A DNA stretch of 64,000 bases from a virus. A program made the position numbers and the translations under genes. Position 1 is the first letter of the stretch, and every line of letters begins with the position of its first letter. Positions 1-64,000 of the stretch are shown here, piece by piece. The stretch lies in the IMG/VR virus record IMGVR_UViG_3300013126_000028, positions 1 to 64,000 of that record; one strand, given 5' to 3'. The notes under the pieces are model-generated. The model was given only the letters and a program-made list of their open reading frames with translations, was not told where the DNA came from and did no database searches.

Positions 1-138
1 CCAGCCACGGTGCTGTAGTTGCCGCTGCTACTGTTGTTTCTTCCCCCAGCCGCGGCGCGGTGGTAGCCGCTGCTGGTGTTGTTGTTTCCCCCGCCCACGG
101 TGCTGCCGTAGCCGCTGCTACTGTTGCTTTTTCCCCCC
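1..138 (-). other. Out-of-frame continuation of the tail fibre
   Basis: Beyond the apparent stop at 118-120 the repeat coding continues without a break in another frame (NSSSGYGSTVGGG, then NNNTSSG, then NNSSSGNYSTVAG) to base 1. Deleting one base from the G6A5 run at about 129-139 would join it to the upstream frame. The true fibre therefore extends past the left edge, unless the run is a genuine on/off switch or a sequencing artefact. Confidence 0.75.
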
Positions 139-830
139 GCCCGTGGTGCTGTTGTTGCTGCTGCTAGGGTTTCTTCCGCCCCCGCCCACGGTGCTGTAGT
201 TGCCGCTGCTAGTGTTGTATCTTCCCCCGCCCACGGTGCTGTAGTTGCCGCTGCTACTGGTGTTTTGATACCCCCCGCCCACGGTGCTGTAGTTGCTGCT
301 GCTAGTGTTGCTTCTTCCCCCGCCCACGGTGCTGTAGTTGCCGCTGCTACTGTTGTTATACCCCCCGCCCACGGTGCTGCTGTAGCCGCTGCTAGTGTTG
401 CTTCTTCCCCCAGCCACGGTGCTGTAGTTGCCGCTGCTAGTGTTGTATCTTCCCCCGCCCACGGTGCTGTAGTCGCCGCTGCTACTGTTGCTTCTTCCCC
501 CAGCCACGGTGCTGTCGGTGCCGCTGCTACTGTTGCTTCTTCCCCCAGCCACGGTGCTGTAGTAGCCGCTGCTACTGTTGCTATACCCCCCGCCCACGGT
601 GCTGCTGTAGCCGCTGCTACTGTTGCTACTTCCCCCAGCCACGGTGCTGCTGTAGCCGCTGCTACTGTTGCTATACCCCCCGCCCACGGTGCTGTAGTTG
701 CCGCTGCTAGTGTTGCTTCTTCCCCCAGCCACGGTGCTGAAGTTGCCGCTGCTACTGTTGCTTCTTCCCCCAGCCACGGTGCTGTCGGTGCCGCTGCTAG
801 TGTTGCTTCTTCCCCCGCCAATAACACTAT
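1..830 (-). repeat. 45-bp tandem repeats of the tail-fibre gene
   Basis: About 18 imperfect copies of a 45-bp unit encode a 15-residue module of the form GG-R/Y-x-N-x-SSG-x-Y-STV-A/G. The array runs off the left edge of the window. It is strikingly GC-rich compared with the AT-rich DNA around it, and on the plus strand it reads as stacked alanine/valine codons with no coding meaning. The array is the kind of DNA in which unequal recombination and homopolymer slippage change copy number and frame. Confidence 0.93.
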
Positions 831-1848
831 AATTCCCACTAGCCGCTTGATTATTATTTGATCGTACAGTTTGCCAATCAACAGCATACTCTCCTCTAGC
901 GTCTCCACCAGAATCTCGTTGTAAAGCTCCTGCGCCGCTAGGACTAATAATTATATTTCCATTAGTATTAGTGCTGGAAATAGTATTACTATCTAAACGC
1001 AAATTATCAACATTTAATATTGGTCCAATATTAACGCTATTATTCAAAGCATTAAGATTTAAACTACCGCTCTCAGCAAGAATACTTAGATCATAATCGG
1101 CTAAAGAGTAAATTTCATTAACGTTGCTTGAGGGACCATTTCCATTATAATTTTCGGTATTATAAGAACCTATAATTAATTTATTGGATAATCCACCACC
1201 ACCACTTCTTAATTTAATTTCTGTAGGATAGTTTGAACTTTCTTCATTAGTAATGACTAGTGTTGGATTATTAGTTCCAAATATTGTTACTCCTCCACTA
1301 TCAGCAGCAGCAGAATATTCCGACGTGTCAATAATGAGTTGATCAACACTAATACCTAAATAGTGTTTATTGTTTGTTGGTGTTTGAGCGTATATAACGT
1401 TGTCATCTATTTTGATCTTATCTATTACTAAAGCTCCGCTAACAGCTAATGTTGTTCCATCAAACGTGAGGTTACTTTCAGCATCAATACCAATAGATGT
1501 ATCATCTCTACTAGTAAGAATTCTATTATTGGTTGGGTTGTTAATTAAACCGCTAACACTAACAGTCAAGCTGTCAGTACTATCATTAAAATTTAGATCT
1601 ATGCCGCTACCAGCTTGTAAAATTTCACTAACTAAACCATCAACATCTTCTATAACAATAGTACCAGCGCTCATGTACGGTAAACTATTCCAGGGTGTAA
1701 CTCCATCTCCTATTTTTAATTTACCAGTGTCCTTTTCATATCCTGGTTCACCAAGTCGTAAAATTTCTCCACCGGGTTGTGGTTCGCTAGCAGTCCATTC
1801 TGCTGCTGTGCCTCTACGAAATTTTATTGTATCATATCTTTTTGTCAT
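118..1848 (-). CDS. Tail fibre protein with YadA-like head repeats (readable part)
   Basis: The first 60 residues match the N-terminal module common to phage tail fibres and receptor-binding proteins (KFRRGTAAEWT, then GEPGYEKDTGKLKIGDG and PWNSLPY), which attaches to the virion. Residues 80-320 form an Asn/Ser-rich shaft. From about residue 340 there are about 15 copies of a 15-residue GGxxNxSSGxYSTV module, resembling the left-handed beta-roll head repeats of YadA-type adhesins. The reading frame ends in KKQQ-stop at a G6A5 run, but the same repeat continues in another frame up to the window edge, so this end is probably a frameshift rather than the natural C-terminus. The start ATG lies downstream of a GGTGTAT motif. 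It probably acts in host recognition. Confidence 0.85.
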   Translation of the reverse strand: MTKRYDTIKFRRGTAAEWTASEPQPGGEILRLGEPGYEKDTGKLKIGDGVTPWNSLPYMSAGTIVIEDVDGLVSEILQAGSGIDLNFNDSTDSLTVSVSGLINNPTNNRILTSRDDTSIGIDAESNLTFDGTTLAVSGALVIDKIKIDDNVIYAQTPTNNKHYLGISVDQLIIDTSEYSAAADSGGVTIFGTNNPTLVITNEESSNYPTEIKLRSGGGGLSNKLIIGSYNTENYNGNGPSSNVNEIYSLADYDLSILAESGSLNLNALNNSVNIGPILNVDNLRLDSNTISSTNTNGNIIISPSGAGALQRDSGGDARGEYAVDWQTVRSNNNQAASGNYSVIGGGRSNTSSGTDSTVAGGRSNSSSGNFSTVAGGRSNTSSGNYSTVGGGYSNSSSGYSSTVAGGSSNSSSGYSSTVGGGYSNSSSGYYSTVAGGRSNSSSGTDSTVAGGRSNSSSGDYSTVGGGRYNTSSGNYSTVAGGRSNTSSGYSSTVGGGYNNSSSGNYSTVGGGRSNTSSSNYSTVGGGYQNTSSSGNYSTVGGGRYNTSSGNYSTVGGGGRNPSSSNNSTTGGGKKQQ

Positions 1849-1890
1849 ATTTTACCTTATTATATAGTGTAAAGTGTGAAAACACTGCTT

Positions 1891-1901
1891 TAAAATACAC
1901 C
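1891..1901 (-). promoter_or_regulatory. GGTGTAT-type late promoter candidate (fibre)
   Basis: On the minus strand GGTGTATTTTA lies 43 bases upstream of the fibre start. It belongs to a set of GGTGTAT-AT-rich motifs found before several genes, reminiscent of T4 late promoters (TATAAATA). No -35 box is visible. Confidence 0.35.
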
Positions 1902-1923
1902 ATTATTAACAAATTTTAAACAA

Positions 1924-2349
1924 CTATTCAATCCATATACTGGTATTAGTTATATACGGGTCTCCTTGTAAATAACCCAAATAAAAACTTTGCCCACTTA
2001 CAATACTAAAAGATAAGTTTGCATTAGTAACATTACTACAAGGACCATATACAACAGAATTATTTATACCTATTCCAAACTGTTGATCAATTAAACAATT
2101 GCTTTCTATTAGATCTATAGTAACTCTCAGAGTGCCTGTGTATAGTGCTGTAAAAAAAATATCAGGATAGCACACCAGTCTGCCCAATCCTATCATTTTA
2201 TTAGCAACAGTACCATTGCCACTAAAACCAAGAGTTATGGCCCTAGCTCCAGCAGTAATTCTAGCAGTTTCTATAGGTATTCCAGCATTTAATACTCTAG
2301 GAATACCGTCTTTAACTAATATTTTATTTTGTCTAGTATAAAATGACAT
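1924..2349 (-). CDS. Hypothetical protein, probably virion-associated
   Basis: A 141-residue protein not recognised as a known family. The sequence is rich in beta-forming and small residues (alternating V/I/T/G/N), without membrane segments, which suits a small virion or fibre-associated beta-sandwich. It lies directly upstream (in transcription) of the tail-fibre gene. A structural role is inferred only from position and composition. Confidence 0.7.
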   Translation of the reverse strand: MSFYTRQNKILVKDGIPRVLNAGIPIETARITAGARAITLGFSGNGTVANKMIGLGRLVCYPDIFFTALYTGTLRVTIDLIESNCLIDQQFGIGINNSVVYGPCSNVTNANLSFSIVSGQSFYLGYLQGDPYITNTSIWIE

Positions 2350-2362
2350 TTAATATATTCTT

Positions 2363-2695
2363 TTATTTTTGCAGATTTTGTCTATCTATTCTTTCTTCTA
2401 AAGCTTCTAAGGTTTTGCCCAGAGTTGCTATCTGAATTTTAAGCTCGCTCATAACCTCTATAACTTTTTGTAATGTAATAGAAAGAGCAGCCTGTGTTTC
2501 CTTATTTACACTTAATCTTTCCATAATAAATTGTCTATCTTGAATATAAGGACTTTTACTTTCTATAAGATCACACACTTCTTTTTTAGTGGCCATATTA
2601 TGACCTATAGTTACCCAAAAACCAATTAAGGTAACTATAATACCAATGCTAGTAGTTGCTAAACTTTCCCAAAAGTGAACAATATTTTCGTTCAT
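2363..2695 (-). CDS. Small membrane protein with coiled coil
   Basis: The chosen ATG (MNENIVHF) has a GGAG ribosome-binding site seven bases upstream; an earlier in-frame start adds only 11 residues without a site. Residues 8-32 form one hydrophobic segment (TTSIGIIVTLIGFWVTIG). The remainder is a long charged helix likely to be a coiled coil (ELKIQIATLGKTLEALEERI). One TM plus a coiled coil would fit a spanin- or holin-like accessory, but nothing specific supports that. Confidence 0.7.
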   Translation of the reverse strand: MNENIVHFWESLATTSIGIIVTLIGFWVTIGHNMATKKEVCDLIESKSPYIQDRQFIMERLSVNKETQAALSITLQKVIEVMSELKIQIATLGKTLEALEERIDRQNLQK

Positions 2696-2713
2696 AAAGT
2701 CTCCATAGTATAA

Positions 2714-2742
2714 TAGCCAATGACACACTGTATCATTGGCTA
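2714..2742 (-). terminator. Perfect 10-bp inverted repeat between two genes
   Basis: TAGCCAATGA and TCATTGGCTA pair perfectly around a 9-base loop, just after the gene ending at 2786 and before the one starting at 2695. There is no strong T-run on either side, so it could be a weak terminator or an RNA-processing hairpin. Confidence 0.5.
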
Positions 2743-2785
2743 CTTAGAGTATGTCGTAATGTTGTAACTTTTACATTATGTGGTT

Positions 2786-3307
2786 TTAGCCTTGGTAATC
2801 ATCATTAACAGGAACTTTAGCTCCTGTTCGATAGGTTAGTTCGCCAGGAACATTACTTGTTGGACTAGCAGCATTATCATTACCAAAACTATCATTGGAA
2901 GTTTGGGGAAATCCAGCTTCCCACTTTCCAGTATATTCATTCCATTTGTTGGTTCTGACGGCAGTAGTAGTTTTAAGAGTTTTAATACTTTCAATTTTGT
3001 GAATACTCTTACGACGATTAGGATCTGATGCTCCGCTCTGTAGAACAGTGTTAGCTACTCCACTAATTGTGGAAGATGTTTTTTTAGCAACTGGTCGTGA
3101 GTTGTTGTAGGCAAAAGTTCCGGCGCTAACTGCTTTATCAGCAGTATCATTATCTACTACTGTTGAACCAAAAACTCCAGTTTTATTTTGAGCTGTTTTG
3201 CTGGTGGCAAAAGTACCAGAACCAGTTCCATTAGCTTTAATTGTGCCGCCGTTATTGTCGGCGGAAACACTTGTTGAGGGTGAACCATTAGTTTGTGCTG
3301 TAGCCAT
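2786..3307 (-). CDS. Hypothetical structural protein (Gly/Ser/Thr/Asn-rich)
   Basis: A 173-residue low-complexity protein rich in T, S, N, G and A with no hydrophobic core stretch at the N-terminus, followed by a basic stretch around residue 105 (NRRKSIHKIESIK). I chose ATG 3307 (MATAQTNG) because GGAG precedes it by six bases; an overlapping ATG four codons upstream lacks a site. The composition is typical of virion decoration or neck proteins. It is unassigned. Confidence 0.72.
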   Translation of the reverse strand: MATAQTNGSPSTSVSADNNGGTIKANGTGSGTFATSKTAQNKTGVFGSTVVDNDTADKAVSAGTFAYNNSRPVAKKTSSTISGVANTVLQSGASDPNRRKSIHKIESIKTLKTTTAVRTNKWNEYTGKWEAGFPQTSNDSFGNDNAASPTSNVPGELTYRTGAKVPVNDDYQG

Positions 3308-3351
3308 TATATTCTCCATTAAATATGTTGTGCAAACAATAGAATGTATAT

Positions 3352-3363
3352 TACTTATACACC
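3352..3363 (-). promoter_or_regulatory. GGTGTATAAGTA late promoter candidate
   Basis: GGTGTATAAGTA on the minus strand lies 45 bases before the ATG at 3307, nearly the same distance as the fibre-gene motif. It resembles the T4 late TATAAATA box. It sits inside the 3' end of the upstream gene. Confidence 0.4.
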
Positions 3364-4032
3364 ACTATTTTTATGCTTTTGAAAATTAAATTGGATAAAA
3401 TTTTGTAAAGTGTTAAAAGAACTTGTTCTAAAACCAAAAACCCCACTATTTATTAGGTTTTCAAAGTGTTTGTCTAGCCAAACGTTACCGCTGGATATAA
3501 TTTTTAGGTCTTTAGAGTTTTTATAAAGAAAAACACTAGCAATAATATTATCTGAAACATTATCTAAAAAATAGCCACTAGATGGAAAAACATACTTAAT
3601 ATCCATATTTTCAAATATTTCGCATATTTTTTTTAAACAAAAGTGGTCAAATTTACGATATTCTAGAATATATCTAATAGTAACCTTAGAATCTGCGCAA
3701 CAATCTTTTATGTTTTTAATATCATCTCTAATTTTATCATATTTACGATTAGCGGCTAAATTTTGTGGCATACTAATGTCTAAACAATTAAATTGGGCCG
3801 ATACAGCCTCCTGAACTGCACAAATTCTAGTTTTACTATCACTAATTCCTAATGGATAATCTATTAAGCAAGAAAAGTCTAGGCCGTTATTTATGAAGGG
3901 CTTAATTAATTTAACAAAATAATAAGGGATAGTTATACTATTGACCATATTCTGGTCTATAATTTTTTTAATAAGCTCTTTGGCTTCAGTTTCATTAATT
4001 TCAGTATCTAGTAATGAGAAGTCTATATACAT
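3355..4032 (-). CDS. DeoC-like TIM-barrel protein, degenerate active site
   Basis: 225 residues with the DeoC (deoxyribose-phosphate aldolase) layout: IDYPLG around residue 59 (DeoC FPLG), then KTRICAVQEAV and the strand NCLDIS (DeoC GAxEIDMV), and IRYILE around residue 120 (DeoC LKVILE). The KTSTGF motif holding the Schiff-base lysine appears as VFPSSGY, so the catalytic lysine is missing. It may be a non-catalytic binding or structural protein. The start overlaps the ClpP-like gene stop by one base. Family call from motif order only. Confidence 0.6.
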   Translation of the reverse strand: MYIDFSLLDTEINETEAKELIKKIIDQNMVNSITIPYYFVKLIKPFINNGLDFSCLIDYPLGISDSKTRICAVQEAVSAQFNCLDISMPQNLAANRKYDKIRDDIKNIKDCCADSKVTIRYILEYRKFDHFCLKKICEIFENMDIKYVFPSSGYFLDNVSDNIIASVFLYKNSKDLKIISSGNVWLDKHFENLINSGVFGFRTSSFNTLQNFIQFNFQKHKNSGV

Positions 4033-4703
4033 TATAATTTTTTCATATAGTTTTTGATATAGTCAATATTGGGAAATTTTTTACTACCCAAAACTCCATC
4101 TGCAAAACCATAATCAACAGCTTCTTCTGAAGTTAATATCCAATCTCTTTTTGTTGCAAGTTGAGTGATGATGTGTTTTTTTGCCATCATTTTTTTCCAA
4201 TTTTTATCTTTGTAAATCTTACTATCTATACACCTTTCTGTAAATATCTCTATCATCTTTTCACTTTCTTTTTCGCTCCACTGAACCATACTCAATGCGG
4301 CTTTGTGTTCATTATCCACACTAATGCTTCCATAATGAACTAAGAAATTAGTATTAGCGCTAAGAATACGCAAATCGGCTGCTTGTAATAAAACCGTACT
4401 ACTAGATTCAACCTTAGCATATGCCACTATACAAACTGGGCTTTTGCTATTTTTAATATTATCATATATGCCCAAACAATCTTGCCAATCTCCGCCCGGC
4501 AAGTGCATATGAACTAATATGGGCTCTAATGATAAAAGATTAAGATATCTTAGATTTTTTTCAAACGTAACGGCGCTTCTGTAGTCTACGCCCGGTTCAT
4601 TATTATCATCATCAGAAAAATATGAATGTAGATATATTTCTCTATTCTCTATATCTATATTATAGTCATGTATATTATGAAAAGATTGATAGTCATTGTT
4701 CAT
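4032..4703 (-). CDS. ClpP-like serine protease (candidate prohead protease)
   Basis: 223 residues with the Clp/crotonase-type protease fold: HLPGGDW (ClpP NSPGG), a strand CIVAYAKV followed by ESSSTVLLQAA (nucleophile elbow corresponding to ASMGAFLL), and NTNFLVHYGS (ClpP FMIHQP) carrying the catalytic His. TSEEAVDYGFADGVL at the C-terminus matches the Clp handle region with its acid. Phage ClpP-like proteins are often prohead maturation proteases. The context among small virion-type genes supports but does not prove this. Confidence 0.75.
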   Translation of the reverse strand: MNNDYQSFHNIHDYNIDIENREIYLHSYFSDDDNNEPGVDYRSAVTFEKNLRYLNLLSLEPILVHMHLPGGDWQDCLGIYDNIKNSKSPVCIVAYAKVESSSTVLLQAADLRILSANTNFLVHYGSISVDNEHKAALSMVQWSEKESEKMIEIFTERCIDSKIYKDKNWKKMMAKKHIITQLATKRDWILTSEEAVDYGFADGVLGSKKFPNIDYIKNYMKKL

Positions 4704-5094
4704 TTTTTGCCAAATGTGTTATAACAGCACTCTCCACTATTTGCATAACCTCACTATCTGTAAAACATTTTCCAACAGCTATTCTAAATCGGTATCTTGT
4801 AAAAATATCTAGTATTTCTACTCCATCACAATCTTCAATAACATCTGTTACATCTTGAGAAATATTAAAATTTGTATGACCTATCCAGAAATTAAATATT
4901 TTACTACTAGCAGTATATTCATTATATGGAATCAGCCCCAGAGGAGAAGCTATAACTTTTACTGGTTTGCTTATTTGAGATTGTAAATATTCAGTATCTT
5001 CGTCATTTTCTGTATCGTCATAGTTGTTCCACTTAGACTCTTCTAGATTATCTCCAAAAGGATCATTCCATTTTTCCCATACTATTTTATTCAT
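4693..5094 (-). CDS. Hypothetical acidic protein
   Basis: A 133-residue protein, acidic N-terminal 40 residues (DDTENDEDTEYLQ), followed by a compact alpha/beta region. The 3' end overlaps the ClpP-like gene and the 5' end overlaps the next gene by eight bases, so it is translationally coupled in the operon. No family recognised. Confidence 0.7.
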   Translation of the reverse strand: MNKIVWEKWNDPFGDNLEESKWNNYDDTENDEDTEYLQSQISKPVKVIASPLGLIPYNEYTASSKIFNFWIGHTNFNISQDVTDVIEDCDGVEILDIFTRYRFRIAVGKCFTDSEVMQIVESAVITHLAKNEQ

Positions 5095-5455
5095 TATTTT
5101 TTCTCATAAAGTTAGTCGGTTTAATTAGAGGCTTATTAATATCTTCTGTTGGTGCTATATTTTTAGATAAATTTTCATTAATAGCTAATAATCTAGCTAT
5201 AACTTTAGCAACAAAAAGATTTATATCCTCATTTTCTTTAGCTAATTCTTGTAGAGTATTAAATAAAGATTCCGCATATAATCCATTACTTAATGAAAAT
5301 AGCATATTAGCAAATTTTTCCGGCTCATTTTTATCTAAATTTTCCACAAACATATAAACATAAGGTTCTGAACTTTCTGATCCTAATATAACACTAAGGC
5401 CATTAGCTGGATTTGATGTTTTTTCTTTAGGTTTATTGAATAAGTTATTAAACAT
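5087..5455 (-). CDS. Hypothetical protein
   Basis: 122 residues, mostly helical, with no membrane segment and no recognised motif. The middle (NMLFSLSNGLYAESLFNTLQEL) is likely a helical bundle. Part of the tight operon between the sigma factor and the ClpP-like gene. Confidence 0.7.
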   Translation of the reverse strand: MFNNLFNKPKEKTSNPANGLSVILGSESSEPYVYMFVENLDKNEPEKFANMLFSLSNGLYAESLFNTLQELAKENEDINLFVAKVIARLLAINENLSKNIAPTEDINKPLIKPTNFMRKNNE

Positions 5456-5458
5456 AGT

Positions 5459-5836
5459 TTATTTTAAATTTTGAGTAACTTCAAATAATAAATTACTATA
5501 AATGTTAGGAACATCATACTGAAATTCATACCAAAAACAATTATTGATATTATTAGTATGGTTAATTACAAATCCATAAGTAATGTTAACAATATCATCT
5601 TTTTCTTTTTTATCAAAATTAATAATTTGAGGTATTAATTCTAACTGACTAACATAAACATACTTTCTTAAAAACTCTATAACTTTAGATTCTTTGTCTT
5701 GAAAAGTTTCGTCGTCATCAAAATTAAAAACCGGAAAAACTATATTTTCATTTTCTAAAGAAAGAACATACTGTTTTTTGTTCTTAATATCTGTTGATAA
5801 AATCACACATCTGGCTTGTAGACTATATTTATTCAT
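5459..5836 (-). CDS. Hypothetical protein, possibly Nudix-related
   Basis: 125 residues. The early strand pattern ARCVILSTD, followed by IVFPVFNFDDDETFQDKESKVIEFLRKY, recalls the strand-loop-helix of Nudix folds, but the GxxxxxExxxxxREUxEE catalytic box is not present. It could be a degenerate Nudix-like protein or unrelated. The four-base ATGA overlap with the sigma-factor gene indicates coupling. Confidence 0.6.
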   Translation of the reverse strand: MNKYSLQARCVILSTDIKNKKQYVLSLENENIVFPVFNFDDDETFQDKESKVIEFLRKYVYVSQLELIPQIINFDKKEKDDIVNITYGFVINHTNNINNCFWYEFQYDVPNIYSNLLFEVTQNLK

Positions 5837-6474
5837 TTTGTTGCTAAAATCTCCCTAACTAACAATATTGCTTTATTTAAACCTTGCCTAACAGCTTCTC
5901 TGGTTATATTATATTTTTTACCAATATTTTCAAAAGTTTGTTCTTCTATATAGTATAGTTTCAAATAGTCTTTTTGTCTATCTGTTAAACAGTCTAAGTT
6001 TAGTATTAAGTCTATAAGCTTGGACACATCTTGATTTTTTTCATTAGCACAAGCCTTTTCTTCTGGCCCCATATTTTTATTATCTTGTATCAAATCATGA
6101 ATACCACTATCATAGTCTGCTGAATAATCTAACGAATAAACTTTATCGAACTTTTTATTTTTCTGATACTCTTTAGAAGAATATGTTTGTATAGACCATA
6201 TAGCACACTGATTTCTATAAGAATATTTGGTCTTTTTGGTTTTTTTGGAATTTTGATAATTTTCATCCCATCTCCAATCCGCCATCATGATAGCATTAGC
6301 AACTGTTGCTATAGCATCTTCATCCTTGAGCATTTTTGAAGATAGTCCTTTACCAAATTTGCTAATAGCTTTTTTAGCTAATAATACATAACTATCCAAA
6401 CTATCAAAATCTAAACTTGCATGATCTTTGTAGGGGATTTTTTGTTTACCAACACCATTTATTTGTAGTAGCAT
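5833..6474 (-). CDS. Phage RNA polymerase sigma factor (T4 gp55-like)
   Basis: 213 residues. Residues 60-110 carry a basic, aromatic region resembling sigma region 2 (YSYRNQCAIWSIQTY), and residues 160-205 are a clear sigma region 4 helix-turn-helix: LTDRQKDYLKLYY, then TFENIGKKYNITREAVRQ. This is the arrangement of group-4 sigma factors and of T4 gp55, which directs host core polymerase to late promoters. The GGTGTATAA-type motifs before several genes are candidate targets. Transcribed with small unknown genes. Confidence 0.8.
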   Translation of the reverse strand: MLLQINGVGKQKIPYKDHASLDFDSLDSYVLLAKKAISKFGKGLSSKMLKDEDAIATVANAIMMADWRWDENYQNSKKTKKTKYSYRNQCAIWSIQTYSSKEYQKNKKFDKVYSLDYSADYDSGIHDLIQDNKNMGPEEKACANEKNQDVSKLIDLILNLDCLTDRQKDYLKLYYIEEQTFENIGKKYNITREAVRQGLNKAILLVREILATK

Positions 6475-6475
6475 A

Positions 6476-6793
6476 TTAATTTTCCTTTATTATATTTTCC
6501 TTGGGGAAATTCTTGTTTAACACATCTTTTATCAAACTTTTAACAAAACTTTTCAATTCTTTTTTATCCTCCTCGCTAAATCCTAAATTTTCTTCCTTTT
6601 GTAAGTTATAGTCAGCATAATATCTAGGCAATATTTTGTCCAAATCGTAGTCATCAATAACAATTTCGTTAGTATTAATTTTATCCAATATTCTCTTAAA
6701 TTTACTAATAACCGTAGAATGATCCTTAAACTTATAATTAAGTCTATTCAAAATCCAACCTAAATAAGAAACTTCCTGACTATCTAATTTCAC
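6476..6793 (-). CDS. Hypothetical helical protein next to the sigma gene
   Basis: 105 residues, charged and helical, with KEELKSFVKSLIKDVLNK at the C-terminus. It directly precedes the sigma-factor gene by one base, so the two are probably co-translated. No family recognised. Confidence 0.68.
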   Translation of the reverse strand: MKLDSQEVSYLGWILNRLNYKFKDHSTVISKFKRILDKINTNEIVIDDYDLDKILPRYYADYNLQKEENLGFSEEDKKELKSFVKSLIKDVLNKNFPKENIIKEN

Positions 6794-6796
6794 AAT

Positions 6797-7297
6797 TTAT
6801 TTTTGGGCTTTTTTCCAACTGTCTGGGTCTGGCCTATCTTCATCTCCTTTTTTGGCTGGTTTATAATTTTTTCCTTCACGTTCTTTTTTCTTGCGAATAT
6901 TTTCCCACAATCCTGGTTTGTTAGCCGCGCTACCCTCAGTATCGGTTTCTGACTTGCCGAACATTACAAAATTATGGATGGTAATCATATAATCTTCCGT
7001 AACCGCAATTTTACCCTGTAGCCAACTCTCTGTCAAGTTATTTTTTACAGACTCTTCTTCTAAGGAGTTGATTATGTTTTGAGCATGAGTCAGGATTGAT
7101 TTGATAGATCCTACACTCATCTCATAAAAATCTTTTTTATACTCTGTAAATTCGTCTTCTTTTTCTTCCAAATCATCATTAGAGATAAGACTTAATCTAT
7201 CTTCTTGATATTCATTTTCTGGATAAATATTTGTTTCACTCTTAGTATTATCAACAGCACTCTTAATTCCGTTAAGAATACGATCAAATCGTGTCAT
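6797..7297 (-). CDS. Conserved phage-type protein with KPGLWENI motif
   Basis: 166 residues with a long acidic helical N-terminal half. The C-terminus carries AANKPGLWENIRKKKEREG then PDPDSWKKAQ, a short basic motif I recognise from many tailed-phage and bacterial hypothetical proteins (KPGLWxNIxxKxxR). Its role is unknown. The 5' end overlaps the PAP2 gene. Confidence 0.72.
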   Translation of the reverse strand: MTRFDRILNGIKSAVDNTKSETNIYPENEYQEDRLSLISNDDLEEKEDEFTEYKKDFYEMSVGSIKSILTHAQNIINSLEEESVKNNLTESWLQGKIAVTEDYMITIHNFVMFGKSETDTEGSAANKPGLWENIRKKKEREGKNYKPAKKGDEDRPDPDSWKKAQK

Positions 7298-7946
7298 TGT
7301 AATATTTCCTTAGTTTTGCGTGTAATTTTTGAAACATATAGTTGCTAAAAATTATAGAAGCTTGATTATCACTAGGAAAATGAACTCCTTGTAAAACTCT
7401 AGCTCGTGCCGTTTCATTTACTATAAAATCTAATTCCTTAATTTGCACTTGTGGATACAAGTCTTTAATTATATTAGCCGCTAGATTACTATACACCACA
7501 TGTCCTGACGGATATGATGCAGTATGGTGTGTGTCGGTGACTATTACATCTAGCGGGATATTTAAAAAACTGGCTAATTGTTTGGGTCTGGCCCTATTCC
7601 AATAACTTTTTGTGTTGAGTAACACCGGGCGAACCATATCATAGAAAAGATTAATATAGTTTTGAGGATATTTTAGATTGTACTTTTTGAGAGATAAAAT
7701 GTAGGGAGTATCCATATCCTTATCAACATTAAACACAAGCTCCGTATCTTTTTGATTTCTATTAAGAGTACTTTTTGAAACAAAATTTAGTTCTTTTAAA
7801 GTTTCTTTACTACTATTTGGTGGAGGACTTTTTAGAATTTTTTTCCAATCAAAATCCACAAGATCTGATACGGGCTTTTCTAGGTAGACAGTATCGTAGG
7901 TTAAGGAGTCTATTTGATTTTTGTATAGAGGATTGAGATTGTTCAT
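7284..7946 (-). CDS. PAP2-superfamily phosphatase/haloperoxidase-like protein
   Basis: 220 residues bearing all three signature motifs of the PAP2/vanadium-haloperoxidase fold: YWNRARPKQ (motif 1), SYPSGH (motif 2) and RARVLQGVHFPSD (motif 3). The lysine normally opening motif 1 is not obvious but Arg-Pro is present. No transmembrane helices are evident, so this looks like a soluble acid-phosphatase-type member rather than a membrane lipid phosphatase. The substrate is unknown. A role in phosphate scavenging or lipid/nucleotide dephosphorylation is inference. Confidence 0.82.
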   Translation of the reverse strand: MNNLNPLYKNQIDSLTYDTVYLEKPVSDLVDFDWKKILKSPPPNSSKETLKELNFVSKSTLNRNQKDTELVFNVDKDMDTPYILSLKKYNLKYPQNYINLFYDMVRPVLLNTKSYWNRARPKQLASFLNIPLDVIVTDTHHTASYPSGHVVYSNLAANIIKDLYPQVQIKELDFIVNETARARVLQGVHFPSDNQASIIFSNYMFQKLHAKLRKYYNDTI

Positions 7947-7959
7947 ATTATTTTATACA

Positions 7960-8823
7960 CTAATAAGTTTCATAATAGATTTTCCAAACTTTAAATGAAC
8001 TATAATTAATATTATTATTTTTACAAAATTCTCTTTTGGACAATCCTGAGTCAATCCATTCTTGGTATTTTTGTTTTTTGTATTCTAGGTCTTTAATTAA
8101 TTTTTTAGGTTGTATTTTTTCATTATCTCTAATATATCTTCTATACCATCTAGATATTGCGCTAGGAACTAAACCAAGCATAGTGGCATAGTCAGCTTGT
8201 GTCAAGTTTAAAGATAGCATTTTTTGAATATGTTTTTTCTTATTATCGTGAGTTAATGTTCTTAAATCTGGTCTATATTTTCTAATCCACCAATTAAATA
8301 CATTGTTTTTTAGGTTATATTTTTTACAAATGTTTTTCTTTTCAATAGGAAAAGAATCCTCCCATTCTTGCAAAATTCTATGAATTTCCTCAAGTGGCAA
8401 AATTAATCTTTCATCTCTTTGTTCGTTCCAGTATGTCTCGGGTCTATTAGAGCAAGCTTCGGACATATTTTTACGATGATTAGTAGAAAATTTTTTGCCT
8501 AAATTACACTTTCCAATATCCGACGATTCGGTTAATATATTTGTCAATATTCCTGTATCGTCTTGAATTTTACCAAACCATTTAATCAAAAAAGTTTCTT
8601 TTTCTAAAGCTTGTTCATAAGATTCACACTCATATAAAATTTTAACAATAAATCCATATTTATTAATGTAAGATTTTTTGATAGGATTATTATTTTTACT
8701 CCTATGTCCATTAATTCTAGTTTTTAAGTCTTTAGTAATTCCTATATAAAATAATCCTTCATCTAATTTATTAGTTTTATACTCAAATTTTTCTTTATAA
8801 AGACCGTAAATATAAATTTTCAT
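7960..8823 (-). CDS. GIY-YIG homing endonuclease
   Basis: 287 residues. Residues 2-100 form the GIY-YIG domain: the first motif is IYIYG, the second is GLFYIGIT, followed by DLKTRINGHRS and the catalytic Glu in ALEKETFLIKW. Residues 145-285 contain repeated helix-turn-helix units (LTQADYATMLGLVPSAISRWYRR, then LSKREFCKNNNI) that would bind the homing site. It is free-standing between genes and has its own upstream GGTGTATAAT motif and AGGAGG ribosome-binding site. A selfish mobile gene. Confidence 0.88.
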   Translation of the reverse strand: MKIYIYGLYKEKFEYKTNKLDEGLFYIGITKDLKTRINGHRSKNNNPIKKSYINKYGFIVKILYECESYEQALEKETFLIKWFGKIQDDTGILTNILTESSDIGKCNLGKKFSTNHRKNMSEACSNRPETYWNEQRDERLILPLEEIHRILQEWEDSFPIEKKNICKKYNLKNNVFNWWIRKYRPDLRTLTHDNKKKHIQKMLSLNLTQADYATMLGLVPSAISRWYRRYIRDNEKIQPKKLIKDLEYKKQKYQEWIDSGLSKREFCKNNNINYSSFKVWKIYYETY

Positions 8824-8844
8824 TTTTTGTTCCTCCTGTGTAAA

Positions 8845-8855
8845 TATTATACACC
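8845..8855 (-). promoter_or_regulatory. GGTGTATAATA promoter candidate for the GIY-YIG gene
   Basis: GGTGTATAATA on the minus strand, about 22 bases before the endonuclease ATG, with AGGAGG between. Member of the GGTGTAT motif set. Confidence 0.4.
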
Positions 8856-8891
8856 ATGGATGAACAAAACGTCATTTTTTTTCTTGACGAT

Positions 8892-9566
8892 TCACCAAGC
8901 TCGACACGACCAGTATCGGCTTTTCCATTTTGGGCCAGGACTATCACAATTATGTCTTGCTCGGAAATTTTTTCTTCTTTCTGGAATATGTTTCTTAATT
9001 TTCATTTCTTGTGATCCAAACCTCACAATAACAACTTTACCTTTGTCATTTTTGGTATAGACCGCAAACTTTTTCTTAGCATCAGGAGTTCTAAAAGGTT
9101 TATTAAGAGTAACTTTACGCCCCTGATATTCTGCTGCTTTGGATTCTCCAACATATCTTAAGTATTTGTTATTTTTTTTATAATTTCTTTTTTGATCAAA
9201 ATAAAATATCTCTCTAGTATCAGGATCTATATATTGGTATTTTCCTTTGCAGCCACAACCCATTTTCCCAAAATCATAATCTTCTTGATCTTCATCCTCA
9301 TAATCCTCATAATCTTCATCATTAGGAATTATTATATTAGAACAATTAGCCTCTTCTTCACGATCATCCTCACACTCACAACAACTATTACCAAATGTCC
9401 ATTCCAAAAAAGAAACTGTCCTATCAAAAATGCCCGAAACTCTATTTAAACAAATTGCTATCCTTTGTTTTTCATCAGGATACTCTTTATTCATAGTTTC
9501 GTCTCTCATGCATCTAGAGACAAATTTATTTGACTTTTCGTTTTTTTCTGGTTTTGGGAGAGGCAT
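8892..9566 (-). CDS. Cys-rich conserved phage protein
   Basis: About 225 residues. The N-terminus (FVSRCMRDETMNKEYPDEKQRIAICL) is a motif that I recognise from phage prohead-protease-associated and other phage proteins. The middle holds a Cys/acidic stretch (NSCCECEDD, CGCKGK). The C-terminal third (KKFAVYTKNDKGKVVIVRFG, then RARHNCDSPGP and SRYWSCRAW) is a conserved domain often seen in phage structural gene neighbourhoods. Probably a two-domain virion-related protein. The chosen ATG is the second of two close in-frame starts; its 5' end overlaps the upstream glycosyltransferase gene. Confidence 0.7.
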   Translation of the reverse strand: MPLPKPEKNEKSNKFVSRCMRDETMNKEYPDEKQRIAICLNRVSGIFDRTVSFLEWTFGNSCCECEDDREEEANCSNIIIPNDEDYEDYEDEDQEDYDFGKMGCGCKGKYQYIDPDTREIFYFDQKRNYKKNNKYLRYVGESKAAEYQGRKVTLNKPFRTPDAKKKFAVYTKNDKGKVVIVRFGSQEMKIKKHIPERRKNFRARHNCDSPGPKWKSRYWSCRAW

Positions 9567-10647
9567 AATAACTACCATTAGATGTAAGTGTTGAATTAAT
9601 AATATTAACAGTTCTATCCCACGAATATTTTTGAGCTGTTAAAAGACCCTGGCCGTTAGAATCTATACGATTATTATACACATATCTCATATATTCTACA
9701 GTTTGTTCTATTTGACTTTCTCCTAATTTAGCCCAATTCCCAAAACCCTTAAACCATTTACCATCATTAGCCGGTTCTATAGAATCCACTTTTACTAGAT
9801 AGCTATTATCTTTAGTGCAATATTCGGTGTGAGCAGAATAGTCTGTTACAATTACCGGTTTGTTCATGCTCATACACTCTATAACCTCATTATTCCATCC
9901 TTCTGCTCTAGAAATAAATACTCCACAATCACCATAAAAAATAAATTCGGCTAAATTATATTGGGTGGGTAATTTGTTGTAAAGTTTAATTTTGTCTTTT
10001 AATTTGCAACTATCTACCATTTTAATCCAATAATTATTTTCTTGTTCATTTAAGAATGGATTATAGGGCACCAATCTTAATTCAACATTATCATTAATAT
10101 CAAATGCCCTATCAAAAGCTTGTAATAATATATCATGAGATTTTCTATGTTCCCATTTGCCAATATGAAAAAATATGTAATTATCTTGTTCTATTTTAAT
10201 CTTATTGGGTTCATAAAAAATAGTATTATCAACACCCAAAGGGGCTACATAAATGGGCCTGACTATCTCATTTTTCTGCAAAATCTTTTTGCCCCATTCT
10301 GACGCAACAAAAACATAATCACAACCATTAAGATGATGTTTTTCTTTATTTGTAAGAGTGTCTATTTCGAAAAATGGAAAGGAGTAGTAGTGTCCTTTGC
10401 CTATTCTAGAAGCAAGATCAAATTGGTGCCAAATTTTTAAGCAAGGGGCGTCGTATTTATAATCTTCGGATTTACTCATTAAATTTTTGATTAATTCACC
10501 ATCAGTTTGAGAATTAACTTCTATACTAGATCCCATAGGGAATAAACTAATATCAACATCTAGCATATTTAGATGTTTCACAATGTTAAATGAAGTAATT
10601 CCGTATCCTGTACTATTAATTGGACAATTGATGTTAATATTTTTCAT
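9526..10647 (-). CDS. Glycosyltransferase, GT-B fold (GT4-like)
   Basis: 373 residues with the GT-B layout: N-terminal STGYGITSFNI (nucleotide-sugar glycosyltransferase start), APLGVD at the domain junction, and the C-terminal donor-binding region ISRAEGWNNEVIECMSMNKPVIVTD, equivalent to the E-x7-E motif of GT4. It lies at the downstream end of the sugar island, so it likely decorates host surface glycan, phage DNA or virion protein. Confidence 0.82.
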   Translation of the reverse strand: MKNININCPINSTGYGITSFNIVKHLNMLDVDISLFPMGSSIEVNSQTDGELIKNLMSKSEDYKYDAPCLKIWHQFDLASRIGKGHYYSFPFFEIDTLTNKEKHHLNGCDYVFVASEWGKKILQKNEIVRPIYVAPLGVDNTIFYEPNKIKIEQDNYIFFHIGKWEHRKSHDILLQAFDRAFDINDNVELRLVPYNPFLNEQENNYWIKMVDSCKLKDKIKLYNKLPTQYNLAEFIFYGDCGVFISRAEGWNNEVIECMSMNKPVIVTDYSAHTEYCTKDNSYLVKVDSIEPANDGKWFKGFGNWAKLGESQIEQTVEYMRYVYNNRIDSNGQGLLTAQKYSWDRTVNIINSTLTSNGSYYASPKTRKKRKVK

Positions 10648-10651
10648 ATTA

Positions 10652-11767
10652 TTATTTCCTATTTATTTTGACAAATTTTGCACACTTATTAAAGTCTTTT
10701 AAGTATTTGGCCCCTATATATGTACCACAACTACGCAAGCCCCCTAATATTTCTTGAACAACATTTTCTACCAAACCTTTGTATTTTACTTTTTCAACTC
10801 TACCTTCACTAGCTCTATAATCTTTTTTGCCTTCTCCATGTTTTTCTTGAGCATGATGACTGCTCATGCCGTAGAATGTTAAGTATGTTTTTCTTTTAGT
10901 TGATTTACCATCTCCAGGATCAAAAGGCTGACACCATTCATAGCTAGTTGATCCGTTATAATCTTTCATAGTTCTAAGATATTCATACTCCCATTCTCCC
11001 TCACACTCTTCTGTTCCTGCGAACATACTTCCTAACATTATAAAATCTGCTCCTCCGCACATACCCTTGCAGATGTCTCCGCTGGTCCTGCAACCCCCGT
11101 CACTCATGATTAAACCTAGTCTGCCCGTGTCTGTTTTAAGTCCGTGGGCGGCATGACCACACTCATTAATACAGCTAAACGTACCATAGCCCACGCCTGT
11201 CACCATCCTTGTTTCGCAAAATTGACCCGGCCCAATCTGAATTTTACAAACATCAACTCCCCCATGAATAATCAATTCCTCACAAATTTCTGCGGTAGTT
11301 ACATTACCAGCAACAATGATACTATCTTTAAAAGTATCACGAACACCTTTACAGAATTTTACAAAACTTTCCATATATCCATTTGGAACATCAATAACAA
11401 TATTAGGATTTTTCCCAAGCTTTTTAGCCACTATTTGTAGTTTAGATATATCCTCATAAGACTTACCGATGCTAATCCAAGCATAATCTATTCCGGCACT
11501 ATTAATAATATCAACTAGTTCGTGAGAACTGTAATATTTGTGTAAAGCTGTGACTATTTTAAATTGCGCTAATTTAATGGCCATTTTTTTGCTAGTCAAA
11601 GGCACCATATTAGAACAAACTATTGGTATACCATTCCAGATTCTAGGACTATGGTAAAATTTAAAATTTCTTTCTAATACTACTTCTTTTCTACTTTCCA
11701 GAGTGGTTCTTTGAGGAACAATTAAAACATCATCAAAATCCAACTTAACTTCTTGACTAACTAACAT
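10652..11767 (-). CDS. guaC: GMP reductase (IMPDH/GMPR family)
   Basis: 371 residues matching GMP reductase length rather than IMPDH (no CBS insertion). Seen: N-terminal LDFDDVLIVPQR, PIVCSNM, VIDVPNGY, VAGNVTTAE, the catalytic loop GPGQFCETRMVTGVG with the thioimidate cysteine, IMSDGGCRTSGDICK and GADFIMLGSMFAG. It converts GMP to IMP with NADPH. In phages such enzymes can redirect purine pools. It sits between a glycosyltransferase and a deoxyribosyltransferase-like gene. Confidence 0.9.
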   Translation of the reverse strand: MLVSQEVKLDFDDVLIVPQRTTLESRKEVVLERNFKFYHSPRIWNGIPIVCSNMVPLTSKKMAIKLAQFKIVTALHKYYSSHELVDIINSAGIDYAWISIGKSYEDISKLQIVAKKLGKNPNIVIDVPNGYMESFVKFCKGVRDTFKDSIIVAGNVTTAEICEELIIHGGVDVCKIQIGPGQFCETRMVTGVGYGTFSCINECGHAAHGLKTDTGRLGLIMSDGGCRTSGDICKGMCGGADFIMLGSMFAGTEECEGEWEYEYLRTMKDYNGSTSYEWCQPFDPGDGKSTKRKTYLTFYGMSSHHAQEKHGEGKKDYRASEGRVEKVKYKGLVENVVQEILGGLRSCGTYIGAKYLKDFNKCAKFVKINRK

Positions 11768-11788
11768 TATTATCTATCTCCCTAATTT

Positions 11789-12319
11789 TTATATAGTAAA
11801 AAAGCGCCATCTATTATAGTGTTGTATATTTTCATTACTATTAATGTGTAATAAATATGATTTAATTTCTTCCCATTCAGAGAAAAACCACTCATGAGGT
11901 AAAGTTCCGAACAACCAATCTGGAGTACTATTTTTCCCTTGTTGTATATGAACTAAAATTGGTTTTTTTGATCTATTACAAAGATAGATTTCTTCCCAAG
12001 TTCCACAAGCATAATGGTCTAGATCTAGATTGACTATCATAAAGTCACTAATATCTACTAATCTTAAGTCAACACCTCTAATAGTTTTCATTAAAGATGC
12101 TAGTTCATCATACCTTTTTTCTTTTTTTAACTTTGTCTTGTATTCATGAGTTTGAGCATCTTCTTGACCTTCAATCGCCGGTTTTTTAATAGGATTGAAT
12201 ACTACAATTCCTAAATCTTCTAAGAATGGAGTAATATTATCTCTCCAACCATTTCCTCTATCAGAAACTCTGTCCATTGCACCAGCCAAATAAACTCTTT
12301 GATTTTTAAGTCTGTTCAT
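11789..12319 (-). CDS. Nucleoside 2-deoxyribosyltransferase-like protein
   Basis: 176 residues. RVYLAGAMDRVSDRGNGWR opens the Rossmann-like fold of the family, followed by VVFNP and RGVDLRLVDISDFMIVNLD, then GTWEEIYL carrying the family glutamate. Such enzymes cleave or transfer 2-deoxyribose between bases; several phage members hydrolyse modified nucleotides. Located next to GMP reductase, so purine nucleotide metabolism is plausible. Confidence 0.75.
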   Translation of the reverse strand: MNRLKNQRVYLAGAMDRVSDRGNGWRDNITPFLEDLGIVVFNPIKKPAIEGQEDAQTHEYKTKLKKEKRYDELASLMKTIRGVDLRLVDISDFMIVNLDLDHYACGTWEEIYLCNRSKKPILVHIQQGKNSTPDWLFGTLPHEWFFSEWEEIKSYLLHINSNENIQHYNRWRFFTI

Positions 12320-12462
12320 TTTTGGTCGTAATCCACTAACAAGAAGGAAAAAAGATCTTTAGAAGGTTTTGCTGGTGGTAAAATTCCTGATCTAGTATAA
12401 GATATGGTTCTATAGCAATTTAATAAACCAACCAATATTGCTAAACTTAACGCTATTGTCAT
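12316..12462 (-). CDS. Small membrane peptide (48 aa)
   Basis: A short reading frame beginning MTIALSLAILVGLLNC with one hydrophobic segment and a soluble tail ending LLVDYDQK. It fills the gap between two genes exactly: ATGA overlaps with the stop of the upstream gene (12459) and with the start of the downstream one (12319). This coupling is the main evidence that it is translated. Confidence 0.68.
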   Translation of the reverse strand: MTIALSLAILVGLLNCYRTISYTRSGILPPAKPSKDLFSFLLVDYDQK

Positions 12463-13337
12463 TTAACGAAAACCATTTGTTGAGAAGGATTTAGTACTAA
12501 TCTAAAATTATTACTAGTATCTTTTGCTAGACTATAATGAAAACAAACATGCTCACAATCTTTATAGTCATAATTACCTTTAAAATAAATATCGCTACGA
12601 TATATACAACATCCTCCAAAAGCACTATTCACACTAAAAATACCGCTACCAGTTGGTGGTATAAACAATCCAAACCAAAACATAGGAGCAAGATTGTTGT
12701 TTGGAGCAGGAGGAAACACTTCATTGTCCAGCCACCAAGTTTGTCTAAACGCCCAACAGTCGTAGTTCCACATATTATAAATGTCGGGATTGCGCGAATC
12801 AAGTCCTTTTTTGTATTCAAAACTATTACCCGCTACAGCACTGATAACTGGATTATTCCGTAAGTATCCAAAACTATTTAACAGTCCCGACAAACTAATA
12901 TCGTCAAAATCCATATCTAACACTATAACAAAATCGCCCGGAGCTTTCTGTTGTGCAATCTCTTTTAACTTGTTTCGATATTCACTCAAAGCTTTTATTC
13001 TATTTTCATCCTTAACCGTGCCATAATGGGGTCTATCTAGATTTTCACTTATAAAAGTTAGTTTATCTGAGTATTTTTCTTTCAGTTTTTCTAGTATATT
13101 TTTAGTATTATCAACAGAATCATTTTCGTATAACAGTATATTACCATTAGCTTCATATTTTGTAAAAAAAGATACTAACAAGTCTATATTTTTTTCTAAT
13201 ACATTTTCAACATTTCTTACTAAAGATAATATTGTTATATTTGAATTTTGTAGTATTGTAATTCCGTCATTAATGTGTTTAACGTAGTTTTCTTCATATA
13301 TCTCATATAAAGGTAATAGTTCTGATAATTTTTTCAC
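12459..13337 (-). CDS. Glycosyltransferase, Cap59-like (GT-A)
   Basis: 292 residues. ITILSLVRNVENVLEKN, LLYENDSVDNTKNIL and VIVLDMDFDD form the GT-A nucleotide-sugar site with its acidic metal motif. GGCCIYRSDIYF follows near residue 245. The overall layout resembles the Cap59 family of capsule mannosyltransferases. Four-base overlap with the following gene; part of the sugar island. Confidence 0.72.
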   Translation of the reverse strand: MKKLSELLPLYEIYEENYVKHINDGITILQNSNITILSLVRNVENVLEKNIDLLVSFFTKYEANGNILLYENDSVDNTKNILEKLKEKYSDKLTFISENLDRPHYGTVKDENRIKALSEYRNKLKEIAQQKAPGDFVIVLDMDFDDISLSGLLNSFGYLRNNPVISAVAGNSFEYKKGLDSRNPDIYNMWNYDCWAFRQTWWLDNEVFPPAPNNNLAPMFWFGLFIPPTGSGIFSVNSAFGGCCIYRSDIYFKGNYDYKDCEHVCFHYSLAKDTSNNFRLVLNPSQQMVFVK

Positions 13338-14638
13338 TTTTCCCTCTGTTTTATACTTTGTTTAGGAACACAACCACTATTTATTGCTACGACGCTTCCA
13401 AGACTAGCTCTTCTGTCATAGGGACTAGGACCAACAAAATCACCACCAACAGAGGTTCCATCACCATTATAGTAAAGGTTTTTTACGGTGTTGGTTAATT
13501 CTTTATTATTTATTTTATCAAGCATGTCTTTAATAAAATCTGATACTGTACTCTGATATAAATGACATAGAGTATAATACTGATTCCACGACTCTGCCAC
13601 AGTTTCTTTTGCTTTTTCTATTTCTGATGGATCATTACTATAAGCTATACCAGCATCATAAGCAAATCCACTAGGATGACCTAATATTCGAGATCTAATA
13701 TATTCTTGTTTTGTTAAATCGTTCGATGGATGAAGGACGGTGACACAACCACAAAGCGGCGCCATTACACTAAAAAAAGTATTAGGATCATAACAATAAA
13801 ACAATTCAGAATTATTAAAAATATCAACAGCTTCAGAAATAGAGGTTTTGTCAATATTAATATCTTTATCATTATGATAGTTTTCAATTTTTCTATTGTT
13901 CAAAGTTTTTGGAATCCATTGCATTTTTTTAAACGCATAACAGTTATTATCTCTTTTTTTTATTTGTTGATTTTTTATTATAGGATTAGTCCATATATTT
14001 ACAAGTCTTTTAGAATTGGTTAAAAATGATGGTTCCCAATTATAAACAATATCTGTTGGACTCCAAGCATACTTATAAAAATCTTTTGGCGCCTCATATC
14101 CAAGATCTAATAAAATCCATCCAACAACATGTTTAGCGTTTAATGGATTTCCAACTATATTTTCAGGATAAATTACAATAGTATTGTCGTCAATTAAAAA
14201 TGGATTAATAAAATTGTTGCAAAAATCATTAGAGTATCTTTTGTGATCATAACTATATAAATATACTTTGATATTATCTGATCGAAAATTATTTATAGTT
14301 TTTGCTAAATTGTGTAACACCATTATTCCTCCACAAGCAATATCTAGCGGTGGAGTATATATAACAATTTTTATAGAGTTTACATAGTCTTGGCTTAATA
14401 TAAAGTCTTTTTTTTCAAGCTGATTATTTTTTTGAAACAAATCTAATAAGGTTTTATTATCTTGTGTTCTATAAAATTTAGTATCTAGAATTGGTCTAAT
14501 TAAAGGAGCTAAAGCTGGAATTGGAGCAGTCATAGGTTTTCCAATTTCGCTAGAGTCTGATAAAGCTCTACGAACTCTCATATCCTCAGAATGAATGCTC
14601 ATAATTGATCCAATGAAATCCATGAGTTTGGATACCAT
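13334..14638 (-). CDS. Glycosyltransferase-like protein
   Basis: 434 residues. After an 80-residue N-terminal extension comes IVIYTPPLDIACGGIMVLHNLAKTI, the typical GT-B acceptor-domain start with a Gly-Gly loop, followed by VVGWILLDLG. The second domain has FYCYDPNTFFSVMAPLCGCVTVLHPS. I read this as a GT-B glycosyltransferase related to rhamnan/WsaF-like enzymes; the donor is unknown. The C-terminus ends in an unusual Gly/Ser-rich tail. The start overlaps the GT11 gene by 40 bases; a later ATG at 14623 is an alternative. Confidence 0.62.
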   Translation of the reverse strand: MVSKLMDFIGSIMSIHSEDMRVRRALSDSSEIGKPMTAPIPALAPLIRPILDTKFYRTQDNKTLLDLFQKNNQLEKKDFILSQDYVNSIKIVIYTPPLDIACGGIMVLHNLAKTINNFRSDNIKVYLYSYDHKRYSNDFCNNFINPFLIDDNTIVIYPENIVGNPLNAKHVVGWILLDLGYEAPKDFYKYAWSPTDIVYNWEPSFLTNSKRLVNIWTNPIIKNQQIKKRDNNCYAFKKMQWIPKTLNNRKIENYHNDKDINIDKTSISEAVDIFNNSELFYCYDPNTFFSVMAPLCGCVTVLHPSNDLTKQEYIRSRILGHPSGFAYDAGIAYSNDPSEIEKAKETVAESWNQYYTLCHLYQSTVSDFIKDMLDKINNKELTNTVKNLYYNGDGTSVGGDFVGPSPYDRRASLGSVVAINSGCVPKQSIKQREK

Positions 14639-15495
14639 CTATAATTCAGAGTTTTAGCATGGATACAGTTGGTGTTATCTTCAATAAATTTTGCTGGACA
14701 CACTATTTTTTTGTTTAAATTTCTATTCAAAATAGATGCCCAGTAACTAAAACTACTATTAGCACAAATATTATGGATACACAAAGACATTAGGCACATT
14801 CCGACAGAGCTAGGCATGGGGTTTGTGTACTCTATATCATATTTAGATTCTAAATTTTTAAATATATTTTTACACTCGTTAATGTCGTCGCTAAATATCA
14901 AATATTTAGTATTTTTAATATCAAACAGATTCATAGCCCTTTGATAAAAATCTATACTAAGTTTAATGTGTCTATTATCGGGTATTTTTTTATATTCATT
15001 TCTAACACAAACACCAACAATATCTTTTGATGTTTTGGGTAAAAGTTTTTTACATCTATTGATTAAATTACTATTAAAAATAAATAGTTGTTTAATAATT
15101 TCATCTTTATATTTTGTATATAGTTCTTGATTAAGATTATATCTACAAATAATATTATAATTAGTATTATTAATACAAGAACATATTTCTTCATATGAAG
15201 AACTAGTAAAATCTATCCATTTCCAAGTTATGTCTTTAATTTGGTTCTCTTGTATAACTTTAAATATTTTAGACATATTAGAAAAAACGTGTTGAGGATA
15301 CATAATTGGTTCATCAAATTTATTAAAAAATTCCATAGCACTAGTTAGATTCTGCTGTTTAAAATCTATATCTAGAATACAAGGAATTATACCAGTATCT
15401 TTATGTAAACTATACATAGCCGCATAATGACCCATCAAAGTTCCAAATCCTTCTTTAAGAAAATAATCTGGATCTAAAGTAAATAATTTGGTCAT
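14599..15495 (-). CDS. GT11-like fucosyltransferase
   Basis: 298 residues with alpha-1,2-fucosyltransferase (GT11) features: GFGTLMGHYAAMYSL near the N-terminus, GVCVRNEY (family HxRxxDY motif, altered), YLIFSDDINECK and ANSSFSYWASILN, the conserved NSSFSWW-type motif. It would transfer fucose or a similar deoxyhexose onto a glycan. Immediately downstream of the sugar-dehydratase gene with a four-base overlap. Confidence 0.75.
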   Translation of the reverse strand: MTKLFTLDPDYFLKEGFGTLMGHYAAMYSLHKDTGIIPCILDIDFKQQNLTSAMEFFNKFDEPIMYPQHVFSNMSKIFKVIQENQIKDITWKWIDFTSSSYEEICSCINNTNYNIICRYNLNQELYTKYKDEIIKQLFIFNSNLINRCKKLLPKTSKDIVGVCVRNEYKKIPDNRHIKLSIDFYQRAMNLFDIKNTKYLIFSDDINECKNIFKNLESKYDIEYTNPMPSSVGMCLMSLCIHNICANSSFSYWASILNRNLNKKIVCPAKFIEDNTNCIHAKTLNYRWYPNSWISLDQL

Positions 15496-16631
15496 TTAAA
15501 AAATTCTTTTATTTTATAGCAAACATAATCTACGTCTGCTAATGTTATGCCATGATGAGATCCAAGTAAAAATCCATTTTTCATAATAGTATCAGAATTA
15601 AAAAATGGTTGTAAATAATTTCTATAAGCAGGGTGTCTAGTAACATTACCAGCAAAAGTAACTCGTGTTTGTATATTGTTATTTTCTAAATGATGTAATA
15701 ATTCATATCTATTTTCTGTTTGTAATGGTATCGCTAGCCAGTTTGGTTTGATAGTATCATCAGGTAATAGAATTTGTTTACAATCAGTCAAATTTGACAA
15801 ATATCTTTCTATATTATCTCTGCGAATTTTAGCAAACTTTTCAAACTTTTCTAGTTGTACCAATCCAAAAGCAGCATTCATTTCACTACTTTTCATATTA
15901 TATCCTAGACAACCATATAAAAATTTATGATCATACGGAATACCATCAACAGTATGATTAAATCTATCACTCATAATTTCAGAATTATCGCCAATTCGCC
16001 CCCAATCTCTAAAATTTAAACACGTATCTCTTAATTTAATATCATTATACATAACCATACCGCCGGAGCCGCCAGCAGTAATAACATGACTAGCATAAAA
16101 ACTAGTTGTGCTAATATCACTTTCTAAAGTGTGTGTTATAGTATCGGCAGAATCTTCGATCAAAATAATATCATTTCTACCAATTTTTGCTAACTCTGTT
16201 TTAATTTTTTTCCAATCTGGTTTATTCCCAATTAAATTTGGCAACATAAGGACTTTGGTATCTTCATTAATAAGCTCCAATATCTGTTGAACAGATGGAA
16301 CGTATGTCGTTAATTCAACATCACAAAAAACTGGCTCTAAACCCAACTGAACAATAGGCGCTAAGGTTGTTGAAAATGTACATGCGGGAGTAATAACTTT
16401 ACTGCCTTTTGATAGTTGTAAACTAGCAAGAGCTAAAAGACAAGCAGAGGATCCAGAGTTAACAAAAACTCCGTATTTTTTACCAAATATTTGAGATACT
16501 TTTTCTTCGAACTCTATTGATTTTGGGCCAAATCCGGCCAGCCAACCATCTTGTAAACACCGTGTAACAGCATCTATTTCTTCTTGTCCGTATGACTCAA
16601 ATTTATTGGGGGCATACCATATTTTTTTCAT
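15492..16631 (-). CDS. DegT/RfbH-type PLP enzyme, probable sugar 3-dehydratase
   Basis: 379 residues of the DegT/DnrJ/EryC1/StrS fold I PLP family: FVNSGSSACLLAL, TPACTFSTT, LIEDSADTI. At the site of the PLP lysine the sequence is SFYASHVITAG, i.e. His instead of Lys, as in ColD and RfbH 3-dehydratases. YDHKFLYGCLGYNMKSSEMNAA is also RfbH-like. The Cys-rich iron-sulphur loop of RfbH is absent (RDWGRIGDNSE). It therefore likely removes the C3 hydroxyl of a 4-keto-6-deoxy sugar rather than transaminating. Overlaps the SDR gene by 29 bases. Confidence 0.8.
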   Translation of the reverse strand: MKKIWYAPNKFESYGQEEIDAVTRCLQDGWLAGFGPKSIEFEEKVSQIFGKKYGVFVNSGSSACLLALASLQLSKGSKVITPACTFSTTLAPIVQLGLEPVFCDVELTTYVPSVQQILELINEDTKVLMLPNLIGNKPDWKKIKTELAKIGRNDIILIEDSADTITHTLESDISTTSFYASHVITAGGSGGMVMYNDIKLRDTCLNFRDWGRIGDNSEIMSDRFNHTVDGIPYDHKFLYGCLGYNMKSSEMNAAFGLVQLEKFEKFAKIRRDNIERYLSNLTDCKQILLPDDTIKPNWLAIPLQTENRYELLHHLENNNIQTRVTFAGNVTRHPAYRNYLQPFFNSDTIMKNGFLLGSHHGITLADVDYVCYKIKEFFK

Positions 16632-17409
16632 CTTTTATCTTTCTATATGTTTCTAATATTCCGTGTTCCAGACCGTCGTATTTGATATGTATATCATAGT
16701 AATCGCCGATGTAGTCAGAGTCATACTTTTGATTTTGTAAATCTATACTAACTCTATGATCGTCTAGACTATTAATAATATTAGCAATATTCGTGAGTGA
16801 ATATTTCTGATTATAAACACAGTCTAAGGTTTTAGGTATATTTTCGTAGTCTATATACTTTTGTACTATTTTGATAAAATCTAGCATATAAATAAAATCC
16901 ATTAGCTTATCACTATGAACAATTATATTTTGCTTATTTAAGTATCTAGTTATATTACTCTTAATAAATCTTCGTTCTAGTTCATTTTGATCAAACGCAC
17001 CATAGATTCTTAAATTGTAGCAATTTTCTTTGTCTGCTAAGGAAGACGCTATGATCTTTTTACTTAGTCCATAAAAACTATTGGGACTATATTTTTCTGC
17101 ACCAGATCCTATATTGATAAACTTTTTATATCTGTGTCTATGATTTAGTAGGTTGTAATACATTTTAATATTATCGTCTAAAATAGATGAATTATCAGAT
17201 TCTAATCTATTACCCCCCTTGATTGCGGTATGTATAACAACATCAAAAAACATGCCATCATCTAGACTATCAAACCATTTATTGGTAGAATTGGTATCTC
17301 TAAGATCAAAAATTTGTCTATTAATTGAAATTATATTATATAAACTATGTAAATATTTATATATACTAAATCCTATATATCCTTGACTCCCTGTTAATAA
17401 AATATTCAT
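16603..17409 (-). CDS. SDR-family nucleotide-sugar epimerase/reductase
   Basis: 268 residues. N-terminal TGSQGYIG is the glycine-rich NAD(P) loop; VVIHTAIKGG and the catalytic pair YGLSKK follow. It resembles the short GDP-fucose-synthase or dTDP-4-keto reductase type. It would act on the keto-deoxy sugar made by neighbouring enzymes. Overlaps the methyltransferase gene by four bases. Confidence 0.76.
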   Translation of the reverse strand: MNILLTGSQGYIGFSIYKYLHSLYNIISINRQIFDLRDTNSTNKWFDSLDDGMFFDVVIHTAIKGGNRLESDNSSILDDNIKMYYNLLNHRHRYKKFINIGSGAEKYSPNSFYGLSKKIIASSLADKENCYNLRIYGAFDQNELERRFIKSNITRYLNKQNIIVHSDKLMDFIYMLDFIKIVQKYIDYENIPKTLDCVYNQKYSLTNIANIINSLDDHRVSIDLQNQKYDSDYIGDYYDIHIKYDGLEHGILETYRKIKDEKNMVCPQ

Positions 17410-17930
17410 TTTTTACTAGCAAATATCACTTTGCAAAGTCCGCTGGTATGAATTAAATCTATTTGCTCATTGATATGATATTTAAAAGATGGCAAGGTAT
17501 TGATAAAGTATTCATACATATCTTGTCCATGAGTTTCTATGTAGTACTCTTCTATTGAGCATATGTCGGATTCGTTCATTTTAAACAAAAATTTTTCGTT
17601 TGATTCTATATCAAATTTAACACAGTTTGGCTTATAAGTATCATATAAAAATTTAATATCATTTTCAGAATTAATGGATTTGAGAATAAATTCATATCTT
17701 AAATCATTTTGGTATTTGTTTTTGAACCACGAAATTTCTTCATGGTCTATATCTACGCCAATCACTTTGGTTGCTCCATTAAATATGAAATGTTCTGGTG
17801 TTGTCAACCAACTATCGTCTACTCTTTCTACCTTATTCCATCTACCACAACCAAGATCTAATACAATCTTATTTTTTACATTAATAAATTTCCAATGTTC
17901 TGCCGAGTTTTCATTATCTAATTTATGCAT
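17406..17930 (-). CDS. SAM-dependent methyltransferase (FkbM-like)
   Basis: 174 residues. VLDLGCGRW is the SAM-binding motif I, VIGVDID motif II, and CVKFDIESNE resembles the FkbM family motif. Small, without a C-terminal domain. Likely O- or N-methylates a sugar in this cluster. Confidence 0.72.
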   Translation of the reverse strand: MHKLDNENSAEHWKFINVKNKIVLDLGCGRWNKVERVDDSWLTTPEHFIFNGATKVIGVDIDHEEISWFKNKYQNDLRYEFILKSINSENDIKFLYDTYKPNCVKFDIESNEKFLFKMNESDICSIEEYYIETHGQDMYEYFINTLPSFKYHINEQIDLIHTSGLCKVIFASKK

Positions 17931-17943
17931 TATAATTTAATCC

Positions 17944-19683
17944 TTAAGATATATCTGTTAATTCTCCGGGAATAATTTTACCATTAATATCAATACCTTT
18001 AGCTTTAACTTTTGGTTCGTGTAATTCATTAGGGTCTGTGAATACTTCTACTATACACCTTTGTGGATTTTTAAAAACTTTAGACAAAGTACTATCTATA
18101 TTTTTATTAGACCTAATACTATAATATTTATATTGAAAACATTTCGCAACATCTTCAAATGACGGAATGGATACTCCTGTATTCTGATCTGTTGCAACTA
18201 AGTGTCCTTTAAAGAATGAATTTTGTGTTAATTTAATGGATAAATATCCTTCATTATTAATAATCACAATAATAATAGGTAAATTATGATATTTGATAGT
18301 TTCTAATTCTTGTAAATTCATCATAATACTACCATCGCCCTCGATACAAATAATTGGCTTTTTACAACCATAGTATGCTCCAATAGATGCTGGTAAGCCA
18401 TAGCCCATTGGTGCTGTTCCTTCATTACTAAATAATTGCTGATCTCTTGTAAGATTCATGGTTTTTAAAGGAACAACATGAGCTGTTCCATCACTAGTTA
18501 CTATAACAGAGTCTGGTTTAAGATATTTTTCGAGTTTTTTACTAAAAACATATGTACTAACATAGCTCTTTAATGATTCGTGTTTTGGCAAAACCAAGTT
18601 TTCTTGTGATCTTTTATCGACAACATATTTTTGCCACGACTCAATATTTGACCCAGTAATATCTTTTGATATAACAAAAAAATCTTTTAGATCGATTTTC
18701 CATTTATATGTTGTTTTACTAAAATTTAATTTGGTTAATTCGTTCTCATCTATATCAATTATTATCTTTTTAGCTAACGGAGCAAATTTTTGACTATCGT
18801 ATCCTATCATCTTAGGATTTAATCTCGATCCTAGTGATATAATCAGATCACTTTCTTGAATAAGACAATTAGAGGTTTTTTGCCCCAACAAGCCGAAACG
18901 ACCAGCATAATATTGATAATCGGTATTTATTATATCTATCGCAGAGTGTGGGCCGGACATAACCGGTATCTTTAATCTATTTAGTAATTCTTTTAATTGT
19001 TCTTTGGTTCCAGATGATTTAATTCCGCCGCCAATAACTATTACTGGTTTTTTAGATTCGGTAATTAATTTTTTTAATTTATGTAGATAATATTTGTTTT
19101 TTATTTTATTTAGTAAAGATTTTGTATTATTAGCATAATAATGATGTAAATCCTCGGGGTTAACTTCAGCGCTTTGAATATCTAATGGAATGTCGATCCA
19201 TACCGGCCCCTGACGATTACTGACAGCTAGATGATATGCCTTTTCTAATTCGTAAAGAATATTATTAGCATCTGATACTAAAACAGAATACTTAGTCATA
19301 CTCTTAACGGTATCTACTATATTAAATTCTTGTTGTCCAATTTGTCTACATCCAGTATTTTTGCTTAATTGATTTGTTGGAACCTGACCGGAGATAATTA
19401 TCATTGGTGCAGAATCTTGAAAAGCACACAATACTCCGGTTAATGCGTTAGTTCCTCCTGGTCCGGTAGTTACCAAAATGCACCCAGGTTTTAATTTTGT
19501 TTTTGCATAACCCTCTGCGGCCATAGCACATGCTTGTTCGTGATGATTACATATATATTTTATAGACGTGTTCTTTCCCAAAGAATCTGTTAGGTGCATA
19601 CATCCTCCGCCAGAAACTGTAAAAACAGTATCTATACCTTTTTCCGCTATAAAATTAAAAACCAAATCTGAGACTTTTATCAT
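17944..19683 (-). CDS. ThDP-dependent acetolactate-synthase-like enzyme
   Basis: 579 residues, full length for the family. Pyr domain with catalytic Glu in NHHEQACAMAAEGYAK, GPGGTNALTGV; central FAD/ADP-like domain (VIVIGGGIKSSG); PP domain with the ThDP-Mg motif GDGSIMMN...IINN. It resembles IlvB but sits among sugar genes, like YerE, the ThDP enzyme that adds a two-carbon branch to a 3,6-dideoxy-4-keto sugar. A similar job here is inferred from the neighbouring RfbH-like dehydratase. The four-base overlap with the NeuB-like gene shows coupling. Confidence 0.82.
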   Translation of the reverse strand: MIKVSDLVFNFIAEKGIDTVFTVSGGGCMHLTDSLGKNTSIKYICNHHEQACAMAAEGYAKTKLKPGCILVTTGPGGTNALTGVLCAFQDSAPMIIISGQVPTNQLSKNTGCRQIGQQEFNIVDTVKSMTKYSVLVSDANNILYELEKAYHLAVSNRQGPVWIDIPLDIQSAEVNPEDLHHYYANNTKSLLNKIKNKYYLHKLKKLITESKKPVIVIGGGIKSSGTKEQLKELLNRLKIPVMSGPHSAIDIINTDYQYYAGRFGLLGQKTSNCLIQESDLIISLGSRLNPKMIGYDSQKFAPLAKKIIIDIDENELTKLNFSKTTYKWKIDLKDFFVISKDITGSNIESWQKYVVDKRSQENLVLPKHESLKSYVSTYVFSKKLEKYLKPDSVIVTSDGTAHVVPLKTMNLTRDQQLFSNEGTAPMGYGLPASIGAYYGCKKPIICIEGDGSIMMNLQELETIKYHNLPIIIVIINNEGYLSIKLTQNSFFKGHLVATDQNTGVSIPSFEDVAKCFQYKYYSIRSNKNIDSTLSKVFKNPQRCIVEVFTDPNELHEPKVKAKGIDINGKIIPGELTDIS

Positions 19684-20750
19684 TCTATATCATTTTTTGT
19701 AAGAGGATCATCTTTTTTAAGATTGTTTTTAGCCACACAATCTTTTTCTATAAAATTACGTGAAGATAGTTGACCTATTTCTTTTTGATATGGAACTGCG
19801 CTATACAGATCGTCGATAATAATTTTTTCACCTTTTTTAATATTTTTCTTTAGGTATAGTCCACGATACAATGATTCAAGATACTCTGTTTCTTTTTGAT
19901 CTATGGTTCTTCTTTCGTCACAGGATGTACCACACATTGTTTGTGCAGTATGAAAAGCTTTAAACCATTCGTCTATTTGGTCTGGTAAAGAACAATAACT
20001 AGATACTTCTTTTTGAATATGGTTTTTTGGATATGGTAAATCTATATGTCTTTCCCATGTCCTAGCGCCTTTTGCATAAGAAATTAACATAGACGAGTGC
20101 CAGTCATGATACTCGTGGGTTGATAATCCTATGGTTAGATTGGGATATTTATTTTTTAAGTAGTCTATTTGATCTAACTCTAGTTCATTATCTTCGCTTG
20201 GATATTTAGAAACACAATGATTTAATGCTAATAGTATTTGTCTATTTAAGAAAAATTTAACACTATCGTCTATTTGTTTTTCATTGGCCCCGCCAGTAGA
20301 TAATATAACAGGTTTTTTTGTTGATGCTATTTTTTGCAAAAGTACCCAATCATTTAGATCTGAACTAGCGACTTTGATTATGGGCATATCAAATTTAACA
20401 CATAAATCTACAGAAGATTCATCAAAAGCTGTTGCCATAGGTATACAACCATTGTCTTTAATATAATCAACAAGCTCTTTGAATTCACTTTGTGATAATT
20501 TAGTTTGACTAGTTTTTTCTATATATCTTAGTCTTTTTGGTAAGCTATTAAGATCTTTTTCTTTTTTAGCTTTAAAGTCTTTATGAATAAAACTATCTAC
20601 ATCACGGAACTGAAGTTTAATTGAAGCTTTAATATTATTATCTTTAACTACTCTAGAGAATTCTTTAATGATTTTTTTACCTCTAGATACTGAACCCCAG
20701 TGGTTATTAGCTAATTCTAAAACAAAAAGATTAGTAAAAATATTATTCAT
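19680..20750 (-). CDS. NeuB-like nonulosonate synthase with SAF domain
   Basis: 356 residues. LELANNHWGSVSRGKKII is the NeuB opening (ExxxNHxG), KLQFRD, PIIKVASSDLNDW, VILSTGGA, then IGLSTHEY and ARTWERHIDL. The C-terminal 60 residues are an antifreeze-like SAF domain (YLKKNIKKGEKI). NeuB condenses phosphoenolpyruvate with an N-acyl sugar to sialic, legionaminic or related acids. Start set at the ATGA overlap with the HAD gene. No CMP-sugar synthetase is seen in the window. Confidence 0.85.
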   Translation of the reverse strand: MNNIFTNLFVLELANNHWGSVSRGKKIIKEFSRVVKDNNIKASIKLQFRDVDSFIHKDFKAKKEKDLNSLPKRLRYIEKTSQTKLSQSEFKELVDYIKDNGCIPMATAFDESSVDLCVKFDMPIIKVASSDLNDWVLLQKIASTKKPVILSTGGANEKQIDDSVKFFLNRQILLALNHCVSKYPSEDNELELDQIDYLKNKYPNLTIGLSTHEYHDWHSSMLISYAKGARTWERHIDLPYPKNHIQKEVSSYCSLPDQIDEWFKAFHTAQTMCGTSCDERRTIDQKETEYLESLYRGLYLKKNIKKGEKIIIDDLYSAVPYQKEIGQLSSRNFIEKDCVAKNNLKKDDPLTKNDIE

Positions 20751-21040
20751 AACCAATCCTTAGTATTCATGTTTTTATCATCAATAAATAAATCATAATA
20801 TGGCTTACCGAATTTAATTTCATGATACTTAACACCCCACTCCTTGAATTGTTTTTCTGTAACACTTCTCCAGTCTATTCTACTTACTGTTCCTCTGGCA
20901 GTCCAATAGACTATAGTATGTCCGTCGTCATAAAGTTTATTTGCTTTTGATATATTTTCTATAATAGGAGTACTACTTGTATAGTCTGGCTTATTAGGAC
21001 TGTGGCAGATAGTTTCGTCAATATCGATATATATGATCAT
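20747..21040 (-). CDS. HAD-like phosphatase, minimal
   Basis: 97 residues. IIYIDIDETICHSP is HAD motif I (DxDxT), VYWTARG motif II, and DLFIDDKN motif IV; no cap domain. Such small HAD proteins are common in capsule and sialic-acid clusters, where they dephosphorylate sugar phosphates. Directly coupled to the NeuB-like gene by a four-base overlap. Confidence 0.8.
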   Translation of the reverse strand: MIIYIDIDETICHSPNKPDYTSSTPIIENISKANKLYDDGHTIVYWTARGTVSRIDWRSVTEKQFKEWGVKYHEIKFGKPYYDLFIDDKNMNTKDWL

Positions 21041-21041
21041 T

Positions 21042-21788
21042 TTAATTAAATTTACTAGTTGTATTAGTTATTCTTGGTATATTAAATTGTAGATTTGATT
21101 CTGATAAAGGAATATTTTTATCTTTAAAATACTTGGTTAATGGCGGTTCAAAATCTACATTTATATAATCATGGTCATACCAATAAGATTCTATATGGTC
21201 GTAATATTGAGATCTAAGTTCAACATAATTAATATTTCCGTGAAAAAATATGTCTTGCCTAAAATTATCTCTAGAATGTTTAGTTTTTGATAATACTAAA
21301 TTTGGATTTTCAAATTCTTTAGTATCAAGTTTTGATATAAAGTTTATATCTAATCTGGAACAAAAAAACCTATCATATCTGTCATATTCTTTAGCAATAT
21401 CAAAAATGGTTTTAAAAGCATACAATATATATTTTGCTACAAATCTTGATGCTGTTTGATGATTCCATTGAGGATGATTTTCATATTTTGGTATGGCCCA
21501 TTTATGGGGTATTTCGTCCCAACTTGGGTCTTTTTCTATTATTATTTTTTTAGGATTGTATGTTGCTTTAATACGATCAAAATCTGGAGTCTTTGATCCT
21601 TCGTTTTTTAATGTTTCTGCCATAGGTCTATTCCAATCATTGCACCAAGAAGTTGTACCGGCGTTCGTCCTATCCCATGTATGAATAAAAATATCTCCTG
21701 GCATAACATTATAAATATTTTGATAAAAATTTTCATAACATTTTTCCCACGTTCTACTATGTCCTGAAAAAATATATGCTATTTTCAT
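21042..21788 (-). CDS. Probable glycosyltransferase of surface-polysaccharide type
   Basis: 248 residues starting MKIAYIFSGHSRTWEKC, then GDIFIHTWD and FFCSRLDINF, a pattern I associate with a family of uncharacterised polysaccharide-cluster transferases. Family identity is tentative, although position between RmlB-like and HAD genes supports a glycan role. Confidence 0.65.
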   Translation of the reverse strand: MKIAYIFSGHSRTWEKCYENFYQNIYNVMPGDIFIHTWDRTNAGTTSWCNDWNRPMAETLKNEGSKTPDFDRIKATYNPKKIIIEKDPSWDEIPHKWAIPKYENHPQWNHQTASRFVAKYILYAFKTIFDIAKEYDRYDRFFCSRLDINFISKLDTKEFENPNLVLSKTKHSRDNFRQDIFFHGNINYVELRSQYYDHIESYWYDHDYINVDFEPPLTKYFKDKNIPLSESNLQFNIPRITNTTSKFN

Positions 21789-21792
21789 GTAA

Positions 21793-22737
21793 TCACCATA
21801 TAAACTTATTATTGTAATAAGATATTATATCTGATAATTCATCGTCAAAAATCTTAATTGGCTCCCAGCCAAGATTTCTTAATTTAGAATCATCTAAAGC
21901 ATATCTTACGTCTTGTCCACTTCTATTATAAGACAAATCTATATAATCTTCTATATCAGAATAACCACTAATGTTTAATATTTTTTTTACCGTTTCTATA
22001 TTTGATTGCTCAAAACCTCCACATATATTATATATTTCGTTTTTTACTCCAGATTGTATCATAGTAATAATTGCTCTAGCAGTATCTTCTGCATGTAACC
22101 AATTTCTAATTGGTGTTCCATTATTATGTAAGGGAATTTTTCGACCAAGTTTAATATATTTACAAGTTTTAGGTATTAGTTTTTCTACATATTGACCAAT
22201 TCCATAATTATTAGTCGGTCTAGCAATAATATACGGGATATTATGAGTTCGCCCCCATGCAAGTATTAACATATCTGCTGCTGCTTTTGTGGCAGCATAA
22301 GGATTGGACGGTTTTAAGATGTCGTTCTCTGTATGATCGCCACTAATAATATCTCCATAAACTTCGTCTGTGCTAATATGTAACAACGTTGGTTTTATAA
22401 AATTTTCTTGTCTATAATTTTGTATTAGTTTTAATAGATTATGAACCCCATCTATATTAGATTTTACAAAATCGTCGCTATTAGCTATTGAATTACCAAC
22501 ATGGGTTTCTGCTGCTGTATTAATTATATAATCGCAGTCATATAGAAATTTTAGATCGTTTATATCACACTTAACAAACGAAAAATTTTCAAACGAATTA
22601 AACTCTTTTAATAATTCATCATTCGCAGCATACGTTATCTTGTCAACTCCTTTTACATACCAGCCTTTATTTAGACATAATCTAGTTATGTGAGAACCTA
22701 TGAATCCTAAACATCCTGTTATATATACTATTTTCAT
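21793..22737 (-). CDS. rfbB: dTDP-glucose 4,6-dehydratase-like (RmlB family)
   Basis: 314 residues of extended SDR: VYITGCLGFIGSH (NAD loop), AAETHVGNSI, HISTDEVYGD, the catalytic NPYAATKAAADML and ARPTNNYG, all RmlB signatures. It would produce a nucleotide 4-keto-6-deoxyhexose, the substrate type for the dehydratase, ThDP and SDR enzymes downstream in the same operon. The nucleotide carrier cannot be told from sequence alone. Confidence 0.85.
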   Translation of the reverse strand: MKIVYITGCLGFIGSHITRLCLNKGWYVKGVDKITYAANDELLKEFNSFENFSFVKCDINDLKFLYDCDYIINTAAETHVGNSIANSDDFVKSNIDGVHNLLKLIQNYRQENFIKPTLLHISTDEVYGDIISGDHTENDILKPSNPYAATKAAADMLILAWGRTHNIPYIIARPTNNYGIGQYVEKLIPKTCKYIKLGRKIPLHNNGTPIRNWLHAEDTARAIITMIQSGVKNEIYNICGGFEQSNIETVKKILNISGYSDIEDYIDLSYNRSGQDVRYALDDSKLRNLGWEPIKIFDDELSDIISYYNNKFIW

Positions 22738-22750
22738 TTTTAACCTTAAC

Positions 22751-23554
22751 CTAGCACCATATCAAGTTATAATATGAGCTATATAATGAATACGCAGGAT
22801 CATTTTCGTCTAGCAAATATCTATTTTGATAAAAAGACATTTGAGATGGGTTGGTTTCTTTGTTTAGGCCAGAAAAGTGTATGGTTGTTAATTTTTTATT
22901 ATCAATATACCAAATATTATCTTTAATTTCTAGTTTTCTTTGTTTTATATTCCAGTATGCTACATTGTATCCTGGATGTCTAAATATTTTTGTATTACTA
23001 TCAAAATCCGCAGCAAATCTAAGCCATCCTTGTTCGTTAAAAAACCCGTGACCGGGACTCATAATAGGATATAAAGAAGTTTGTAATTTCCACCATTTAA
23101 TGAAATCTAATCCTTCTTGAGAAGCTGCCCACATACCAGTATTATAATTACCAGCAAGAGCTATGGTGTTGTGTGCTGGTAGACAATTGTCATTTGGTAA
23201 AGGTTTTGTAATATGTGGTATAACTAATATTGAGCTATGTTCTAAATTTTCTTGAAGATCATTATAATTATTGTATGTATAAATATCTCCATCTATAAAA
23301 ACAACTGATTTAAAATTTAATTTTTCGAGTACATATTCTACAACAGCTACTCTTCCAACAGTTAGCCAGTTATTTTCTAATAAACCAAGATCTTTAGGAG
23401 TTAATATTATATCAACTAAATTTGTACAATTAATATCATCCGTTAATAAAACTATAGTATAATCAGGATTATGAATACGACACGATGTAATTGCATGTTT
23501 ACCTTGATTTATGTAGTTTTTATCAAAGATTAAACACACCGCTTTATTATTCAT
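22751..23554 (-). CDS. Glycosyltransferase, GT8-like
   Basis: 267 residues. CLIFDKNYINQGKHAITSCR and VVFIDGDIYTYNN give the GT8-like fold with its DxD metal motif (DGD). HNTIALAGNYNTGMWAASQEG and the C-terminal HFSGLNKET (family HFxGxxKPW) fit. First gene of the sugar operon in transcription order after the macro-domain gene. Confidence 0.75.
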   Translation of the reverse strand: MNNKAVCLIFDKNYINQGKHAITSCRIHNPDYTIVLLTDDINCTNLVDIILTPKDLGLLENNWLTVGRVAVVEYVLEKLNFKSVVFIDGDIYTYNNYNDLQENLEHSSILVIPHITKPLPNDNCLPAHNTIALAGNYNTGMWAASQEGLDFIKWWKLQTSLYPIMSPGHGFFNEQGWLRFAADFDSNTKIFRHPGYNVAYWNIKQRKLEIKDNIWYIDNKKLTTIHFSGLNKETNPSQMSFYQNRYLLDENDPAYSLYSSYYNLIWC

Positions 23555-23572
23555 AGATACCTTAACTGTTGT

Positions 23573-24106
23573 CTAGCGTATGTGAATCGTAACAACGCTA
23601 TTTGTCCAAATATCTTCTATAAGTTTTTCTATAAACTTCCATTCTCCTCCAGCTAATCCACTTCCAAATTTGGGAGCATGAATATAGCTTTTGTCGATAT
23701 CGTTATTCTTATTTTCAATATCCACAAACTTTTTAACCTCTATCATAGTTTTAACTAGAGCGGCATAATTTAATGGTCTATTGTTCTTTTTACTAATAAT
23801 TCCATTTTGGGCTATCATATTAGCAAAAACTATTTTACCGTTAGTTTTACCGTTAGTATTTACAGTTACAAATTGAACGTATCCTAAAGATGCTTTTTGG
23901 CCCAAAAGATAAAAATTCTCTTGGACTATTGGATAGTGATCATTAATATATTTGGTAAATCCACCACCAAAAACACCAATATTGTTGCACACATGCGGGA
24001 CTACTATTAGGTTGGTTTTATTCTCTTGTAGAACTTTTTCTATAGTTTCAAAAATATCTTCATTAGAATATAGTATTTTATTATTATAATTTTCTTTAAG
24101 TTTCAT
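23573..24106 (-). CDS. Macro-domain protein (ADP-ribose binding)
   Basis: 177 residues. VVPHVCNNIGVFGGGFTKYI is the first ADP-ribose binding loop of Poa1-type macro domains, and YIHAPKFGSGLAGGEWKFIEKLI is the second. Related proteins hydrolyse ADP-ribose-1''-phosphate or remove ADP-ribosyl groups. In a phage it could serve RNA-repair by-product clearance or counter host ADP-ribosylation or NAD-based defence; this is inference. Confidence 0.8.
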   Translation of the reverse strand: MKLKENYNNKILYSNEDIFETIEKVLQENKTNLIVVPHVCNNIGVFGGGFTKYINDHYPIVQENFYLLGQKASLGYVQFVTVNTNGKTNGKIVFANMIAQNGIISKKNNRPLNYAALVKTMIEVKKFVDIENKNNDIDKSYIHAPKFGSGLAGGEWKFIEKLIEDIWTNSVVTIHIR

Positions 24107-24347
24107 GTTTGTTCCATTTCCCTAAAGGACACTCTTGATCCGCCCACGCCAATTTATTTAAAAAGATATTCTTATCTGATATATTACATCCACAAACACT
24201 GCATTCTTTTTCTTTACTGTTATACTTATCACAATCTAAACATATTTTATATCTATATTGTATAACTTTATTTCCACTTTTAGGAAATCCTCTATATATG
24301 TGCCAAAATAAAGACTTGGCAAAATTTTTTAATCTTAAATAGAACAC
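24096..24347 (-). CDS. Zinc-ribbon protein, conserved phage type
   Basis: 83 residues with CLDCDKYN, then CSVCGCNISDK and CPLGKW: two CxxC pairs plus the terminal Cys. This short Cys pattern ending in CPxGKW is frequent in phage genomes near glycan genes. Function unknown. Confidence 0.75.
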   Translation of the reverse strand: MFYLRLKNFAKSLFWHIYRGFPKSGNKVIQYRYKICLDCDKYNSKEKECSVCGCNISDKNIFLNKLAWADQECPLGKWNKHET

Positions 24348-24574
24348 TACTGACCTTTTTCCGTAACTTTAATAGGATATATATTATTGTTAGAGTCTAA
24401 TCCATATATTGGGAATACTTCCACCATAACGTTAGACTCCAACCATTGTCCAGAACCATCCTTTAATGAATAGCACAATCTATTACCATTAGTTTTAAAA
24501 TCATAAGTCAATAGATACTGATTGTTCTTATATTCAAAACAATCTCCCGGTTTAATTTCTTCAATATATTTCAT
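24347..24574 (-). CDS. Hypothetical protein
   Basis: 75 residues, beta-rich small domain (KPGDCFEYKNNQYLLTYDF), SH3-like in appearance. Overlaps neighbours by one and 14 bases. Unassigned. Confidence 0.65.
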   Translation of the reverse strand: MKYIEEIKPGDCFEYKNNQYLLTYDFKTNGNRLCYSLKDGSGQWLESNVMVEVFPIYGLDSNNNIYPIKVTEKGQ

Positions 24575-24758
24575 CGGTCCAATCTTCCCATTTTTCTTCT
24601 TCTTCCATTTCCTCTAGTTTCTTTTTGAGATTTTGCTTATTAAGCTTTTTAAATCTTTGTTCCTCATTAAAATCGCTAGAGTATTTTTTATCTTTCTTTT
24701 TGCTGTCTAATTTTTCTTTGCGAAAAGATTTTCTATCAAAACTATCAAAGTCTTTCAT
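24561..24758 (-). CDS. Small charged helical protein
   Basis: 65 residues composed almost entirely of Lys, Glu, Asp and aromatic residues (KKKLEEMEEEEKWEDW). Probable single long helix. It is retained between two genes with tight spacing. Unassigned. Confidence 0.6.
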   Translation of the reverse strand: MKDFDSFDRKSFRKEKLDSKKKDKKYSSDFNEEQRFKKLNKQNLKKKLEEMEEEEKWEDWTDEIY

Positions 24759-24759
24759 T

Positions 24760-25512
24760 TTATTTTTTAGTTTTATTTTCCTCTATCCAAGATATAAACT
24801 TTTTTACCCTAGTGTGGCCTGACTGTTCATTATACTTGCTTTTGGGAGATCTGTCAATAGCAGTAATACAAGAATTAATTCCTGCTAACTGATTATTAAT
24901 AAAAAGACCTCCTCCACTATCTCCACTAGCAATAAAAAATTCTAGCGAAGTTCTAGTTTTATCTTGTGGTTTAGAGGGGCTGCATATTAATAAATCGCTA
25001 TCTAGAGAATCTATAACATTTGATCCTGCTCGTTTTTTGTCGTCCCACCAATGTGCTCCAGTATTAAAATTTCCCGTTAATCCATATCCAGCAATACAAC
25101 ATACTTTTCCAACTTCTTCTTCATTTTTATTATACAAAGATGGATAGAACTTTAAATTAAAAGATTCTTCACAATAACCTATTGCAATGTCTGCTGTTCC
25201 ATATTGTTTTTCATTAAAATCTTTATGAATTATTACTATTGATAACGAGTATTTTTCACCATTAAAATAAACAGAACAAGATTTACTGTTTTGTACAACA
25301 TGAGCAGCAGTTAATATATGATGGTCATCTATAGCTACAGCAGAAGCACAAAATTTTGTATCATCCTCATATTTTCCGCATATTTTTCCAACATAATGAA
25401 AATCTTTAGCATAATTGACGTATTTACTATCTGGAACATTTGGATCTATTGTTCCTGCAAAACTTGACGACAAATTAATAAATAAGATGATAAATAAGAT
25501 TTTTTTGAACAT
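24760..25512 (-). CDS. Secreted trypsin-like serine protease (S1)
   Basis: 250 residues. The N-terminus is a clear signal peptide (FKKILFIILFINLSSSFAG). The catalytic triad is visible: His in LTAAHVV, Asp in TADIAIGY, Ser in ASGDSGGGLF. GYGLTG and paired cysteines also match chymotrypsin-fold proteases. It should act in the periplasm or outside the cell. A secreted protease in a phage genome is unusual. Possible roles are host-envelope processing or exclusion; this is inference. A TATAAATA-like box precedes it. Confidence 0.85.
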   Translation of the reverse strand: MFKKILFIILFINLSSSFAGTIDPNVPDSKYVNYAKDFHYVGKICGKYEDDTKFCASAVAIDDHHILTAAHVVQNSKSCSVYFNGEKYSLSIVIIHKDFNEKQYGTADIAIGYCEESFNLKFYPSLYNKNEEEVGKVCCIAGYGLTGNFNTGAHWWDDKKRAGSNVIDSLDSDLLICSPSKPQDKTRTSLEFFIASGDSGGGLFINNQLAGINSCITAIDRSPKSKYNEQSGHTRVKKFISWIEENKTKK

Positions 25513-25548
25513 ATTACCCCTCCAAATATTTGAGTAAATCGTCCGTCT

Positions 25549-25562
25549 TATTTATATACACC
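25549..25562 (-). promoter_or_regulatory. GGTGTATATAAATA late-type promoter
   Basis: The minus strand reads GGTGTATATAAATA, containing a perfect T4-type late box TATAAATA, 37 bases before the protease ATG and followed by a GGAGGGG ribosome-binding site. Best member of the GGTGTAT motif set. Confidence 0.5.
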
Positions 25563-25565
25563 TAA

Positions 25566-26564
25566 TTATAAGACTTTAGCCGCTATTAAACATCCTTTTG
25601 CTACAGAATGAATAGGATCATTAGCATGAACCACCTCTTTTATTGGTAGAGGAAAGTTATTTTCTATTAGTTTTTTATGAAAAGTTTCTACATAACCTTT
25701 GGCTAACGATGTTCCTCCAGCAACCACTATCTTAAGAGGTTCTTTAAACTTCGGTAAACTTTTGTGATCTGTTAAGGCAAACGCTAATTGTTTAGTGGTA
25801 TAATCAATTAGTCTTTCATAATAAGAACTTACTGCTACTAATATAGGATTATCATTATTTTCTCCTATAACAAATCCGCCCGCTTCTTTTTCCGCTTGAA
25901 CAACAGTATCTTTTTCTCCTGTTGCAATAGAGGTCATTCTGTCGATCCAATCCCCGCTACGCACAGTAGACAGTTTAACTGTTGGCTCACCGTTTAACAT
26001 AACACAAATATTTTGCATACCACTCCCGGCCGACACAGAGATTCCAGTATAATCATCATTCTCTAATTCTGCATAACAAATTGCTTCTGCTTCATTAATA
26101 GCCCTAGCGTCATAACCACATTCTGTAAAAATTGATTTTAAGACATCTTCATGATATCCAATATCAAAATCTTCGTCTTCTACATCTACTGGTTGAGCAG
26201 GAACGCAGAAAACTAACTTTTCCCCTGGTTCTGATGGACTACCAGCAACTTCTTTTAAGATAAAGGCTAAAATTCTTTTAGCATCTTTTTCTTTTGCCGA
26301 AACTACTCCTTTATACATTGGCCTTTTAGCGTTATCATTTCTTTCTATAGCTTTTTCTATAGCATCTTTACCTAATATGATAAATGAACCGTCACTATCT
26401 TTAATAAAAGTTTTGCTCGCTAATCCTTTTTCTATCATTTTAGTTGCTACTGGAGTAGTAGGTTTGATAACATAAAAGGCATCTCTAAAATCTTTGTATT
26501 CTATTTGACCCTCATTATCTTTGGCTTTTACTATAAAGCTAGTACCAACATCTATCCCGATCAT
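25566..26564 (-). CDS. Actin/Hsp70-fold ATPase
   Basis: 332 residues. Phosphate 1 loop IGIDVGTSF, connect region and phosphate 2 region TGISVSAGSG, adenosine motif IVVAGGTSLAKGY. This is the ParM/MreB/FtsA-type actin fold. Phage members form filaments or act like small DnaK-type ATPases. There is no substrate-binding domain of Hsp70. It is followed in the operon by a small membrane protein, which might anchor it. Confidence 0.78.
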   Translation of the reverse strand: MIGIDVGTSFIVKAKDNEGQIEYKDFRDAFYVIKPTTPVATKMIEKGLASKTFIKDSDGSFIILGKDAIEKAIERNDNAKRPMYKGVVSAKEKDAKRILAFILKEVAGSPSEPGEKLVFCVPAQPVDVEDEDFDIGYHEDVLKSIFTECGYDARAINEAEAICYAELENDDYTGISVSAGSGMQNICVMLNGEPTVKLSTVRSGDWIDRMTSIATGEKDTVVQAEKEAGGFVIGENNDNPILVAVSSYYERLIDYTTKQLAFALTDHKSLPKFKEPLKIVVAGGTSLAKGYVETFHKKLIENNFPLPIKEVVHANDPIHSVAKGCLIAAKVL

Positions 26565-26574
26565 GTTATACCTC

Positions 26575-26880
26575 TTAGTTTTTCATATTTTTAAGTTTGT
26601 TTACTGCTCCAGATATATCTTCTGATGAAGTTTTAGTTTCGCCAAGAGAATCATACTTCTTTTCTAATTTATTAGTATCAATGTTTAAAACAACCTTTTT
26701 ATCATCTATTGTTATTTGATTTTTGATTTTTTGTTCCGCTTGTTGTTGTTTAAAGAAAGACTGTGTGTTACTTTCATTAGTTAAACCTTTTAAGCTTTTA
26801 CCCAATAAAAAGCCTATAAGAAAAGTATTAATATTAATGATGCCAAATAATAAAACTAGTTTAGCATCAAAACTTAGCAT
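26575..26880 (-). CDS. Small membrane protein
   Basis: 101 residues. One N-terminal transmembrane segment (LVLLFGIININTFLIGFLLG), then a charged helical tail. Lies between the actin-like ATPase and the thioredoxin-like gene, overlapping the latter by 14 bases. Unassigned. Confidence 0.7.
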   Translation of the reverse strand: MLSFDAKLVLLFGIININTFLIGFLLGKSLKGLTNESNTQSFFKQQQAEQKIKNQITIDDKKVVLNIDTNKLEKKYDSLGETKTSSEDISGAVNKLKNMKN

Positions 26881-27250
26881 TTTTTAACCATTTTTTGTAA
26901 TTTTCTAAAGAATATCCAGTCATTGAATATTTAACCTCTTTATTTACTAGTATTTTACTATCAGGAATAAGAGATATTTTGTATTCTTTTTTATACTCTG
27001 GATTGGTTTTTATATTTACATAACATATAATATAACGATCCATTTCTGGAATTTTGTTATCCAGTAGATCTTTTTTTAGCTTTAAGCAGTAGCGACAGTC
27101 ATCTGAACCAAAAATTATAAGAGGGGTCTTTCCTGTTTCTTCAGACAGTTGTAGAGTTTCTTCTATGGAAGATAATATAAATCCTTCATTAGCATAAATT
27201 AATGTTGATAATGATATAAAAATCATAAAAGCTGATAAAAATTTAATCAT
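26867..27250 (-). CDS. Exported thioredoxin-like protein
   Basis: 127 residues with a signal peptide (IKFLSAFMIFISLSTLIYA) and a thioredoxin fold around the redox motif DDCRYCLKLKKDLL (CRYC), plus the cis-Pro strand LIPDSKILVN. Likely a periplasmic thiol-disulphide enzyme; it could assist the Cys-containing secreted protease encoded nearby. Confidence 0.78.
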   Translation of the reverse strand: MIKFLSAFMIFISLSTLIYANEGFILSSIEETLQLSEETGKTPLIIFGSDDCRYCLKLKKDLLDNKIPEMDRYIICYVNIKTNPEYKKEYKISLIPDSKILVNKEVKYSMTGYSLENYKKWLKNAKF

Positions 27251-28137
27251 ATATTGCCGATCACCCTTCCTTTTTGAGTTCTGTGTACAAATCCTTTTCT
27301 GACTAAATATGGTTCGATGCTATTCTCAATAGTTTCTATTGCTATTCCAGTTAACGAACTAATGGCTTTTAACCCCAAAGGATTACCTTTATTTTTCTTT
27401 AGAATATCCAAATACATATTATCATACACATCTAGTCCATTTTTATCAATTCCTTGACTATTGAATATATCATCAATACTACAATTATTTCCATGACACA
27501 TAACATAATTATGATACCATTGTAGTCTAGCGTTTAAAATTCGCGGAGTACCTTTGCTTCTTTTAGCAATTTCCAAAAGGTCTGAAGGTGATATGACTAT
27601 TCCTAGACTACCAGAGTTCAATCCTGCTAGTTTGGCTAGTTCATCGTCAGAATAAAAAGTCAAATGTTCTTTAATAGTGAATCTATCATAAAAAGGACGA
27701 CTTAAGGTTCCAGAATTAGTAGTTGCTCCCACTAGAGTAAATGCTGGAACTTCAATTTCTTCTGGTTCTTTTTCTAAAATAATATTAATTTTGAAATCTT
27801 CCATAACAGGATATAAGAATTCTTCAACCAGTTTGGGTAGTCTGTGGATCTCGTCGATAAAAAATACTGATCTTTTAGTCATTCTCAACAAATAGGGCAA
27901 AACGCTTTTAACGCTGCGTAAATTAGCCGCATTTGCTGTATATAGATTTACATCCATTTCCGTGGCTATAGCACCCGCTATGGTCGTTTTACCCAGCCCA
28001 GGAGGCCCGTCAATTAAAACATGAGGCATCACACTGTTGGTTTTTTTACATCCCAGCGTGGAAATTTTTAACCGATCAATAACACTAGTTTGCCCAATAA
28101 TTTTATCAAATGATGTTGGTCTTTTAATTGCTGACAT
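27247..28137 (-). CDS. ruvB: RuvB-like Holliday-junction branch-migration ATPase
   Basis: 296 residues, slightly shorter than bacterial RuvB (about 335). Walker A DGPPGLGKTTIA, Walker B FFIDEIH, sensor 1 LVGATTNSG, arginine finger region LSRPFYDRF, sensor 2 RSKGTPRILNARL, and a C-terminal winged helix (PYLVRKGFVHRTQKGRV). It pumps DNA through Holliday junctions, normally with RuvA. Overlaps by 14 bases the gene encoding a RuvA-domain-III-like protein. Confidence 0.92.
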   Translation of the reverse strand: MSAIKRPTSFDKIIGQTSVIDRLKISTLGCKKTNSVMPHVLIDGPPGLGKTTIAGAIATEMDVNLYTANAANLRSVKSVLPYLLRMTKRSVFFIDEIHRLPKLVEEFLYPVMEDFKINIILEKEPEEIEVPAFTLVGATTNSGTLSRPFYDRFTIKEHLTFYSDDELAKLAGLNSGSLGIVISPSDLLEIAKRSKGTPRILNARLQWYHNYVMCHGNNCSIDDIFNSQGIDKNGLDVYDNMYLDILKKNKGNPLGLKAISSLTGIAIETIENSIEPYLVRKGFVHRTQKGRVIGNI

Positions 28138-28540
28138 TTAATTCCTCCAAATTTTGTAATACATACTTTACCAATAAAGATCCGCTAGTAACAGGATTTT
28201 TAGAATATGCTTGTTCTACTAGAGTAGACGCTTCTTCACTTGTAAATCCATAATCAACCAACAGTCTAACAGAAGCGTCCCTTAAATCAATAGGAATTTT
28301 AGATTTTTCTATAACTTTAGTTTGTTCGGGTTTAGCTGTTATTTCTGTATCATAGAATACTATTTTTAGTTTTTTGATTTGTTTTGGCTTAAAGATATTA
28401 CCACAATCACAAACAATTTTAAAGTTTTTTGTTTGAGTTTCTTTTAAAGATAGCCAATGATCAAATCCACATTTTTTATCTGGACATTTATATTGAAAAT
28501 GAGCATCAATATCAATCGGTTTCTGGTTTTTCTTCTTCAT
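28124..28540 (-). CDS. Zinc-ribbon protein with RuvA domain III-like C-terminus
   Basis: 138 residues. Residues 18-50 hold a zinc ribbon (CPDKKCGFDH, VCDCGN). The C-terminal 50 residues (DASVRLLVDYGFTSEEASTLVEQ, then LVKYVLQNLEEL) follow the three-helix pattern of RuvA domain III, the module which contacts RuvB. Since it is translationally coupled to ruvB, I infer a RuvB adaptor replacing full-length RuvA; the junction-binding OB/HhH parts of RuvA are missing. Confidence 0.6.
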   Translation of the reverse strand: MKKKNQKPIDIDAHFQYKCPDKKCGFDHWLSLKETQTKNFKIVCDCGNIFKPKQIKKLKIVFYDTEITAKPEQTKVIEKSKIPIDLRDASVRLLVDYGFTSEEASTLVEQAYSKNPVTSGSLLVKYVLQNLEELNVSN

Positions 28541-28931
28541 CTTTTTTTACCCAGAAAACGAACTCATTGGATTCTGTATCAAATGCAGTTTCTACCAATC
28601 CTTTTTGAACTAAATTACTCATAATATTACTTACCATTCTATCATTAAGTTTATATACTATTTCAGCAAATATTTCATCATTAAGAATATATCTAATTTT
28701 TTTTGTTATTTTGTTTCTTTCTCTTTTAAGATTTTCTTTAATAATAACTAAACTTTCTTGATGAGACAATATTCTATCGAATTCTTCTTTTTCTTCTTTT
28801 GCAACATCGTCTATAAGAATATCTAGATCTGTTCTATCCTTCCAACTTCCAAAGTTATTATAGACTATAGCTCTTGCTTTATCTGTAAATTTTGATAAAT
28901 CTGGCACAATAAAATATTCTGATTCGGACAT
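28512..28931 (-). CDS. Winged-helix-like protein
   Basis: 139 residues. The C-terminal part (MVSNIMSNLVQKGLVETAFDTESNEFVFWVKKD) looks like a winged helix and recurs in another protein of this window (gene at 46512). N-terminal region helical. Function unknown, possibly DNA-binding. Overlaps the RuvA-III-like gene. Confidence 0.66.
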   Translation of the reverse strand: MSESEYFIVPDLSKFTDKARAIVYNNFGSWKDRTDLDILIDDVAKEEKEEFDRILSHQESLVIIKENLKRERNKITKKIRYILNDEIFAEIVYKLNDRMVSNIMSNLVQKGLVETAFDTESNEFVFWVKKDEEEKPETD

Positions 28932-28940
28932 AACTTCCTC

Positions 28941-29372
28941 TTAGTTTAGTATATCAAACAAACCTTTGTAATAATTAGGTTGTTTAATAAAATGTGTAGC
29001 ATTTGACTGTAAGTGTTTTTTATACTCTTGATTTATAGGATTATTAATCCAATATTTACTTTTCCATATTGGTTCTTTATTATAATTGGATCCCAAATAC
29101 TGGAACTTGTCGTTCGCAGTATTGGGATTCCAACTATTCACAGGAAACATCGACTCTTTTTTATTGAAAAAGTGTTCAAGACCCCAGATTTTATCTAATT
29201 GATTCATCATAGAATCTTCAAGGGGATTGATTAGATTATTGACTATATCATGAATCCATTTAGAAAATGATGGATTTTGACTAACATCAAATTTGAAATA
29301 CCATATATTTTGGTTGTCATAATCATATTGATCATCATCATACCCATCGTCTTCATCATATGGATCGTGCAT
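28941..29372 (-). CDS. Hypothetical acidic protein
   Basis: 143 residues. Begins with a run of Asp/Tyr (DPYDEDDGYDDDQYDYDN) and contains several Trp residues. No recognised domain. In operon with the primase-like gene, separated by three bases. Confidence 0.66.
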   Translation of the reverse strand: MHDPYDEDDGYDDDQYDYDNQNIWYFKFDVSQNPSFSKWIHDIVNNLINPLEDSMMNQLDKIWGLEHFFNKKESMFPVNSWNPNTANDKFQYLGSNYNKEPIWKSKYWINNPINQEYKKHLQSNATHFIKQPNYYKGLFDILN

Positions 29373-29375
29373 ATT

Positions 29376-30500
29376 TCATCCTACGCAAAATTCATCACCT
29401 AGTTGAGTAGCAAGGTCTTTGGCCGCACTACTCAGGAAGCGGTTGTTGCTAAAATACAACGCTGTGGACGCTTGGTTGAGGTATTCCACGACCGTTTTTA
29501 AAAGTTTGGTCTGCTGGTGGGTCAGATTTAAACAGCCCTTGTCGCCATCCCAAGAAACCGGCTGAACTGGCATTGGTTCACCATTAACTTTGTTGAATCG
29601 CTGGTTATTGGAATTCCAGCGGTGAAACTCGTCGCCTTCATAAACTATACTAACACTATCAGTTGTATTTTTTTGACCACAATTGTTGTTCGTCAACTCT
29701 CTAAGAATTTGTTGAGCAACATCAACTGATACTGGTAGTCCGTTAGCGTCTGCTTTCTTATAAGCCTTAGCATAACCATTGTGCCATTGATCGCTGCACT
29801 TTGCCGGATCAATCACAATATTTGTGGTCTGACCAGTAAGAGCGGACTGTAATTGCTCCACTTGAATCTTTTGACCAGTTGAGCCAGGAAGAATACTGGT
29901 AAAGTAAGGAGCCTTCTTTTCCCAGCACTTACGCCACCAAGTATAAGGAACCCTATAAATCTGATTGGCCTTGATCGCACGAGGATCTCCGCCAAAGTAA
30001 TTTACCAGTTTCTTTTGGAGTCCGTTCCAGTAGGTCTTGTTTTTGCCTACAAGTTTACGAGAATGATCATCAAAAATCCAGTAGCACTGATATCCGTTAC
30101 GAGTATCTACTACCCAACTAGGACGTACCGGAAAGTTGTTGATCTTATCAAGAAACCGTTTTTTCTTTTGCATTACGATACTGGGCTTAAAATACTTACC
30201 TTCATTGTCACGACCAGCATCCATATCACAAAAACAACAAGAGAACTCATTGATCGCATACATTTTACGACCACCATTGATATAGAAGTAAACATCAGAA
30301 CTTTTCTCTAAATTAGCAGTAAGAGCATCGTCCAAAAATCCTGTGTGACTCATGCTACTAATCTTCTTGCGAGGATCTCCATTGTAGCAGAATATGTGAT
30401 TAATTCCAAAAGAGTCGAGAAATTTATTTCTCAGCCCCACAGCAGGAGCATTATAATTATTCTTATCAAAAGGGTTAAAACCAAGATCGTCACTAAACAT
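29376..30500 (-). CDS. Primase-polymerase-like protein (AEP/RepB type)
   Basis: 374 residues. CCFCDMDAGRD gives the DxD metal pair, SWVVDTRNGYQCYWIFDD the conserved strand with His/Trp-type SGxGxHxYW motif (here NGYQCYW), and KANQIYRVPYTW fits the third motif of archaeo-eukaryotic primases of the RepB/PrimPol branch. It would start DNA synthesis at the phage fork or origin. The remote similarity means that assignment is moderate. Base composition is less AT-rich than upstream genes. Confidence 0.6.
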   Translation of the reverse strand: MFSDDLGFNPFDKNNYNAPAVGLRNKFLDSFGINHIFCYNGDPRKKISSMSHTGFLDDALTANLEKSSDVYFYINGGRKMYAINEFSCCFCDMDAGRDNEGKYFKPSIVMQKKKRFLDKINNFPVRPSWVVDTRNGYQCYWIFDDHSRKLVGKNKTYWNGLQKKLVNYFGGDPRAIKANQIYRVPYTWWRKCWEKKAPYFTSILPGSTGQKIQVEQLQSALTGQTTNIVIDPAKCSDQWHNGYAKAYKKADANGLPVSVDVAQQILRELTNNNCGQKNTTDSVSIVYEGDEFHRWNSNNQRFNKVNGEPMPVQPVSWDGDKGCLNLTHQQTKLLKTVVEYLNQASTALYFSNNRFLSSAAKDLATQLGDEFCVG

Positions 30501-30564
30501 ATTTCACCATTTCCTGTAAAAAACCTATATTGGGAAAGTAACCTCTACCGTCATAGTCAATATA

Positions 30565-30629
30565 AAAGGAATTAGGGAATCGAACCCTAAGACTTAGCAC
30601 TAACTAGTCCAGCCCCCAGACTATTCCTT
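30565..30629 (-). tRNA. Degenerate tRNA-like element (D-arm missing)
   Basis: An acceptor stem AAGGAAT/ATTCCTT and a perfect T arm TAGGG-TTCGATT-CCCTA are evident. A weak anticodon arm with one A-A mismatch carries the loop TTAGTGC (anticodon would be AGU). Only 14 bases remain for the D region, so no normal D arm forms; total length is 65 nt. It may be a decayed tRNA, an mRNA-processing signal or a reduced tRNA. It fills the intergenic space between rIIB and the primase-like gene. Confidence 0.4.
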
Positions 30630-30638
30630 TAGCCTTAA

Positions 30639-31526
30639 TCAATACTTGCTAGGAGGCAAACCCCACTGGTCATCTTCCTCCATATCATCCTCATCTTCAT
30701 AATCGTCCTCGTCATCATCAAACTGATCCCAGTATTCACTGTCGAGATCATAATCTTCATCATCCTCATAATCAGCATATTCATCTTCAGAAAAGTTAGC
30801 CGAATAAAGAGGCTTGACTAGTTCGCCTTGATACTCTCCAACAACTTCATATTGGCAAGTGCGAAGTTTCTCACAGTTACAATCACTAGGAACACTCACA
30901 ACATCACGCGGATTAATCTTAACGATCACGATACGATCACCACTTTCCACAGACCCATAACCAGCAACATAATTCAATGCACCAGCATGAAGTCCATCAG
31001 AACAACCCCTAGCACGATCATCATCAACCTTGGCTCTTTGCATTTTGCAAATCTTGCCAACACTATTATCAAATGCTCCACGATACTTATCCTTGTAATC
31101 ATTCCTAACTGCCTTATAAGCAAGGAAATACCCATCCTCAGTAATAGGCAGATGCTCATGCTCAAGGAAATCATAGAGTTCCTTCTGACTCTGCATACTA
31201 GGATTATCCATCAAATTATTGAGAAAATTAACAAGAGGCTGAAAAGGTAATCCCTTGCTCATAAACTCCAGAATACGCTTGCTGATACTACCATGAACAA
31301 CCTCACCCTCATAGGTGACTTGACCATCCTTAATCTCAACAAGACCATCACTAAAAGTAGCCACAGCCTTTTCTACATCAACAACTTCAAGAAGTTCATC
31401 AGAGGTCGCTGTTGGCAACTTCTCCATAATCATCTTGTAGTTAATATGATCCGGCAAAACCTGATAGGTCTTATTGTTAAGAACCAACGTAAGATTACCA
31501 TCAACAAACATAAAAGGAACTGACAT
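30639..31526 (-). CDS. rIIB: RIIB-like protein
   Basis: 295 residues. MSVPFMFVDGNLTLVLNNKTYQVL, then PFQPLVNFLNNLMDNPS, EHLPITEDGYFLAYKAVRNDYKDKYRGAFDNSVG are the hallmark of the rIIB family. A long acidic tail follows (residues 235-295). ATG 31526 is preceded by AGGAG; an upstream in-frame start lacks a site. T4 rIIA and rIIB work in rapid lysis control and exclusion by lambda rex; the mechanism is unclear. It follows rIIA as in T4. Confidence 0.88.
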   Translation of the reverse strand: MSVPFMFVDGNLTLVLNNKTYQVLPDHINYKMIMEKLPTATSDELLEVVDVEKAVATFSDGLVEIKDGQVTYEGEVVHGSISKRILEFMSKGLPFQPLVNFLNNLMDNPSMQSQKELYDFLEHEHLPITEDGYFLAYKAVRNDYKDKYRGAFDNSVGKICKMQRAKVDDDRARGCSDGLHAGALNYVAGYGSVESGDRIVIVKINPRDVVSVPSDCNCEKLRTCQYEVVGEYQGELVKPLYSANFSEDEYADYEDDEDYDLDSEYWDQFDDDEDDYEDEDDMEEDDQWGLPPSKY

Positions 31527-31561
31527 AATTAAATCTCCTGTTAAAGTTACCTGTGAATAAA

Positions 31562-34213
31562 TCAACCAACAATTTTACCAAACGACAATCGCAACTCTTC
31601 AACCTTACTATCATCCATTCTATTAAGCCAGCGATCATCAGATCTACCATAATAGTTTTCAGTATCCAGTTGCCTGAGAGGATTAACACTGCGCAATTCT
31701 CTCAAATTGCCTGATACCGGATGGATACACATAATATACTTCATCATCGGGTTGTTGTCAACCTCTGTTTTAATAATTTTTCTCAGACCAGCCATTTTCG
31801 GACAATCATATTGACCATTAGCTGATGGCTTAAAAATCTTGGTGTATTCAGAAATACTATTCTCTTTATAGAAACTCAACAACATAGCGTTGATATTATT
31901 ATATAGTATATTAGCCTCTTTAATCTTACTACTATCAAGACCATTGATACCAAAGTCATGCAACAACTTTGTCATATGAGTATAGTAATCATCTTTCTTG
32001 AATCTGCTAATATCAAAGGTATTACGACGAATAGTATCAGCAAAGAACTCCACAATCATTAGACTATTCAGAGTATCCACAACGCTACGCTTAGTAATAT
32101 ATTTCTCATAATCCAAACCAAAGATATTCAAGATATGGAAAAGGAACTGTCTATCTAGATAACCCTCTCTGTAATTCTTAGATATCTTGTCGTCACTATT
32201 ATATTCATTCTTACATTTTTGCACAAGTTCGTTGAACTGGTAGATATCCTTAAACTTGGTATCATTCAGTTTCTGTAGTCGCTTCTTGAACCAAGTATTA
32301 AAATCTACAAGGTTGTACCCATCCTTCTTTAAACGATCCACAACACTTTTCTTAATAGCGTAAATGTTGGTATCATCAATTATCTTATTTTCGATTAGAA
32401 AATCTTTGTGTCCGTAAAGTTTATTAATTTCTGGATAATTACTGGAGGTTTCCACAGCATATCTAACGATGGGAAGATAAATAATCTCATCCTCATCCTC
32501 AAGATCATCTAACCTTGTCTGACTAAGACTCTTCATATAAGTAGCATCGTTGTAGTCATAATTAAGAGTCTTTGTGTCTTTAGCGTCCCCAATAATCAAA
32601 AAGATTTCTTGATCACTAACACTACCCTTAGTCCCCTTACTAGCACGACTCTTTGAGGTACTCTTAATAAGATCGCGATAATCAGACACATTAAGAATGT
32701 TAGATTCTCCAACATCCTTGATTAGATCGCTAAAACCATTACTCACATTAGCGTGATCCTTTGTATTAACCATAAGATATGCAAAACAATCATTAGTATT
32801 GCAATATTTAGTTACAATCTTCTTAGCTGTTTCTGTTGCCGCAATATCACACCAGAAAAACTTCATATCGCCATTCTTCTTGCCACTACTATTCCAATAG
32901 TTATACCCTTTGCCAGTAAGAGTATCATGATGAATAGTATTAGTAAGATAAATCATTCTTCTAGAACGATATCCTGCTGTACGATAATTGAAGACATAAA
33001 GATTTTCTTCTTTTTCTAGTTTGTATTCAAGATCTTGACCAGAACTAATATTATGAATTTTACCATTACTATCAGTCCAAGATGCTCCCACACCCCAACC
33101 ACCAGCAAGATCATTCATCTGATAATATGTCTGGATTGCTTCCACCTTGGTTTTAGCAGTAGCGATCTTGTCACTAAAATTCTTCTTCAACTCTACAAAG
33201 ATATCTTGTGTCTTTTCACGCAAGGTTTTGACTACACTTTTAGTATACTGCAAACCTTCTCTGTTTACTTCCATTTCGAGTTCACCAATACCAAAATCAA
33301 GTTCTAGATAAAGACCCTGATTAATGATCTCGCTAACAAAACTTTTCCAAGAAGCAATATCAGCCTTATTAAAGGCTCTATTCCACTTGGCAATATGATC
33401 TGGGGTTTCACTCTTTTCATCACCAATAAGATGAGAAACTTCGACCGGATAAGCAATATTGCCCATGATAGCAATAACGCCACTCTGGATACGATGATGA
33501 TTATTGGGAAACTTCATATTGTCGTTGTTGAGTCTACAAACTCTCCAACCATCACCATCGATAACAACGTTACGCTGGCTATATTCTTCTTTATTAAAAT
33601 CCCAATGAACGCCACCCTCGATAATAGGCTTATGCTTAAAGTAATGAAAAACCCTAACAGCCTTCTGACTAAACTCTGGAAAATCATATTGCTTAACAGC
33701 AAAACTAACTTCAAGACCATTAGGCTCATTAGTTTCAACACTATGAATAAGATTTAGATTAGGCACACCGGCTTCATCGATAGCAGCAATATAAGTATAT
33801 TGAGTACCATTAAAATAAGAGGTGGCAGTAAAACTTTTGGTATATGCAAAAGGACTTTTGCTTCCTAGTCCAAGACAACCAACAAAATCATTACTGTCGT
33901 TCTTATTACTTGCGCCATAAGTTGTATACAAACTCTGCATATCTTCTTGAGACAAGCCAGTACCATAATCGCGAACCACAAAATTAGGATTAGCGGCAGT
34001 TGGTAGAGTTACCTTAAATGGATTCTTATTACCAGCACTAACATGACTATCATAAGCGTTGGTAGCAAGTTCACGAATAGGTGCTTGTACTTTGTCAGAA
34101 TATAGAGAATCTGACAAGATCTTGAACATTTTTGCACTTTGACTAATCGTAAACTGATTAGTGCTATTAATACCAACACTATGAACTTCAACCGTTCGAT
34201 CCGCGAGTTTCAT
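31562..34213 (-). CDS. rIIA: RIIA-like protein (GHKL ATPase domain)
   Basis: 883 residues, longer than T4 RIIA (725). The first 200 residues form a GHKL ATPase: APIRELATNAYDSH (N box), VRDYGTGLS (G1), GCLGLGSKSPFAYT (G2). The rest is a long, mostly helical region. It has a strong sigma70-type promoter 35 bases upstream, in keeping with early transcription as in T4. Followed by rIIB. Confidence 0.9.
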   Translation of the reverse strand: MKLADRTVEVHSVGINSTNQFTISQSAKMFKILSDSLYSDKVQAPIRELATNAYDSHVSAGNKNPFKVTLPTAANPNFVVRDYGTGLSQEDMQSLYTTYGASNKNDSNDFVGCLGLGSKSPFAYTKSFTATSYFNGTQYTYIAAIDEAGVPNLNLIHSVETNEPNGLEVSFAVKQYDFPEFSQKAVRVFHYFKHKPIIEGGVHWDFNKEEYSQRNVVIDGDGWRVCRLNNDNMKFPNNHHRIQSGVIAIMGNIAYPVEVSHLIGDEKSETPDHIAKWNRAFNKADIASWKSFVSEIINQGLYLELDFGIGELEMEVNREGLQYTKSVVKTLREKTQDIFVELKKNFSDKIATAKTKVEAIQTYYQMNDLAGGWGVGASWTDSNGKIHNISSGQDLEYKLEKEENLYVFNYRTAGYRSRRMIYLTNTIHHDTLTGKGYNYWNSSGKKNGDMKFFWCDIAATETAKKIVTKYCNTNDCFAYLMVNTKDHANVSNGFSDLIKDVGESNILNVSDYRDLIKSTSKSRASKGTKGSVSDQEIFLIIGDAKDTKTLNYDYNDATYMKSLSQTRLDDLEDEDEIIYLPIVRYAVETSSNYPEINKLYGHKDFLIENKIIDDTNIYAIKKSVVDRLKKDGYNLVDFNTWFKKRLQKLNDTKFKDIYQFNELVQKCKNEYNSDDKISKNYREGYLDRQFLFHILNIFGLDYEKYITKRSVVDTLNSLMIVEFFADTIRRNTFDISRFKKDDYYTHMTKLLHDFGINGLDSSKIKEANILYNNINAMLLSFYKENSISEYTKIFKPSANGQYDCPKMAGLRKIIKTEVDNNPMMKYIMCIHPVSGNLRELRSVNPLRQLDTENYYGRSDDRWLNRMDDSKVEELRLSFGKIVG

Positions 34214-34247
34214 CTTTGTTCTCCAAGGTTTCCTGTGTGATGCCCCA

Positions 34248-34275
34248 AGTATACATCGTCATTCCCTGTTGTCAA
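34248..34275 (-). promoter_or_regulatory. Sigma70-type promoter for rIIA
   Basis: Minus strand: TTGACA, 16 bp, TATACT. Located just upstream of rIIA; leftmost of the strong promoters of this design, which marks the border between the early region (right) and the region without them (left). Confidence 0.75.
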
Positions 34276-34555
34276 CCTTACGCTTTCTGGATTGCAAGAT
34301 TTCCTTTAACTTCATAGTAAAATAAGTTCCAGCAAATGCTCCTAAAAATAACGGAATAATATACAAAGTATTTTTACTAAAAGTTACAACACCAAATGCT
34401 GATAAGGATGTTATCATTCCCGCCATTAAAGATGACATTAAATTTTGACGAGATTCTATGCAAAGAATATAATAAGCATAGAACATATCCAAAATAAAAT
34501 ATGTAATAAAAATTAGTAAAGCAATATTTATATCAAACTGATTCGTTGTTATCAT
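34259..34555 (-). CDS. Integral membrane protein, three helices
   Basis: 98 residues from ATG 34555 (MITTNQFD). Three hydrophobic segments: IALLIFITYFILDMFYAYYIL, LMAGMITSLSAFGVV and TLYIIPLFLGAFAGTYF, with a short basic tail. Size and topology resemble holins and related phage membrane proteins, but no specific evidence supports lysis. Overlaps the coiled-coil gene end by 23 bases. Confidence 0.66.
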   Translation of the reverse strand: MITTNQFDINIALLIFITYFILDMFYAYYILCIESRQNLMSSLMAGMITSLSAFGVVTFSKNTLYIIPLFLGAFAGTYFTMKLKEILQSRKRKVDNRE

Positions 34556-34841
34556 CTTCCCAAAAATCATCCTCTTTTGGAACCCAAGTTTCATCACTGT
34601 CATTATCGAAATCGTAATCTTCGTCTTCGTTATCCTCTTCTTCTTCTAACATTATAGTAAAACTATTTAAGATTTCTAACATAATATCAATTTTGATTGA
34701 TATTTCTTTAATTTCTTTTTTTATCTCATTAACTTCTTTAATTATTTTATTATTATCTTTTTCTACCGATATAATATTTTTAGAAAGTTCTTTATGAGAT
34801 TGGTCGATTTTTTTGTAAATATCATCTAAATCTTTAGGCAT
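34533..34841 (-). CDS. Coiled-coil protein with acidic tail
   Basis: 102 residues. Heptad-rich helix from 10 to 70 (IIKEVNEIKKEIKEISIKIDIMLEIL), then a very acidic tail (EEEDNEDEDYDFDND). Unassigned. Confidence 0.66.
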   Translation of the reverse strand: MPKDLDDIYKKIDQSHKELSKNIISVEKDNNKIIKEVNEIKKEIKEISIKIDIMLEILNSFTIMLEEEEDNEDEDYDFDNDSDETWVPKEDDFWEDDNNESV

Positions 34842-34850
34842 AATATGCTC

Positions 34851-35198
34851 CTAACTAAGTTTTTTATATTCTGGTATATCTCCATTCTGGAGCTTTTTAA
34901 TATTTTCGTAATTTTCAGCCACTCTTCTATAGAACTCTTGCTTTATGTTTTCTAATACACCAGTGACAATAGCAATTTTAGGATAACTAATATCCCCCAT
35001 AACTCCAGAAATAATACGAGAAAAACAATAATTTATATCACCACATATAGTTAAAAACTCCTCATTAGTTAATTTTTCTTTATATGGATTTGAATATGGG
35101 TTGTCTATATTTGGATCAACATTACCTCTCAAACAACGCATCATATCTTCTATACATCCATCTAATTGGTATCTATTCTCTTCTTTAATATACGGCAT
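34851..35198 (-). CDS. Hypothetical protein
   Basis: 115 residues, helical, no hydrophobic segment. DMMRCLRGNVDPNIDNPYSNPYKEKLTNEEF shows a proline/asparagine-rich linker. Abuts the kinase-like gene without gap. Confidence 0.66.
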   Translation of the reverse strand: MPYIKEENRYQLDGCIEDMMRCLRGNVDPNIDNPYSNPYKEKLTNEEFLTICGDINYCFSRIISGVMGDISYPKIAIVTGVLENIKQEFYRRVAENYENIKKLQNGDIPEYKKLS

Positions 35199-35732
35199 TT
35201 AATACTCCTCACATTTACATTCGTATGTTTCACAATAACTGCATCTTGGGCCAGGGTTAGTATTTAACCAAGCATTACTATTTCCATCAAAACTTTCTTT
35301 CCCAGTATCTATACAAACCACTTTCTTTTTCTTTCCTCTTTTTACTAAACCAACATTATACCAATGACAATCCCAAAATTTTAAGCCGGTTTTACTATAA
35401 ATTTCATCTACTAAAAGTTGAATATCTTTCATACTAATTTTAGTATTACTCTTATAAGTTTTTGCTAATTCTGTAACATATCCCCAATCACTAGGGTCTG
35501 GTTGATAAAGATCATTCTCAGGGGCAAATTCTAGTTTACAAATTTTAGTATATATTTTTGGTGCAAGATCAAACTTAGCTAATTTTTTATGATATTTGTA
35601 AGACTCTTGGGCTTTTTTCTTGTTGCGAAACTCTTTGAACACCAAATCTTTTTTATCTTTTATTGGATAAACCTGACAATATCCGCCCTCATCAAACCAA
35701 TCACTATAATCTATGAGATAGTCAGGGTTAAT
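35199..35732 (-). CDS. Protein-kinase-like fold protein
   Basis: 177 residues from ATG 35732, which overlaps the preceding stop (ATGATTAA). Kinase elements in order: Gly-rich loop DEGGYCQVYP, ATP lysine in LVFKEFRNK, catalytic loop KFWDCHWYNVGLV (Asp and Asn in the D-x4-N spacing) and the metal-binding VVCIDTGKES (DFG equivalent DTG). A C-terminal Cys cluster (CSYCETYECKCEEY) ends the protein. It is a minimal kinase, perhaps a phage protein or small-molecule kinase; activity is inferred. Confidence 0.65.
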   Translation of the reverse strand: MNPDYLIDYSDWFDEGGYCQVYPIKDKKDLVFKEFRNKKKAQESYKYHKKLAKFDLAPKIYTKICKLEFAPENDLYQPDPSDWGYVTELAKTYKSNTKISMKDIQLLVDEIYSKTGLKFWDCHWYNVGLVKRGKKKKVVCIDTGKESFDGNSNAWLNTNPGPRCSYCETYECKCEEY

Positions 35733-36057
35733 CATAAGTTTTATCAACAATTTGTGATCCCATAATTTCTTGAGCAATATGAATTGCTTCTTTTAGGTCA
35801 GAGGTTTCTCCCAGTTTGATTGGGCCTTTTGGAATATCTATCCAATAGGATCCATAAATCCCATAAAAAACATTCTGTAGAGCATGATCGTGCATAAGAA
35901 ATTCTGTGAGATCATGGAAGATATCTAAATAATATTCTCCCTCTTCATCTTGAACTTCTTTTACCGTATCAACAATAACGAACCTAAAATTAGGATGTTT
36001 AAAATCTGGGTCGCTATAAACAACTCCCCTATAAAACTTATTTGGCAAACTTACCAT
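35728..36057 (-). CDS. Hypothetical protein
   Basis: 109 residues, mixed alpha/beta (YYLDIFHDLTEFLMHDHALQNV). No known motif. Overlaps both neighbours. Confidence 0.65.
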   Translation of the reverse strand: MVSLPNKFYRGVVYSDPDFKHPNFRFVIVDTVKEVQDEEGEYYLDIFHDLTEFLMHDHALQNVFYGIYGSYWIDIPKGPIKLGETSDLKEAIHIAQEIMGSQIVDKTYD

Positions 36058-36388
36058 CGTGATTGTATCCCTTCCAATCTCCAGTTAAAAATTCTTCCCT
36101 GTTAGAGTATAAAGGAACTATTTTAGTTTGATCTTCATGAGGATTATTCATAATTCTAAGATCATAAAGATCATTTCTATCATTAATTTTTCCGTATGCT
36201 ACTGGATAATTAAATATCTCTCGAATTTTATGAAGATCCTTTTCACAACTATACCATCTTTCAGAGTTTTTACCATCTTCTTGTAGTTTTTTAAGTTGAT
36301 CTTTTGCATTATTAACCACAAAACGATCAGCACCATTTGCCCAAGCAAATTCAATAAGAAAAGATATGGGGTCAGAATGTTCGTTCAT
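36038..36388 (-). CDS. Hypothetical protein
   Basis: 116 residues, helical N-terminal half (ISFLIEFAWANGADRFVVNNAKDQLKKL). No recognised family. Overlaps the next gene by 20 bases. Confidence 0.65.
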   Translation of the reverse strand: MNEHSDPISFLIEFAWANGADRFVVNNAKDQLKKLQEDGKNSERWYSCEKDLHKIREIFNYPVAYGKINDRNDLYDLRIMNNPHEDQTKIVPLYSNREEFLTGDWKGYNHDGKFAK

Positions 36389-36390
36389 GT

Positions 36391-36612
36391 TCAGACGAAT
36401 CCTATTCTAGTTTTTTCTGTGGTTACAATTGCTTCTATTTGCTCTTGTATAAAAGTTTCCGTACAATAAGATCTTCCATTCCACCACCCACAAGTATACG
36501 ATATAGTGTTGTTTGGCCCAATAGTCACACTAGTTATAGTACCTTGAATATCTTTTTCAAGTTTAACCTGGGTTCCAATATTGTAAAATTCTAGAACATT
36601 ATTTTTGGTCAT
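36391..36612 (-). CDS. Hypothetical small beta protein
   Basis: 73 residues; FYNIGTQVKLEKDIQGTITSVTIGPNNTISYTCGWWNG resembles the small SH3-like beta barrels common in phages. Unassigned. Confidence 0.62.
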   Translation of the reverse strand: MTKNNVLEFYNIGTQVKLEKDIQGTITSVTIGPNNTISYTCGWWNGRSYCTETFIQEQIEAIVTTEKTRIGFV

Positions 36613-36666
36613 TATTTTTCCTTATTTTCTAAAAGGTTTTGGTATTATTATCGATAAGAATTTAAA

Positions 36667-36956
36667 TGCCCCCAGTCGGACTTGAACCGACAAGCCCTTA
36701 CGGGCAACAGATTTTCTTACCACTATAGTTTTCACTACCATTTCTGTTTGTGGTCTGGACTTTACCTTAACCATAACTTTCGTTTTAGGTTCCTGCCGTC
36801 AAGTCTCTACGCCTTCCTAATAAATTAGGCTTGGTTCGGTATTAGCATTTTAAAGCCTTCACCGACTTTGACAGGTTCTACTTTAAAGATTTCTCCTTAA
36901 GCACTCTATTATATATAAAAAAGTCTGTTGTGTTTGCCAATTTCACCATAGGGGCA
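36667..36956 (-). tRNA. tRNA-Leu(UAA) with a group I intron
   Basis: 5' exon 36921-36956 and 3' exon 36667-36715. Acceptor TGCCCCT/GGGGGCA is seven pairs, the anticodon stem ACAGA/TCTGT closes the loop CTTAAAA, the variable arm is long (GCCCGTAAGGGC), as required for tRNA-Leu, and the T arm is GTCGG-TTCAAGT-CCGAC. CCA is not encoded. The anticodon UAA is split by a 205-nt intron after its first base, exactly the position of the ancient tRNA-Leu(UAA) intron of cyanobacteria and plastids. Confidence 0.9.
36716..36920 (-). mobile_element. Group I intron in tRNA-Leu(UAA)
   Basis: 205 nt. The 5' exon ends in U, the intron ends in G, as in group I introns. GAGT near the 5' end can pair with the exon end (U.G plus three pairs) as P1. 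The core has the paired P7/R-S elements: GAGACTTGACGGCAGG and GGTAAAGTCCAGACC. No endonuclease gene lies within. It should self-splice; class IC3 by position and core. Confidence 0.8.
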
Positions 36957-36961
36957 TTAAA

Positions 36962-37064
36962 GTAATCGACTACAACAATTAGTAGTTTGAGGTTGATTAT
37001 GTTTGACTCTCAAGCATTATAACTGTTGTAATCGACTACCATAGTTTTAAATATCGACTCTCAA
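36962..37064 (-). repeat. Imperfect direct repeats between tRNA and HTH gene
   Basis: GTAGTCGATTAC occurs twice (36962-36973 and 37028-37039) and TTGAGAGTC twice (37005-37013 and 37056-37064), in alternating order. The second copies touch the stop codon of the HTH gene. They may be operator sites for that protein or traces of a duplication. Confidence 0.5.
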
Positions 37065-37342
37065 CCGTTATCGTGGCTCTTGAGGCGACGAACAAACTCT
37101 GCCATAGCCTCGACATTATCAACTGTCTTAGCGGGCTTTGCCCTTTCCATATTGGGTAGTTCGATACCCTTTTCTGCCAGAGCCTTTTTAGTACGAGCAA
37201 AACGAGCCATCGTACTAGCAACCTTCTGGCCTGTCTTGCTAGCAATCTCAGCATAAGTCTTGCTAGAATAAACAGCCTCTAGAAAACTCTCGTCGCTGCA
37301 ACGAACACGACTCTGCTTCTCAACATTAGTAACTTCAGCCAT
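37061..37342 (-). CDS. Small HTH-type DNA-binding protein
   Basis: 93 residues from ATG 37342 with GGAGG nine bases upstream. Residues 14-60 (SFLEAVYSSKTYAEIASKTGQKVASTMARF) fit a helix-turn-helix. Basic and abundant in Ala/Lys/Arg, it carries its own strong promoter and could be an early regulator or nucleoid-like protein. Repeats at its 3' end might be its targets. Confidence 0.65.
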   Translation of the reverse strand: MAEVTNVEKQSRVRCSDESFLEAVYSSKTYAEIASKTGQKVASTMARFARTKKALAEKGIELPNMERAKPAKTVDNVEAMAEFVRRLKSHDNG

Positions 37343-37418
37343 AATAATCAACCTCCAAATTTAAACTTCCAACTTCACGGTTTTGGTCACGCGACCTCAC
37401 CTGCCCGTGTTGTATACT

Positions 37419-37446
37419 ATCATATCCTGTGTATCGGCATTGTCAA
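37419..37446 (-). promoter_or_regulatory. Sigma70-type promoter for the HTH gene
   Basis: Minus strand: TTGACA, 16 bp, TATGAT, with the +1 region about 70 bases before ATG 37342. Confidence 0.65.
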
Positions 37447-37463
37447 TAGGGTTCTTTACTTTT

Positions 37464-37838
37464 TTACGATTTAACAGAACCAAAACAAACACACCAATAA
37501 GGAACCGAATGTTTTGACAAAGAATATCCACATCCAATAAGTGTAAACTTTTTGTTCATGATATTTTTTTTATGCCCAGTACTTTTCATCCAACTCTCCA
37601 TGACCTTTTCTTCTGTTCTCTGGCCTGCTGCTATATTTTCTCCAACAGAATTAAAACCCAAAGAGATTATATCTTTCAAATCTCCATGTTTTAAATCGTT
37701 CTTTCTTGCCATGTAGTCGCTCCACTCTTGAGCATAATTTGTTAACTTAATATCTTGAATTAAGAACGGTATTGACCAAAATAATGTTTTTTTTCTTTGT
37801 TGATTGTGTAATTCTATTAGTTTATCTAAGTTTATCAT
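37464..37838 (-). CDS. CAP/SCP-superfamily protein
   Basis: 124 residues. LHNQQRKK, YAQEWSDYMARKNDLKHGD, SVGENIAAGQ, VMESWMKSTGHKKNIMN and the final YWCVCFGS are the complete series of CAP (PR-1/SCP) motifs, with His and Glu ligands present. No signal peptide is seen, though bacterial members are usually secreted. Role in a phage unknown; lies beside a PspC-like membrane gene. Confidence 0.83.
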   Translation of the reverse strand: MINLDKLIELHNQQRKKTLFWSIPFLIQDIKLTNYAQEWSDYMARKNDLKHGDLKDIISLGFNSVGENIAAGQRTEEKVMESWMKSTGHKKNIMNKKFTLIGCGYSLSKHSVPYWCVCFGSVKS

Positions 37839-37841
37839 ATT

Positions 37842-38024
37842 TTATTCCTTTGGTACGATAAAAACTAAAATTAAATATATCCATAATAGCAAACTGCCAC
37901 TAAAGATTGAACCCAAAATAAATAAGATTCTAACTAAAGAAGCGTCTATTCCAGAATATTCTGAGATTCCTCCACAAATTCCAAAAACTATTTTATTTTT
38001 TTGACTTTTTGTTAGTTTCGACAT
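37842..38024 (-). CDS. PspC-domain membrane protein
   Basis: 60 residues. IVFGICGGISEYSGIDASLVRILFIL then a second hydrophobic run (LLLWIYLILVFIVPKE) exactly match the PspC domain. In bacteria PspC senses inner-membrane stress and binds PspA. A phage copy may modulate the host membrane-stress response. Confidence 0.85.
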   Translation of the reverse strand: MSKLTKSQKNKIVFGICGGISEYSGIDASLVRILFILGSIFSGSLLLWIYLILVFIVPKE

Positions 38025-38121
38025 TCTTGCCCTTTCTAAAAATACGATTATAATTATTAATCCACGTATTATAATCTACACTTTTAGGACGCTGTTTATC
38101 TCCTTTTCCGTTTTGACTCAT
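37993..38121 (-). CDS. Small conserved phage protein (NGKGDKQRP family)
   Basis: 42 residues from ATG 38121 with GGAG eight bases upstream. NGKGDKQRPKSVDYNTWINNYNRIF is a motif seen in many phage genomes in very small basic proteins. Function unknown. Confidence 0.75.
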   Translation of the reverse strand: MSQNGKGDKQRPKSVDYNTWINNYNRIFRKGKNVETNKKSKK

Positions 38122-38122
38122 G

Positions 38123-38818
38123 TTAATTCTCCAAAATAAATGACCAGTATCTAGAATCAGTCTTATTTTGTTTGTTATCCCAAAAAATACATCGTGCAAT
38201 ATAACAAGGAATACCAATTTTACCACACATTACTGACCAATGACGTTCCATTTTCTTATATAGGGCGAAACCATTTTTAGTTTGATAGTTAAGAGTTTTC
38301 ATACCATAAAGTTCTAGCATATGAGTATCTCCACAAAAAACCCTACACTCATTAGGATTTTGCATTTCACAACTAAAAGAAATTTTAGCCGCCCCTAGTC
38401 CACGAATTTTATCAATAATACTATCTCTTTTCTTAACATGATACTTTTTAGTAGAGATAATATAATCTTTAGGATTTGCCCAAAACTTATCTTTGAAATC
38501 CCAAATATATTCTGTTCGATTGTTGTGAAGTCCAACTCCGCTATTCTTAATTTTCTCCTTAAGAAGATCCTTATTATCAATCCAACTGTTAAAATCTTTA
38601 ACCGCGTTATATCCCGCTACATTACTTTTCCAAGTGGTATGTACGCTCATGAAACTAAAAAGATACCTACGAAAAATATCATCATTATTTTGAGGGCGAA
38701 CACTTTCCCAGTATTCCTTATAACTCACAACCTTATCTCTAGGAAAGTTCTTAAAAAATTCGTCCGCTTTGGTCGTATTCATTACAATCGGCTCTTTAAT
38801 CACAATATTATCTGTCAT
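38123..38818 (-). CDS. Putative HhH-type DNA glycosylase-like protein
   Basis: 231 residues from ATG 38818 (GAGGAG six bases upstream). KIRGLGAAKISFSCEM resembles a helix-hairpin-helix, and the later FCGDTHMLELYGMK with Cys residues may form the catalytic/Fe-S part of an HhH-GPD-like fold. The similarity is weak, so other functions remain possible. It has its own sigma70-type promoter. Confidence 0.55.
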   Translation of the reverse strand: MTDNIVIKEPIVMNTTKADEFFKNFPRDKVVSYKEYWESVRPQNNDDIFRRYLFSFMSVHTTWKSNVAGYNAVKDFNSWIDNKDLLKEKIKNSGVGLHNNRTEYIWDFKDKFWANPKDYIISTKKYHVKKRDSIIDKIRGLGAAKISFSCEMQNPNECRVFCGDTHMLELYGMKTLNYQTKNGFALYKKMERHWSVMCGKIGIPCYIARCIFWDNKQNKTDSRYWSFILEN

Positions 38819-38843
38819 GTTAGTCTCCTCGTTGTGTGTGGTC

Positions 38844-38871
38844 ATTCTACACTCTAGTATCGCCTTGTCAA
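38844..38871 (-). promoter_or_regulatory. Sigma70-type promoter
   Basis: Minus strand: TTGACA, 16 bp, TAGAAT, directly before the gene starting at 38818. Confidence 0.65.
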
Positions 38872-38898
38872 TAGATAAACTTTAATCTTTCTGATTAA

Positions 38899-38910
38899 GT
38901 GTATAATATA
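38899..38910 (+). promoter_or_regulatory. Plus-strand promoter candidate (GTGTATAATATA)
   Basis: GTGTATAATATA 30 bases before ATG 38940, containing TATAAT but no good -35 box. Same motif class as the GGTGTAT elements on the minus strand. Confidence 0.4.
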
Positions 38911-38939
38911 TTGTAGTTTTTTTAATACAGAGATTAAAT

Positions 38940-39470
38940 ATGACTATTGTTTTATACATATTATTGGCCATATTAGTTGCAGACTTATTAACAGGAATAT
39001 TTCATTGGTGGGAAGATAGATATGGAAATCCAAATTGGTTTATATTGGGTAAATATGTTATAGAACCTAATATTCGACATCATAAAGAGCCAATGTCTTT
39101 TTGTAAGGGAAATTATTGGACTAGAAATTGGACAACTTTAGTTCCAACTTTATTATTATCTATAGGTTGTTATATGGTTGGTTATTATTTTTTAAGTTTA
39201 GTTTTTATATGTGCCTCTCAAAGTAATGAAATACATTGTTGGGAACACACTAAAACTAATAAATTTATTAGATTTTTACAAAACTATAATATTTTGCAGA
39301 ATAAGAAGTGCCATGCTTTGCATCACAAAAGACCTTATGACACTAACTATTGTGTAATGACAATGGTAGTTAATCCTGTGCTAAACAAATTAAATTTTTG
39401 GTATTATTTAGAAAAATTGGTTTTTACTATCTTTAGAGTGAAACCTCGCAAAGAAAGAGAAATTTATTAA
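38940..39470 (+). CDS. CarF/TMEM189-like lipid desaturase (Kua domain)
   Basis: 176 residues on the otherwise minus-strand map. Two or three membrane helices and the His-box pattern of plasmanylethanolamine desaturase: GIFHWWEDRYG, NIRHHKEP, SNEIHCWEH, CHALHHKRP then NYCVMT and NPVLN. CarF and TMEM189 make the vinyl-ether bond of plasmalogens. Whether this phage protein acts on plasmalogen precursors or another lipid is unknown. Opposite orientation and separate promoter suggest a late acquisition (moron). Confidence 0.85.
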   Translation: MTIVLYILLAILVADLLTGIFHWWEDRYGNPNWFILGKYVIEPNIRHHKEPMSFCKGNYWTRNWTTLVPTLLLSIGCYMVGYYFLSLVFICASQSNEIHCWEHTKTNKFIRFLQNYNILQNKKCHALHHKRPYDTNYCVMTMVVNPVLNKLNFWYYLEKLVFTIFRVKPRKEREIY

Positions 39471-40127
39471 TTATCTAGCGCAGTATCCAAACACAGACTC
39501 TAAATTCCAATCTATGTTAGAGTCAATAATAGATTTAATATTATGATCTAGAATAGTAATGGGTTCTTTAATTATCGCTTGTAAGTTGTTCTTTTTCCTA
39601 ATTAATTTATATCTGTCGGATACGTTCTGTAAAAATTTGTCATAATATTTTGTAAAATACTCATAAGTTACTAGAACATAGTTAGAAGAAATAAGAGGCA
39701 TAGTTTCAACTAAATATCTTATTTTTGTGGATCTTAATTCAAAAATATTTTTATATCTTTCATTAGTTAGAAAGTTTCTGTCGTGCATAATTTCTTGCTT
39801 ATTATTATTTACAGAATACCATTCAGAGGATAAAAATGAGAATCTGTTACTTTTAATATGTTTGGGAACATGGTGTGGCATATTATAAAAAGCGTATATC
39901 CAATCATAAGGATGCCTTACTATTCCAAAAAATAAAACATTTCTAGCACCATATTTAATCTTGTCAGGATCAGCATATCCCATCCAGTGTTTTCCACCAT
40001 AAAAAGATGTAAACTTAAGATTAAAAGATTGTTCTATAGAAGATTGTAAAAAGTTAGTACCATTATGTCTTTCAGAATATATAGAAAACTCACTAACATA
40101 GTGTGGATCTTTATAAATTTGAAGCAT
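39471..40127 (-). CDS. Sulfotransferase-like protein
   Basis: 218 residues. YSERHNGTNFLQSSIE fits the PAPS 5'-phosphosulphate loop, FFGIVRHPYDWIYAFYNM the 3'-phosphate motif, and WNLESVFGY the C-terminal signature of phage and bacterial sulfotransferase-like proteins. A glycan or protein sulphation role is inferred. Converges on the plus-strand desaturase gene without a terminator. Confidence 0.72.
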   Translation of the reverse strand: MLQIYKDPHYVSEFSIYSERHNGTNFLQSSIEQSFNLKFTSFYGGKHWMGYADPDKIKYGARNVLFFGIVRHPYDWIYAFYNMPHHVPKHIKSNRFSFLSSEWYSVNNNKQEIMHDRNFLTNERYKNIFELRSTKIRYLVETMPLISSNYVLVTYEYFTKYYDKFLQNVSDRYKLIRKKNNLQAIIKEPITILDHNIKSIIDSNIDWNLESVFGYCAR

Positions 40128-40167
40128 AGTATGCTCTATCTAAGGATATAATTAATATTTTAAATAA

Positions 40168-41085
40168 TCAAGTATCTCTTTTTTCTCCATAAAGATACTT
40201 AAAAGTAGGAAATCTTAGTGATTTTCCACCATCTTGGTTCTCAGTCTCTTCAAAATACTGAACCAAAATTTGCTTACCTAAAATTTTAGTAGGATCTTGA
40301 TAAAACTCTTGACGTTGTTTGATAGTGAAACCACTACCAACATCAACAGTATATCCTTTATGTACAATTATCGCATTAGATAACATGGTTTCCTCATGTT
40401 CTCTACCATCCTTCACATATCTAAATGGTCCGGTTGTAATCTGAACCACTTCATATTCACCATCATAAAAACTCTTATACTTCAATAAGTCTTTACTTCT
40501 TTTACCTTTGTATGGAGCATCAGCCCTAAACATAATACCCTCCCAATTATTGGTATTAGCCTTACCGGACCATTCATTAAAATCATCATCACAAGTAACT
40601 TTTTCGTGTTCAAGAACACTCAAACACTTACAGGTATTTTTTTTCATTACTTCATTAAGATTAGAATAGCGAATACTATAAGGTTTATTTTTATCTCCCT
40701 TTTTACTATAGAATTCGTCGTGACTAATCATATCAAAGATCTTATAGGAGGGATTCTCTAAGGTATGATCTTTCTTACGAATTTCTTTCATAACGCCCTG
40801 AAAATCTTCATTACCATTATCATCTATAAGACATAATTCTCCATCAAATACAACATTCTTAATTCCAAGATCTTTAATTCCACCAGCAACAACATCTAAA
40901 GTATCAAACGTCTTACCTGTTCTAGAATAAAAAGAAGAGTTTCCATCGTTGTCTACTATGGCAATAAGCCTACAATTATGTTTGAGTATACCATTAGCAA
41001 AAAAATTAGCATTATCAGCAACTTCTAGTTCGTATTTATCTTTTGATTCAATTTTTTCTATTGATTTAATTTTAATATTTTGCAT
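40168..41085 (-). CDS. DNA ligase C-terminal part fused to C-intein
   Basis: 305 residues. Residues 1-37 are a C-intein: block F ELEVADNANFFANGIL and block G LKHN, followed by Cys38 as the +1 residue. Residues 38-305 continue the ATP-dependent DNA ligase directly after the catalytic KLDG: CRLIAIVD, motif III FDGELCL, motif IV WEGIMFR, motif V LLKYK, then an OB domain. It cannot act alone as it lacks the AMP-lysine. Protein trans-splicing with the product of the gene at 42017 would recreate the ligase. AGGA precedes the ATG, inside the endonuclease gene. Confidence 0.92.
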   Translation of the reverse strand: MQNIKIKSIEKIESKDKYELEVADNANFFANGILKHNCRLIAIVDNDGNSSFYSRTGKTFDTLDVVAGGIKDLGIKNVVFDGELCLIDDNGNEDFQGVMKEIRKKDHTLENPSYKIFDMISHDEFYSKKGDKNKPYSIRYSNLNEVMKKNTCKCLSVLEHEKVTCDDDFNEWSGKANTNNWEGIMFRADAPYKGKRSKDLLKYKSFYDGEYEVVQITTGPFRYVKDGREHEETMLSNAIIVHKGYTVDVGSGFTIKQRQEFYQDPTKILGKQILVQYFEETENQDGGKSLRFPTFKYLYGEKRDT

Positions 41086-41963
41086 AATTTCCTTTCAATT
41101 TTTCCTATGTCTTTTTGTATATCTGATACCCAAAAACAGTATATCTTATAACCAAAACTTTTCAAATGATTAACACGAATTTTGTCTTTTTTCCAAATAT
41201 CTTTAGCGCACAATTCCCCATCCCATGTTATAATAATATCATTTGGTTTATATGTTTTAGGATTAGCGTGAAATGTATCTCCGTAAATTTCAATAATAAT
41301 TTTTTTATTTTCAATAATTATATCTGGTCTAGGATTATATTTTCTTTTTAAACTTTTATTATATCTATTAAAATTTATGTCTTCTGTGTTTTCGCTAATA
41401 TAAATTATATTATATTTATCTAATATAGTCTCTATTCTTTTATGTGGTATAGATTTTTTACCATTATTTCTTCTGTAACTTGGTAAATCAACTGAATTTT
41501 CAATTCCATATTTTTTTATCATTGTCTGTCTACTCTTTTGCTTAATAGACTCAACTTGAAAAATATTGGTAATACCCTTTCCGTATTTTTTCTCTAATGT
41601 TTTTTTGGTTGTTGGGGATTGAAAAGCGTTTTTATATCCGTATTTTTTGATATTTGTTTCCTCCCTCTGACGCTTTGTAATGGGATTATTCATAGCCTCT
41701 TTAATTGTCTGAGTCTTAATTCCTAATTTTTTACATCTTTCAATTATGTGTCTTGTTTTTATTTTTGGATCATTTAATTCTATTTCTAGAGAATAACATG
41801 AACGCTTAAATTTAATAATATGTTTAGTCAAATATTTTTTTGTTAGGATATTATTTCTATAGCAAGATATATATTTATTATACTCCTCACATTTTGCTTG
41901 ATGTCCGTATAATTGTTTTTTGGTTTTTAACCCAGTTTTATTACAATATTTACATTTCATCAT
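41058..41963 (-). CDS. EDxHD-type homing endonuclease in the ligase fracture
   Basis: 301 residues. N-terminal Cys-His zinc finger (CKYCNKTGL, then GHQAKC). The C-terminal domain is Vsr-like: RPDIIIENKKIIIEIYGDTFHANP with Glu, Asp and His of the EDxHD set, AKDIWKKDKIR giving the final acid and KIYCFWVSDI closing the fold. Such endonucleases were described inside split-intein fractured genes. It sits between the two ligase halves and overlaps the C-intein gene by 28 bases. It has its own GGTGTATTAAATA motif. Confidence 0.85.
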   Translation of the reverse strand: MMKCKYCNKTGLKTKKQLYGHQAKCEEYNKYISCYRNNILTKKYLTKHIIKFKRSCYSLEIELNDPKIKTRHIIERCKKLGIKTQTIKEAMNNPITKRQREETNIKKYGYKNAFQSPTTKKTLEKKYGKGITNIFQVESIKQKSRQTMIKKYGIENSVDLPSYRRNNGKKSIPHKRIETILDKYNIIYISENTEDINFNRYNKSLKRKYNPRPDIIIENKKIIIEIYGDTFHANPKTYKPNDIIITWDGELCAKDIWKKDKIRVNHLKSFGYKIYCFWVSDIQKDIGKIERKLCKILKLNQ

Positions 41964-41977
41964 AATCTCCTCGTTAG

Positions 41978-41990
41978 TATTTAATACACC
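41978..41990 (-). promoter_or_regulatory. GGTGTATTAAATA promoter candidate
   Basis: Minus strand GGTGTATTAAATA, 15 bases before the endonuclease ATG, with GAGGAG in between. Member of the GGTGTAT motif set. Confidence 0.4.
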
Positions 41991-42016
41991 AATATCGAGA
42001 AAACTAGATGGAAAAT

Positions 42017-42844
42017 TTAATTGCTAAAAAGAATTTCTTCGTTTCCGTTCAATTCATCTACACGACGATAGCATTTTAATTTAGGAACATATACTGTGTC
42101 GTTGCCAGTGATATTAAGAATGACTCCATTTTCTAATGTAATTTTATACCATTGTGTAGGTTTAGTTTCAGAAATGTCGTGCAAATTTTTCATATGATTT
42201 ATAATAGGCTTATACTCTATTTTTTTACTTTTATGATTATAACACTTAACATTACCTACTATTTTATTGTCTATTACATAACCTACTGGTAAACGATCAC
42301 CATTATCAAACTCTACAATGGTATTATAATCAACACACCCGTCTAGTTTGCGTGAGACAAACCAGCCATCTTCCCAATCCACAATATTGGGGTCAAATTT
42401 ATCGGCCAAAGCCACACTAAACTCTGGAATCAAGTTTGGTATTGCTTTATTTAAGATCTTATCGCCCGCCCTGGTTTTTAAGTCCTTGTCAATAACACAA
42501 TGAATAAGTTCCTCATACTCATCATTATGTTCAATAAAACTATTTACCGCCGCAATAGCATCATGACCAGTAATTTTGCGACTCTTTAGATCGTCGAGAA
42601 GATCAAAGAAATTATTGTATTCGTTCTTTCGTGAGACAAGATGATTTTTCTTCTTTAGATTGTCGCTTGTAATATTGTATTGCCAAAGAGGATGGTAAGT
42701 ATATCGAAGAATATTTTTAGCAAAATTTGCTGATGCTGTGTTGTGTCCACAATAATCAAGGATAATACCTTCTTTATCTTTGGTGCTACTTGTGGCCCTA
42801 AGATCACGAACCATTCCCCAAACATAATCAAAATCGTGAATCAT
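42017..42844 (-). CDS. DNA ligase N-terminal part fused to N-intein
   Basis: 275 residues. Residues 1-169 are the N-terminal domain of a phage-type ATP-dependent DNA ligase ending in SRKLDG with the adenylated lysine at 166. Residue 170 is the catalytic Cys1 of an N-intein of 106 residues: block A CVDYNTIVEFDNG, block B-like YKITLENGVILNITGND, then YRRVDELNGNEEI. The usual block B His (TxxH) is Asp here (TGND). AGGAG precedes the ATG and a strong promoter lies 25 bases upstream. Ligation needs splicing to the C-terminal half. Confidence 0.92.
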   Translation of the reverse strand: MIHDFDYVWGMVRDLRATSSTKDKEGIILDYCGHNTASANFAKNILRYTYHPLWQYNITSDNLKKKNHLVSRKNEYNNFFDLLDDLKSRKITGHDAIAAVNSFIEHNDEYEELIHCVIDKDLKTRAGDKILNKAIPNLIPEFSVALADKFDPNIVDWEDGWFVSRKLDGCVDYNTIVEFDNGDRLPVGYVIDNKIVGNVKCYNHKSKKIEYKPIINHMKNLHDISETKPTQWYKITLENGVILNITGNDTVYVPKLKCYRRVDELNGNEEILFSN

Positions 42845-42868
42845 TCTTTTTTCTCCTGTGTTTAGCGT

Positions 42869-42897
42869 AGTATACCCTATTCAATAGTGTCTGTCAA
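42869..42897 (-). promoter_or_regulatory. Sigma70-type promoter for the ligase operon
   Basis: Minus strand: TTGACA, 17 bp, TATACT; near consensus. It overlaps the 3' end of the SET-domain gene. Confidence 0.75.
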
Positions 42898-43295
42898 GTG
42901 TCTGTAGTCTCAGCAGAATAATAATCTTGCCAATTTTCTTTAGGAACCAATGTTTTATAGTCTATAGTCAATTCCTCCCCTTGTTTAATATTTTGGGAAG
43001 CAATACAGGTATTATCATCTAAATCAATAATGTTGGGATTAACAGAATGATTTATAAATCTACTATCATCAATTGGAATCATATAGTTATTATCTTTATC
43101 TAGCCAATAGTAATCTTTTTCTTGTATAAAATTTTGTTCTACTATAGACAAATTATTATAATCCTTCTGACTAATTTTTAGCACTGAAATGCTTGTCATT
43201 TTCCATATAACATCATCTTTTGATATATCTTGATCTGCAAATAATCCAATCCCGGCTATTGTACTTTTATCTATTTTTGTTTTTACTATTAGCAT
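42894..43295 (-). CDS. SET-domain protein methyltransferase
   Basis: 133 residues, a minimal SET domain: GIGLFADQDISKDDVIW, IDDSRFINHSVNPN (SAM-binding RFxNHxxxPN) and ASQNIKQGEELTIDYKT (GEELTxDY). No pre- or post-SET parts. Small SET proteins methylate lysines; in a phage the target might be a host translation or nucleoid protein. Overlaps the next gene by one base. Confidence 0.85.
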   Translation of the reverse strand: MLIVKTKIDKSTIAGIGLFADQDISKDDVIWKMTSISVLKISQKDYNNLSIVEQNFIQEKDYYWLDKDNNYMIPIDDSRFINHSVNPNIIDLDDNTCIASQNIKQGEELTIDYKTLVPKENWQDYYSAETTDT

Positions 43296-43837
43296 TAATC
43301 TCCCCAGTACAGTTTTTCTTCTCGTTTATAAAACTTTAGATTTTGCTTTGCATAATCGGATACAAAGTGTTTATCTTCAAATTCTAAATAATTATTAGGA
43401 TATAATGCGAATTGTCCATTAATTAATTCTATCAGATTTAAGGGTTTATGCTCTTGAGGGTATCTACTAAATCCATCAGTCCAGTCTATTATTATTCCAG
43501 TATGTCTAGCACCAGTTTTTATAACTTCTCTTGTATAACACCTCATCCCTTCAAGATATTCCATATATACGGCTTCTATATTTTCACCCATAGTTGACCA
43601 AGGCATCAATTCTTGATAGTCATAAGAAAAATCTTCTGATGTTGAAATTCCATGTATGGGCAGTCCGCTCCAATTTGCCCCACTTTCTAATAGTACATGA
43701 CAGAATAAAACCTGATTCATTCTGCCAAATACTCCATGCCAAATACCATTAGTATAACCATTTGGCATATTACTTCCAAGATATTTATTGTTTATCTTGA
43801 CATATAGATGAAATGGTAATGATGAGTGTCTAGACAT
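43295..43837 (-). CDS. Hypothetical protein
   Basis: 180 residues, alpha/beta, with many aromatic residues (NGIWHGVFGRMNQVLFCHVLLESGANWSGLP). No family recognised. Coupled by single-base TAATG overlaps to the SET gene and to the endonuclease VII-like gene. Confidence 0.68.
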   Translation of the reverse strand: MSRHSSLPFHLYVKINNKYLGSNMPNGYTNGIWHGVFGRMNQVLFCHVLLESGANWSGLPIHGISTSEDFSYDYQELMPWSTMGENIEAVYMEYLEGMRCYTREVIKTGARHTGIIIDWTDGFSRYPQEHKPLNLIELINGQFALYPNNYLEFEDKHFVSDYAKQNLKFYKREEKLYWGD

Positions 43838-44175
43838 TATTTATTCTTTCTGGATAAGAAATAATTCATTGCTTTAACGATACCATCTAAGTTATCCCCA
43901 AGTTTACCTAGACCTTCGTTACAACTCTTACAAAGCCACCCTCTAAAAGTATCATCACTATGATCATGATCTAATGCCCATTGATAAGGTACTTTTCCAC
44001 AAAGTTCACAAACATCCGGTTTTGGTGGTGCTACTTTATGAAGTTTACTTCTTATTTTAGAATGTTTTTTAACACACTGTCTGCATCTACTATCAAGATT
44101 ATCTTTGTACATACTGTGCTTGGGAAAACTTTTGAGATTTTTTCGTTTGCCACAGTAGGTACAAATTTTTCTCAT
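43837..44175 (-). CDS. Endonuclease VII-like HNH nuclease
   Basis: 112 residues from ATG 44175. Zinc-binding CTYCGKRK and CRQC, then CELCGKVPYQWALDHDHSDDTFRGWLCKSCNEGLGKLGD, the recombination endonuclease VII signature (LDHDH...RGxLCxxCNxxLG). T4 endonuclease VII resolves Holliday junctions before packaging; this could work with RuvB, or be a homing-type nuclease. Confidence 0.85.
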   Translation of the reverse strand: MRKICTYCGKRKNLKSFPKHSMYKDNLDSRCRQCVKKHSKIRSKLHKVAPPKPDVCELCGKVPYQWALDHDHSDDTFRGWLCKSCNEGLGKLGDNLDGIVKAMNYFLSRKNK

Positions 44176-44177
44176 TA

Positions 44178-44356
44178 TCAACAACTTGGCGAGATATGAA
44201 TGTGATCTAGTGAATAAACAAGAGTTTTTTTATCAAGAACTAAACTTAAGTGATCTTTAATAATTTGAACTTGAACAGATGATAATTACCTATGGGATCA
44301 TGTTCTATTAGTTCAAAAAATCCTTGCAACCAATAAACAAAATTTTCTGGGGTCAT
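44178..44356 (-). pseudogene. Frameshifted small phage protein (YWLQG family)
   Basis: Frame one gives MTPENFVYWLQGFFELIEHDPIGN; a second frame then gives SVQVQIIKDHLSLVLDKK up to TGA at 44178. Together they match the common small phage protein with xYWLQGFxEL and later IIKDHLxLVF. Restoring one T near 44286 rejoins the frames. As read, translation stops after 36 residues. Either a decayed gene or a sequence error. Confidence 0.7.
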
Positions 44357-44379
44357 AATTCAATCCTTTCTTTATTAAG

Positions 44380-44730
44380 TGGAGGTGTTGGCGGCGAAGC
44401 CAAGTCTTGCGATAATTTTAACTATACTTTCTACAAGTTTATTTTGTTCATAAATTTTAAGAAAAGTTAAAGAACAAACAACATTTACTTTTCTGTACCA
44501 ACTAATCTTAGGTTAGAACCCGTTGGTTATTCTAACAGCCGAAGGATTTAACAACGATTTTTTGGACGCTACCTTCATCGCCTCCTCAAATCGTGCTACC
44601 TTTTAATCAGGCAGCAAGAGCTAACTGAGTTTTGCCAGTTACAGCATTTGGCAGACTTTTAAAGTGGCCTGTCTACCAACCACTACTTGCTAATATAATC
44701 TCTATCATCCAATCGATACATTTCACCCCC
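44380..44730 (-). ncRNA. ssrA: tmRNA (transfer-messenger RNA)
   Basis: 351 nt. The 5' end GGGGGTG pairs with CACCTCC at the 3' end (seven pairs, one G.U), with discriminator A; CCA is not encoded. The T arm is TTGGC/GCCAA. The tag reading frame ends in ACT CAG TTA GCT CTT GCT GCC TGA (TQLALAA), stop at 44607-44609, the typical proteolysis tag ending. Sequence before it (AAAAGTC) suits the resume region, though the exact resume codon is uncertain. Downstream GC-rich segments can form pseudoknots. A strong promoter ends nine bases before the 5' end. It would rescue stalled ribosomes. Confidence 0.9.
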
Positions 44731-44739
44731 GTATGTTTT

Positions 44740-44767
44740 ATTATACACTGTGAATTGGAAAAGTCAA
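44740..44767 (-). promoter_or_regulatory. Sigma70-type promoter of the tmRNA
   Basis: Minus strand: TTGACT, 16 bp, TATAAT, then nine bases to the GGGGG 5' end of the tmRNA, the expected start distance. Confidence 0.8.
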
Positions 44768-44790
44768 TAGGTATCATAAAAAAAATTATC

Positions 44791-44818
44791 TTGCATTCTT
44801 ATAATTATTGTGTATTAT
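44791..44818 (+). promoter_or_regulatory. Plus-strand promoter of the HNH gene
   Basis: TTGCAT, 16 bp, TATTAT, diverging from the tmRNA promoter, about 20 bases before ATG 44840. Confidence 0.6.
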
Positions 44819-44839
44819 ATGGTAAGGGGTTCGATTCAG

Positions 44840-45400
44840 ATGAAAGATAAAATCTTAAATCTTCGTAAAAAAGGCTTATCTTATAACGATATCCAAAAGA
44901 AATTAAAGTGTTCAAAAGCAACAATTAGTTATCATTGTGGTAAAGGACAAAAAAAGAAGAACGATTTGCGTAGGCGAAGGCGTAGATCGTCTAATATACT
45001 AAGAAATAAAATAGAAAATTTTAAATACAAACAAAAAACAGAAATTATATATGAAAAAGATCATCGTAATGTTCGCAAAATTTTACAAATTAAATTGAGT
45101 TTTTTTAGTATGAACAGAAAAACAAAAAAGGTAAAGCAAAAATTTTCTTTACAGGACTTAGTAGATAAAATTGGAGATAATCCAACCTGCTATTTAACTG
45201 GTAGACCTATAGATTTATCTGATGGACGATCATATCATTTAGATCACATCGTTCCAGTTAGTAAAGGTGGTTCAAACGATTTATCAAATTGTCAAATAGC
45301 GTGTAAAGAAGCAAACCAAGCAAAGAGCAATTTGTCTTATGATGAATTCATTAAACTTTGTCAAGAAGTGATTCATAAAAGTCCCAAGCCTGGGAGTTAA
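44840..45400 (+). CDS. HNH endonuclease with N-terminal HTH
   Basis: 186 residues from ATG 44840 (GGGG ten bases upstream). Residues 1-35 are a helix-turn-helix (LSYNDIQKKLKCSKATISYHC), 40-70 very basic, and 120-175 the HNH domain CYLTGRPI...YHLDHIVPVSKGGSNDLSNCQIACKEANQAKSN. Typical free-standing homing endonuclease inserted between RNA genes; one of only two plus-strand genes. Its 3' end overlaps the tRNA-Ile gene on the other strand. Confidence 0.85.
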   Translation: MKDKILNLRKKGLSYNDIQKKLKCSKATISYHCGKGQKKKNDLRRRRRRSSNILRNKIENFKYKQKTEIIYEKDHRNVRKILQIKLSFFSMNRKTKKVKQKFSLQDLVDKIGDNPTCYLTGRPIDLSDGRSYHLDHIVPVSKGGSNDLSNCQIACKEANQAKSNLSYDEFIKLCQEVIHKSPKPGS

Positions 45401-45452
45401 ACCCAGCGTAAGTACCTTATAAGAGTACGTTGCCAATCGGTTTCCGCTTGGG
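45382..45452 (-). tRNA. Probable tRNA-Ile(UAU)
   Basis: Acceptor CCCAAGC/GCTTGGG (seven pairs), anticodon arm GTACT-CTTATAA-GGTAC with anticodon UAU, T arm CTGGG-TTTAACT-CCCAG, discriminator A, CCA not encoded. The D arm pairs poorly (GATTGG loop present), which lowers confidence. It would read AUA, a codon used often in AT-rich phages. A consensus promoter ends about 20 bases upstream. Its 3' end overlaps the HNH gene. Confidence 0.65.
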
Positions 45453-45472
45453 GAATTTCTTGTCTGTGCTGT

Positions 45473-45500
45473 ATTGTACCTTATCAACCGATCCTGTCAA
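45473..45500 (-). promoter_or_regulatory. Sigma70-type promoter of the tRNA-Ile
   Basis: Minus strand: TTGACA, 16 bp, TACAAT, with the tRNA 5' end 20 bases downstream. Confidence 0.7.
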
Positions 45501-45838
45501 CTCTTGAGTCTAAAATCCCAAATTTTCAAGTTGTATTCTTTGGCTAAATCAAACATCATTTGAGTTCCTTTTCCTCCAGTGAATAAAACGCAACCATCAG
45601 CATATTCTGCCATTTGTTTGTTTCGTAAGTATCCTGCTTTTTTACCATAAGTTTTCCAATCAGCAGGAAATATTTTAATTGAAATATGATTTTTTCTAGC
45701 CCATAATTCTCCACAGGAATCAACCCCTCTTGCTGCTCCACTAACTACTTGAGAAATGTTGCTTACTAGTTCATCTAACTTTAGTATATCTTCGTCGTTC
45801 AAATAGTAATCTCTTCCTCCAGCAATAATAGTTTTCAT
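45497..45838 (-). CDS. SLOG-family protein (YspA-like)
   Basis: 113 residues. MKTIIAGGRDYYLND, VVSGAARGVDSCGELWAR, FPADWKTYGKKAGYLRNKQMAEYADG and FTGGKGTQMM are the SLOG/cpYpsA motifs. These Rossmann-like proteins bind nucleotides or ADP-ribose derivatives and are linked to NAD-type signalling in immunity. Phage copies are common; their role is unclear. Overlaps the SPOUT gene by four bases. Confidence 0.82.
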   Translation of the reverse strand: MKTIIAGGRDYYLNDEDILKLDELVSNISQVVSGAARGVDSCGELWARKNHISIKIFPADWKTYGKKAGYLRNKQMAEYADGCVLFTGGKGTQMMFDLAKEYNLKIWDFRLKS

Positions 45839-46368
45839 TTTCTAGACTCTATGAAATTTCTATAAATACTCATAACAATACCACTAGTAGTTCCAACATT
45901 TAATGAACGAACACTTCCATAATTAGGAATAGTCAAAACTACATTTGATCTATCTAAAATTAGGTTCGACAACCCTTTATTTTCTTCACCAAATACAAAG
46001 ATAGGTTGATTGCTATCAGAAAAATCAAAGTTGAAAAGATTCACTGTTTTATCCTCGTACTCTGGAATATTATTTTCAATCGCAATAATTGTTCGTCCAG
46101 AAAGTTGCAAAAGAAAAGATTCTTCATCTTTATGATGATACATTGGAGTATAGTGATGAGTTCCTACGCTGCCTCTTTTATCCCACTTCTTTTTACCCAC
46201 ATAATGTACGCTTCTAAATCCAAAAAAGTTTGCATTACGAATCATTGTACTAAGATTAAAATCGCCCCCAATATTAATCATCGCCACACTAGAGGGAATA
46301 CTATTACTATGACAATAATTAGCAATATCTGGAATAGCCAAATCTTTAAGACAATCAAGCACGTTCAT
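45835..46368 (-). CDS. SPOUT RNA methyltransferase (TrmH/SpoU family)
   Basis: 177 residues. NIGGDFNLSTMIRNANFFG (motif 1 with the Arg), IFVFGEENKGLS (motif 2) and LTIPNYGSVRSLNVGTTSGIVM (motif 3) give the knotted SAM site of 2'-O-ribose methyltransferases such as TrmH. It might modify phage or host tRNA, in keeping with the RNA genes next to it. Confidence 0.87.
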   Translation of the reverse strand: MNVLDCLKDLAIPDIANYCHSNSIPSSVAMINIGGDFNLSTMIRNANFFGFRSVHYVGKKKWDKRGSVGTHHYTPMYHHKDEESFLLQLSGRTIIAIENNIPEYEDKTVNLFNFDFSDSNQPIFVFGEENKGLSNLILDRSNVVLTIPNYGSVRSLNVGTTSGIVMSIYRNFIESRK

Positions 46369-46552
46369 CTTTTTCCAATTTTCTTTGTAATATTTTTAGT
46401 TCTTGTTCTAACACCGCTATCTTAGAATACATTTCGCCACAGCGTAAACATATATCAGAACTAATGTAGGATCTTGCTTCCCATATTTCTTCTTTTATAT
46501 CAGAGATTCTATTATAGATTTTTTCTTTTTCGTTTGGGTTTAGATTTATCAT
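46355..46552 (-). CDS. Small coiled-coil protein
   Basis: 65 residues from ATG 46552. EKEKIYNRISDIKEEIWEARSYI and MYSKIAVLEQELKILQRKLEKD form two helices around CLRCG. Overlaps both the SPOUT gene and the upstream winged-helix gene. Unassigned. Confidence 0.6.
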   Translation of the reverse strand: MINLNPNEKEKIYNRISDIKEEIWEARSYISSDICLRCGEMYSKIAVLEQELKILQRKLEKDERA

Positions 46553-46907
46553 TTTTTGGAATCTCCTTGTGCCAAAAAACCATTTCGTTAATTTCATCAT
46601 CCCAAGCACACTCTACCAAATCTTGTGCCGCAAGTTTAGCCAGTCCAACATTATGAATCCAAACACTTACTTCTTCAAAAATTTGTCGATTAACAGTTTC
46701 GTTAAGCATGGGTCTACTATTATCATCTAGCCCCAAACACTTATTTTTAACCAAATTAATCATTTGACCAATACTAATATAACTATCTAGATCATCATTA
46801 CTAGCCCCATTTTCTGTTAGATTATTAGCGGCAGCCTCTCTTATTTGAAGAGTATAACCATTAAGATCAGTAATAGCATAAACTTCTTCTTGCATAATAT
46901 ACTCCAA
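46512..46907 (-). CDS. Winged-helix-like protein
   Basis: 131 residues. The C-terminal VGLAKLAAQDLVECAWDDEINEMVFWHKE matches the same region of the protein at 28512, so both belong to one paralogous family in this phage. Ends in a basic tail (KPKRKRKNL), suggesting nucleic-acid binding. Confidence 0.66.
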   Translation of the reverse strand: MEYIMQEEVYAITDLNGYTLQIREAAANNLTENGASNDDLDSYISIGQMINLVKNKCLGLDDNSRPMLNETVNRQIFEEVSVWIHNVGLAKLAAQDLVECAWDDEINEMVFWHKEIPKNDKSKPKRKRKNL

Positions 46908-47186
46908 TTATTTGATAAATTTAGATACACCAGAATTATCTTCTCTATTCATTTTATCCATAATACAATCTATAGTATCCTGCATATTGAATTCTCCTCT
47001 AGACAACCATCTATTATCCTCAGATAAGGCTGTGCTTATTTGCGGAATATAATGTTGATATGCGAGGTCAAACTCTTCTGGAAAATAAGTTTTTAGAATT
47101 CTTTCTATATGAAATAATGCTCCAGAAATTTCATCTCTATAATCCAACAATCTGTTAAACTGGTCTTTTTGAGTTTGGTTAAGCAT
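46908..47186 (-). CDS. Hypothetical protein
   Basis: 92 residues, helical (FNRLLDYRDEISGALFHIERILKTYF). No known motif. Overlaps the zinc-ribbon gene by eight bases. Confidence 0.66.
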   Translation of the reverse strand: MLNQTQKDQFNRLLDYRDEISGALFHIERILKTYFPEEFDLAYQHYIPQISTALSEDNRWLSRGEFNMQDTIDCIMDKMNREDNSGVSKFIK

Positions 47187-47595
47187 TTTGAATTTCTTTC
47201 TTTTTGAGTTTCAGAATCTTATGCTTAACTTTCCACACTAGGGTTTCGGGATTTTGATAGTCTTCTCCCATATAAATATGAGCAAATCCGGCATTCTTAT
47301 CCAAACCCCAAGCATGAATACCCTTACTATCAACTCTCTCTACAATAAATTTACCACGATAACCCATAGGAATCAATTCTCCACCATGAAGAAAATATGG
47401 GCCTCCACCAACCTTGATTTTGTCACCCTTTTCAAGTTGTTTCCAATCAAAGTCTTTCACAACTTTAAGTGTTCTTTTCTCTTTGTTGGTCATCTTAAAA
47501 GAAAAAACATGATTGCAATTTTTGTTTTTGCAAACGTATGAGCGTGGGCCATTTTCCATAGAACCGCAAGAGGGACAGGTTTTACGACCTTTCAT
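47179..47595 (-). CDS. Zinc-ribbon protein with KOW/SH3-like domain
   Basis: 138 residues. CPSCGSMENG and CKNKNCNHVF make a zinc ribbon; residues 55-100 (LEKGDKIKVGGGPYFLHGGELIPMGYRGKFIVERV) form a small beta barrel. First gene behind its promoter. Function unknown, perhaps transcription- or RNA-related. Confidence 0.68.
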   Translation of the reverse strand: MKGRKTCPSCGSMENGPRSYVCKNKNCNHVFSFKMTNKEKRTLKVVKDFDWKQLEKGDKIKVGGGPYFLHGGELIPMGYRGKFIVERVDSKGIHAWGLDKNAGFAHIYMGEDYQNPETLVWKVKHKILKLKKKEIQNA

Positions 47596-47632
47596 TGTAG
47601 TCTCCAGTGTTGTTGTGTTGGTTGATGATCTA

Positions 47633-47660
47633 AGTATACAACAGTTATCGAGCGTGTCAA
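47633..47660 (-). promoter_or_regulatory. Sigma70-type promoter
   Basis: Minus strand: TTGACA, 16 bp, TATACT, before the zinc-ribbon gene at 47595. Confidence 0.7.
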
Positions 47661-47878
47661 GAGGTTTTCTTTAGCCCATCCACGATAGTTAGTTTACCCG
47701 GAACATAATGACAAAAATAACTACTATGAATTTTTCTTTTAGTTAGATTATCTTCTTCAATTTCTGTGTAAACATTAATTCTATATCTATGTTCCCAAAC
47801 ATTAATTATCTTGGTCATAAGATGATTTTTGGGTTTAGTTACTTGTTTGAACAAAAGACTCTCAATTTCAAGATTCAT
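47657..47878 (-). CDS. Hypothetical protein
   Basis: 73 residues, basic, beta-rich (NVWEHRYRINVYTEIEEDNLTKRKIHSSYFCHYVPGKL). Overlaps the next gene by 11 bases. Unassigned. Confidence 0.62.
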   Translation of the reverse strand: MNLEIESLLFKQVTKPKNHLMTKIINVWEHRYRINVYTEIEEDNLTKRKIHSSYFCHYVPGKLTIVDGLKKTS

Positions 47879-48092
47879 TAATAGTCTCCCTTTGAAAAGT
47901 ATCTACTGAAAAACTAATCTTACCATCTGGAGTTTCAATAAAGTCTACACTATAATAGTCTAGAGTTTCCCAGTCCCACACTTTAACTTCTTCTTGCCAA
48001 GGAAATTTCCCAAGATTTTTAAAGTCATGAGCCTTTTGATGAAGAAAATTATATAAATCAAGCCAGTTCATTTTATCCATAGGTTTGAGCAT
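47868..48092 (-). CDS. Hypothetical protein
   Basis: 74 residues, Trp-rich (MNWLDLYNFLHQKAHDFKNLGKFPWQEEVKVWDWET). No family recognised. Confidence 0.63.
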   Translation of the reverse strand: MLKPMDKMNWLDLYNFLHQKAHDFKNLGKFPWQEEVKVWDWETLDYYSVDFIETPDGKISFSVDTFQRETINES

Positions 48093-48106
48093 TTTATTTC
48101 TCCTAG

Positions 48107-48325
48107 TTATCTTGCACGACGATTTGCTCTGTTTAAAATACGAATAGTTTCTTTAGCATTATTTGGAACCATAACTAATTGTGGTGCTGTTTTATGCTGA
48201 TAATCACAAAAGCCCACGGCTCTACTTTCTACACTACATTCTTTACAAATAATACGCCTGCCAGTTTCCATAAGAAACTCATAACGATCAACGCCAACAC
48301 AATTTTTGCAGTAAATACAATTCAT
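48107..48325 (-). CDS. Small zinc-finger protein
   Basis: 72 residues with CIYCKNC, CKECSVES and a Cys in GFCDYQH, likely one zinc site; basic C-terminus (LNRANRRAR). Two bases from the stop of the upstream 50-residue gene. Confidence 0.66.
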   Translation of the reverse strand: MNCIYCKNCVGVDRYEFLMETGRRIICKECSVESRAVGFCDYQHKTAPQLVMVPNNAKETIRILNRANRRAR

Positions 48326-48326
48326 A

Positions 48327-48479
48327 TTATTCTCTTGTTTGTTCCTTTACTTTAAGTAAAATATTTTCTATGTTGGCTAATAAACTTGATCTAGGAAAAC
48401 TTTTTTCTGCTTCTAATTTGGCGATACTTAATGCCCATTTTAATGTGTAGGCTTCATTATCATTTAAAGACAATAACAT
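48327..48479 (-). CDS. Small helical protein (50 aa)
   Basis: Reads MLLSLNDNEAYTLKWALSIAKLEAEK and ends KVKEQTRE. AGGA lies eleven bases before the ATG, and a near-consensus promoter lies 26 bases further up. Coding is supported by codon structure and by tight spacing to the zinc-finger gene. Confidence 0.65.
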   Translation of the reverse strand: MLLSLNDNEAYTLKWALSIAKLEAEKSFPRSSLLANIENILLKVKEQTRE

Positions 48480-48504
48480 ATTTTCATTTTCCTTTTGTTC
48501 TAGG

Positions 48505-48532
48505 ATTATACCATGCTCATCGGCACTGTCAA
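48505..48532 (-). promoter_or_regulatory. Sigma70-type promoter
   Basis: Minus strand: TTGACA, 16 bp, TATAAT. It overlaps the last codons of the deaminase-like gene and serves the genes from 48479 leftwards. Confidence 0.75.
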
Positions 48533-48964
48533 CTCGTTCAGTTTAATCAAATTTCCAAAACTATCACTAAAATTCCCACAATCGGTACTATAATAGATAT
48601 CAGAAAGACCAACGCTGTTCAAAAGTTTATCACAATTTTCACAAGGCTTACTTCCAAGGATCAATCCTTTTCGATTAATTCTCATAACAACAACGCTCCA
48701 AGATGGGTCGATAGTATTATATCTATCCAAAAGTTTACTAATAAGATGACTCTCACTATGAAAAAAAGGAAACTCTTTATACTTGGGAAGATTAAACTCT
48801 TCACCAATTCTATAAGCACCGGCGTGAGTTTTAAGAGTGTCATTTTGGGCAAAACAGATCATTTTATTTCCGTCAAAACATCCTGCAAAGTGCCAGCAGC
48901 GAATTTCTTTACAAGGAATCCAGTTCTGATATGCTCGTCTGATCGTTTTGGTTATAATCTTCAT
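48506..48964 (-). CDS. Cytidine/dCMP deaminase-like protein
   Basis: 152 residues from ATG 48964. FFHSESHLISKLL gives the H-x-E zinc and proton-shuttle motif (residues 69-71), and SKPCENCDKLL the PCxxC motif (107-111), the hallmarks of the cytidine-deaminase fold. The overall sequence is unusual for dCMP deaminase, so the base or nucleic-acid substrate is open. The 5' end overlaps a small charged ORF. Confidence 0.72.
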   Translation of the reverse strand: MKIITKTIRRAYQNWIPCKEIRCWHFAGCFDGNKMICFAQNDTLKTHAGAYRIGEEFNLPKYKEFPFFHSESHLISKLLDRYNTIDPSWSVVVMRINRKGLILGSKPCENCDKLLNSVGLSDIYYSTDCGNFSDSFGNLIKLNELTVPMSMV

Positions 48965-49088
48965 CTTTAGTTTTAATTGGAGGATAGTCGTATTCCAACT
49001 CCATTGTATCATACTCCTTGCTTCGGTCAACCACTGGTGGCATCTTTATTTTTTTTGGTTCGGGCCTATTTAATTTTTCTTCCATCAT
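48909..49088 (-). CDS. Small charged protein (59 aa), tentative
   Basis: MMEEKLNRPEPKKIKMPPVV and onward; GGAG six bases upstream of the ATG. Its last 55 bases overlap the deaminase start in another frame and a promoter lies inside it, so it may be a real short gene or a chance frame. Confidence 0.42.
   Translation of the reverse strand: MMEEKLNRPEPKKIKMPPVVDRSKEYDTMELEYDYPPIKTKDEDYNQNDQTSISELDSL
49003..49030 (-). promoter_or_regulatory. Sigma70-type promoter of the deaminase-like gene
   Basis: Minus strand: TTGACC, 16 bp, TACAAT, about 40 bases before ATG 48964. Confidence 0.6.
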
Positions 49089-49095
49089 TTACTCC

Positions 49096-49242
49096 TTATT
49101 TACTAGCAAGTATATACAAACCTATATTAGCACCAGCATAACCAAGATAAGTGATAAACATACCAATATTGCCTTTATACAGTTGTTCACCACTAACGTA
49201 CAAATATATTATTCCGGTAAAAGCAATAAGCCAAGCACTCAT
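49096..49242 (-). CDS. Small membrane protein (48 aa), conserved phage type
   Basis: MSAWLIAFTGIIYLYVSGEQ followed by a second hydrophobic run (MFITYLGYAGANIGLYILA). Two helices. I recognise similar tiny proteins in many phages. The ATGA overlaps the uvsE stop. Confidence 0.75.
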   Translation of the reverse strand: MSAWLIAFTGIIYLYVSGEQLYKGNIGMFITYLGYAGANIGLYILASK

Positions 49243-50165
49243 ACTGATACTCCTAAGTAATCTTGTTCGTATTTTTTAATGGAAAAATCTTTTTGTTTAA
49301 ATTCATACTCTATGGTTATATTTTTAGAAAATAATTCTTCGTGGATTTCATACACATAATCACTATGAGCCTTATCTAAGGCGTGATCTCTGCCGTTACT
49401 AAAATGACAAAAGGGAACAATATTTCCCCATGTTTCTAAACACGCCGATATTGCACTTTCGGCAGATAAATTTTCGGGATTATTTAATCTAAAATGATGC
49501 GAATCATATGTAATAGGGATTTTGGTGATGGGATGAAAAATATCTAATAGTTTAGCAACGCTCCATGCTGCTGCACGATCATCATTTTCTACAATTAATC
49601 TACGTTGACAATTTTCATCAAGACGATGGAAGTTCTTGAGAAATCTTTCACTAATTTCTTCTCTAGTACCATCTTTACTATTTTGAATATGAATATTCAT
49701 AGGGGAATTGTGATCTGCATTAAGACCAAAACGATCCATTAACTTATTCATTAGATTTAGTTCTTTGATAGTTTTCTCTACAGTTTTTTCATTTGGTGAT
49801 GCAAGAACATTGAAAGCATCTGGATGTGAGGAAATTCTAATATTCGAATTTTTAATTGTCTCTTTTATACGGTCAAAAACATCTTGAATAAGATCATGAT
49901 TAGGAAGATCGGTTAGGTCTACATTAGCTTTATTATAACTAATCAATGGCATGAGATCGCTACTAAGACGATAATCCCACCCATTTTCTGCACAATATTT
50001 GATAATTTCATTAGTAGCAATCATATTATTATGAATTCTACTACCAAGAATTTCTAACGCTTCTTCTCTAGGCAAACTAGAAAATCTCTTATAGGTCATA
50101 GTCTGAAAACTATAACCTTGTTCTTTGAGATTGAGCGAAATACAACAAAGACCCGGCTTGTTCAT
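49239..50165 (-). CDS. uvsE: UV damage endonuclease
   Basis: 308 residues, the usual UvdE/UvsE length. GLCCISLNLKEQGYSF at the N-terminus, RISSHPDAFNVLASPN, NADHNSPMNIHIQNSKDG, LIVENDDRAAAW, PITYDSHHFRLN and FCHFSNGRD match the metal-binding TIM barrel. It nicks DNA 5' of UV photoproducts. Early promoter directly upstream. Confidence 0.92.
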   Translation of the reverse strand: MNKPGLCCISLNLKEQGYSFQTMTYKRFSSLPREEALEILGSRIHNNMIATNEIIKYCAENGWDYRLSSDLMPLISYNKANVDLTDLPNHDLIQDVFDRIKETIKNSNIRISSHPDAFNVLASPNEKTVEKTIKELNLMNKLMDRFGLNADHNSPMNIHIQNSKDGTREEISERFLKNFHRLDENCQRRLIVENDDRAAAWSVAKLLDIFHPITKIPITYDSHHFRLNNPENLSAESAISACLETWGNIVPFCHFSNGRDHALDKAHSDYVYEIHEELFSKNITIEYEFKQKDFSIKKYEQDYLGVSV

Positions 50166-50182
50166 GGATTCTCCTTTACCCT

Positions 50183-50210
50183 AGTATACTACACTATCGA
50201 GCAAAGTCAA
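50183..50210 (-). promoter_or_regulatory. Sigma70-type promoter for uvsE
   Basis: Minus strand: TTGACT, 16 bp, TATACT, just before the uvsE ribosome-binding site. Confidence 0.7.
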
Positions 50211-50413
50211 GATGCAACTTGAGAAATTTCTTCTGCACTATGAATTTTCACCACATGAAATTCTATACTTGGTGAATACCAATTTTTAAATTGTTGAATA
50301 GCATCTTCCGATGAATTTGCAACAAATATTTGATTTATTAAGAGGTTTTGTTTATGGGGATCGTGAAGTTTATAAACCTGTGCTGTTACATTATATTCTT
50401 TCATAGTATCCAT
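50207..50413 (-). CDS. Hypothetical small protein
   Basis: 68 residues, ferredoxin-like alternating pattern (YNVTAQVYKLHDP, IFVANSSEDAIQQFKNWY). Overlaps thyX by 13 bases. Unassigned. Confidence 0.63.
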   Translation of the reverse strand: MDTMKEYNVTAQVYKLHDPHKQNLLINQIFVANSSEDAIQQFKNWYSPSIEFHVVKIHSAEEISQVAS

Positions 50414-51057
50414 TCTTTCTCCAATCCTCCTAATGCTTCACTAATTATCGGAAATTGTTCACAAAAGATCTTTTTACATTCTTTTGCAATAAGCATATGT
50501 TCTTTCTGAGTTCCGTTCTTTTCTCTTAGCGCTATGTATGTTATCCATGATCTTAGAGTGCCATTCATATATAATCTTGTGGGGGTCGCTAAAGGCAATA
50601 CAAATCTAGCACACTCTTTTGCTATTCCATCCTTAATCATCCCATCATATATCGCTTTGGCTTTTGAGAAATGTTCTCGTAGTTTACTATTCCATCTGTA
50701 AATAATTTCTTGATCTATATCATCTATACTATTTTGTCTATTTTTAGTATCTTGCCGACGAAGTTCAAACAATGGAATTTCTTCTGCTAATAGATTTGTA
50801 TCAGCATACCTTTGACTGAACTCTTGAAAATTGAAACTTCTATGTCGCAAAATCTGTGCAGCCAAACCTCTAGTTGTATTTATCTCTAAATTAAGATTAG
50901 CCATTTCAAAAATAGACCAGTGTTTGTGATCTATACAATATTTTAATAGTTTTGATATATTATTATTGTCTTGATTTTTTGGATTACTTACTCTAGCACA
51001 ATAGGCTATGTGCTTTTCTGCATCTGGCGTTACACTAATCAATTTTACATTACTCAT
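50401..51057 (-). CDS. thyX: Flavin-dependent thymidylate synthase
   Basis: 218 residues. The ThyX motif appears as LRHRSFNFQEFSQRYAD, with KHWSIFEMANLNLEI before it and AKECARFVLPLATPTRLYMNGTLRSW after it. It makes dTMP from dUMP with methylenetetrahydrofolate, FAD and NADPH. Common in AT-rich phages. Confidence 0.93.
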   Translation of the reverse strand: MSNVKLISVTPDAEKHIAYCARVSNPKNQDNNNISKLLKYCIDHKHWSIFEMANLNLEINTTRGLAAQILRHRSFNFQEFSQRYADTNLLAEEIPLFELRRQDTKNRQNSIDDIDQEIIYRWNSKLREHFSKAKAIYDGMIKDGIAKECARFVLPLATPTRLYMNGTLRSWITYIALREKNGTQKEHMLIAKECKKIFCEQFPIISEALGGLEKEWIL

Positions 51058-51290
51058 ATTTGATCCTCAGTGTAAGATATTTCAAACTCTTCCAATGGAC
51101 ATACTTCCATATCCCATATTCCATTTTTTAATCCAAATCCTAGAATAATTCCACTTTTTTCCCAATTGTATAAATACTCTGTTGATAATATCCTTTTTAC
51201 GGGTTTATTGTAGTCGTTTACACTACCATCAAAAACCTCAGTTCCAGCATCAAACCACTCGTCTTTTTTAGAAATGAACTTGACATACAT
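51054..51290 (-). CDS. Hypothetical protein
   Basis: 78 residues, beta-rich (VKFISKKDEWFDAGTEVFDGSV), probably an SH3-like small domain. Four-base overlap with thyX. Confidence 0.63.
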   Translation of the reverse strand: MYVKFISKKDEWFDAGTEVFDGSVNDYNKPVKRILSTEYLYNWEKSGIILGFGLKNGIWDMEVCPLEEFEISYTEDQI

Positions 51291-51448
51291 TATTTTTTAT
51301 TCCACCACTTCATTGTTTTGTCCCATAACGGTTTAAAAAAGTATACTGTAATTACACTAGATATTCCACCAATAACACCATTAGTTACTGCTACTGGTAT
51401 TACAACACAAGTATAAACAAAATTCTTTTTTGGATTTTTAGTAGTCAC
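51290..51448 (-). CDS. Small membrane protein with GTG start (52 aa)
   Basis: Reads VTTKNPKKNFVYTCVV and continues with one hydrophobic segment (VAVTNGVIGGISSVITVYFF). GTG start 11 bases inside the preceding gene; its stop shares a base with the next ATG (TAATG). The fit into the gap supports it, although no clear ribosome-binding site is seen. Confidence 0.55.
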   Translation of the reverse strand: MTTKNPKKNFVYTCVVIPVAVTNGVIGGISSVITVYFFKPLWDKTMKWWNKK

Positions 51449-51686
51449 TGATACTGGCTTTTTTCAGTTCTAAATTTTCTTGATATGTTTTTTGATGTTC
51501 AACCCATTTGTTTTCTGTTAAGTGATTGTAAATTGCTCTAGCGAGTTTGCTAACACTAGAAGCAACACCACCATCTTTAATATCATTAGAACTATTTTTT
51601 TTCCAATAGTATTGATTATCTTCTTCATCTTTAACTACAGTATACCCTTTGTCTTTACTCCAACGCTTTACCTCATTCCATAACAT
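51438..51686 (-). CDS. Hypothetical protein
   Basis: 82 residues (WNEVKRWSKDKGYTVVKDEEDNQYYWKK, then VSKLARAIYNHLTENKW); a small alpha/beta domain recurrent in phages. Promoter directly upstream. Confidence 0.65.
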   Translation of the reverse strand: MLWNEVKRWSKDKGYTVVKDEEDNQYYWKKNSSNDIKDGGVASSVSKLARAIYNHLTENKWVEHQKTYQENLELKKASISDY

Positions 51687-51705
51687 AGTTTTCTCCTAGC
51701 AACTC

Positions 51706-51733
51706 ATATTACCAGATTGTACTGGTTTGTCAA
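51706..51733 (-). promoter_or_regulatory. Sigma70-type promoter
   Basis: Minus strand: TTGACA, 16 bp, TAATAT, before the gene at 51686. Confidence 0.6.
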
Positions 51734-51750
51734 CAGTGTCGTGTCTTGTT

Positions 51751-52119
51751 TCATTTTTGTAAAGACTCTTGTGCTGAATATTTTAATTTACTATTAAATC
51801 CGTCTGCAAAAGCCGTTATATAACACTCTCTCAATTGATTTACTTTTTCTGGATCAAAATATACAACATCAGGATTTTTTCTTATCCATTTGATAAAAGA
51901 TTTTTCTTCATCACAAAGATCATCAAAACTATCGTATAATTCGTCATAATTATATTTTTCTATGTAACCACTATCATCTATACAATCTAGTTCTGCCGAT
52001 ATAATCTTGCCGTTATTGTATTTAAAACTATAATTTTGTACTGTTATTTTGTCTCCACAGATATTATATACTAATGATCCAAAATGGATATTATACAGTG
52101 AATTAAGAGATAGTCTCAT
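51751..52119 (-). CDS. Hypothetical acidic protein
   Basis: 122 residues from ATG 52119 (MRLSLNSLYN). YNYDELYDSFDDLCDEEKSFIKWI suggests an acidic helical segment. Overlaps the metalloprotease-like gene by 17 bases. Confidence 0.63.
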   Translation of the reverse strand: MRLSLNSLYNIHFGSLVYNICGDKITVQNYSFKYNNGKIISAELDCIDDSGYIEKYNYDELYDSFDDLCDEEKSFIKWIRKNPDVVYFDPEKVNQLRECYITAFADGFNSKLKYSAQESLQK

Positions 52120-52726
52120 CTTTCTTCTTGTTTCTAATATATATTTTATTAATACCACTAATAAGTTCAGGATCAAGATTATTTAAGATGAACGCATCAT
52201 CATTGTCTGTTACGTATGCTTGTATTTCATCATTAACAACATCTTCATGATAACCCTTATCTAAGATATGTTTTTTTATTTTTCTAAATTTAGTTTTATT
52301 TTTACTAATAAACTCATCAATTTCATTCTTATACTTTACTGAATATCCATACATAGCATGACTTAGTTCGTGTCTTAATGTGCTGTTGTTTTGAGCCCCT
52401 ATGATATAAAAATCATCATATCTGTACTTTAATAGATCGAGCAACTCTTTTTCATATGATGTAAGAGGATCAAAAAGTCCTTGTCTAAAAGGAACTAATA
52501 CTTTACTGGGAAAATTAAATCCAACCCAAGTTGTGCTATATAAATCTGCTCCGTACTCTACACTATAAAAGTTTTTAATTTGACCAAGAGTAAATATTTG
52601 ATTGCGGAATTTTTCGGTTGGATGTTCAAAAAACTCTTGGAATCTTATGAAAGTTTCGCCCAACTCCCTTTGAGAGTCAGCACTAACCCATACACTATTA
52701 TATGGTTGTTTTTTAACTTTTAACAT
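52103..52726 (-). CDS. Zincin-like metalloprotease
   Basis: 207 residues. LRHELSHAMYGY contains the HExxH zinc motif (HELSH), and NDEIQAYVTD downstream supplies a possible Glu third ligand, as in gluzincins. Proteins of this type are seen in cyanophages and T4-like phages without known substrate. No signal peptide, so cytoplasmic action. Confidence 0.7.
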   Translation of the reverse strand: MLKVKKQPYNSVWVSADSQRELGETFIRFQEFFEHPTEKFRNQIFTLGQIKNFYSVEYGADLYSTTWVGFNFPSKVLVPFRQGLFDPLTSYEKELLDLLKYRYDDFYIIGAQNNSTLRHELSHAMYGYSVKYKNEIDEFISKNKTKFRKIKKHILDKGYHEDVVNDEIQAYVTDNDDAFILNNLDPELISGINKIYIRNKKKDETIS

Positions 52727-53518
52727 TTAAGTCCACAAGTGATTTCTAATTTTTATTAATTCAATAAGCATCTTTGTATCTTCATAATCATATTCTTGTT
52801 CCAAAATTCGTACTTTTTCATACAGTTTTTCTTTTTCTTTAAACTTTTTATTATCTAGAATATCTTCAATATCTCCAAGATTATCATTGTCGTATGGATT
52901 TTTTCTTTGTGGTCGAACATATTTCCACCATTCGTACAACTCTTTAATTTTGCTTGATCTATTTAAGTCGTTCATTGATGTTTCATAGTCATCCATAAGA
53001 CCAGCACGAAAAGAACTAGTTTTTGGTTCAGTTGCCGCTTTTATCCTGGCGTCATCAAAATTCTTTTCTATAGACTTAAAGTAATCGTATGCTGCCTCAA
53101 CGCATCGCCCGTTCTTGAATTCGTATTTTTTATTACTACCCCATTTCATTGAAGCAGCAAGTTCCGACTCTACAAAATCTACCAACTCATTAAATAGAGC
53201 ATGAATAATTCTGTAGTCAAAATCATAGTATCTTCCAGGAACTAAGCCTGTTTTTAAATAGTGGATCTTGTCTATGTATCTGTTACGAATATAAATTCTA
53301 ATTGTCTCGTACAAATCATACGGGAAATAAATTATATTTTGCAACCTGTTAAGAAGGGTGTCGCTCAACCAGTATCTAAATGGTCTTTCTTTTTTTTGTT
53401 TTTCTCTCCACTCTCCCCATTCTCCCCACTCAAGAGCAACAGGCTTATCTTCACCCCTAATCCAGTTGGCGAATTTAGAACAACTCCAATAGTGAATTCT
53501 ACTTCTTAAGAGTCTCAT
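52727..53518 (-). CDS. Hypothetical protein, Trp/Tyr-rich
   Basis: 263 residues with multiple W/Y/R-rich helices (ALEWGEWGEWREKQKK; YEWWKYVRPQRKNP). No domain recognised, but WWKYVRPQRKNPYD looks like a conserved core. Overlaps the 74-residue gene by four bases. Confidence 0.66.
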   Translation of the reverse strand: MRLLRSRIHYWSCSKFANWIRGEDKPVALEWGEWGEWREKQKKERPFRYWLSDTLLNRLQNIIYFPYDLYETIRIYIRNRYIDKIHYLKTGLVPGRYYDFDYRIIHALFNELVDFVESELAASMKWGSNKKYEFKNGRCVEAAYDYFKSIEKNFDDARIKAATEPKTSSFRAGLMDDYETSMNDLNRSSKIKELYEWWKYVRPQRKNPYDNDNLGDIEDILDNKKFKEKEKLYEKVRILEQEYDYEDTKMLIELIKIRNHLWT

Positions 53519-53739
53519 AAGTCTATATCTATTTGATGCTGATTTAGTAGGTTATAAAACTCTTCTCTGATCTTATCCAGAGCATCGTCTGCACTTTTAA
53601 AATCATGATGATATTTCTGCCACGAACGAAGCTGTTGACTAAAATCCCACAACATACGTTGAGCGTTAGGTGCTTGGCTCATCACCTTATACTCATTTTC
53701 TTCGTCTGGAAGATTAAATGTGAATGTTGCTTTTGGCAT
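53515..53739 (-). CDS. Small conserved phage protein
   Basis: 74 residues. ATFTFNLPDEENEYKVMSQA followed by two helices (LWDFSQQLRSWQKY; ALDKIREEFYNLL), a type of short protein frequent in phages. Function unknown. Confidence 0.7.
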   Translation of the reverse strand: MPKATFTFNLPDEENEYKVMSQAPNAQRMLWDFSQQLRSWQKYHHDFKSADDALDKIREEFYNLLNQHQIDIDL

Positions 53740-53741
53740 AA

Positions 53742-54293
53742 CTATTCCTTTCCTAATGCTTTTGTACTAAAATCTACTTTATTCTTTTCTTCGCTTTCGT
53801 AAAGAGATATCCATTTATCAATTAATTGTATTTCTATTTCTTCTGCAAATAATTCATAATCTTTAAAGTTATCCCCATCATATATTCTAAGAAAATACGC
53901 TTCCCTAAAAGGGCTATATAGTAGAAAACCCTTTTTATTTTTGGCTGTTTTTTCTTCGTATTTTATAATATCGCCAAACATAATAGATTTAATTGTCCAC
54001 CCAAGTTTCATAAGATCAAGACTTATTTCTTCTGTTACAACACTTTCTGCTACATATCCTTCTTTGTTACTCATGCCAGAACAGTAGAAATCAATATAGG
54101 TTTCTCCTTTATTTCTTAAATCAGCAACTATTCCAGCAGCACTTCTCCAAGAACAACTCCATTCTTCATCACCATAAAAGAATCTGTTATTACAAAGACT
54201 GGAGTATAAGTTTTGGCTATATACATCACTATGTATGCACTTGTTAGCGATTTCGTCGCTTTTCATTAAATCTAATTCAAGATTAGGTTTCAT
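53742..54293 (-). CDS. Hypothetical protein
   Basis: 183 residues, mixed fold; EEWSCSWRSAAGIVADLRNKGETYIDFYCSGM is the best-structured part. No family recognised. Confidence 0.65.
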   Translation of the reverse strand: MKPNLELDLMKSDEIANKCIHSDVYSQNLYSSLCNNRFFYGDEEWSCSWRSAAGIVADLRNKGETYIDFYCSGMSNKEGYVAESVVTEEISLDLMKLGWTIKSIMFGDIIKYEEKTAKNKKGFLLYSPFREAYFLRIYDGDNFKDYELFAEEIEIQLIDKWISLYESEEKNKVDFSTKALGKE

Positions 54294-54294
54294 A

Positions 54295-54519
54295 TTAATT
54301 ATTACTTTTGCCTTTCCATTCTGGAAACATATTCATATCTAGTTTACCCAATAGTAATTTAGATGGCTTATCTGCTAGATTACGAATAGCATAACATTTG
54401 TGACCAGTTTCATCATAGCCACAGTCTATAATATCATACTCTGTAACGCTATGCAACATTTGAACAAGTTGTTCTATTTCTCTCATAGGGTTGCTAGTGC
54501 TTTCGTGTTTAAATATCAT
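54295..54519 (-). CDS. Hypothetical protein
   Basis: 74 residues (MREIEQLVQMLHSVTEYDIIDCGYDETGHKCYAI). Small alpha/beta domain. Promoter immediately upstream. Confidence 0.64.
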   Translation of the reverse strand: MIFKHESTSNPMREIEQLVQMLHSVTEYDIIDCGYDETGHKCYAIRNLADKPSKLLLGKLDMNMFPEWKGKSNN

Positions 54520-54525
54520 TATTGT

Positions 54526-54554
54526 ATAATATCAGACTGTCTGGCTTTTGTCAA
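54526..54554 (-). promoter_or_regulatory. Sigma70-type promoter
   Basis: Minus strand: TTGACA, 17 bp, TATTAT, serving the gene at 54519; it lies just after the xxQV repeat genes. Confidence 0.65.
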
Positions 54555-54590
54555 GAGGCTAGTGAATAATTTCTCAAATTGATCCACGAC

Positions 54591-54875
54591 TCAATCAGTA
54601 ACTTGACGATTAACTTGATCCCAAAATTGACCCTCAACTTGATAATAAACTTGATCTCTAACTTGATGATCAACTTGAATATAAACTTGATTCATAACTT
54701 GAAGATAAACTTGATCACAAACTTGATTCAAAACTTGACTCAAAACTTGACGATGAACTTGAAGACTAACTTGACGATCAACTTGACTATAAACTTGAAG
54801 ACTAACTTGATCCATAACTTGATTCAAAACTTGACGATGAACTTGACCCTTAACTTGATCTTTTAAATTTTTCAT
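54591..54875 (-). CDS. xxQV repeat protein 4 (94 aa)
   Basis: Begins MKNLKDQVKGQVHRQV and consists of 22 tetrapeptides xxQV (one QF) with no other domain; ends NRQVTD. The first x is often aromatic or aliphatic (Y, W, M, L, I) or Asp/Asn, the second usually D, R, N, S or G. Last of four copies; starts by ATGA overlap with the previous gene. Possibly a beta-solenoid. No known family. Confidence 0.72.
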   Translation of the reverse strand: MKNLKDQVKGQVHRQVLNQVMDQVSLQVYSQVDRQVSLQVHRQVLSQVLNQVCDQVYLQVMNQVYIQVDHQVRDQVYYQVEGQFWDQVNRQVTD

Positions 54876-55069
54876 TTGAGGTCTTTCTTAACTTGACCCC
54901 AAACTTGACTCCAAACTTGAAAATCAACTTGACTCAAAACTTGACGCTCAACTTGATGATAAACTTGATCTCTAACTTGATAATCAACTTGACGATTAAC
55001 TTGACTCCAAACTTGCTCTATAACTTGATCCCTAACTTGATCCCTAACTTGATCCTTTAAATTTTTCAT
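54872..55069 (-). CDS. xxQV repeat protein 3 (65 aa)
   Basis: Starts MKNLKDQVRDQVRDQV, has 14 xxQV units and ends WGQVKKDLK. ATGA overlaps on both sides couple it to its neighbours. Same start and end sequences as the other copies mark the unit of duplication. Confidence 0.72.
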   Translation of the reverse strand: MKNLKDQVRDQVRDQVIEQVWSQVNRQVDYQVRDQVYHQVERQVLSQVDFQVWSQVWGQVKKDLK

Positions 55070-55143
55070 TTGAGATCTTTCTTAACTTGACGATAAACTT
55101 GATCCATAACTTGATTATAAACTTGACCTTTTAAATTTTTCAT
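55066..55143 (-). CDS. xxQV repeat protein 2, minimal (25 aa)
   Basis: MKNLKGQVYNQV through YRQVKKDLK: only four units between the constant MKNLK start and KKDLK end. ATGA overlaps with the genes before and after. It shows the ends are fixed and the repeat number varies. Confidence 0.65.
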   Translation of the reverse strand: MKNLKGQVYNQVMDQVYRQVKKDLK

Positions 55144-55325
55144 TTGAGGTCTTTCTTAACTTGATGATTAACTTGAACCCAAACTTGATTAAAAACTTGA
55201 AGATCAATTTGATCACAAACTTGACGATCAACTTGACGATTAACTTGACTCGAAACTTTCTCTATAACTTGCATATAAACTTGAAGATAAACTTGACCCA
55301 TAACTTGATATTGTAACGTTTTCAT
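55140..55325 (-). CDS. xxQV repeat protein 1 (61 aa)
   Basis: MKTLQYQVMGQV start (slightly different head), 13 units with QI and KV variants, ending NHQVKKDLK. First gene of the array, nearest the terminator hairpin upstream. Confidence 0.7.
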   Translation of the reverse strand: MKTLQYQVMGQVYLQVYMQVIEKVSSQVNRQVDRQVCDQIDLQVFNQVWVQVNHQVKKDLK

Positions 55326-55382
55326 ATTTTTTAACTATATGCTGACCTCAAGATATTCAATATTGGGGTAAATAAACTAAAA

Positions 55383-55414
55383 AAGCTTATACAAAATTGC
55401 TTTCGTATAAGCTT
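55383..55414 (-). terminator. Rho-independent terminator
   Basis: AAGCTTATAC and GTATAAGCTT form a perfect 10-bp stem with a 12-base loop; on the minus strand it runs into TTTTTTAG. It ends the transcript of the gene at 55442 and isolates the xxQV array. Confidence 0.8.
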
Positions 55415-55441
55415 AATTAGTTTTTCAAAGAGTAATAAAAA

Positions 55442-55891
55442 TCAATCCTTAGCCCTACGCTCTCTCTCTAGTTCACGATCATATTCTCGCTGATAATAAC
55501 ACTGAACATTAAATCCAGCAGGAATTGTGACATTCCCGTGAGTAGGATGCAAAACCGTGACCTCCTTTGAGATTACCAAAAATGGCCCCTGTAAAGTTTC
55601 TTCATTCCACTTTGAGGGAACGTACATTTCCACACCATCAAGAGTATCAAGGCAATGCTTTGATCCTACAGTATTACCTGGAACAAGTTGTACTGTTTTA
55701 TTGTCTGGCTTAACATACCCTTGAGGTATATTTTCATTATCTACAACAACCAAACCAAGATCACCCTGCCAAATACAATCTCCAGAAGTGGACGCTTCTG
55801 TAAATCTCAGTGGCATCCCAGGGTAAACCTTTTCACAACCATCAGCGATGCTTCTGCAATGCTGTTCAATATCGTCAATTACGCTATTCAT
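55442..55891 (-). CDS. Hypothetical protein
   Basis: 149 residues; helical start (DIEQHCRSIADGCEKVYPG) then beta-rich middle (GDLGLVVVDNENIPQGYV) and a charged helix at the end. No family recognised. Followed by a terminator. Confidence 0.68.
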   Translation of the reverse strand: MNSVIDDIEQHCRSIADGCEKVYPGMPLRFTEASTSGDCIWQGDLGLVVVDNENIPQGYVKPDNKTVQLVPGNTVGSKHCLDTLDGVEMYVPSKWNEETLQGPFLVISKEVTVLHPTHGNVTIPAGFNVQCYYQREYDRELERERRAKD

Positions 55892-55912
55892 TCTATTTCC
55901 TTTCTTAAGAAA

Positions 55913-56758
55913 TTAAGTTCTACCAATTACATTAAACTTTAAACCACCACCCAACCAAACTTGAGCCTCTTCGCAATTTTTAATACCATCTTCTACTCCA
56001 AGAGAAAAAATCCTACCAGTAGGACAGGTAACTATTAATCTCGTCCCCCCAATAGGTGATTTATATAGAGCTTCTTTAGTTCCTTCTATTTCGTTATGTC
56101 TACTATCAATCAGTTGGGCATTACTTTCTTTCAAATATCTAGTCCATCCAAAACGATTAATCATAATACTACGAACATCTTGATTAGTCTCAGAATTGAT
56201 TTCTTGTACTGTGAGAGTTTCTGGATTCATCACTATTTTTTCATTTAGTAATACTCCATTTATAGCCCATACACTATAACCATCACGATACTTTACAGCA
56301 GCACCAAATTCATTGTGTAGTCTGAAATTTTCATCAGTATGAAGTTCTGAATGACGATGCTGAAAAATAACACAAGTATCGTAAGGCGACCACCAACCAC
56401 AATTTTTTGCTAGACCAATAAGACCTTCTAATCTTCTACACTCTTCAATATCTAAAACCTCTAACATAAAATCATAATATGAAAGCCAACCAGCATCATG
56501 ATATCCAAATGCTTGATTACTAATAGATAGAGTATTACTAACTTGTAGTTTTGCTTCTAGTTTAGCACACTCGACGGGACTACTCACTAAATAGAATGTT
56601 TCTGGACATTCAAGACCAGCACTAGCATATGCTAGTCTAGCATAATATTTGCTCTGCTCAAAATCACAAGGCTCACAAGATCTACCAATAGATATCCACT
56701 TGTCTCTATAAACTGATAGCAACTGTGTCTGTTCTGGTGTAAGTTCTTTAATTTTCAT
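55913..56758 (-). CDS. DUF6745-like protein
   Basis: 281 residues. AKNCGWWSPYDTCVIFQHRHSELHTDENFRLHNEFGAAVKYRDGYSVWAINGVLL is the repeat-like core I associate with the DUF6745 family of phage and actinobacterial proteins, followed by NQDVRSIMINRFGWTRYL. Function unknown. Confidence 0.72.
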   Translation of the reverse strand: MKIKELTPEQTQLLSVYRDKWISIGRSCEPCDFEQSKYYARLAYASAGLECPETFYLVSSPVECAKLEAKLQVSNTLSISNQAFGYHDAGWLSYYDFMLEVLDIEECRRLEGLIGLAKNCGWWSPYDTCVIFQHRHSELHTDENFRLHNEFGAAVKYRDGYSVWAINGVLLNEKIVMNPETLTVQEINSETNQDVRSIMINRFGWTRYLKESNAQLIDSRHNEIEGTKEALYKSPIGGTRLIVTCPTGRIFSLGVEDGIKNCEEAQVWLGGGLKFNVIGRT

Positions 56759-56767
56759 TTTAATTCC

Positions 56768-56992
56768 TTATGCCCTTCCATCTCTTATCATCTTAATAAA
56801 TTCCACAACATATCGCGCCGTATCCGGCACATTATATCCACCAAAAAAATAACATCCGGTAAAATCATACATATGCTGCACATTACTGTCTCTAATATAC
56901 TCTTTATGATATTCGTCGCCATACTCCATATAAATATAGTCGGCAACTTTACCCATAAAGTTTGTGATTGTAAAAACTACAGAATTATTCAT
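56768..56992 (-). CDS. Hypothetical protein
   Basis: 74 residues (TITNFMGKVADYIYMEYGDEYHKEYIRDSN). Helical, no hydrophobic segment. Single-base overlap with the next gene. Confidence 0.63.
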   Translation of the reverse strand: MNNSVVFTITNFMGKVADYIYMEYGDEYHKEYIRDSNVQHMYDFTGCYFFGGYNVPDTARYVVEFIKMIRDGRA

Positions 56993-57258
56993 TAGTATCC
57001 ACCATCAATTTCATAGTAGTCGGGATGAGAAGTATTTCCAGCGGGATTTTTATATCCGTCAAGATTAAAACACTGACACATAGTATCGTGAAGTTTTTGT
57101 GCTTGAAGATTAAGCATAACCTTTAGACCTTCTATAGCATTTACTATTTCATCATTAGTTAGATCATGCTCCAGAATACCTTCACTAAGAGTACCTAGTT
57201 GGTCTGAGAAAGTATACAGGGTACTAATTTCGTTTTCAAGATCAAATCGGTTTTTCAT
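56992..57258 (-). CDS. Hypothetical protein
   Basis: 88 residues, helical N-terminal two thirds (EISTLYTFSDQLGTLSEGILEHDLTNDEIVNAI) of a kind often seen in phages. A promoter lies inside the upstream phosphoesterase gene. Confidence 0.65.
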   Translation of the reverse strand: MKNRFDLENEISTLYTFSDQLGTLSEGILEHDLTNDEIVNAIEGLKVMLNLQAQKLHDTMCQCFNLDGYKNPAGNTSHPDYYEIDGGY

Positions 57259-57925
57259 AATTTATTCTCACTTCTCCATTATTTATAGTAATAAAAGAAC
57301 ACGAACTTTCTGTCCAAGAACCGCTATTGTAGTAGTATACCATATCCTTTTTGGTTGTCAAGGCCAAGTGCGTATGACCACAAATAACAACGTCACACTT
57401 TTTACTTTTACAATACTCTATCGCTCTTTCTGCTATTTGTTCTGAACATCTTAAAAAGGTTTTACTTTTTCTTTTGAGCAGATTGGAGTAATAGTATTCG
57501 TTTTTATGAAAGCGGTCATATTTTTGTATTAGTCTGTAAATTTTGTCGGCAAATTTTGTAACCAATGGATATTTTGAAATAAAATTATCAAATATATCAC
57601 CGTGAAGAATTAATATTTTTTTACCTGCGCTACTAATAATTATTTCATCAACAAAATCTACCCCAATAAGATGACTTACTAATTCTGCTGGCCCATCGTG
57701 ATTACCTCCGATCCACACCACCTTTATCTTATCGGACAGTTGCCTCAACTTCTTTAATATTTTCCAGTGATCCTTGCATAGTCTCCTAAAGTCCCAACTG
57801 TCAAATAAGTCTCCATTAATAATTAGAGTATTTGTTTGTATTTTATCAAGAAATTTAGATAAAAGGTCTGCTCTGCAAATATCACTCCCTAAATGAATAT
57901 CACTAATAATAGTAGTTTCATTCAT
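57242..57925 (-). CDS. LpxH-like metallophosphoesterase
   Basis: 227 residues of calcineurin-type fold with all five metal motifs: SDIHLG, NGDLFD, GGNHD, LHGDIFD and CGHTH. Length and the HGD/NKFSKYPLV region recall UDP-2,3-diacylglucosamine pyrophosphatase of lipid A synthesis, although the substrate may differ. Overlaps its neighbours by 4-17 bases. Confidence 0.82.
   Translation of the reverse strand: MNETTIISDIHLGSDICRADLLSKFLDKIQTNTLIINGDLFDSWDFRRLCKDHWKILKKLRQLSDKIKVVWIGGNHDGPAELVSHLIGVDFVDEIIISSAGKKILILHGDIFDNFISKYPLVTKFADKIYRLIQKYDRFHKNEYYYSNLLKRKSKTFLRCSEQIAERAIEYCKSKKCDVVICGHTHLALTTKKDMVYYYNSGSWTESSCSFITINNGEVRINYEKPI
57334..57361 (-). promoter_or_regulatory. Internal sigma70-type promoter
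   Basis: Minus strand: TTGACA, 16 bp, TATACT, inside the end of the phosphoesterase gene; would drive the genes from 57258 leftwards. Confidence 0.65.
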
Positions 57926-58218
57926 ACGAGCATCTGTTGTATACCTTCAAGAACATATTTGCGAACATTTTTATTCATATTGTTTATTAGAATATGATTT
58001 TTAATAAAGTCTTCGCCTTGTTCTTTAACAATAACGCCCAACAAATTTCTAATCCAGCCCTTAGTAACAGTACGAACATTCTCAAAATCTAATTCCACAT
58101 TAAAACCCAATTCAATTTGTTCGAGAATATCTTTTCGTAATTCGGCTGCTAGTTTTGTGCTAGACAAATCTGATCCATATATTTCTTGTATATGATAGTA
58201 TATTAGTGGGCCTTTCAT
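57922..58218 (-). CDS. STAS-like DUF4325 protein
   Basis: 98 residues from ATG 58218 with GGAG seven bases upstream. SSTKLAAELRKDIL, VELDFENVRTVTKGWIRNLLG fits the STAS-like DUF4325 domain, which in bacteria is linked to regulatory switches and phage/abi contexts. Overlaps the phosphoesterase by four bases. Confidence 0.72.
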   Translation of the reverse strand: MKGPLIYYHIQEIYGSDLSSTKLAAELRKDILEQIELGFNVELDFENVRTVTKGWIRNLLGVIVKEQGEDFIKNHILINNMNKNVRKYVLEGIQQMLV

Positions 58219-58286
58219 TTCTTTTTTCTCCAAAACTTATCGATATGACCCGCCATTATACATCCATAATTAGTGATCTTCTTATG

Positions 58287-58592
58287 TTAACAATACTTGT
58301 GATATCCGGGCGGAAGATCTTTGTCAATTAGATTTTGACGTTCTTCTCTAAGACCCGCTATTTCTAAACGCTGGGTTCGTATTTCATTTTTTAAACTTTG
58401 AATCAGAAACTCTTTGTTAAGTTCTCCAGCCTCATATCCAGCGTCAAAAGACGCTTTTAACCAAGGAACAACAGTATTAGTCCAATAATATGCTGAGTCT
58501 TTAGGAACAGATGTTAAATCGTCGTATGCTCTTTCCATTCTAAGAGCAAAACTTTCAATATCATTGATCCAATCGTTAAATGTTCTTATCAT
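58287..58592 (-). CDS. Hypothetical helical protein
   Basis: 101 residues with a C-terminal coiled coil (LIQSLKNEIRTQRLEIAGLREERQNLIDKD). Frequent architecture among early phage proteins; unassigned. Confidence 0.65.
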   Translation of the reverse strand: MIRTFNDWINDIESFALRMERAYDDLTSVPKDSAYYWTNTVVPWLKASFDAGYEAGELNKEFLIQSLKNEIRTQRLEIAGLREERQNLIDKDLPPGYHKYC

Positions 58593-58794
58593 TCCACTGT
58601 TTCTCTAAATATTCTAAAGTATACTTTACTACACTGTCATCATAAAAACAATCTAAGTCAGTTTGGGTAATTTTTTTATATAGGTCTGGACGAACATTGT
58701 ATAATATATTCATTATACTTTGACCATATCTTAGTTCAAGTTCATTTTCATGGTAAAAATTATCAGCTTTTTGTAGGAATTGTTCAAATGTCAT
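58576..58794 (-). CDS. Hypothetical protein
   Basis: 72 residues, helical (TFEQFLQKADNFYHENELELRYGQSIMNILYNVRPDLY). The pattern EFLxKADxFxxxN...LRxGQxLxNxLxxxRP is common in small phage proteins. Function unknown. Confidence 0.68.
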   Translation of the reverse strand: MTFEQFLQKADNFYHENELELRYGQSIMNILYNVRPDLYKKITQTDLDCFYDDSVVKYTLEYLEKQWNDKNI

Positions 58795-59081
58795 GATGGA
58801 AAGTAAGAACCTCCTTCTAGGGCGTCATTTTTATGGGCATTGTTTATTCCGAAAATTTTTATTCGTTGCCTCTTAACAAATGACAACACATCATCGAAAC
58901 AGTTTTCACACAAATCAATATTGAATTTTTTTCCATCTTTATCTGAAAAATAACTCCAAACAGCAGTTAATTCAGCATATTCATGTTCATGAACTGGTTT
59001 TGTTATGGTGCAAGATTCTCCGCACACATCACAAATAATTTCGTCAATTACTTTTTTAGGTTCTGTTTTATATGTTCGCAT
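58791..59081 (-). CDS. Small zinc-binding protein
   Basis: 96 residues. CDVCGESC and LCENCFDDVL provide two CxxC pairs. Conserved type of phage zinc protein, role unknown. Its start lies within the end of the 49-residue gene upstream. Confidence 0.68.
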   Translation of the reverse strand: MRTYKTEPKKVIDEIICDVCGESCTITKPVHEHEYAELTAVWSYFSDKDGKKFNIDLCENCFDDVLSFVKRQRIKIFGINNAHKNDALEGGSYFPS

Positions 59082-59197
59082 AGGTGTAGCGTTGATCCAT
59101 CTTTAAAGTGTATGGTTAATACTTCTGGAGTTCCAAAGGTTACAGTATAAGCAACTGCATCTTTGTGTTGACGCAAAATTTCTAGAAGTTTTTCCAC
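59048..59197 (-). CDS. Small protein with GTG start (49 aa)
   Basis: Reads VEKLLEILRQHKDAVAYTVT and LTIHFKDGSTLHL: a helix plus a beta hairpin, typical of a folded mini-domain. GTG start next to the preceding stop; the end overlaps the zinc-protein gene. Confidence 0.55.
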   Translation of the reverse strand: MEKLLEILRQHKDAVAYTVTFGTPEVLTIHFKDGSTLHLCEHIKQNLKK

Positions 59198-59198
59198 A

Positions 59199-59372
59199 TT
59201 ACTTTTTCTTTTTAAGATTCCTCAAAATATTCATGTACTTTTTGGCATCATTCTTATTGTCAAACTCCGTAGTAACAGCAGCACCATCATTCTTGGGAAG
59301 TTGAATGGGTTGACCATTCTTAGCCACAACATACTTACCCTTCTTCTCAATCACACTCAGATTATCAGTCAT
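59199..59372 (-). CDS. Hypothetical small basic protein
   Basis: 57 residues from ATG 59372 (GAGGAC upstream). KGKYVVAKNGQPIQLPKN then FDNKNDAKKYMNILRNLKKKK. Unassigned; own promoter. Confidence 0.62.
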   Translation of the reverse strand: MTDNLSVIEKKGKYVVAKNGQPIQLPKNDGAAVTTEFDNKNDAKKYMNILRNLKKKK

Positions 59373-59408
59373 TTTAGTCCTCAAAAGTTAGTCGTAACAC
59401 ACACCACT

Positions 59409-59436
59409 ATTATACATCAAGCCGGTTACTTGTCAA
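59409..59436 (-). promoter_or_regulatory. Sigma70-type promoter
   Basis: Minus strand: TTGACA, 16 bp, TATAAT, a consensus -10; overlaps the end of the interrupted phosphoesterase gene. Confidence 0.75.
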
Positions 59437-59999
59437 TAGTCGCTCTAGAATTCATGATTTTTTGTATTTCTTTAAAACTAAATGGTTCTCCAAAAGGTTT
59501 GTTATAGTTGATGCAATTATCAACACCAACATCTAGTGTTTTTCTGGAAGAATTTCTATCTTCACCATCAAGTTTGGAGTGACTGTGGCCGAACAACATA
59601 TATGATCCCTTATGACTAGCGGGCCAAACTCTGGCCGCATAGTGACTCAGGTATATTCGTTGGTTGCAATATATTATCTCATTTACATCCTGTACACTAG
59701 CGAATCCTTGAAGATCATCCTTAAAATCATTACGTCGGTCATGATTACCATAGTTCAAATGAACATTTTGACAAACTATTCTTGATCTATATTCTATAGG
59801 TTTCTTGCCCTTAAAACAAAAATCGCCCAGTATATACAGAGTATCATCTATATCGACAGTCTCATTGATTCTGTCGAGTATAACTTGATCCATTATGTGA
59901 ATATTATCAAATGGACGATTACAATGCTTGATTATATTATTATGACCTTAGTTAGCCCGAAGGCTAACCAAAGTGAGTATCACTTGTAAAATATATCAT
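59426..59999 (-). CDS. Metallophosphoesterase interrupted by a bypass-like element
   Basis: Part one (59967-59999) codes MIYFTSDTHFG, directly followed by a UAG stop. Part two resumes after 22 nt at 59944 with HNNIIKHCNRPFDNIHIM and runs to 59426. Joined, the 183-residue protein has the standard phage calcineurin-like order: SDTHFGH (metal motif 1), LGDFCFKG, YGNHD, LSHYA and FGHSH. The downstream ATG at 59893 alone would give a protein lacking the first Asp-His metal pair. The perfect join at HFG/H shows that only the 22-nt insert breaks the gene. Bypassing, or inactivation, is discussed separately. Confidence 0.82.
59945..59969 (-). other. T4 gene 60-like translational bypass element
   Basis: The 22-nt gap starts with UAG right after the GGU codon at 59967-59969 and ends with GGU at 59945-59947 before CAU. 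The RNA folds into GGUUAGCC-UUCG-GGCUAACU, a stem of seven Watson-Crick pairs plus G.U that includes the take-off codon and the stop. Matched GGU codons could serve as take-off and landing sites for peptidyl-tRNA-Gly. T4 gene 60 has the same parts: matched Gly codons, UAG and a UUCG hairpin. Confidence 0.75.
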
Positions 60000-60021
60000 G
60001 ATATCACTTATTTTTCTCCTT

Positions 60022-60183
60022 CTATTCAAATAGCATCTTGTCTAGTTTGTTTCTGATCTTTGCTAAAACTTCCGGTTTAAAATAAATTTCTGCTCCTTCT
60101 GGAGACTTATTCATTTCGTTAAGTCTTTTTTGAATTAAAGCTTGTAAAATATCTATTTCGTGATTAGTTAGTTTAGTTTTCAT
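60022..60183 (-). CDS. Hypothetical small protein
   Basis: 53 residues from the internal ATG 60183 (MKTKLTNHEIDILQALIQKRLNEM). Helical. It ends 22 bases before the interrupted phosphoesterase. Unassigned. Confidence 0.6.
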   Translation of the reverse strand: MKTKLTNHEIDILQALIQKRLNEMNKSPEGAEIYFKPEVLAKIRNKLDKMLFE

Positions 60184-60187
60184 TAAC

Positions 60188-60400
60188 CTATACCATTTCT
60201 CTTGTTGTCGCAACAATTTTAACACCATCAAATTCATGCCTATCACAAGAATCATACATACCACAAGGATAAGGCTTATTCACTACTTTAAAATTAAAGG
60301 AGTATTCTGCCTCACCATAAGTTTTTCTTAATTTGGCATAAAGTATTTCTTTAATATCTTCTACTGATAAATCAATCTCTATCTTATTCTTAATTTTCAT
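60188..60400 (-). CDS. Hypothetical protein, tandem paralogue A
   Basis: 70 residues. KIEIDLSVEDIKEILYAKLRK, then YSFNFKVVNKPY and DGVKIVATT; alternating helix and strands. About half of the residues match the next upstream gene, so the two arose by duplication. Function unknown. Confidence 0.68.
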   Translation of the reverse strand: MKIKNKIEIDLSVEDIKEILYAKLRKTYGEAEYSFNFKVVNKPYPCGMYDSCDRHEFDGVKIVATTREMV

Positions 60401-60404
60401 TAAC

Positions 60405-60608
60405 CTATTCCCTTTCTCCTGTTATCACAACAATTTTAACACTATCAAATTCATATTTAATACAAGAATCATACATACCATAGGGTTTGTTTACAACCTT
60501 AAAATTAAAAGAGTAATCACCAGGGTAGATTGTTCTTAGTTTATTATAAACCATATCTTTGATATCTTCTACTGACAAATCAATTTCTATTTTATTTTTA
60601 GTTTTCAT
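60405..60608 (-). CDS. Hypothetical protein, tandem paralogue B
   Basis: 67 residues from ATG 60608 with GGAG eight bases upstream. KIEIDLSVEDIKDMVYNKLRT and DYSFNFKVVNKPYGMYDS mirror the downstream copy. Even the intergenic bases before the two starts are alike. Confidence 0.68.
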   Translation of the reverse strand: MKTKNKIEIDLSVEDIKDMVYNKLRTIYPGDYSFNFKVVNKPYGMYDSCIKYEFDSVKIVVITGERE

Positions 60609-60753
60609 GTTTTTCTCCATTTATCATAAACTTTCCTTTGTATTGAAATCGCCCCCATTATTGAGCGTCATTTGTATAGAACAAAGAGAGGCTACAGGGC
60701 GATACTCTTAGCGATCAACCTAAAAGTGTCTGTTAATTCAGATCTTGTTTTAT
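60609..60753. other. Intergenic region with ATCGCCC/GGGCGAT inverted repeat
   Basis: 145 bases without a credible gene. ATCGCCC and GGGCGAT are separated by about 45 bases and could close a larger RNA structure. No convincing promoter or T-run was found. Confidence 0.35.
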
Positions 60754-60990
60754 TTATATTTCTTCTCCAGTTTCATAATCTATCACTGGATATTTCCAAG
60801 CCTCTTTCACCAAGGAGGGAAGTGGTATCCCCGCTTTATCTTGTACCGTTTGTAAATCTATTAAACTATCCTGTACATAAACCGGCATATTATGAATGTT
60901 TACAACATCTTGATTTTCATCAATAAATACTGGATACAATCCATATTTATCCTGTTGCTTGACGATACGATATTTCCAGCCTGCGGTCAT
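60754..60990 (-). CDS. Conserved small phage protein, paralogue A
   Basis: 78 residues. WKYRIVKQQDKYGLYPVFIDENQDVVNIHNMP and the final KYPVIDYETGEEI match the short phage family with WxYRVVxxxxxYxxxxVYYD and a terminal PVxDYE. Paralogue of the next gene. Confidence 0.72.
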   Translation of the reverse strand: MTAGWKYRIVKQQDKYGLYPVFIDENQDVVNIHNMPVYVQDSLIDLQTVQDKAGIPLPSLVKEAWKYPVIDYETGEEI

Positions 60991-61220
60991 GTTTCTATTT
61001 CCTGTAGAGTGTCATAATCAATTATAGGACTCTCCAAGCATTTTATCAATCGTTCGACCGTTTTTCTTAGATCGTCCACAGTTTCTTCACTGATTCTTAT
61101 TGGTTCTTCAGTCAAACCATTAATCTTTCCATCTTTATTATAGTAAATCTCATATAACATACTATCATCCATATGAGTATTAGGATAAGTTCTACGAACT
61201 ACTCTGTGATTCCACGACAT
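60987..61220 (-). CDS. Conserved small phage protein, paralogue B
   Basis: 77 residues. MSWNHRVVRRTYPNTHMDDS, YEIYYNKDGKINGLTEEPI, ETVDDLRKTVERLIKCLESPIIDYDT: full match to the WNxRVV family found in phages and bacteria. Function unknown. Four-base overlap with paralogue A. Confidence 0.78.
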   Translation of the reverse strand: MSWNHRVVRRTYPNTHMDDSMLYEIYYNKDGKINGLTEEPIRISEETVDDLRKTVERLIKCLESPIIDYDTLQEIET

Positions 61221-61226
61221 TTATAA

Positions 61227-61535
61227 TTATTGTGATATTCCACAATCTCTGCTTAATTGAGGTTGTTTTAATATTGATTGCATAGAGTCAGAAATATTTC
61301 TATTTTGTTCCAGATATTTGTTGTGACGTTTCACCATATATTCTGCTGTTTCTTGATCCAATGATCCAGCATCCACAATACTATACTCATGTTTATTCTC
61401 TGGATTTTCTGGATGACTATAATAGATTGGCTCAACAGGAACTATAATTCTACACCAACAATCTGGTCCACTAAAACATTCGATCACTTTCCATTTGACC
61501 AGAAAGGACAGTTCTCTTGCTTGTTCAAAAGTCAT
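61227..61535 (-). CDS. Hypothetical protein
   Basis: 102 residues. SFLVKWKVIECFSGPDCWCRIIVPVEPIYY is a beta-rich core, then a helix DQETAEYMVKRHNKYLEQ. Unassigned; overlaps the exonuclease-like gene by four bases. Confidence 0.66.
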   Translation of the reverse strand: MTFEQARELSFLVKWKVIECFSGPDCWCRIIVPVEPIYYSHPENPENKHEYSIVDAGSLDQETAEYMVKRHNKYLEQNRNISDSMQSILKQPQLSRDCGISQ

Positions 61536-62038
61536 TTTAGTCCCATACTTTTCATTTGTAATATAACTTCAGCATTTCCTTTTGCATCATTTACTGGATT
61601 ATGATCGTGAGTTGTTTTTCGCAAGTGTTTCCATTTTGCTCTGGTATCTTTAACTAATCCACAATATAAATCTCCTATGCGGCGACCCGAATATCCAAAA
61701 GGATTTTCTCCAATAAAATAATGAAAGTAATAGTTGATCCATTGCCAATCATAACACGGATTGTCACTAATAAAAACCGGCTTGCCAATACTATTAGTTT
61801 TTAGCCAATAACTAAACTGTACCATTACACTATATGAATCATCAAAAGTTTCATGTTGTTCTCTTGAGAATCCACTAATTTTTAGTGTATCGTCTTGATA
61901 TTTTTTTGATATGGGTTTAGTTTGACCGTAAAAAGTTTTATCTAAATATTCATCTACAATAACACAACCAAAACAAATCATGCTATATTCTGGAGGAATA
62001 GGCCCATCACTTTCAACATCAACAACGATTAGAGACAT
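61532..62038 (-). CDS. DnaQ-like 3'-5' exonuclease
   Basis: 168 residues. LIVVDVESDGP (Exo I DxE), ISDNPCYDWQWINYY (Exo II Asp) and THDHNPVNDAKGNAEVI (Exo III H-x4-D) give the DEDDh site. RNase T-like in size. Could trim DNA or RNA ends, such as tRNA 3' ends. Confidence 0.83.
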   Translation of the reverse strand: MSLIVVDVESDGPIPPEYSMICFGCVIVDEYLDKTFYGQTKPISKKYQDDTLKISGFSREQHETFDDSYSVMVQFSYWLKTNSIGKPVFISDNPCYDWQWINYYFHYFIGENPFGYSGRRIGDLYCGLVKDTRAKWKHLRKTTHDHNPVNDAKGNAEVILQMKSMGLK

Positions 62039-62264
62039 GATTATATCCAGCTAGTTTATTAGCAGCATTTAAAGCGGTTAGTATTTTTTCACTTAAAAAG
62101 TCTTTTTTAGATTGATTATCACCTTTACTGTCCAATTTAAGTTCTATTAGTCCTTCGTCAAAAGCATCTCTTAAATCCTGAGAGAATGATATACAACAAT
62201 AGATGGCGTTTACTTCGTCACTAGTTAGTTTTGGCCCTTGCGAATTTATAGTAGTTTGATTCAC
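62019..62264 (-). CDS. Hypothetical protein
   Basis: 81 residues, helical (EVNAIYCCISFSQDLRDAFDEGLIELKLD). The C-terminus overlaps the exonuclease start by 20 bases. Unassigned. Confidence 0.63.
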   Translation of the reverse strand: MNQTTINSQGPKLTSDEVNAIYCCISFSQDLRDAFDEGLIELKLDSKGDNQSKKDFLSEKILTALNAANKLAGYNHVSNRC

Positions 62265-62470
62265 AACAACGGTTCTCCAGTTTCTAAAACATATAGCATC
62301 CTATATAGTTGATTAGCGTCTCCGTTAATAATTAAGTCGATAGGTTTCTTACCGTTAAAACCAGCATTTGGAGAGTTTAACCAACTGTCAATAAGTTCTG
62401 GCTCTATTAGTTTTTCTAAGCGATTTCTAATATCTTTTTCAAGATCATCATTAAGTTGTTTATCATTCAT
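62261..62470 (-). CDS. MbcA/ParS-antitoxin-like small protein
   Basis: 69 residues. IDSWLNSPNAGFNGKKPIDLIINGDANQLYRMLYVLETGEP matches the C-terminal part of MbcA/ParS/Xre antitoxins (WLxxPNxxFxGxxPxDLL). No toxin of the RES family is seen beside it, so it may be a solitary antitoxin acting against a host toxin. Inference. Confidence 0.66.
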   Translation of the reverse strand: MNDKQLNDDLEKDIRNRLEKLIEPELIDSWLNSPNAGFNGKKPIDLIINGDANQLYRMLYVLETGEPLL

Positions 62471-62832
62471 GGTTTACTACCAAACTTCTTTTGTAGTCTC
62501 AGATATGTTTCATATTCAGCTTGTTCTTGTTTTTGTTTCTCAAATTTTTCGCCCTCTTTAATCTTCATGAGCTTCTTTACTCTGGCATTATATTCTTTAT
62601 CATTTTCTAGTCGAGTGATATTTAAGGCAAAAACTCCTAGATCGTCGATTGATCCATCACTTTCCCAAGTCCAACGAGCGTCTATCACATCATTATAGTC
62701 TTTTAGATAAGCGTCTTGAGTTTCTCTTAATTCTTTACAAATTTCTTCTGGAGTACCAGATAAATCCCAAGGACTAATAGTTACAAGAGTATCTTTTACT
62801 TCTTGTCGTTTAATTTTTATTGTGCTGTTCAT
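62467..62832 (-). CDS. Hypothetical protein
   Basis: 121 residues, helical and charged (DVIDARWTWESDGSIDDLGVFALNITRLENDKEYNARVKKLMK). Overlaps the antitoxin-like gene by four bases. Unassigned. Confidence 0.67.
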   Translation of the reverse strand: MNSTIKIKRQEVKDTLVTISPWDLSGTPEEICKELRETQDAYLKDYNDVIDARWTWESDGSIDDLGVFALNITRLENDKEYNARVKKLMKIKEGEKFEKQKQEQAEYETYLRLQKKFGSKP

Positions 62833-63040
62833 CGTGTTCTCCCTTAGTTATCCATTTGCCCGTAGTTAAATCCTTAACGACTTCTAATATCATTTTCAAT
62901 ATCATTATTCATGTTTGACGCTTTGTATTGTAAGGAACGTCACGGCTTTTAGTTCCTATCACCACGTTATTTCCCAAACATTTTAGGACTGTCCGAAGGA
63001 TTGTTAGTGCCTAGTGGTTAAAAATTTTGATCTCCAATAC
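62833..63040 (-). ncRNA. Structured 5' leader or small RNA candidate
   Basis: About 200 nt between a consensus promoter and the gene at 62832. Pairing potential: ACCAC with GTGGT, and AGGAAC with GTTCCT around a 13-base loop. A 27-codon frame (62810-62893, MILEVVKDLTTGKWITKGEH) near its end might be a leader peptide or a small gene. No known riboswitch class was recognised. Confidence 0.4.
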
Positions 63041-63044
63041 AGAG

Positions 63045-63072
63045 ATTATACTCCACGATTTGTTGTTGTCAA
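63045..63072 (-). promoter_or_regulatory. Sigma70-type promoter with long leader
   Basis: Minus strand: TTGACA, 16 bp, TATAAT, perfect consensus hexamers; about 200 nt of untranslated leader follow. Confidence 0.8.
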
Positions 63073-63105
63073 GTTACTCATTTCCCACTATGATTTTTAT
63101 ATCTT

Positions 63106-63357
63106 CTATGAGGATTCATATTCCACACACCCCAATAGTTGAATTTGTCCGGCTTTATCATCTATGATTAATTCTTTAACTTTCTTCTGTGCTAGTTCTT
63201 CAGTATCAAATTTATCACCCTTTAATTCCCAAAATGAACAATCATAATTACTATAGGTTAGTGCTTCGTAATTGTACCAAAAAATCCACCACTTAATTTT
63301 TATTTGATACCATTCTTTATTATTAGCGTCTTTGAATTTACATATTTTATATTTCAT
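63106..63357 (-). CDS. Hypothetical small protein
   Basis: 83 residues from ATG 63357 (four-base overlap). YKICKFKDANNKEWYQIKIKWWIFWYN is a beta-rich core and FDTEELAQKKVKELI a helix, the pattern of many short phage proteins. Unassigned. Confidence 0.66.
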   Translation of the reverse strand: MKYKICKFKDANNKEWYQIKIKWWIFWYNYEALTYSNYDCSFWELKGDKFDTEELAQKKVKELIIDDKAGQIQLLGCVEYESS

Positions 63358-63872
63358 ACTTTCAAATCCTTCAATAACCACCTTTTAACTTCCATAGGAT
63401 GTTTATCAGTATGAGGTTGAGTAGCACTAATATAGCCCACAGCAAAATCAATAACAGTATTTAGCAATTTATTTTCTCTCCTTAAATCAAACACATCATT
63501 TGTAAGATTAAGACTAGACTGTTTTAATTGTTGTATCTCTCTATTTAGTGATATTTTATCTTCTATATATTCTGCTATTCTGCTTTCATTAGCACTATTA
63601 AGTCTCTTTAATTCATCAATTTCTTTTTGTTTGATAGTTTCTAAATCTTTTACTTTTTCTTCTAATTCTTTGTAGGTAGATTTATTAGGAGCATAAACAG
63701 TAGCAGCAAACTTATCGAATTCTTGATAATATTTTTTAATTTCTATTAGATGATCTTCTAGATCTTTATTTTTTCGTTCTAACTCGTCTATCTCATCTGC
63801 GAGAGATAGTATATGCTTATTAAGATTTGGATTTTCTTCGCATAATTGTTCTATGGTTTTATAGTCGCTCAT
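63354..63872 (-). CDS. Coiled-coil protein
   Basis: 172 residues from ATG 63872 (AGGA ten bases upstream). Long heptad regions (LADEIDELERKNKDLEDHLIEIKKYY; REIQQLKQSSLNLTNDVFDLRRENKLL) are very frequent in early phage proteins. Oligomeric; function unknown. Confidence 0.7.
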   Translation of the reverse strand: MSDYKTIEQLCEENPNLNKHILSLADEIDELERKNKDLEDHLIEIKKYYQEFDKFAATVYAPNKSTYKELEEKVKDLETIKQKEIDELKRLNSANESRIAEYIEDKISLNREIQQLKQSSLNLTNDVFDLRRENKLLNTVIDFAVGYISATQPHTDKHPMEVKRWLLKDLKV

Positions 63873-64000
63873 TAAGTATATCCTGTTTATAAAAGTCTTT
63901 GAATCTTTTCCACCCAACTGCTGAACCAAGTTTAGTTTCTTTTAAGAATTTAAGATCAACAAACAAATCATGATATTTAATAATGTCGTCTCTTGATATT
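63859..64000 (-). CDS. 3' end of a gene running off the right edge
   Basis: Open frame from the window edge to TAA at 63859: ISRDDIIKYHDLFVDLKFLKE, then GSAVGWKRFKDFYKQDILNERL. Helical. The stop lies 14 bases inside the next gene. Too short to assign. Confidence 0.6.
   Translation of the reverse strand, partial: ISRDDIIKYHDLFVDLKFLKETKLGSAVGWKRFKDFYKQDILNERL

Follow-up and report, generated by a model that had tools for sequence, protein, structure and literature searches.

The window, a stretch of 64,000 nucleotides from a virus (IMG/VR record IMGVR_UViG_3300013126_000028, positions 1 to 64,000), carries on its minus strand a calcineurin-like phosphoesterase gene that is interrupted within its first metal-binding motif (Table 1). 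A short reading frame, ORF1 (ATG ATA TAT TTT ACA AGT GAT ACT CAC TTT GGT, with the ATG at 59999-59997), ends on a GGU codon that is directly followed by UAG, and a second GGU, 22 nt further on, opens the remainder of the enzyme, ORF2. This gap length includes the second GGU, the same convention that gives 50 nt for T4 gene 60. ORF2 aligns from its first residue with the phosphoesterase family phrog_547 (E 6.5e-35), and the phosphoesterase family profile matches the solved structure 1xm7 (E 2.2e-12). Within the gap, UAG and UAA occur in frame 0, and the landing frame has UAA immediately 5' of GGU; thus, neither one frameshift nor one readthrough event would be enough to restore the protein. Joining the two parts, in turn, yields SDTHFGHxNII, the motif that is uninterrupted in relatives such as L012-L020. 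The DNA of the gene has no match among named phages.

Table 1. Positions of the interrupted gene and its associated elements in the window, with the roles proposed for them
Feature	Positions	Strand	Remarks
ORF2, remainder of calcineurin-like phosphoesterase (GHNNIIKHC...)	59426..59947	(-)	173 codons + stop
Landing codon GGU	59945..59947	(-)	Followed by CAT AAT AAT ATA ATC (HNNII...)
Bypassed segment, 22 nt	59945..59966	(-)	UAG through landing GGU
Take-off stem-loop, 13 bp, UUCG loop at 59958-59961	59945..59974	(-)	Contains core UAGCCUUCGGGCUA, identical to T4 gene 60
UAG stop directly 3' of take-off	59964..59966	(-)	Likewise in T4 gene 60 and all other elements
Take-off codon GGU	59967..59969	(-)	GGU in 9/9 phosphoesterase inserts and in L005
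ORF1, MIYFTSDTHFG	59967..59999	(-)	First metal-binding motif of the phosphoesterase; last codon is take-off GGU; uninterrupted in L012-L023
5' stem-loop abutting take-off codon	59971..60009	(-)	Codons 6-10, at the end of ORF1, are base-paired with leader AAGUGAUAUC
AATAAGTGATAT, probably left over from the 3' end of an endonuclease gene since lost	60001..60012	(-)	Matches coding 3' end (..NNK stop) in L006/L024
AGGAG, probable ribosome-binding site (from sequence)	60016..60020	(-)	16 nt 5' of AUG

The stem of the take-off hairpin extends from 5 nt 5' of the take-off codon to the landing codon and encloses take-off, stop and landing. The 51-nt region folds at -18.5 kcal/mol, compared with a shuffle mean of -8.0 (z -5.1), and none of 200 shuffles is as stable. 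It is a take-off stem-loop with a stable tetraloop in which both the take-off codon and the stop are included. The original prediction had described this arrangement at 59945-59999, namely MIYFTSDTHFG ending in GGU-UAG with a second GGU 22 nt on, the exact restoration of the family motif by joining, the UUCG-capped stem and a gap that simple suppression cannot bridge, and all of it is confirmed. What it had passed over are the minus strand, a conserved 5' stem-loop, and the inability of an 11-residue ORF1 to hold the nascent-peptide signal of T4.

Elsewhere in the window, a second, ordinary metallophosphoesterase gene (PF00149; 57242-57925, minus strand) lies 1.5 kb off, intact and without an insert, and two adjoining, very similar small ORFs of 70 and 71 residues (60188-60620, minus strand) form an apparent tandem duplication. 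The minus strand also encodes a phage actin-like protein (25566-26564; match to Volactin, PF25216, E 1.7e-56) and a complete three-domain thiamine-pyrophosphate enzyme resembling acetolactate synthase (17944-19683); the phage furthermore has RIIA, Thy1 and UvdE.

Alleles with and without the insert, and a shared core

A search with ORF2 leads to 19 loci. When the sequence just 5' of the conserved GH is compared, L011 (on the same contig as L009), L024 and L025 (on the same contig as L006) have the hairpin at the same codon, and L012-L023 are uninterrupted there (e.g. TTT GGA CAT). Pattern scans add L003, L010, L299, L382 and the divergent L040, with a 26-nt gap, to the carriers of the insert. 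Together, the same-codon insert is present in the window and in eight other phage contigs from seven other sample numbers, nine in all, which rules out an assembly error. Among 80 sampled homologues, the motif is contiguous in 74, carries the insert in three and is unclear in the remaining three; related phages, to which the original prediction had pointed, hold alleles of both kinds.

The ORF2 proteins of the insert-bearing contigs are between 40% (L040) and 88-89% (closest relative) identical to that of the window. The take-off and landing codons are GGU/GGU in the window and seven relatives and GGU/GGA in L040, in which GG alone is matched; this third-base mismatch counts against a bypass, as do the changes at conserved residues in L010 (SHY to LHY, GH to AH). 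Variation within the inserts preserves the structure: the 3' arm reads CU, UC or UU, each of which pairs with the GG of the take-off codon, and the loop is UUCG or UGCG. These are one-sided changes, which support the pairing without proving it. In the ORF2 tree the insert-bearing genes are not one clade, if only weakly so (p-AU 0.047), and recombination is suggested by L299 and L382, in which near-identical leaders precede ORF2 of different types (MDQV and MNKT).

The same hairpin is found in L005 inside an unrelated gene, a family 9 glycosyltransferase (PF01075), arranged as RSGAFG, UAG, hairpin and GDNIILTPV, with a 21-nt gap and the codon pair GGU/GGC; nine relatives of 61-70% identity are uninterrupted at that codon. 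At the take-off site of T4 gene 60 (GGA UAG CCU UCG GGC UA), all 14 bases 3' of the Gly codon are common to the window. Gene 60 of phage S16 passes from GGU to GGC over 48 nt, and contig L057 from GGG to GGA over 51 nt. Across the elements the gap lengths are therefore 21, 22, 26, 48, 50 and 51 nt and fall into all three frame classes, so that one frameshift is unable to explain the set; landing by codon pairing predicts such a spread. Two further gene 60 variants were seen, one in Acinetobacter phage KARL-1 (L208 1495-1570), with an apparent Asp pair GAU/GAC replacing Gly at take-off and landing, and one in Shewanella phage Thanatos-1 (L204 1495-1560), with the loop UUAG instead of UUCG.

The motif GGNTAGCCTTCGGGCTA occurs in 92 stretches of viral contigs, mostly intergenic marine hairpins, and a control scan of 85,000 prokaryote genomes located it at 76 places, none of them bypass-like. 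The motif alone is not diagnostic; gene context and a restoring landing frame alone mark a bypass. A wider stem pattern brought in extra terminators among the matches listed, and the rate given by a loop-wide filter is not independent, since its input was already biased towards matches. Several candidates were rejected: L004, L007 and L008 are terminators, in L002 the hairpin lies 3' of the stop of a capsid-like gene, L047 is a stop plus a hairpin, and in the Bacillus phages Moonbeam and Eldridge the hairpin is translated in frame as protein. A separate recurrent hairpin, CTCTCTCACTTTCTCAATTGGGTAGCCTTCGGGCTACCC, apparently intergenic and always in the same short context, was observed at many loci (L030-L116) of many largely marine-looking phage contigs and is possibly a regulatory or processing element.

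A second structure accompanies the hairpin. In the window, the 5' stem-loop folds at -9.3 kcal/mol (z -2.9), and a stem-loop ending 0-1 nt 5' of the take-off codon is present in 10/10 elements (-9.3 to -11.4 kcal/mol), with z between -2.5 and -4.0 in the five folded with shuffles. At this position the six empty-site phosphoesterase relatives give z of -1.9 to +0.7, that is, weak or absent folding. In the glycosyltransferase gene the 5' arm is formed by the residues DAQ, which are missing from its more weakly folding relatives, and L299 and L382 have another leader, which still pairs with the end of ORF1. In T4 and the gene 60 relatives, too, the 45 nt before take-off fold, and studies of T4 describe that a 5' stem-loop of such kind helps to drive the ribosome forward (PMC5009743, PMC11194080). 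In the window, the distance of 16 nt between ribosome-binding site and AUG, and the position of the AUG partly within the 5' stem, count against the bypass reading.

Selection on the landing frame

One alternative holds that two products are made, ORF1 being a leader peptide and ORF2 starting at an internal AUG (landing-frame codon 19, 59893) or at a non-AUG codon. An AUG is indeed conserved at the internal position, but this Met is just as conserved in uninterrupted relatives, the sequence before it contains no ribosome-binding site, and a protein started there would be without the D-x-H metal ligands. Moreover, over the 18 codons that begin with the landing codon and precede the internal AUG, pooled pS is 0.50 and pN 0.10 across six insert-bearing loci (beyond the internal AUG, pS is 0.68 and pN 0.20 in the same loci). 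The low pN relative to pS shows that the landing frame is under protein-level constraint even ahead of any start codon, and two separate products are thus very unlikely. In the same comparison, nucleotide identity is 0.9-1.0 over leader, ORF1 and hairpin, and about 0.3-0.6 in the upstream and 0.6-0.9 in the downstream flank.

The same selection pattern bears on the possibility that the gene is split or decaying, with an insert that kills the enzyme and an ORF2 that is a relic. The two stops in frame 0 would fit such a loss, gene splitting is known for homing endonucleases, and L010 is altered at some conserved residues. Nevertheless, the insert is kept in nine contigs, the frame of ORF2 is intact and retains the metal-binding residues, and pN/pS of ORF2 is 0.2-0.3, also upstream of any start codon, which makes a relic very unlikely. 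A decayed downstream gene, which the original prediction had named as the outcome that would speak against it, was not encountered: ORF2 is intact and under purifying selection.

Probable homing cassette and proposed hop

Three of the insert-bearing relatives, L006, L024 and L040, have an ORF of about 284-293 residues whose end lies 34-40 nt 5' of the take-off codon, and upstream of this ORF the original gene start is left as a stump (IYFTSDTHFGH, MIYFISDTHFGH and MVNTWFTSDMHLGH), each with TAA after it. Judged by sequence, the ORF is a probable homing-endonuclease gene. The three proteins are homologous (45% identity between L024 and L040) and match phrog_23051, not phrog_655 of the gene 60 endonucleases; for NUMOD3, L040 exceeds the cut-off (33.2 vs 20.4 bits), L024 falls slightly short of it and L006 gives no match. 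No HNH model gives a match, and the endonuclease structure prediction is poor (pLDDT 43). In BLASTP, a short weak match is all that links them to the S16 endonuclease (E 0.001 for the pair), and no match to that of Thanatos-1 was obtained. Distant relatives of the candidates are located among tRNA genes in large phages, and free-standing homing endonucleases are often located among tRNA genes.

The endonuclease gene is missing from the record of the window and from those of the remaining carriers of the insert, though these records may be fragments. The stretch before ORF1 that resembles the 3' end of the endonuclease gene measures about 25 nt or more in L003, about 14 in L009 and L010 and about 10-12 in the window. 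The window seems to be a derivative that lacks the endonuclease, and in the simplest history a cassette delivered the endonuclease gene, a first-exon copy and the hairpin, with later loss of the endonuclease. The endonuclease gene and the gene-start stump of the three relatives independently support the mobility of such elements, at which the original prediction had guessed.

Comparison best supports a T4-like bypass, as originally proposed: the insert is conserved in nine contigs, the frame past it is under constraint, the 14-nt core is identical, and a third, unrelated gene carries the element. As a whole, the observations are very probably explained by a programmed translational bypass whose insert arrived in a homing cassette, and in the window gene ribosomes most likely hop over the 22-nt hairpin. 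We infer the hop itself, as well as its efficiency and the protection from cleavage, from these sequence relationships.

Alternatively, the 22 nt might be removed from the mRNA or DNA, as a tiny intron, by RNA processing or by DNA excision, and a perfect hairpin between repeated GG(U) could signal such processing. This is highly improbable: every element retains a UAG immediately 3' of the take-off Gly codon, although an intron has no need of it, and we know of no self-splicing element as small as 22 nt. In T4 gene 60, furthermore, the same core is bypassed by ribosomes (PMC5009743, PMC11194080). Least probable of all, and hardly credible, is frameshifting or double stop readthrough, for which the frame-keeping 21-nt insert of L005 and the landing frame of L024, without a stop before GGU, could be cited, but both frames have stops in the window, L003, L006, L009, L010, L299 and L382, the gap lengths span three frame classes, and the added residues would fall within the catalytic motif.

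In a programmed bypass, the ribosome would initiate at 59999, synthesize MIYFTSDTHFG and arrive at the take-off GGU, with UAG and the UUCG stem-loop within or close to the A site; termination would be disfavoured. The peptidyl-tRNA-Gly would then release GGU and re-pair with the landing GGU 22 nt on, and translation would resume at CAU to give a single intact phosphoesterase. As the stem alone would place the take-off and landing codons at the base of one hairpin, a hop over the folded hairpin is more probable than a long slide. As in the proposal for T4, the 5' stem-loop would fold again behind the ribosome and so promote its forward movement. The insert may have entered the gene within a homing cassette composed of an endonuclease gene, a first-exon copy and the hairpin; the hairpin would split the cleavage site, with bypass keeping the gene functional. 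The window would since have lost the endonuclease gene and retained the hairpin.

Comparison with known bypass systems

Within the open literature searched, T4 gene 60 is the sole established case of long-gap programmed bypass outside mitochondria. The cases named in the open-access PMC literature searched are T4 gene 60, possibly a Streptomyces phage, Prevotella in an unconfirmed report, and the yeast mitochondrial byps; a phosphoesterase or glycosyltransferase bypass is not among them. Reviews raise the search for counterparts, especially shorter ones, and the use of bypass by other genes of T4-related phages (PMC5009743, PMC3014915).

The window element shares with T4 gene 60 the Gly take-off codon followed by UAG, the Gly landing codon, the UUCG take-off stem-loop with identical core, the stem-loop upstream of take-off, the position within a catalytic motif of a phage gene and, in three relatives of the window, the adjoining endonuclease gene. 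It differs in that the gene encodes a phosphoesterase, the gap is 22 instead of 50 nt and the landing codon lies inside the take-off stem. Efficient T4 bypass depends on the KKYK nascent-peptide signal, which acts 25-30 residues from the P site (PMC5009743). In the window, ORF1 has 11 codons and leaves no room for such a signal about 30 residues before take-off. A T4-like Shine-Dalgarno sequence (GAG 6 nt before landing) is likewise missing from the window, which has GGGCUAACUAA there, and no stable 3' stem-loop is formed, since the 3' side folds at only -1.5 kcal/mol; all three absences weigh against a bypass. The window element resembles T4 in core, stop, take-off stem and 5' stem-loop but not in nascent signal, Shine-Dalgarno and 3' stem-loop; it would therefore work like gene 60 and yet represent a distinct, shorter form, in which the stem brings take-off and landing together; bypass without a nascent-peptide signal is predicted.

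The gene 39-mobA-gene 60 arrangement of T4, S16, KARL-1 and Thanatos-1 similarly has a homing-endonuclease gene in a functionally critical gene region with a bypass segment downstream, and the endonuclease-bypass cassette of T4 is among the subjects of a review (PMC5009743). The endonucleases of S16, KARL-1 and Thanatos-1 match phrog_655, whereas the probable ones described here match phrog_23051 with NUMOD3, and here the cassette carries its own first-exon copy, with the old gene start left as a stump. The byps of Magnusiomyces capitatus mitochondria are also short inserted blocks that are bypassed in the translation of many genes (PMC5009743). They differ in being mitochondrial, many per genome and seemingly context-independent. 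To our knowledge, they have no shared hairpin core or nearby endonuclease gene.

The present elements extend these systems by two genes and by nine phosphoesterase alleles that have empty-site counterparts, and they offer a candidate minimal element about 75 nt long. The need for a nascent peptide, the shortest possible hop and the view of bypass hairpins as a tolerated scar of homing thereby become directly testable. There is also a practical side, in that gene finders label such genes broken or place their start wrongly. As eight other contigs share the hairpin in the same gene and an unrelated sugar-transferase gene has it too, ribosome hopping would seem to be a small type of mobile element that recurs, and not a one-off. 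We consider it reasonably probable that a portable module of about 20 nt (Gly codon, UAG and UNCG hairpin, with a stem-loop 5' of it) spreads among phage genes with different homing endonucleases, shields the interrupted allele from cleavage, keeps the gene alive and needs no nascent-peptide signal; if this is true, T4 gene 60 is one elaborated member of a wider class.
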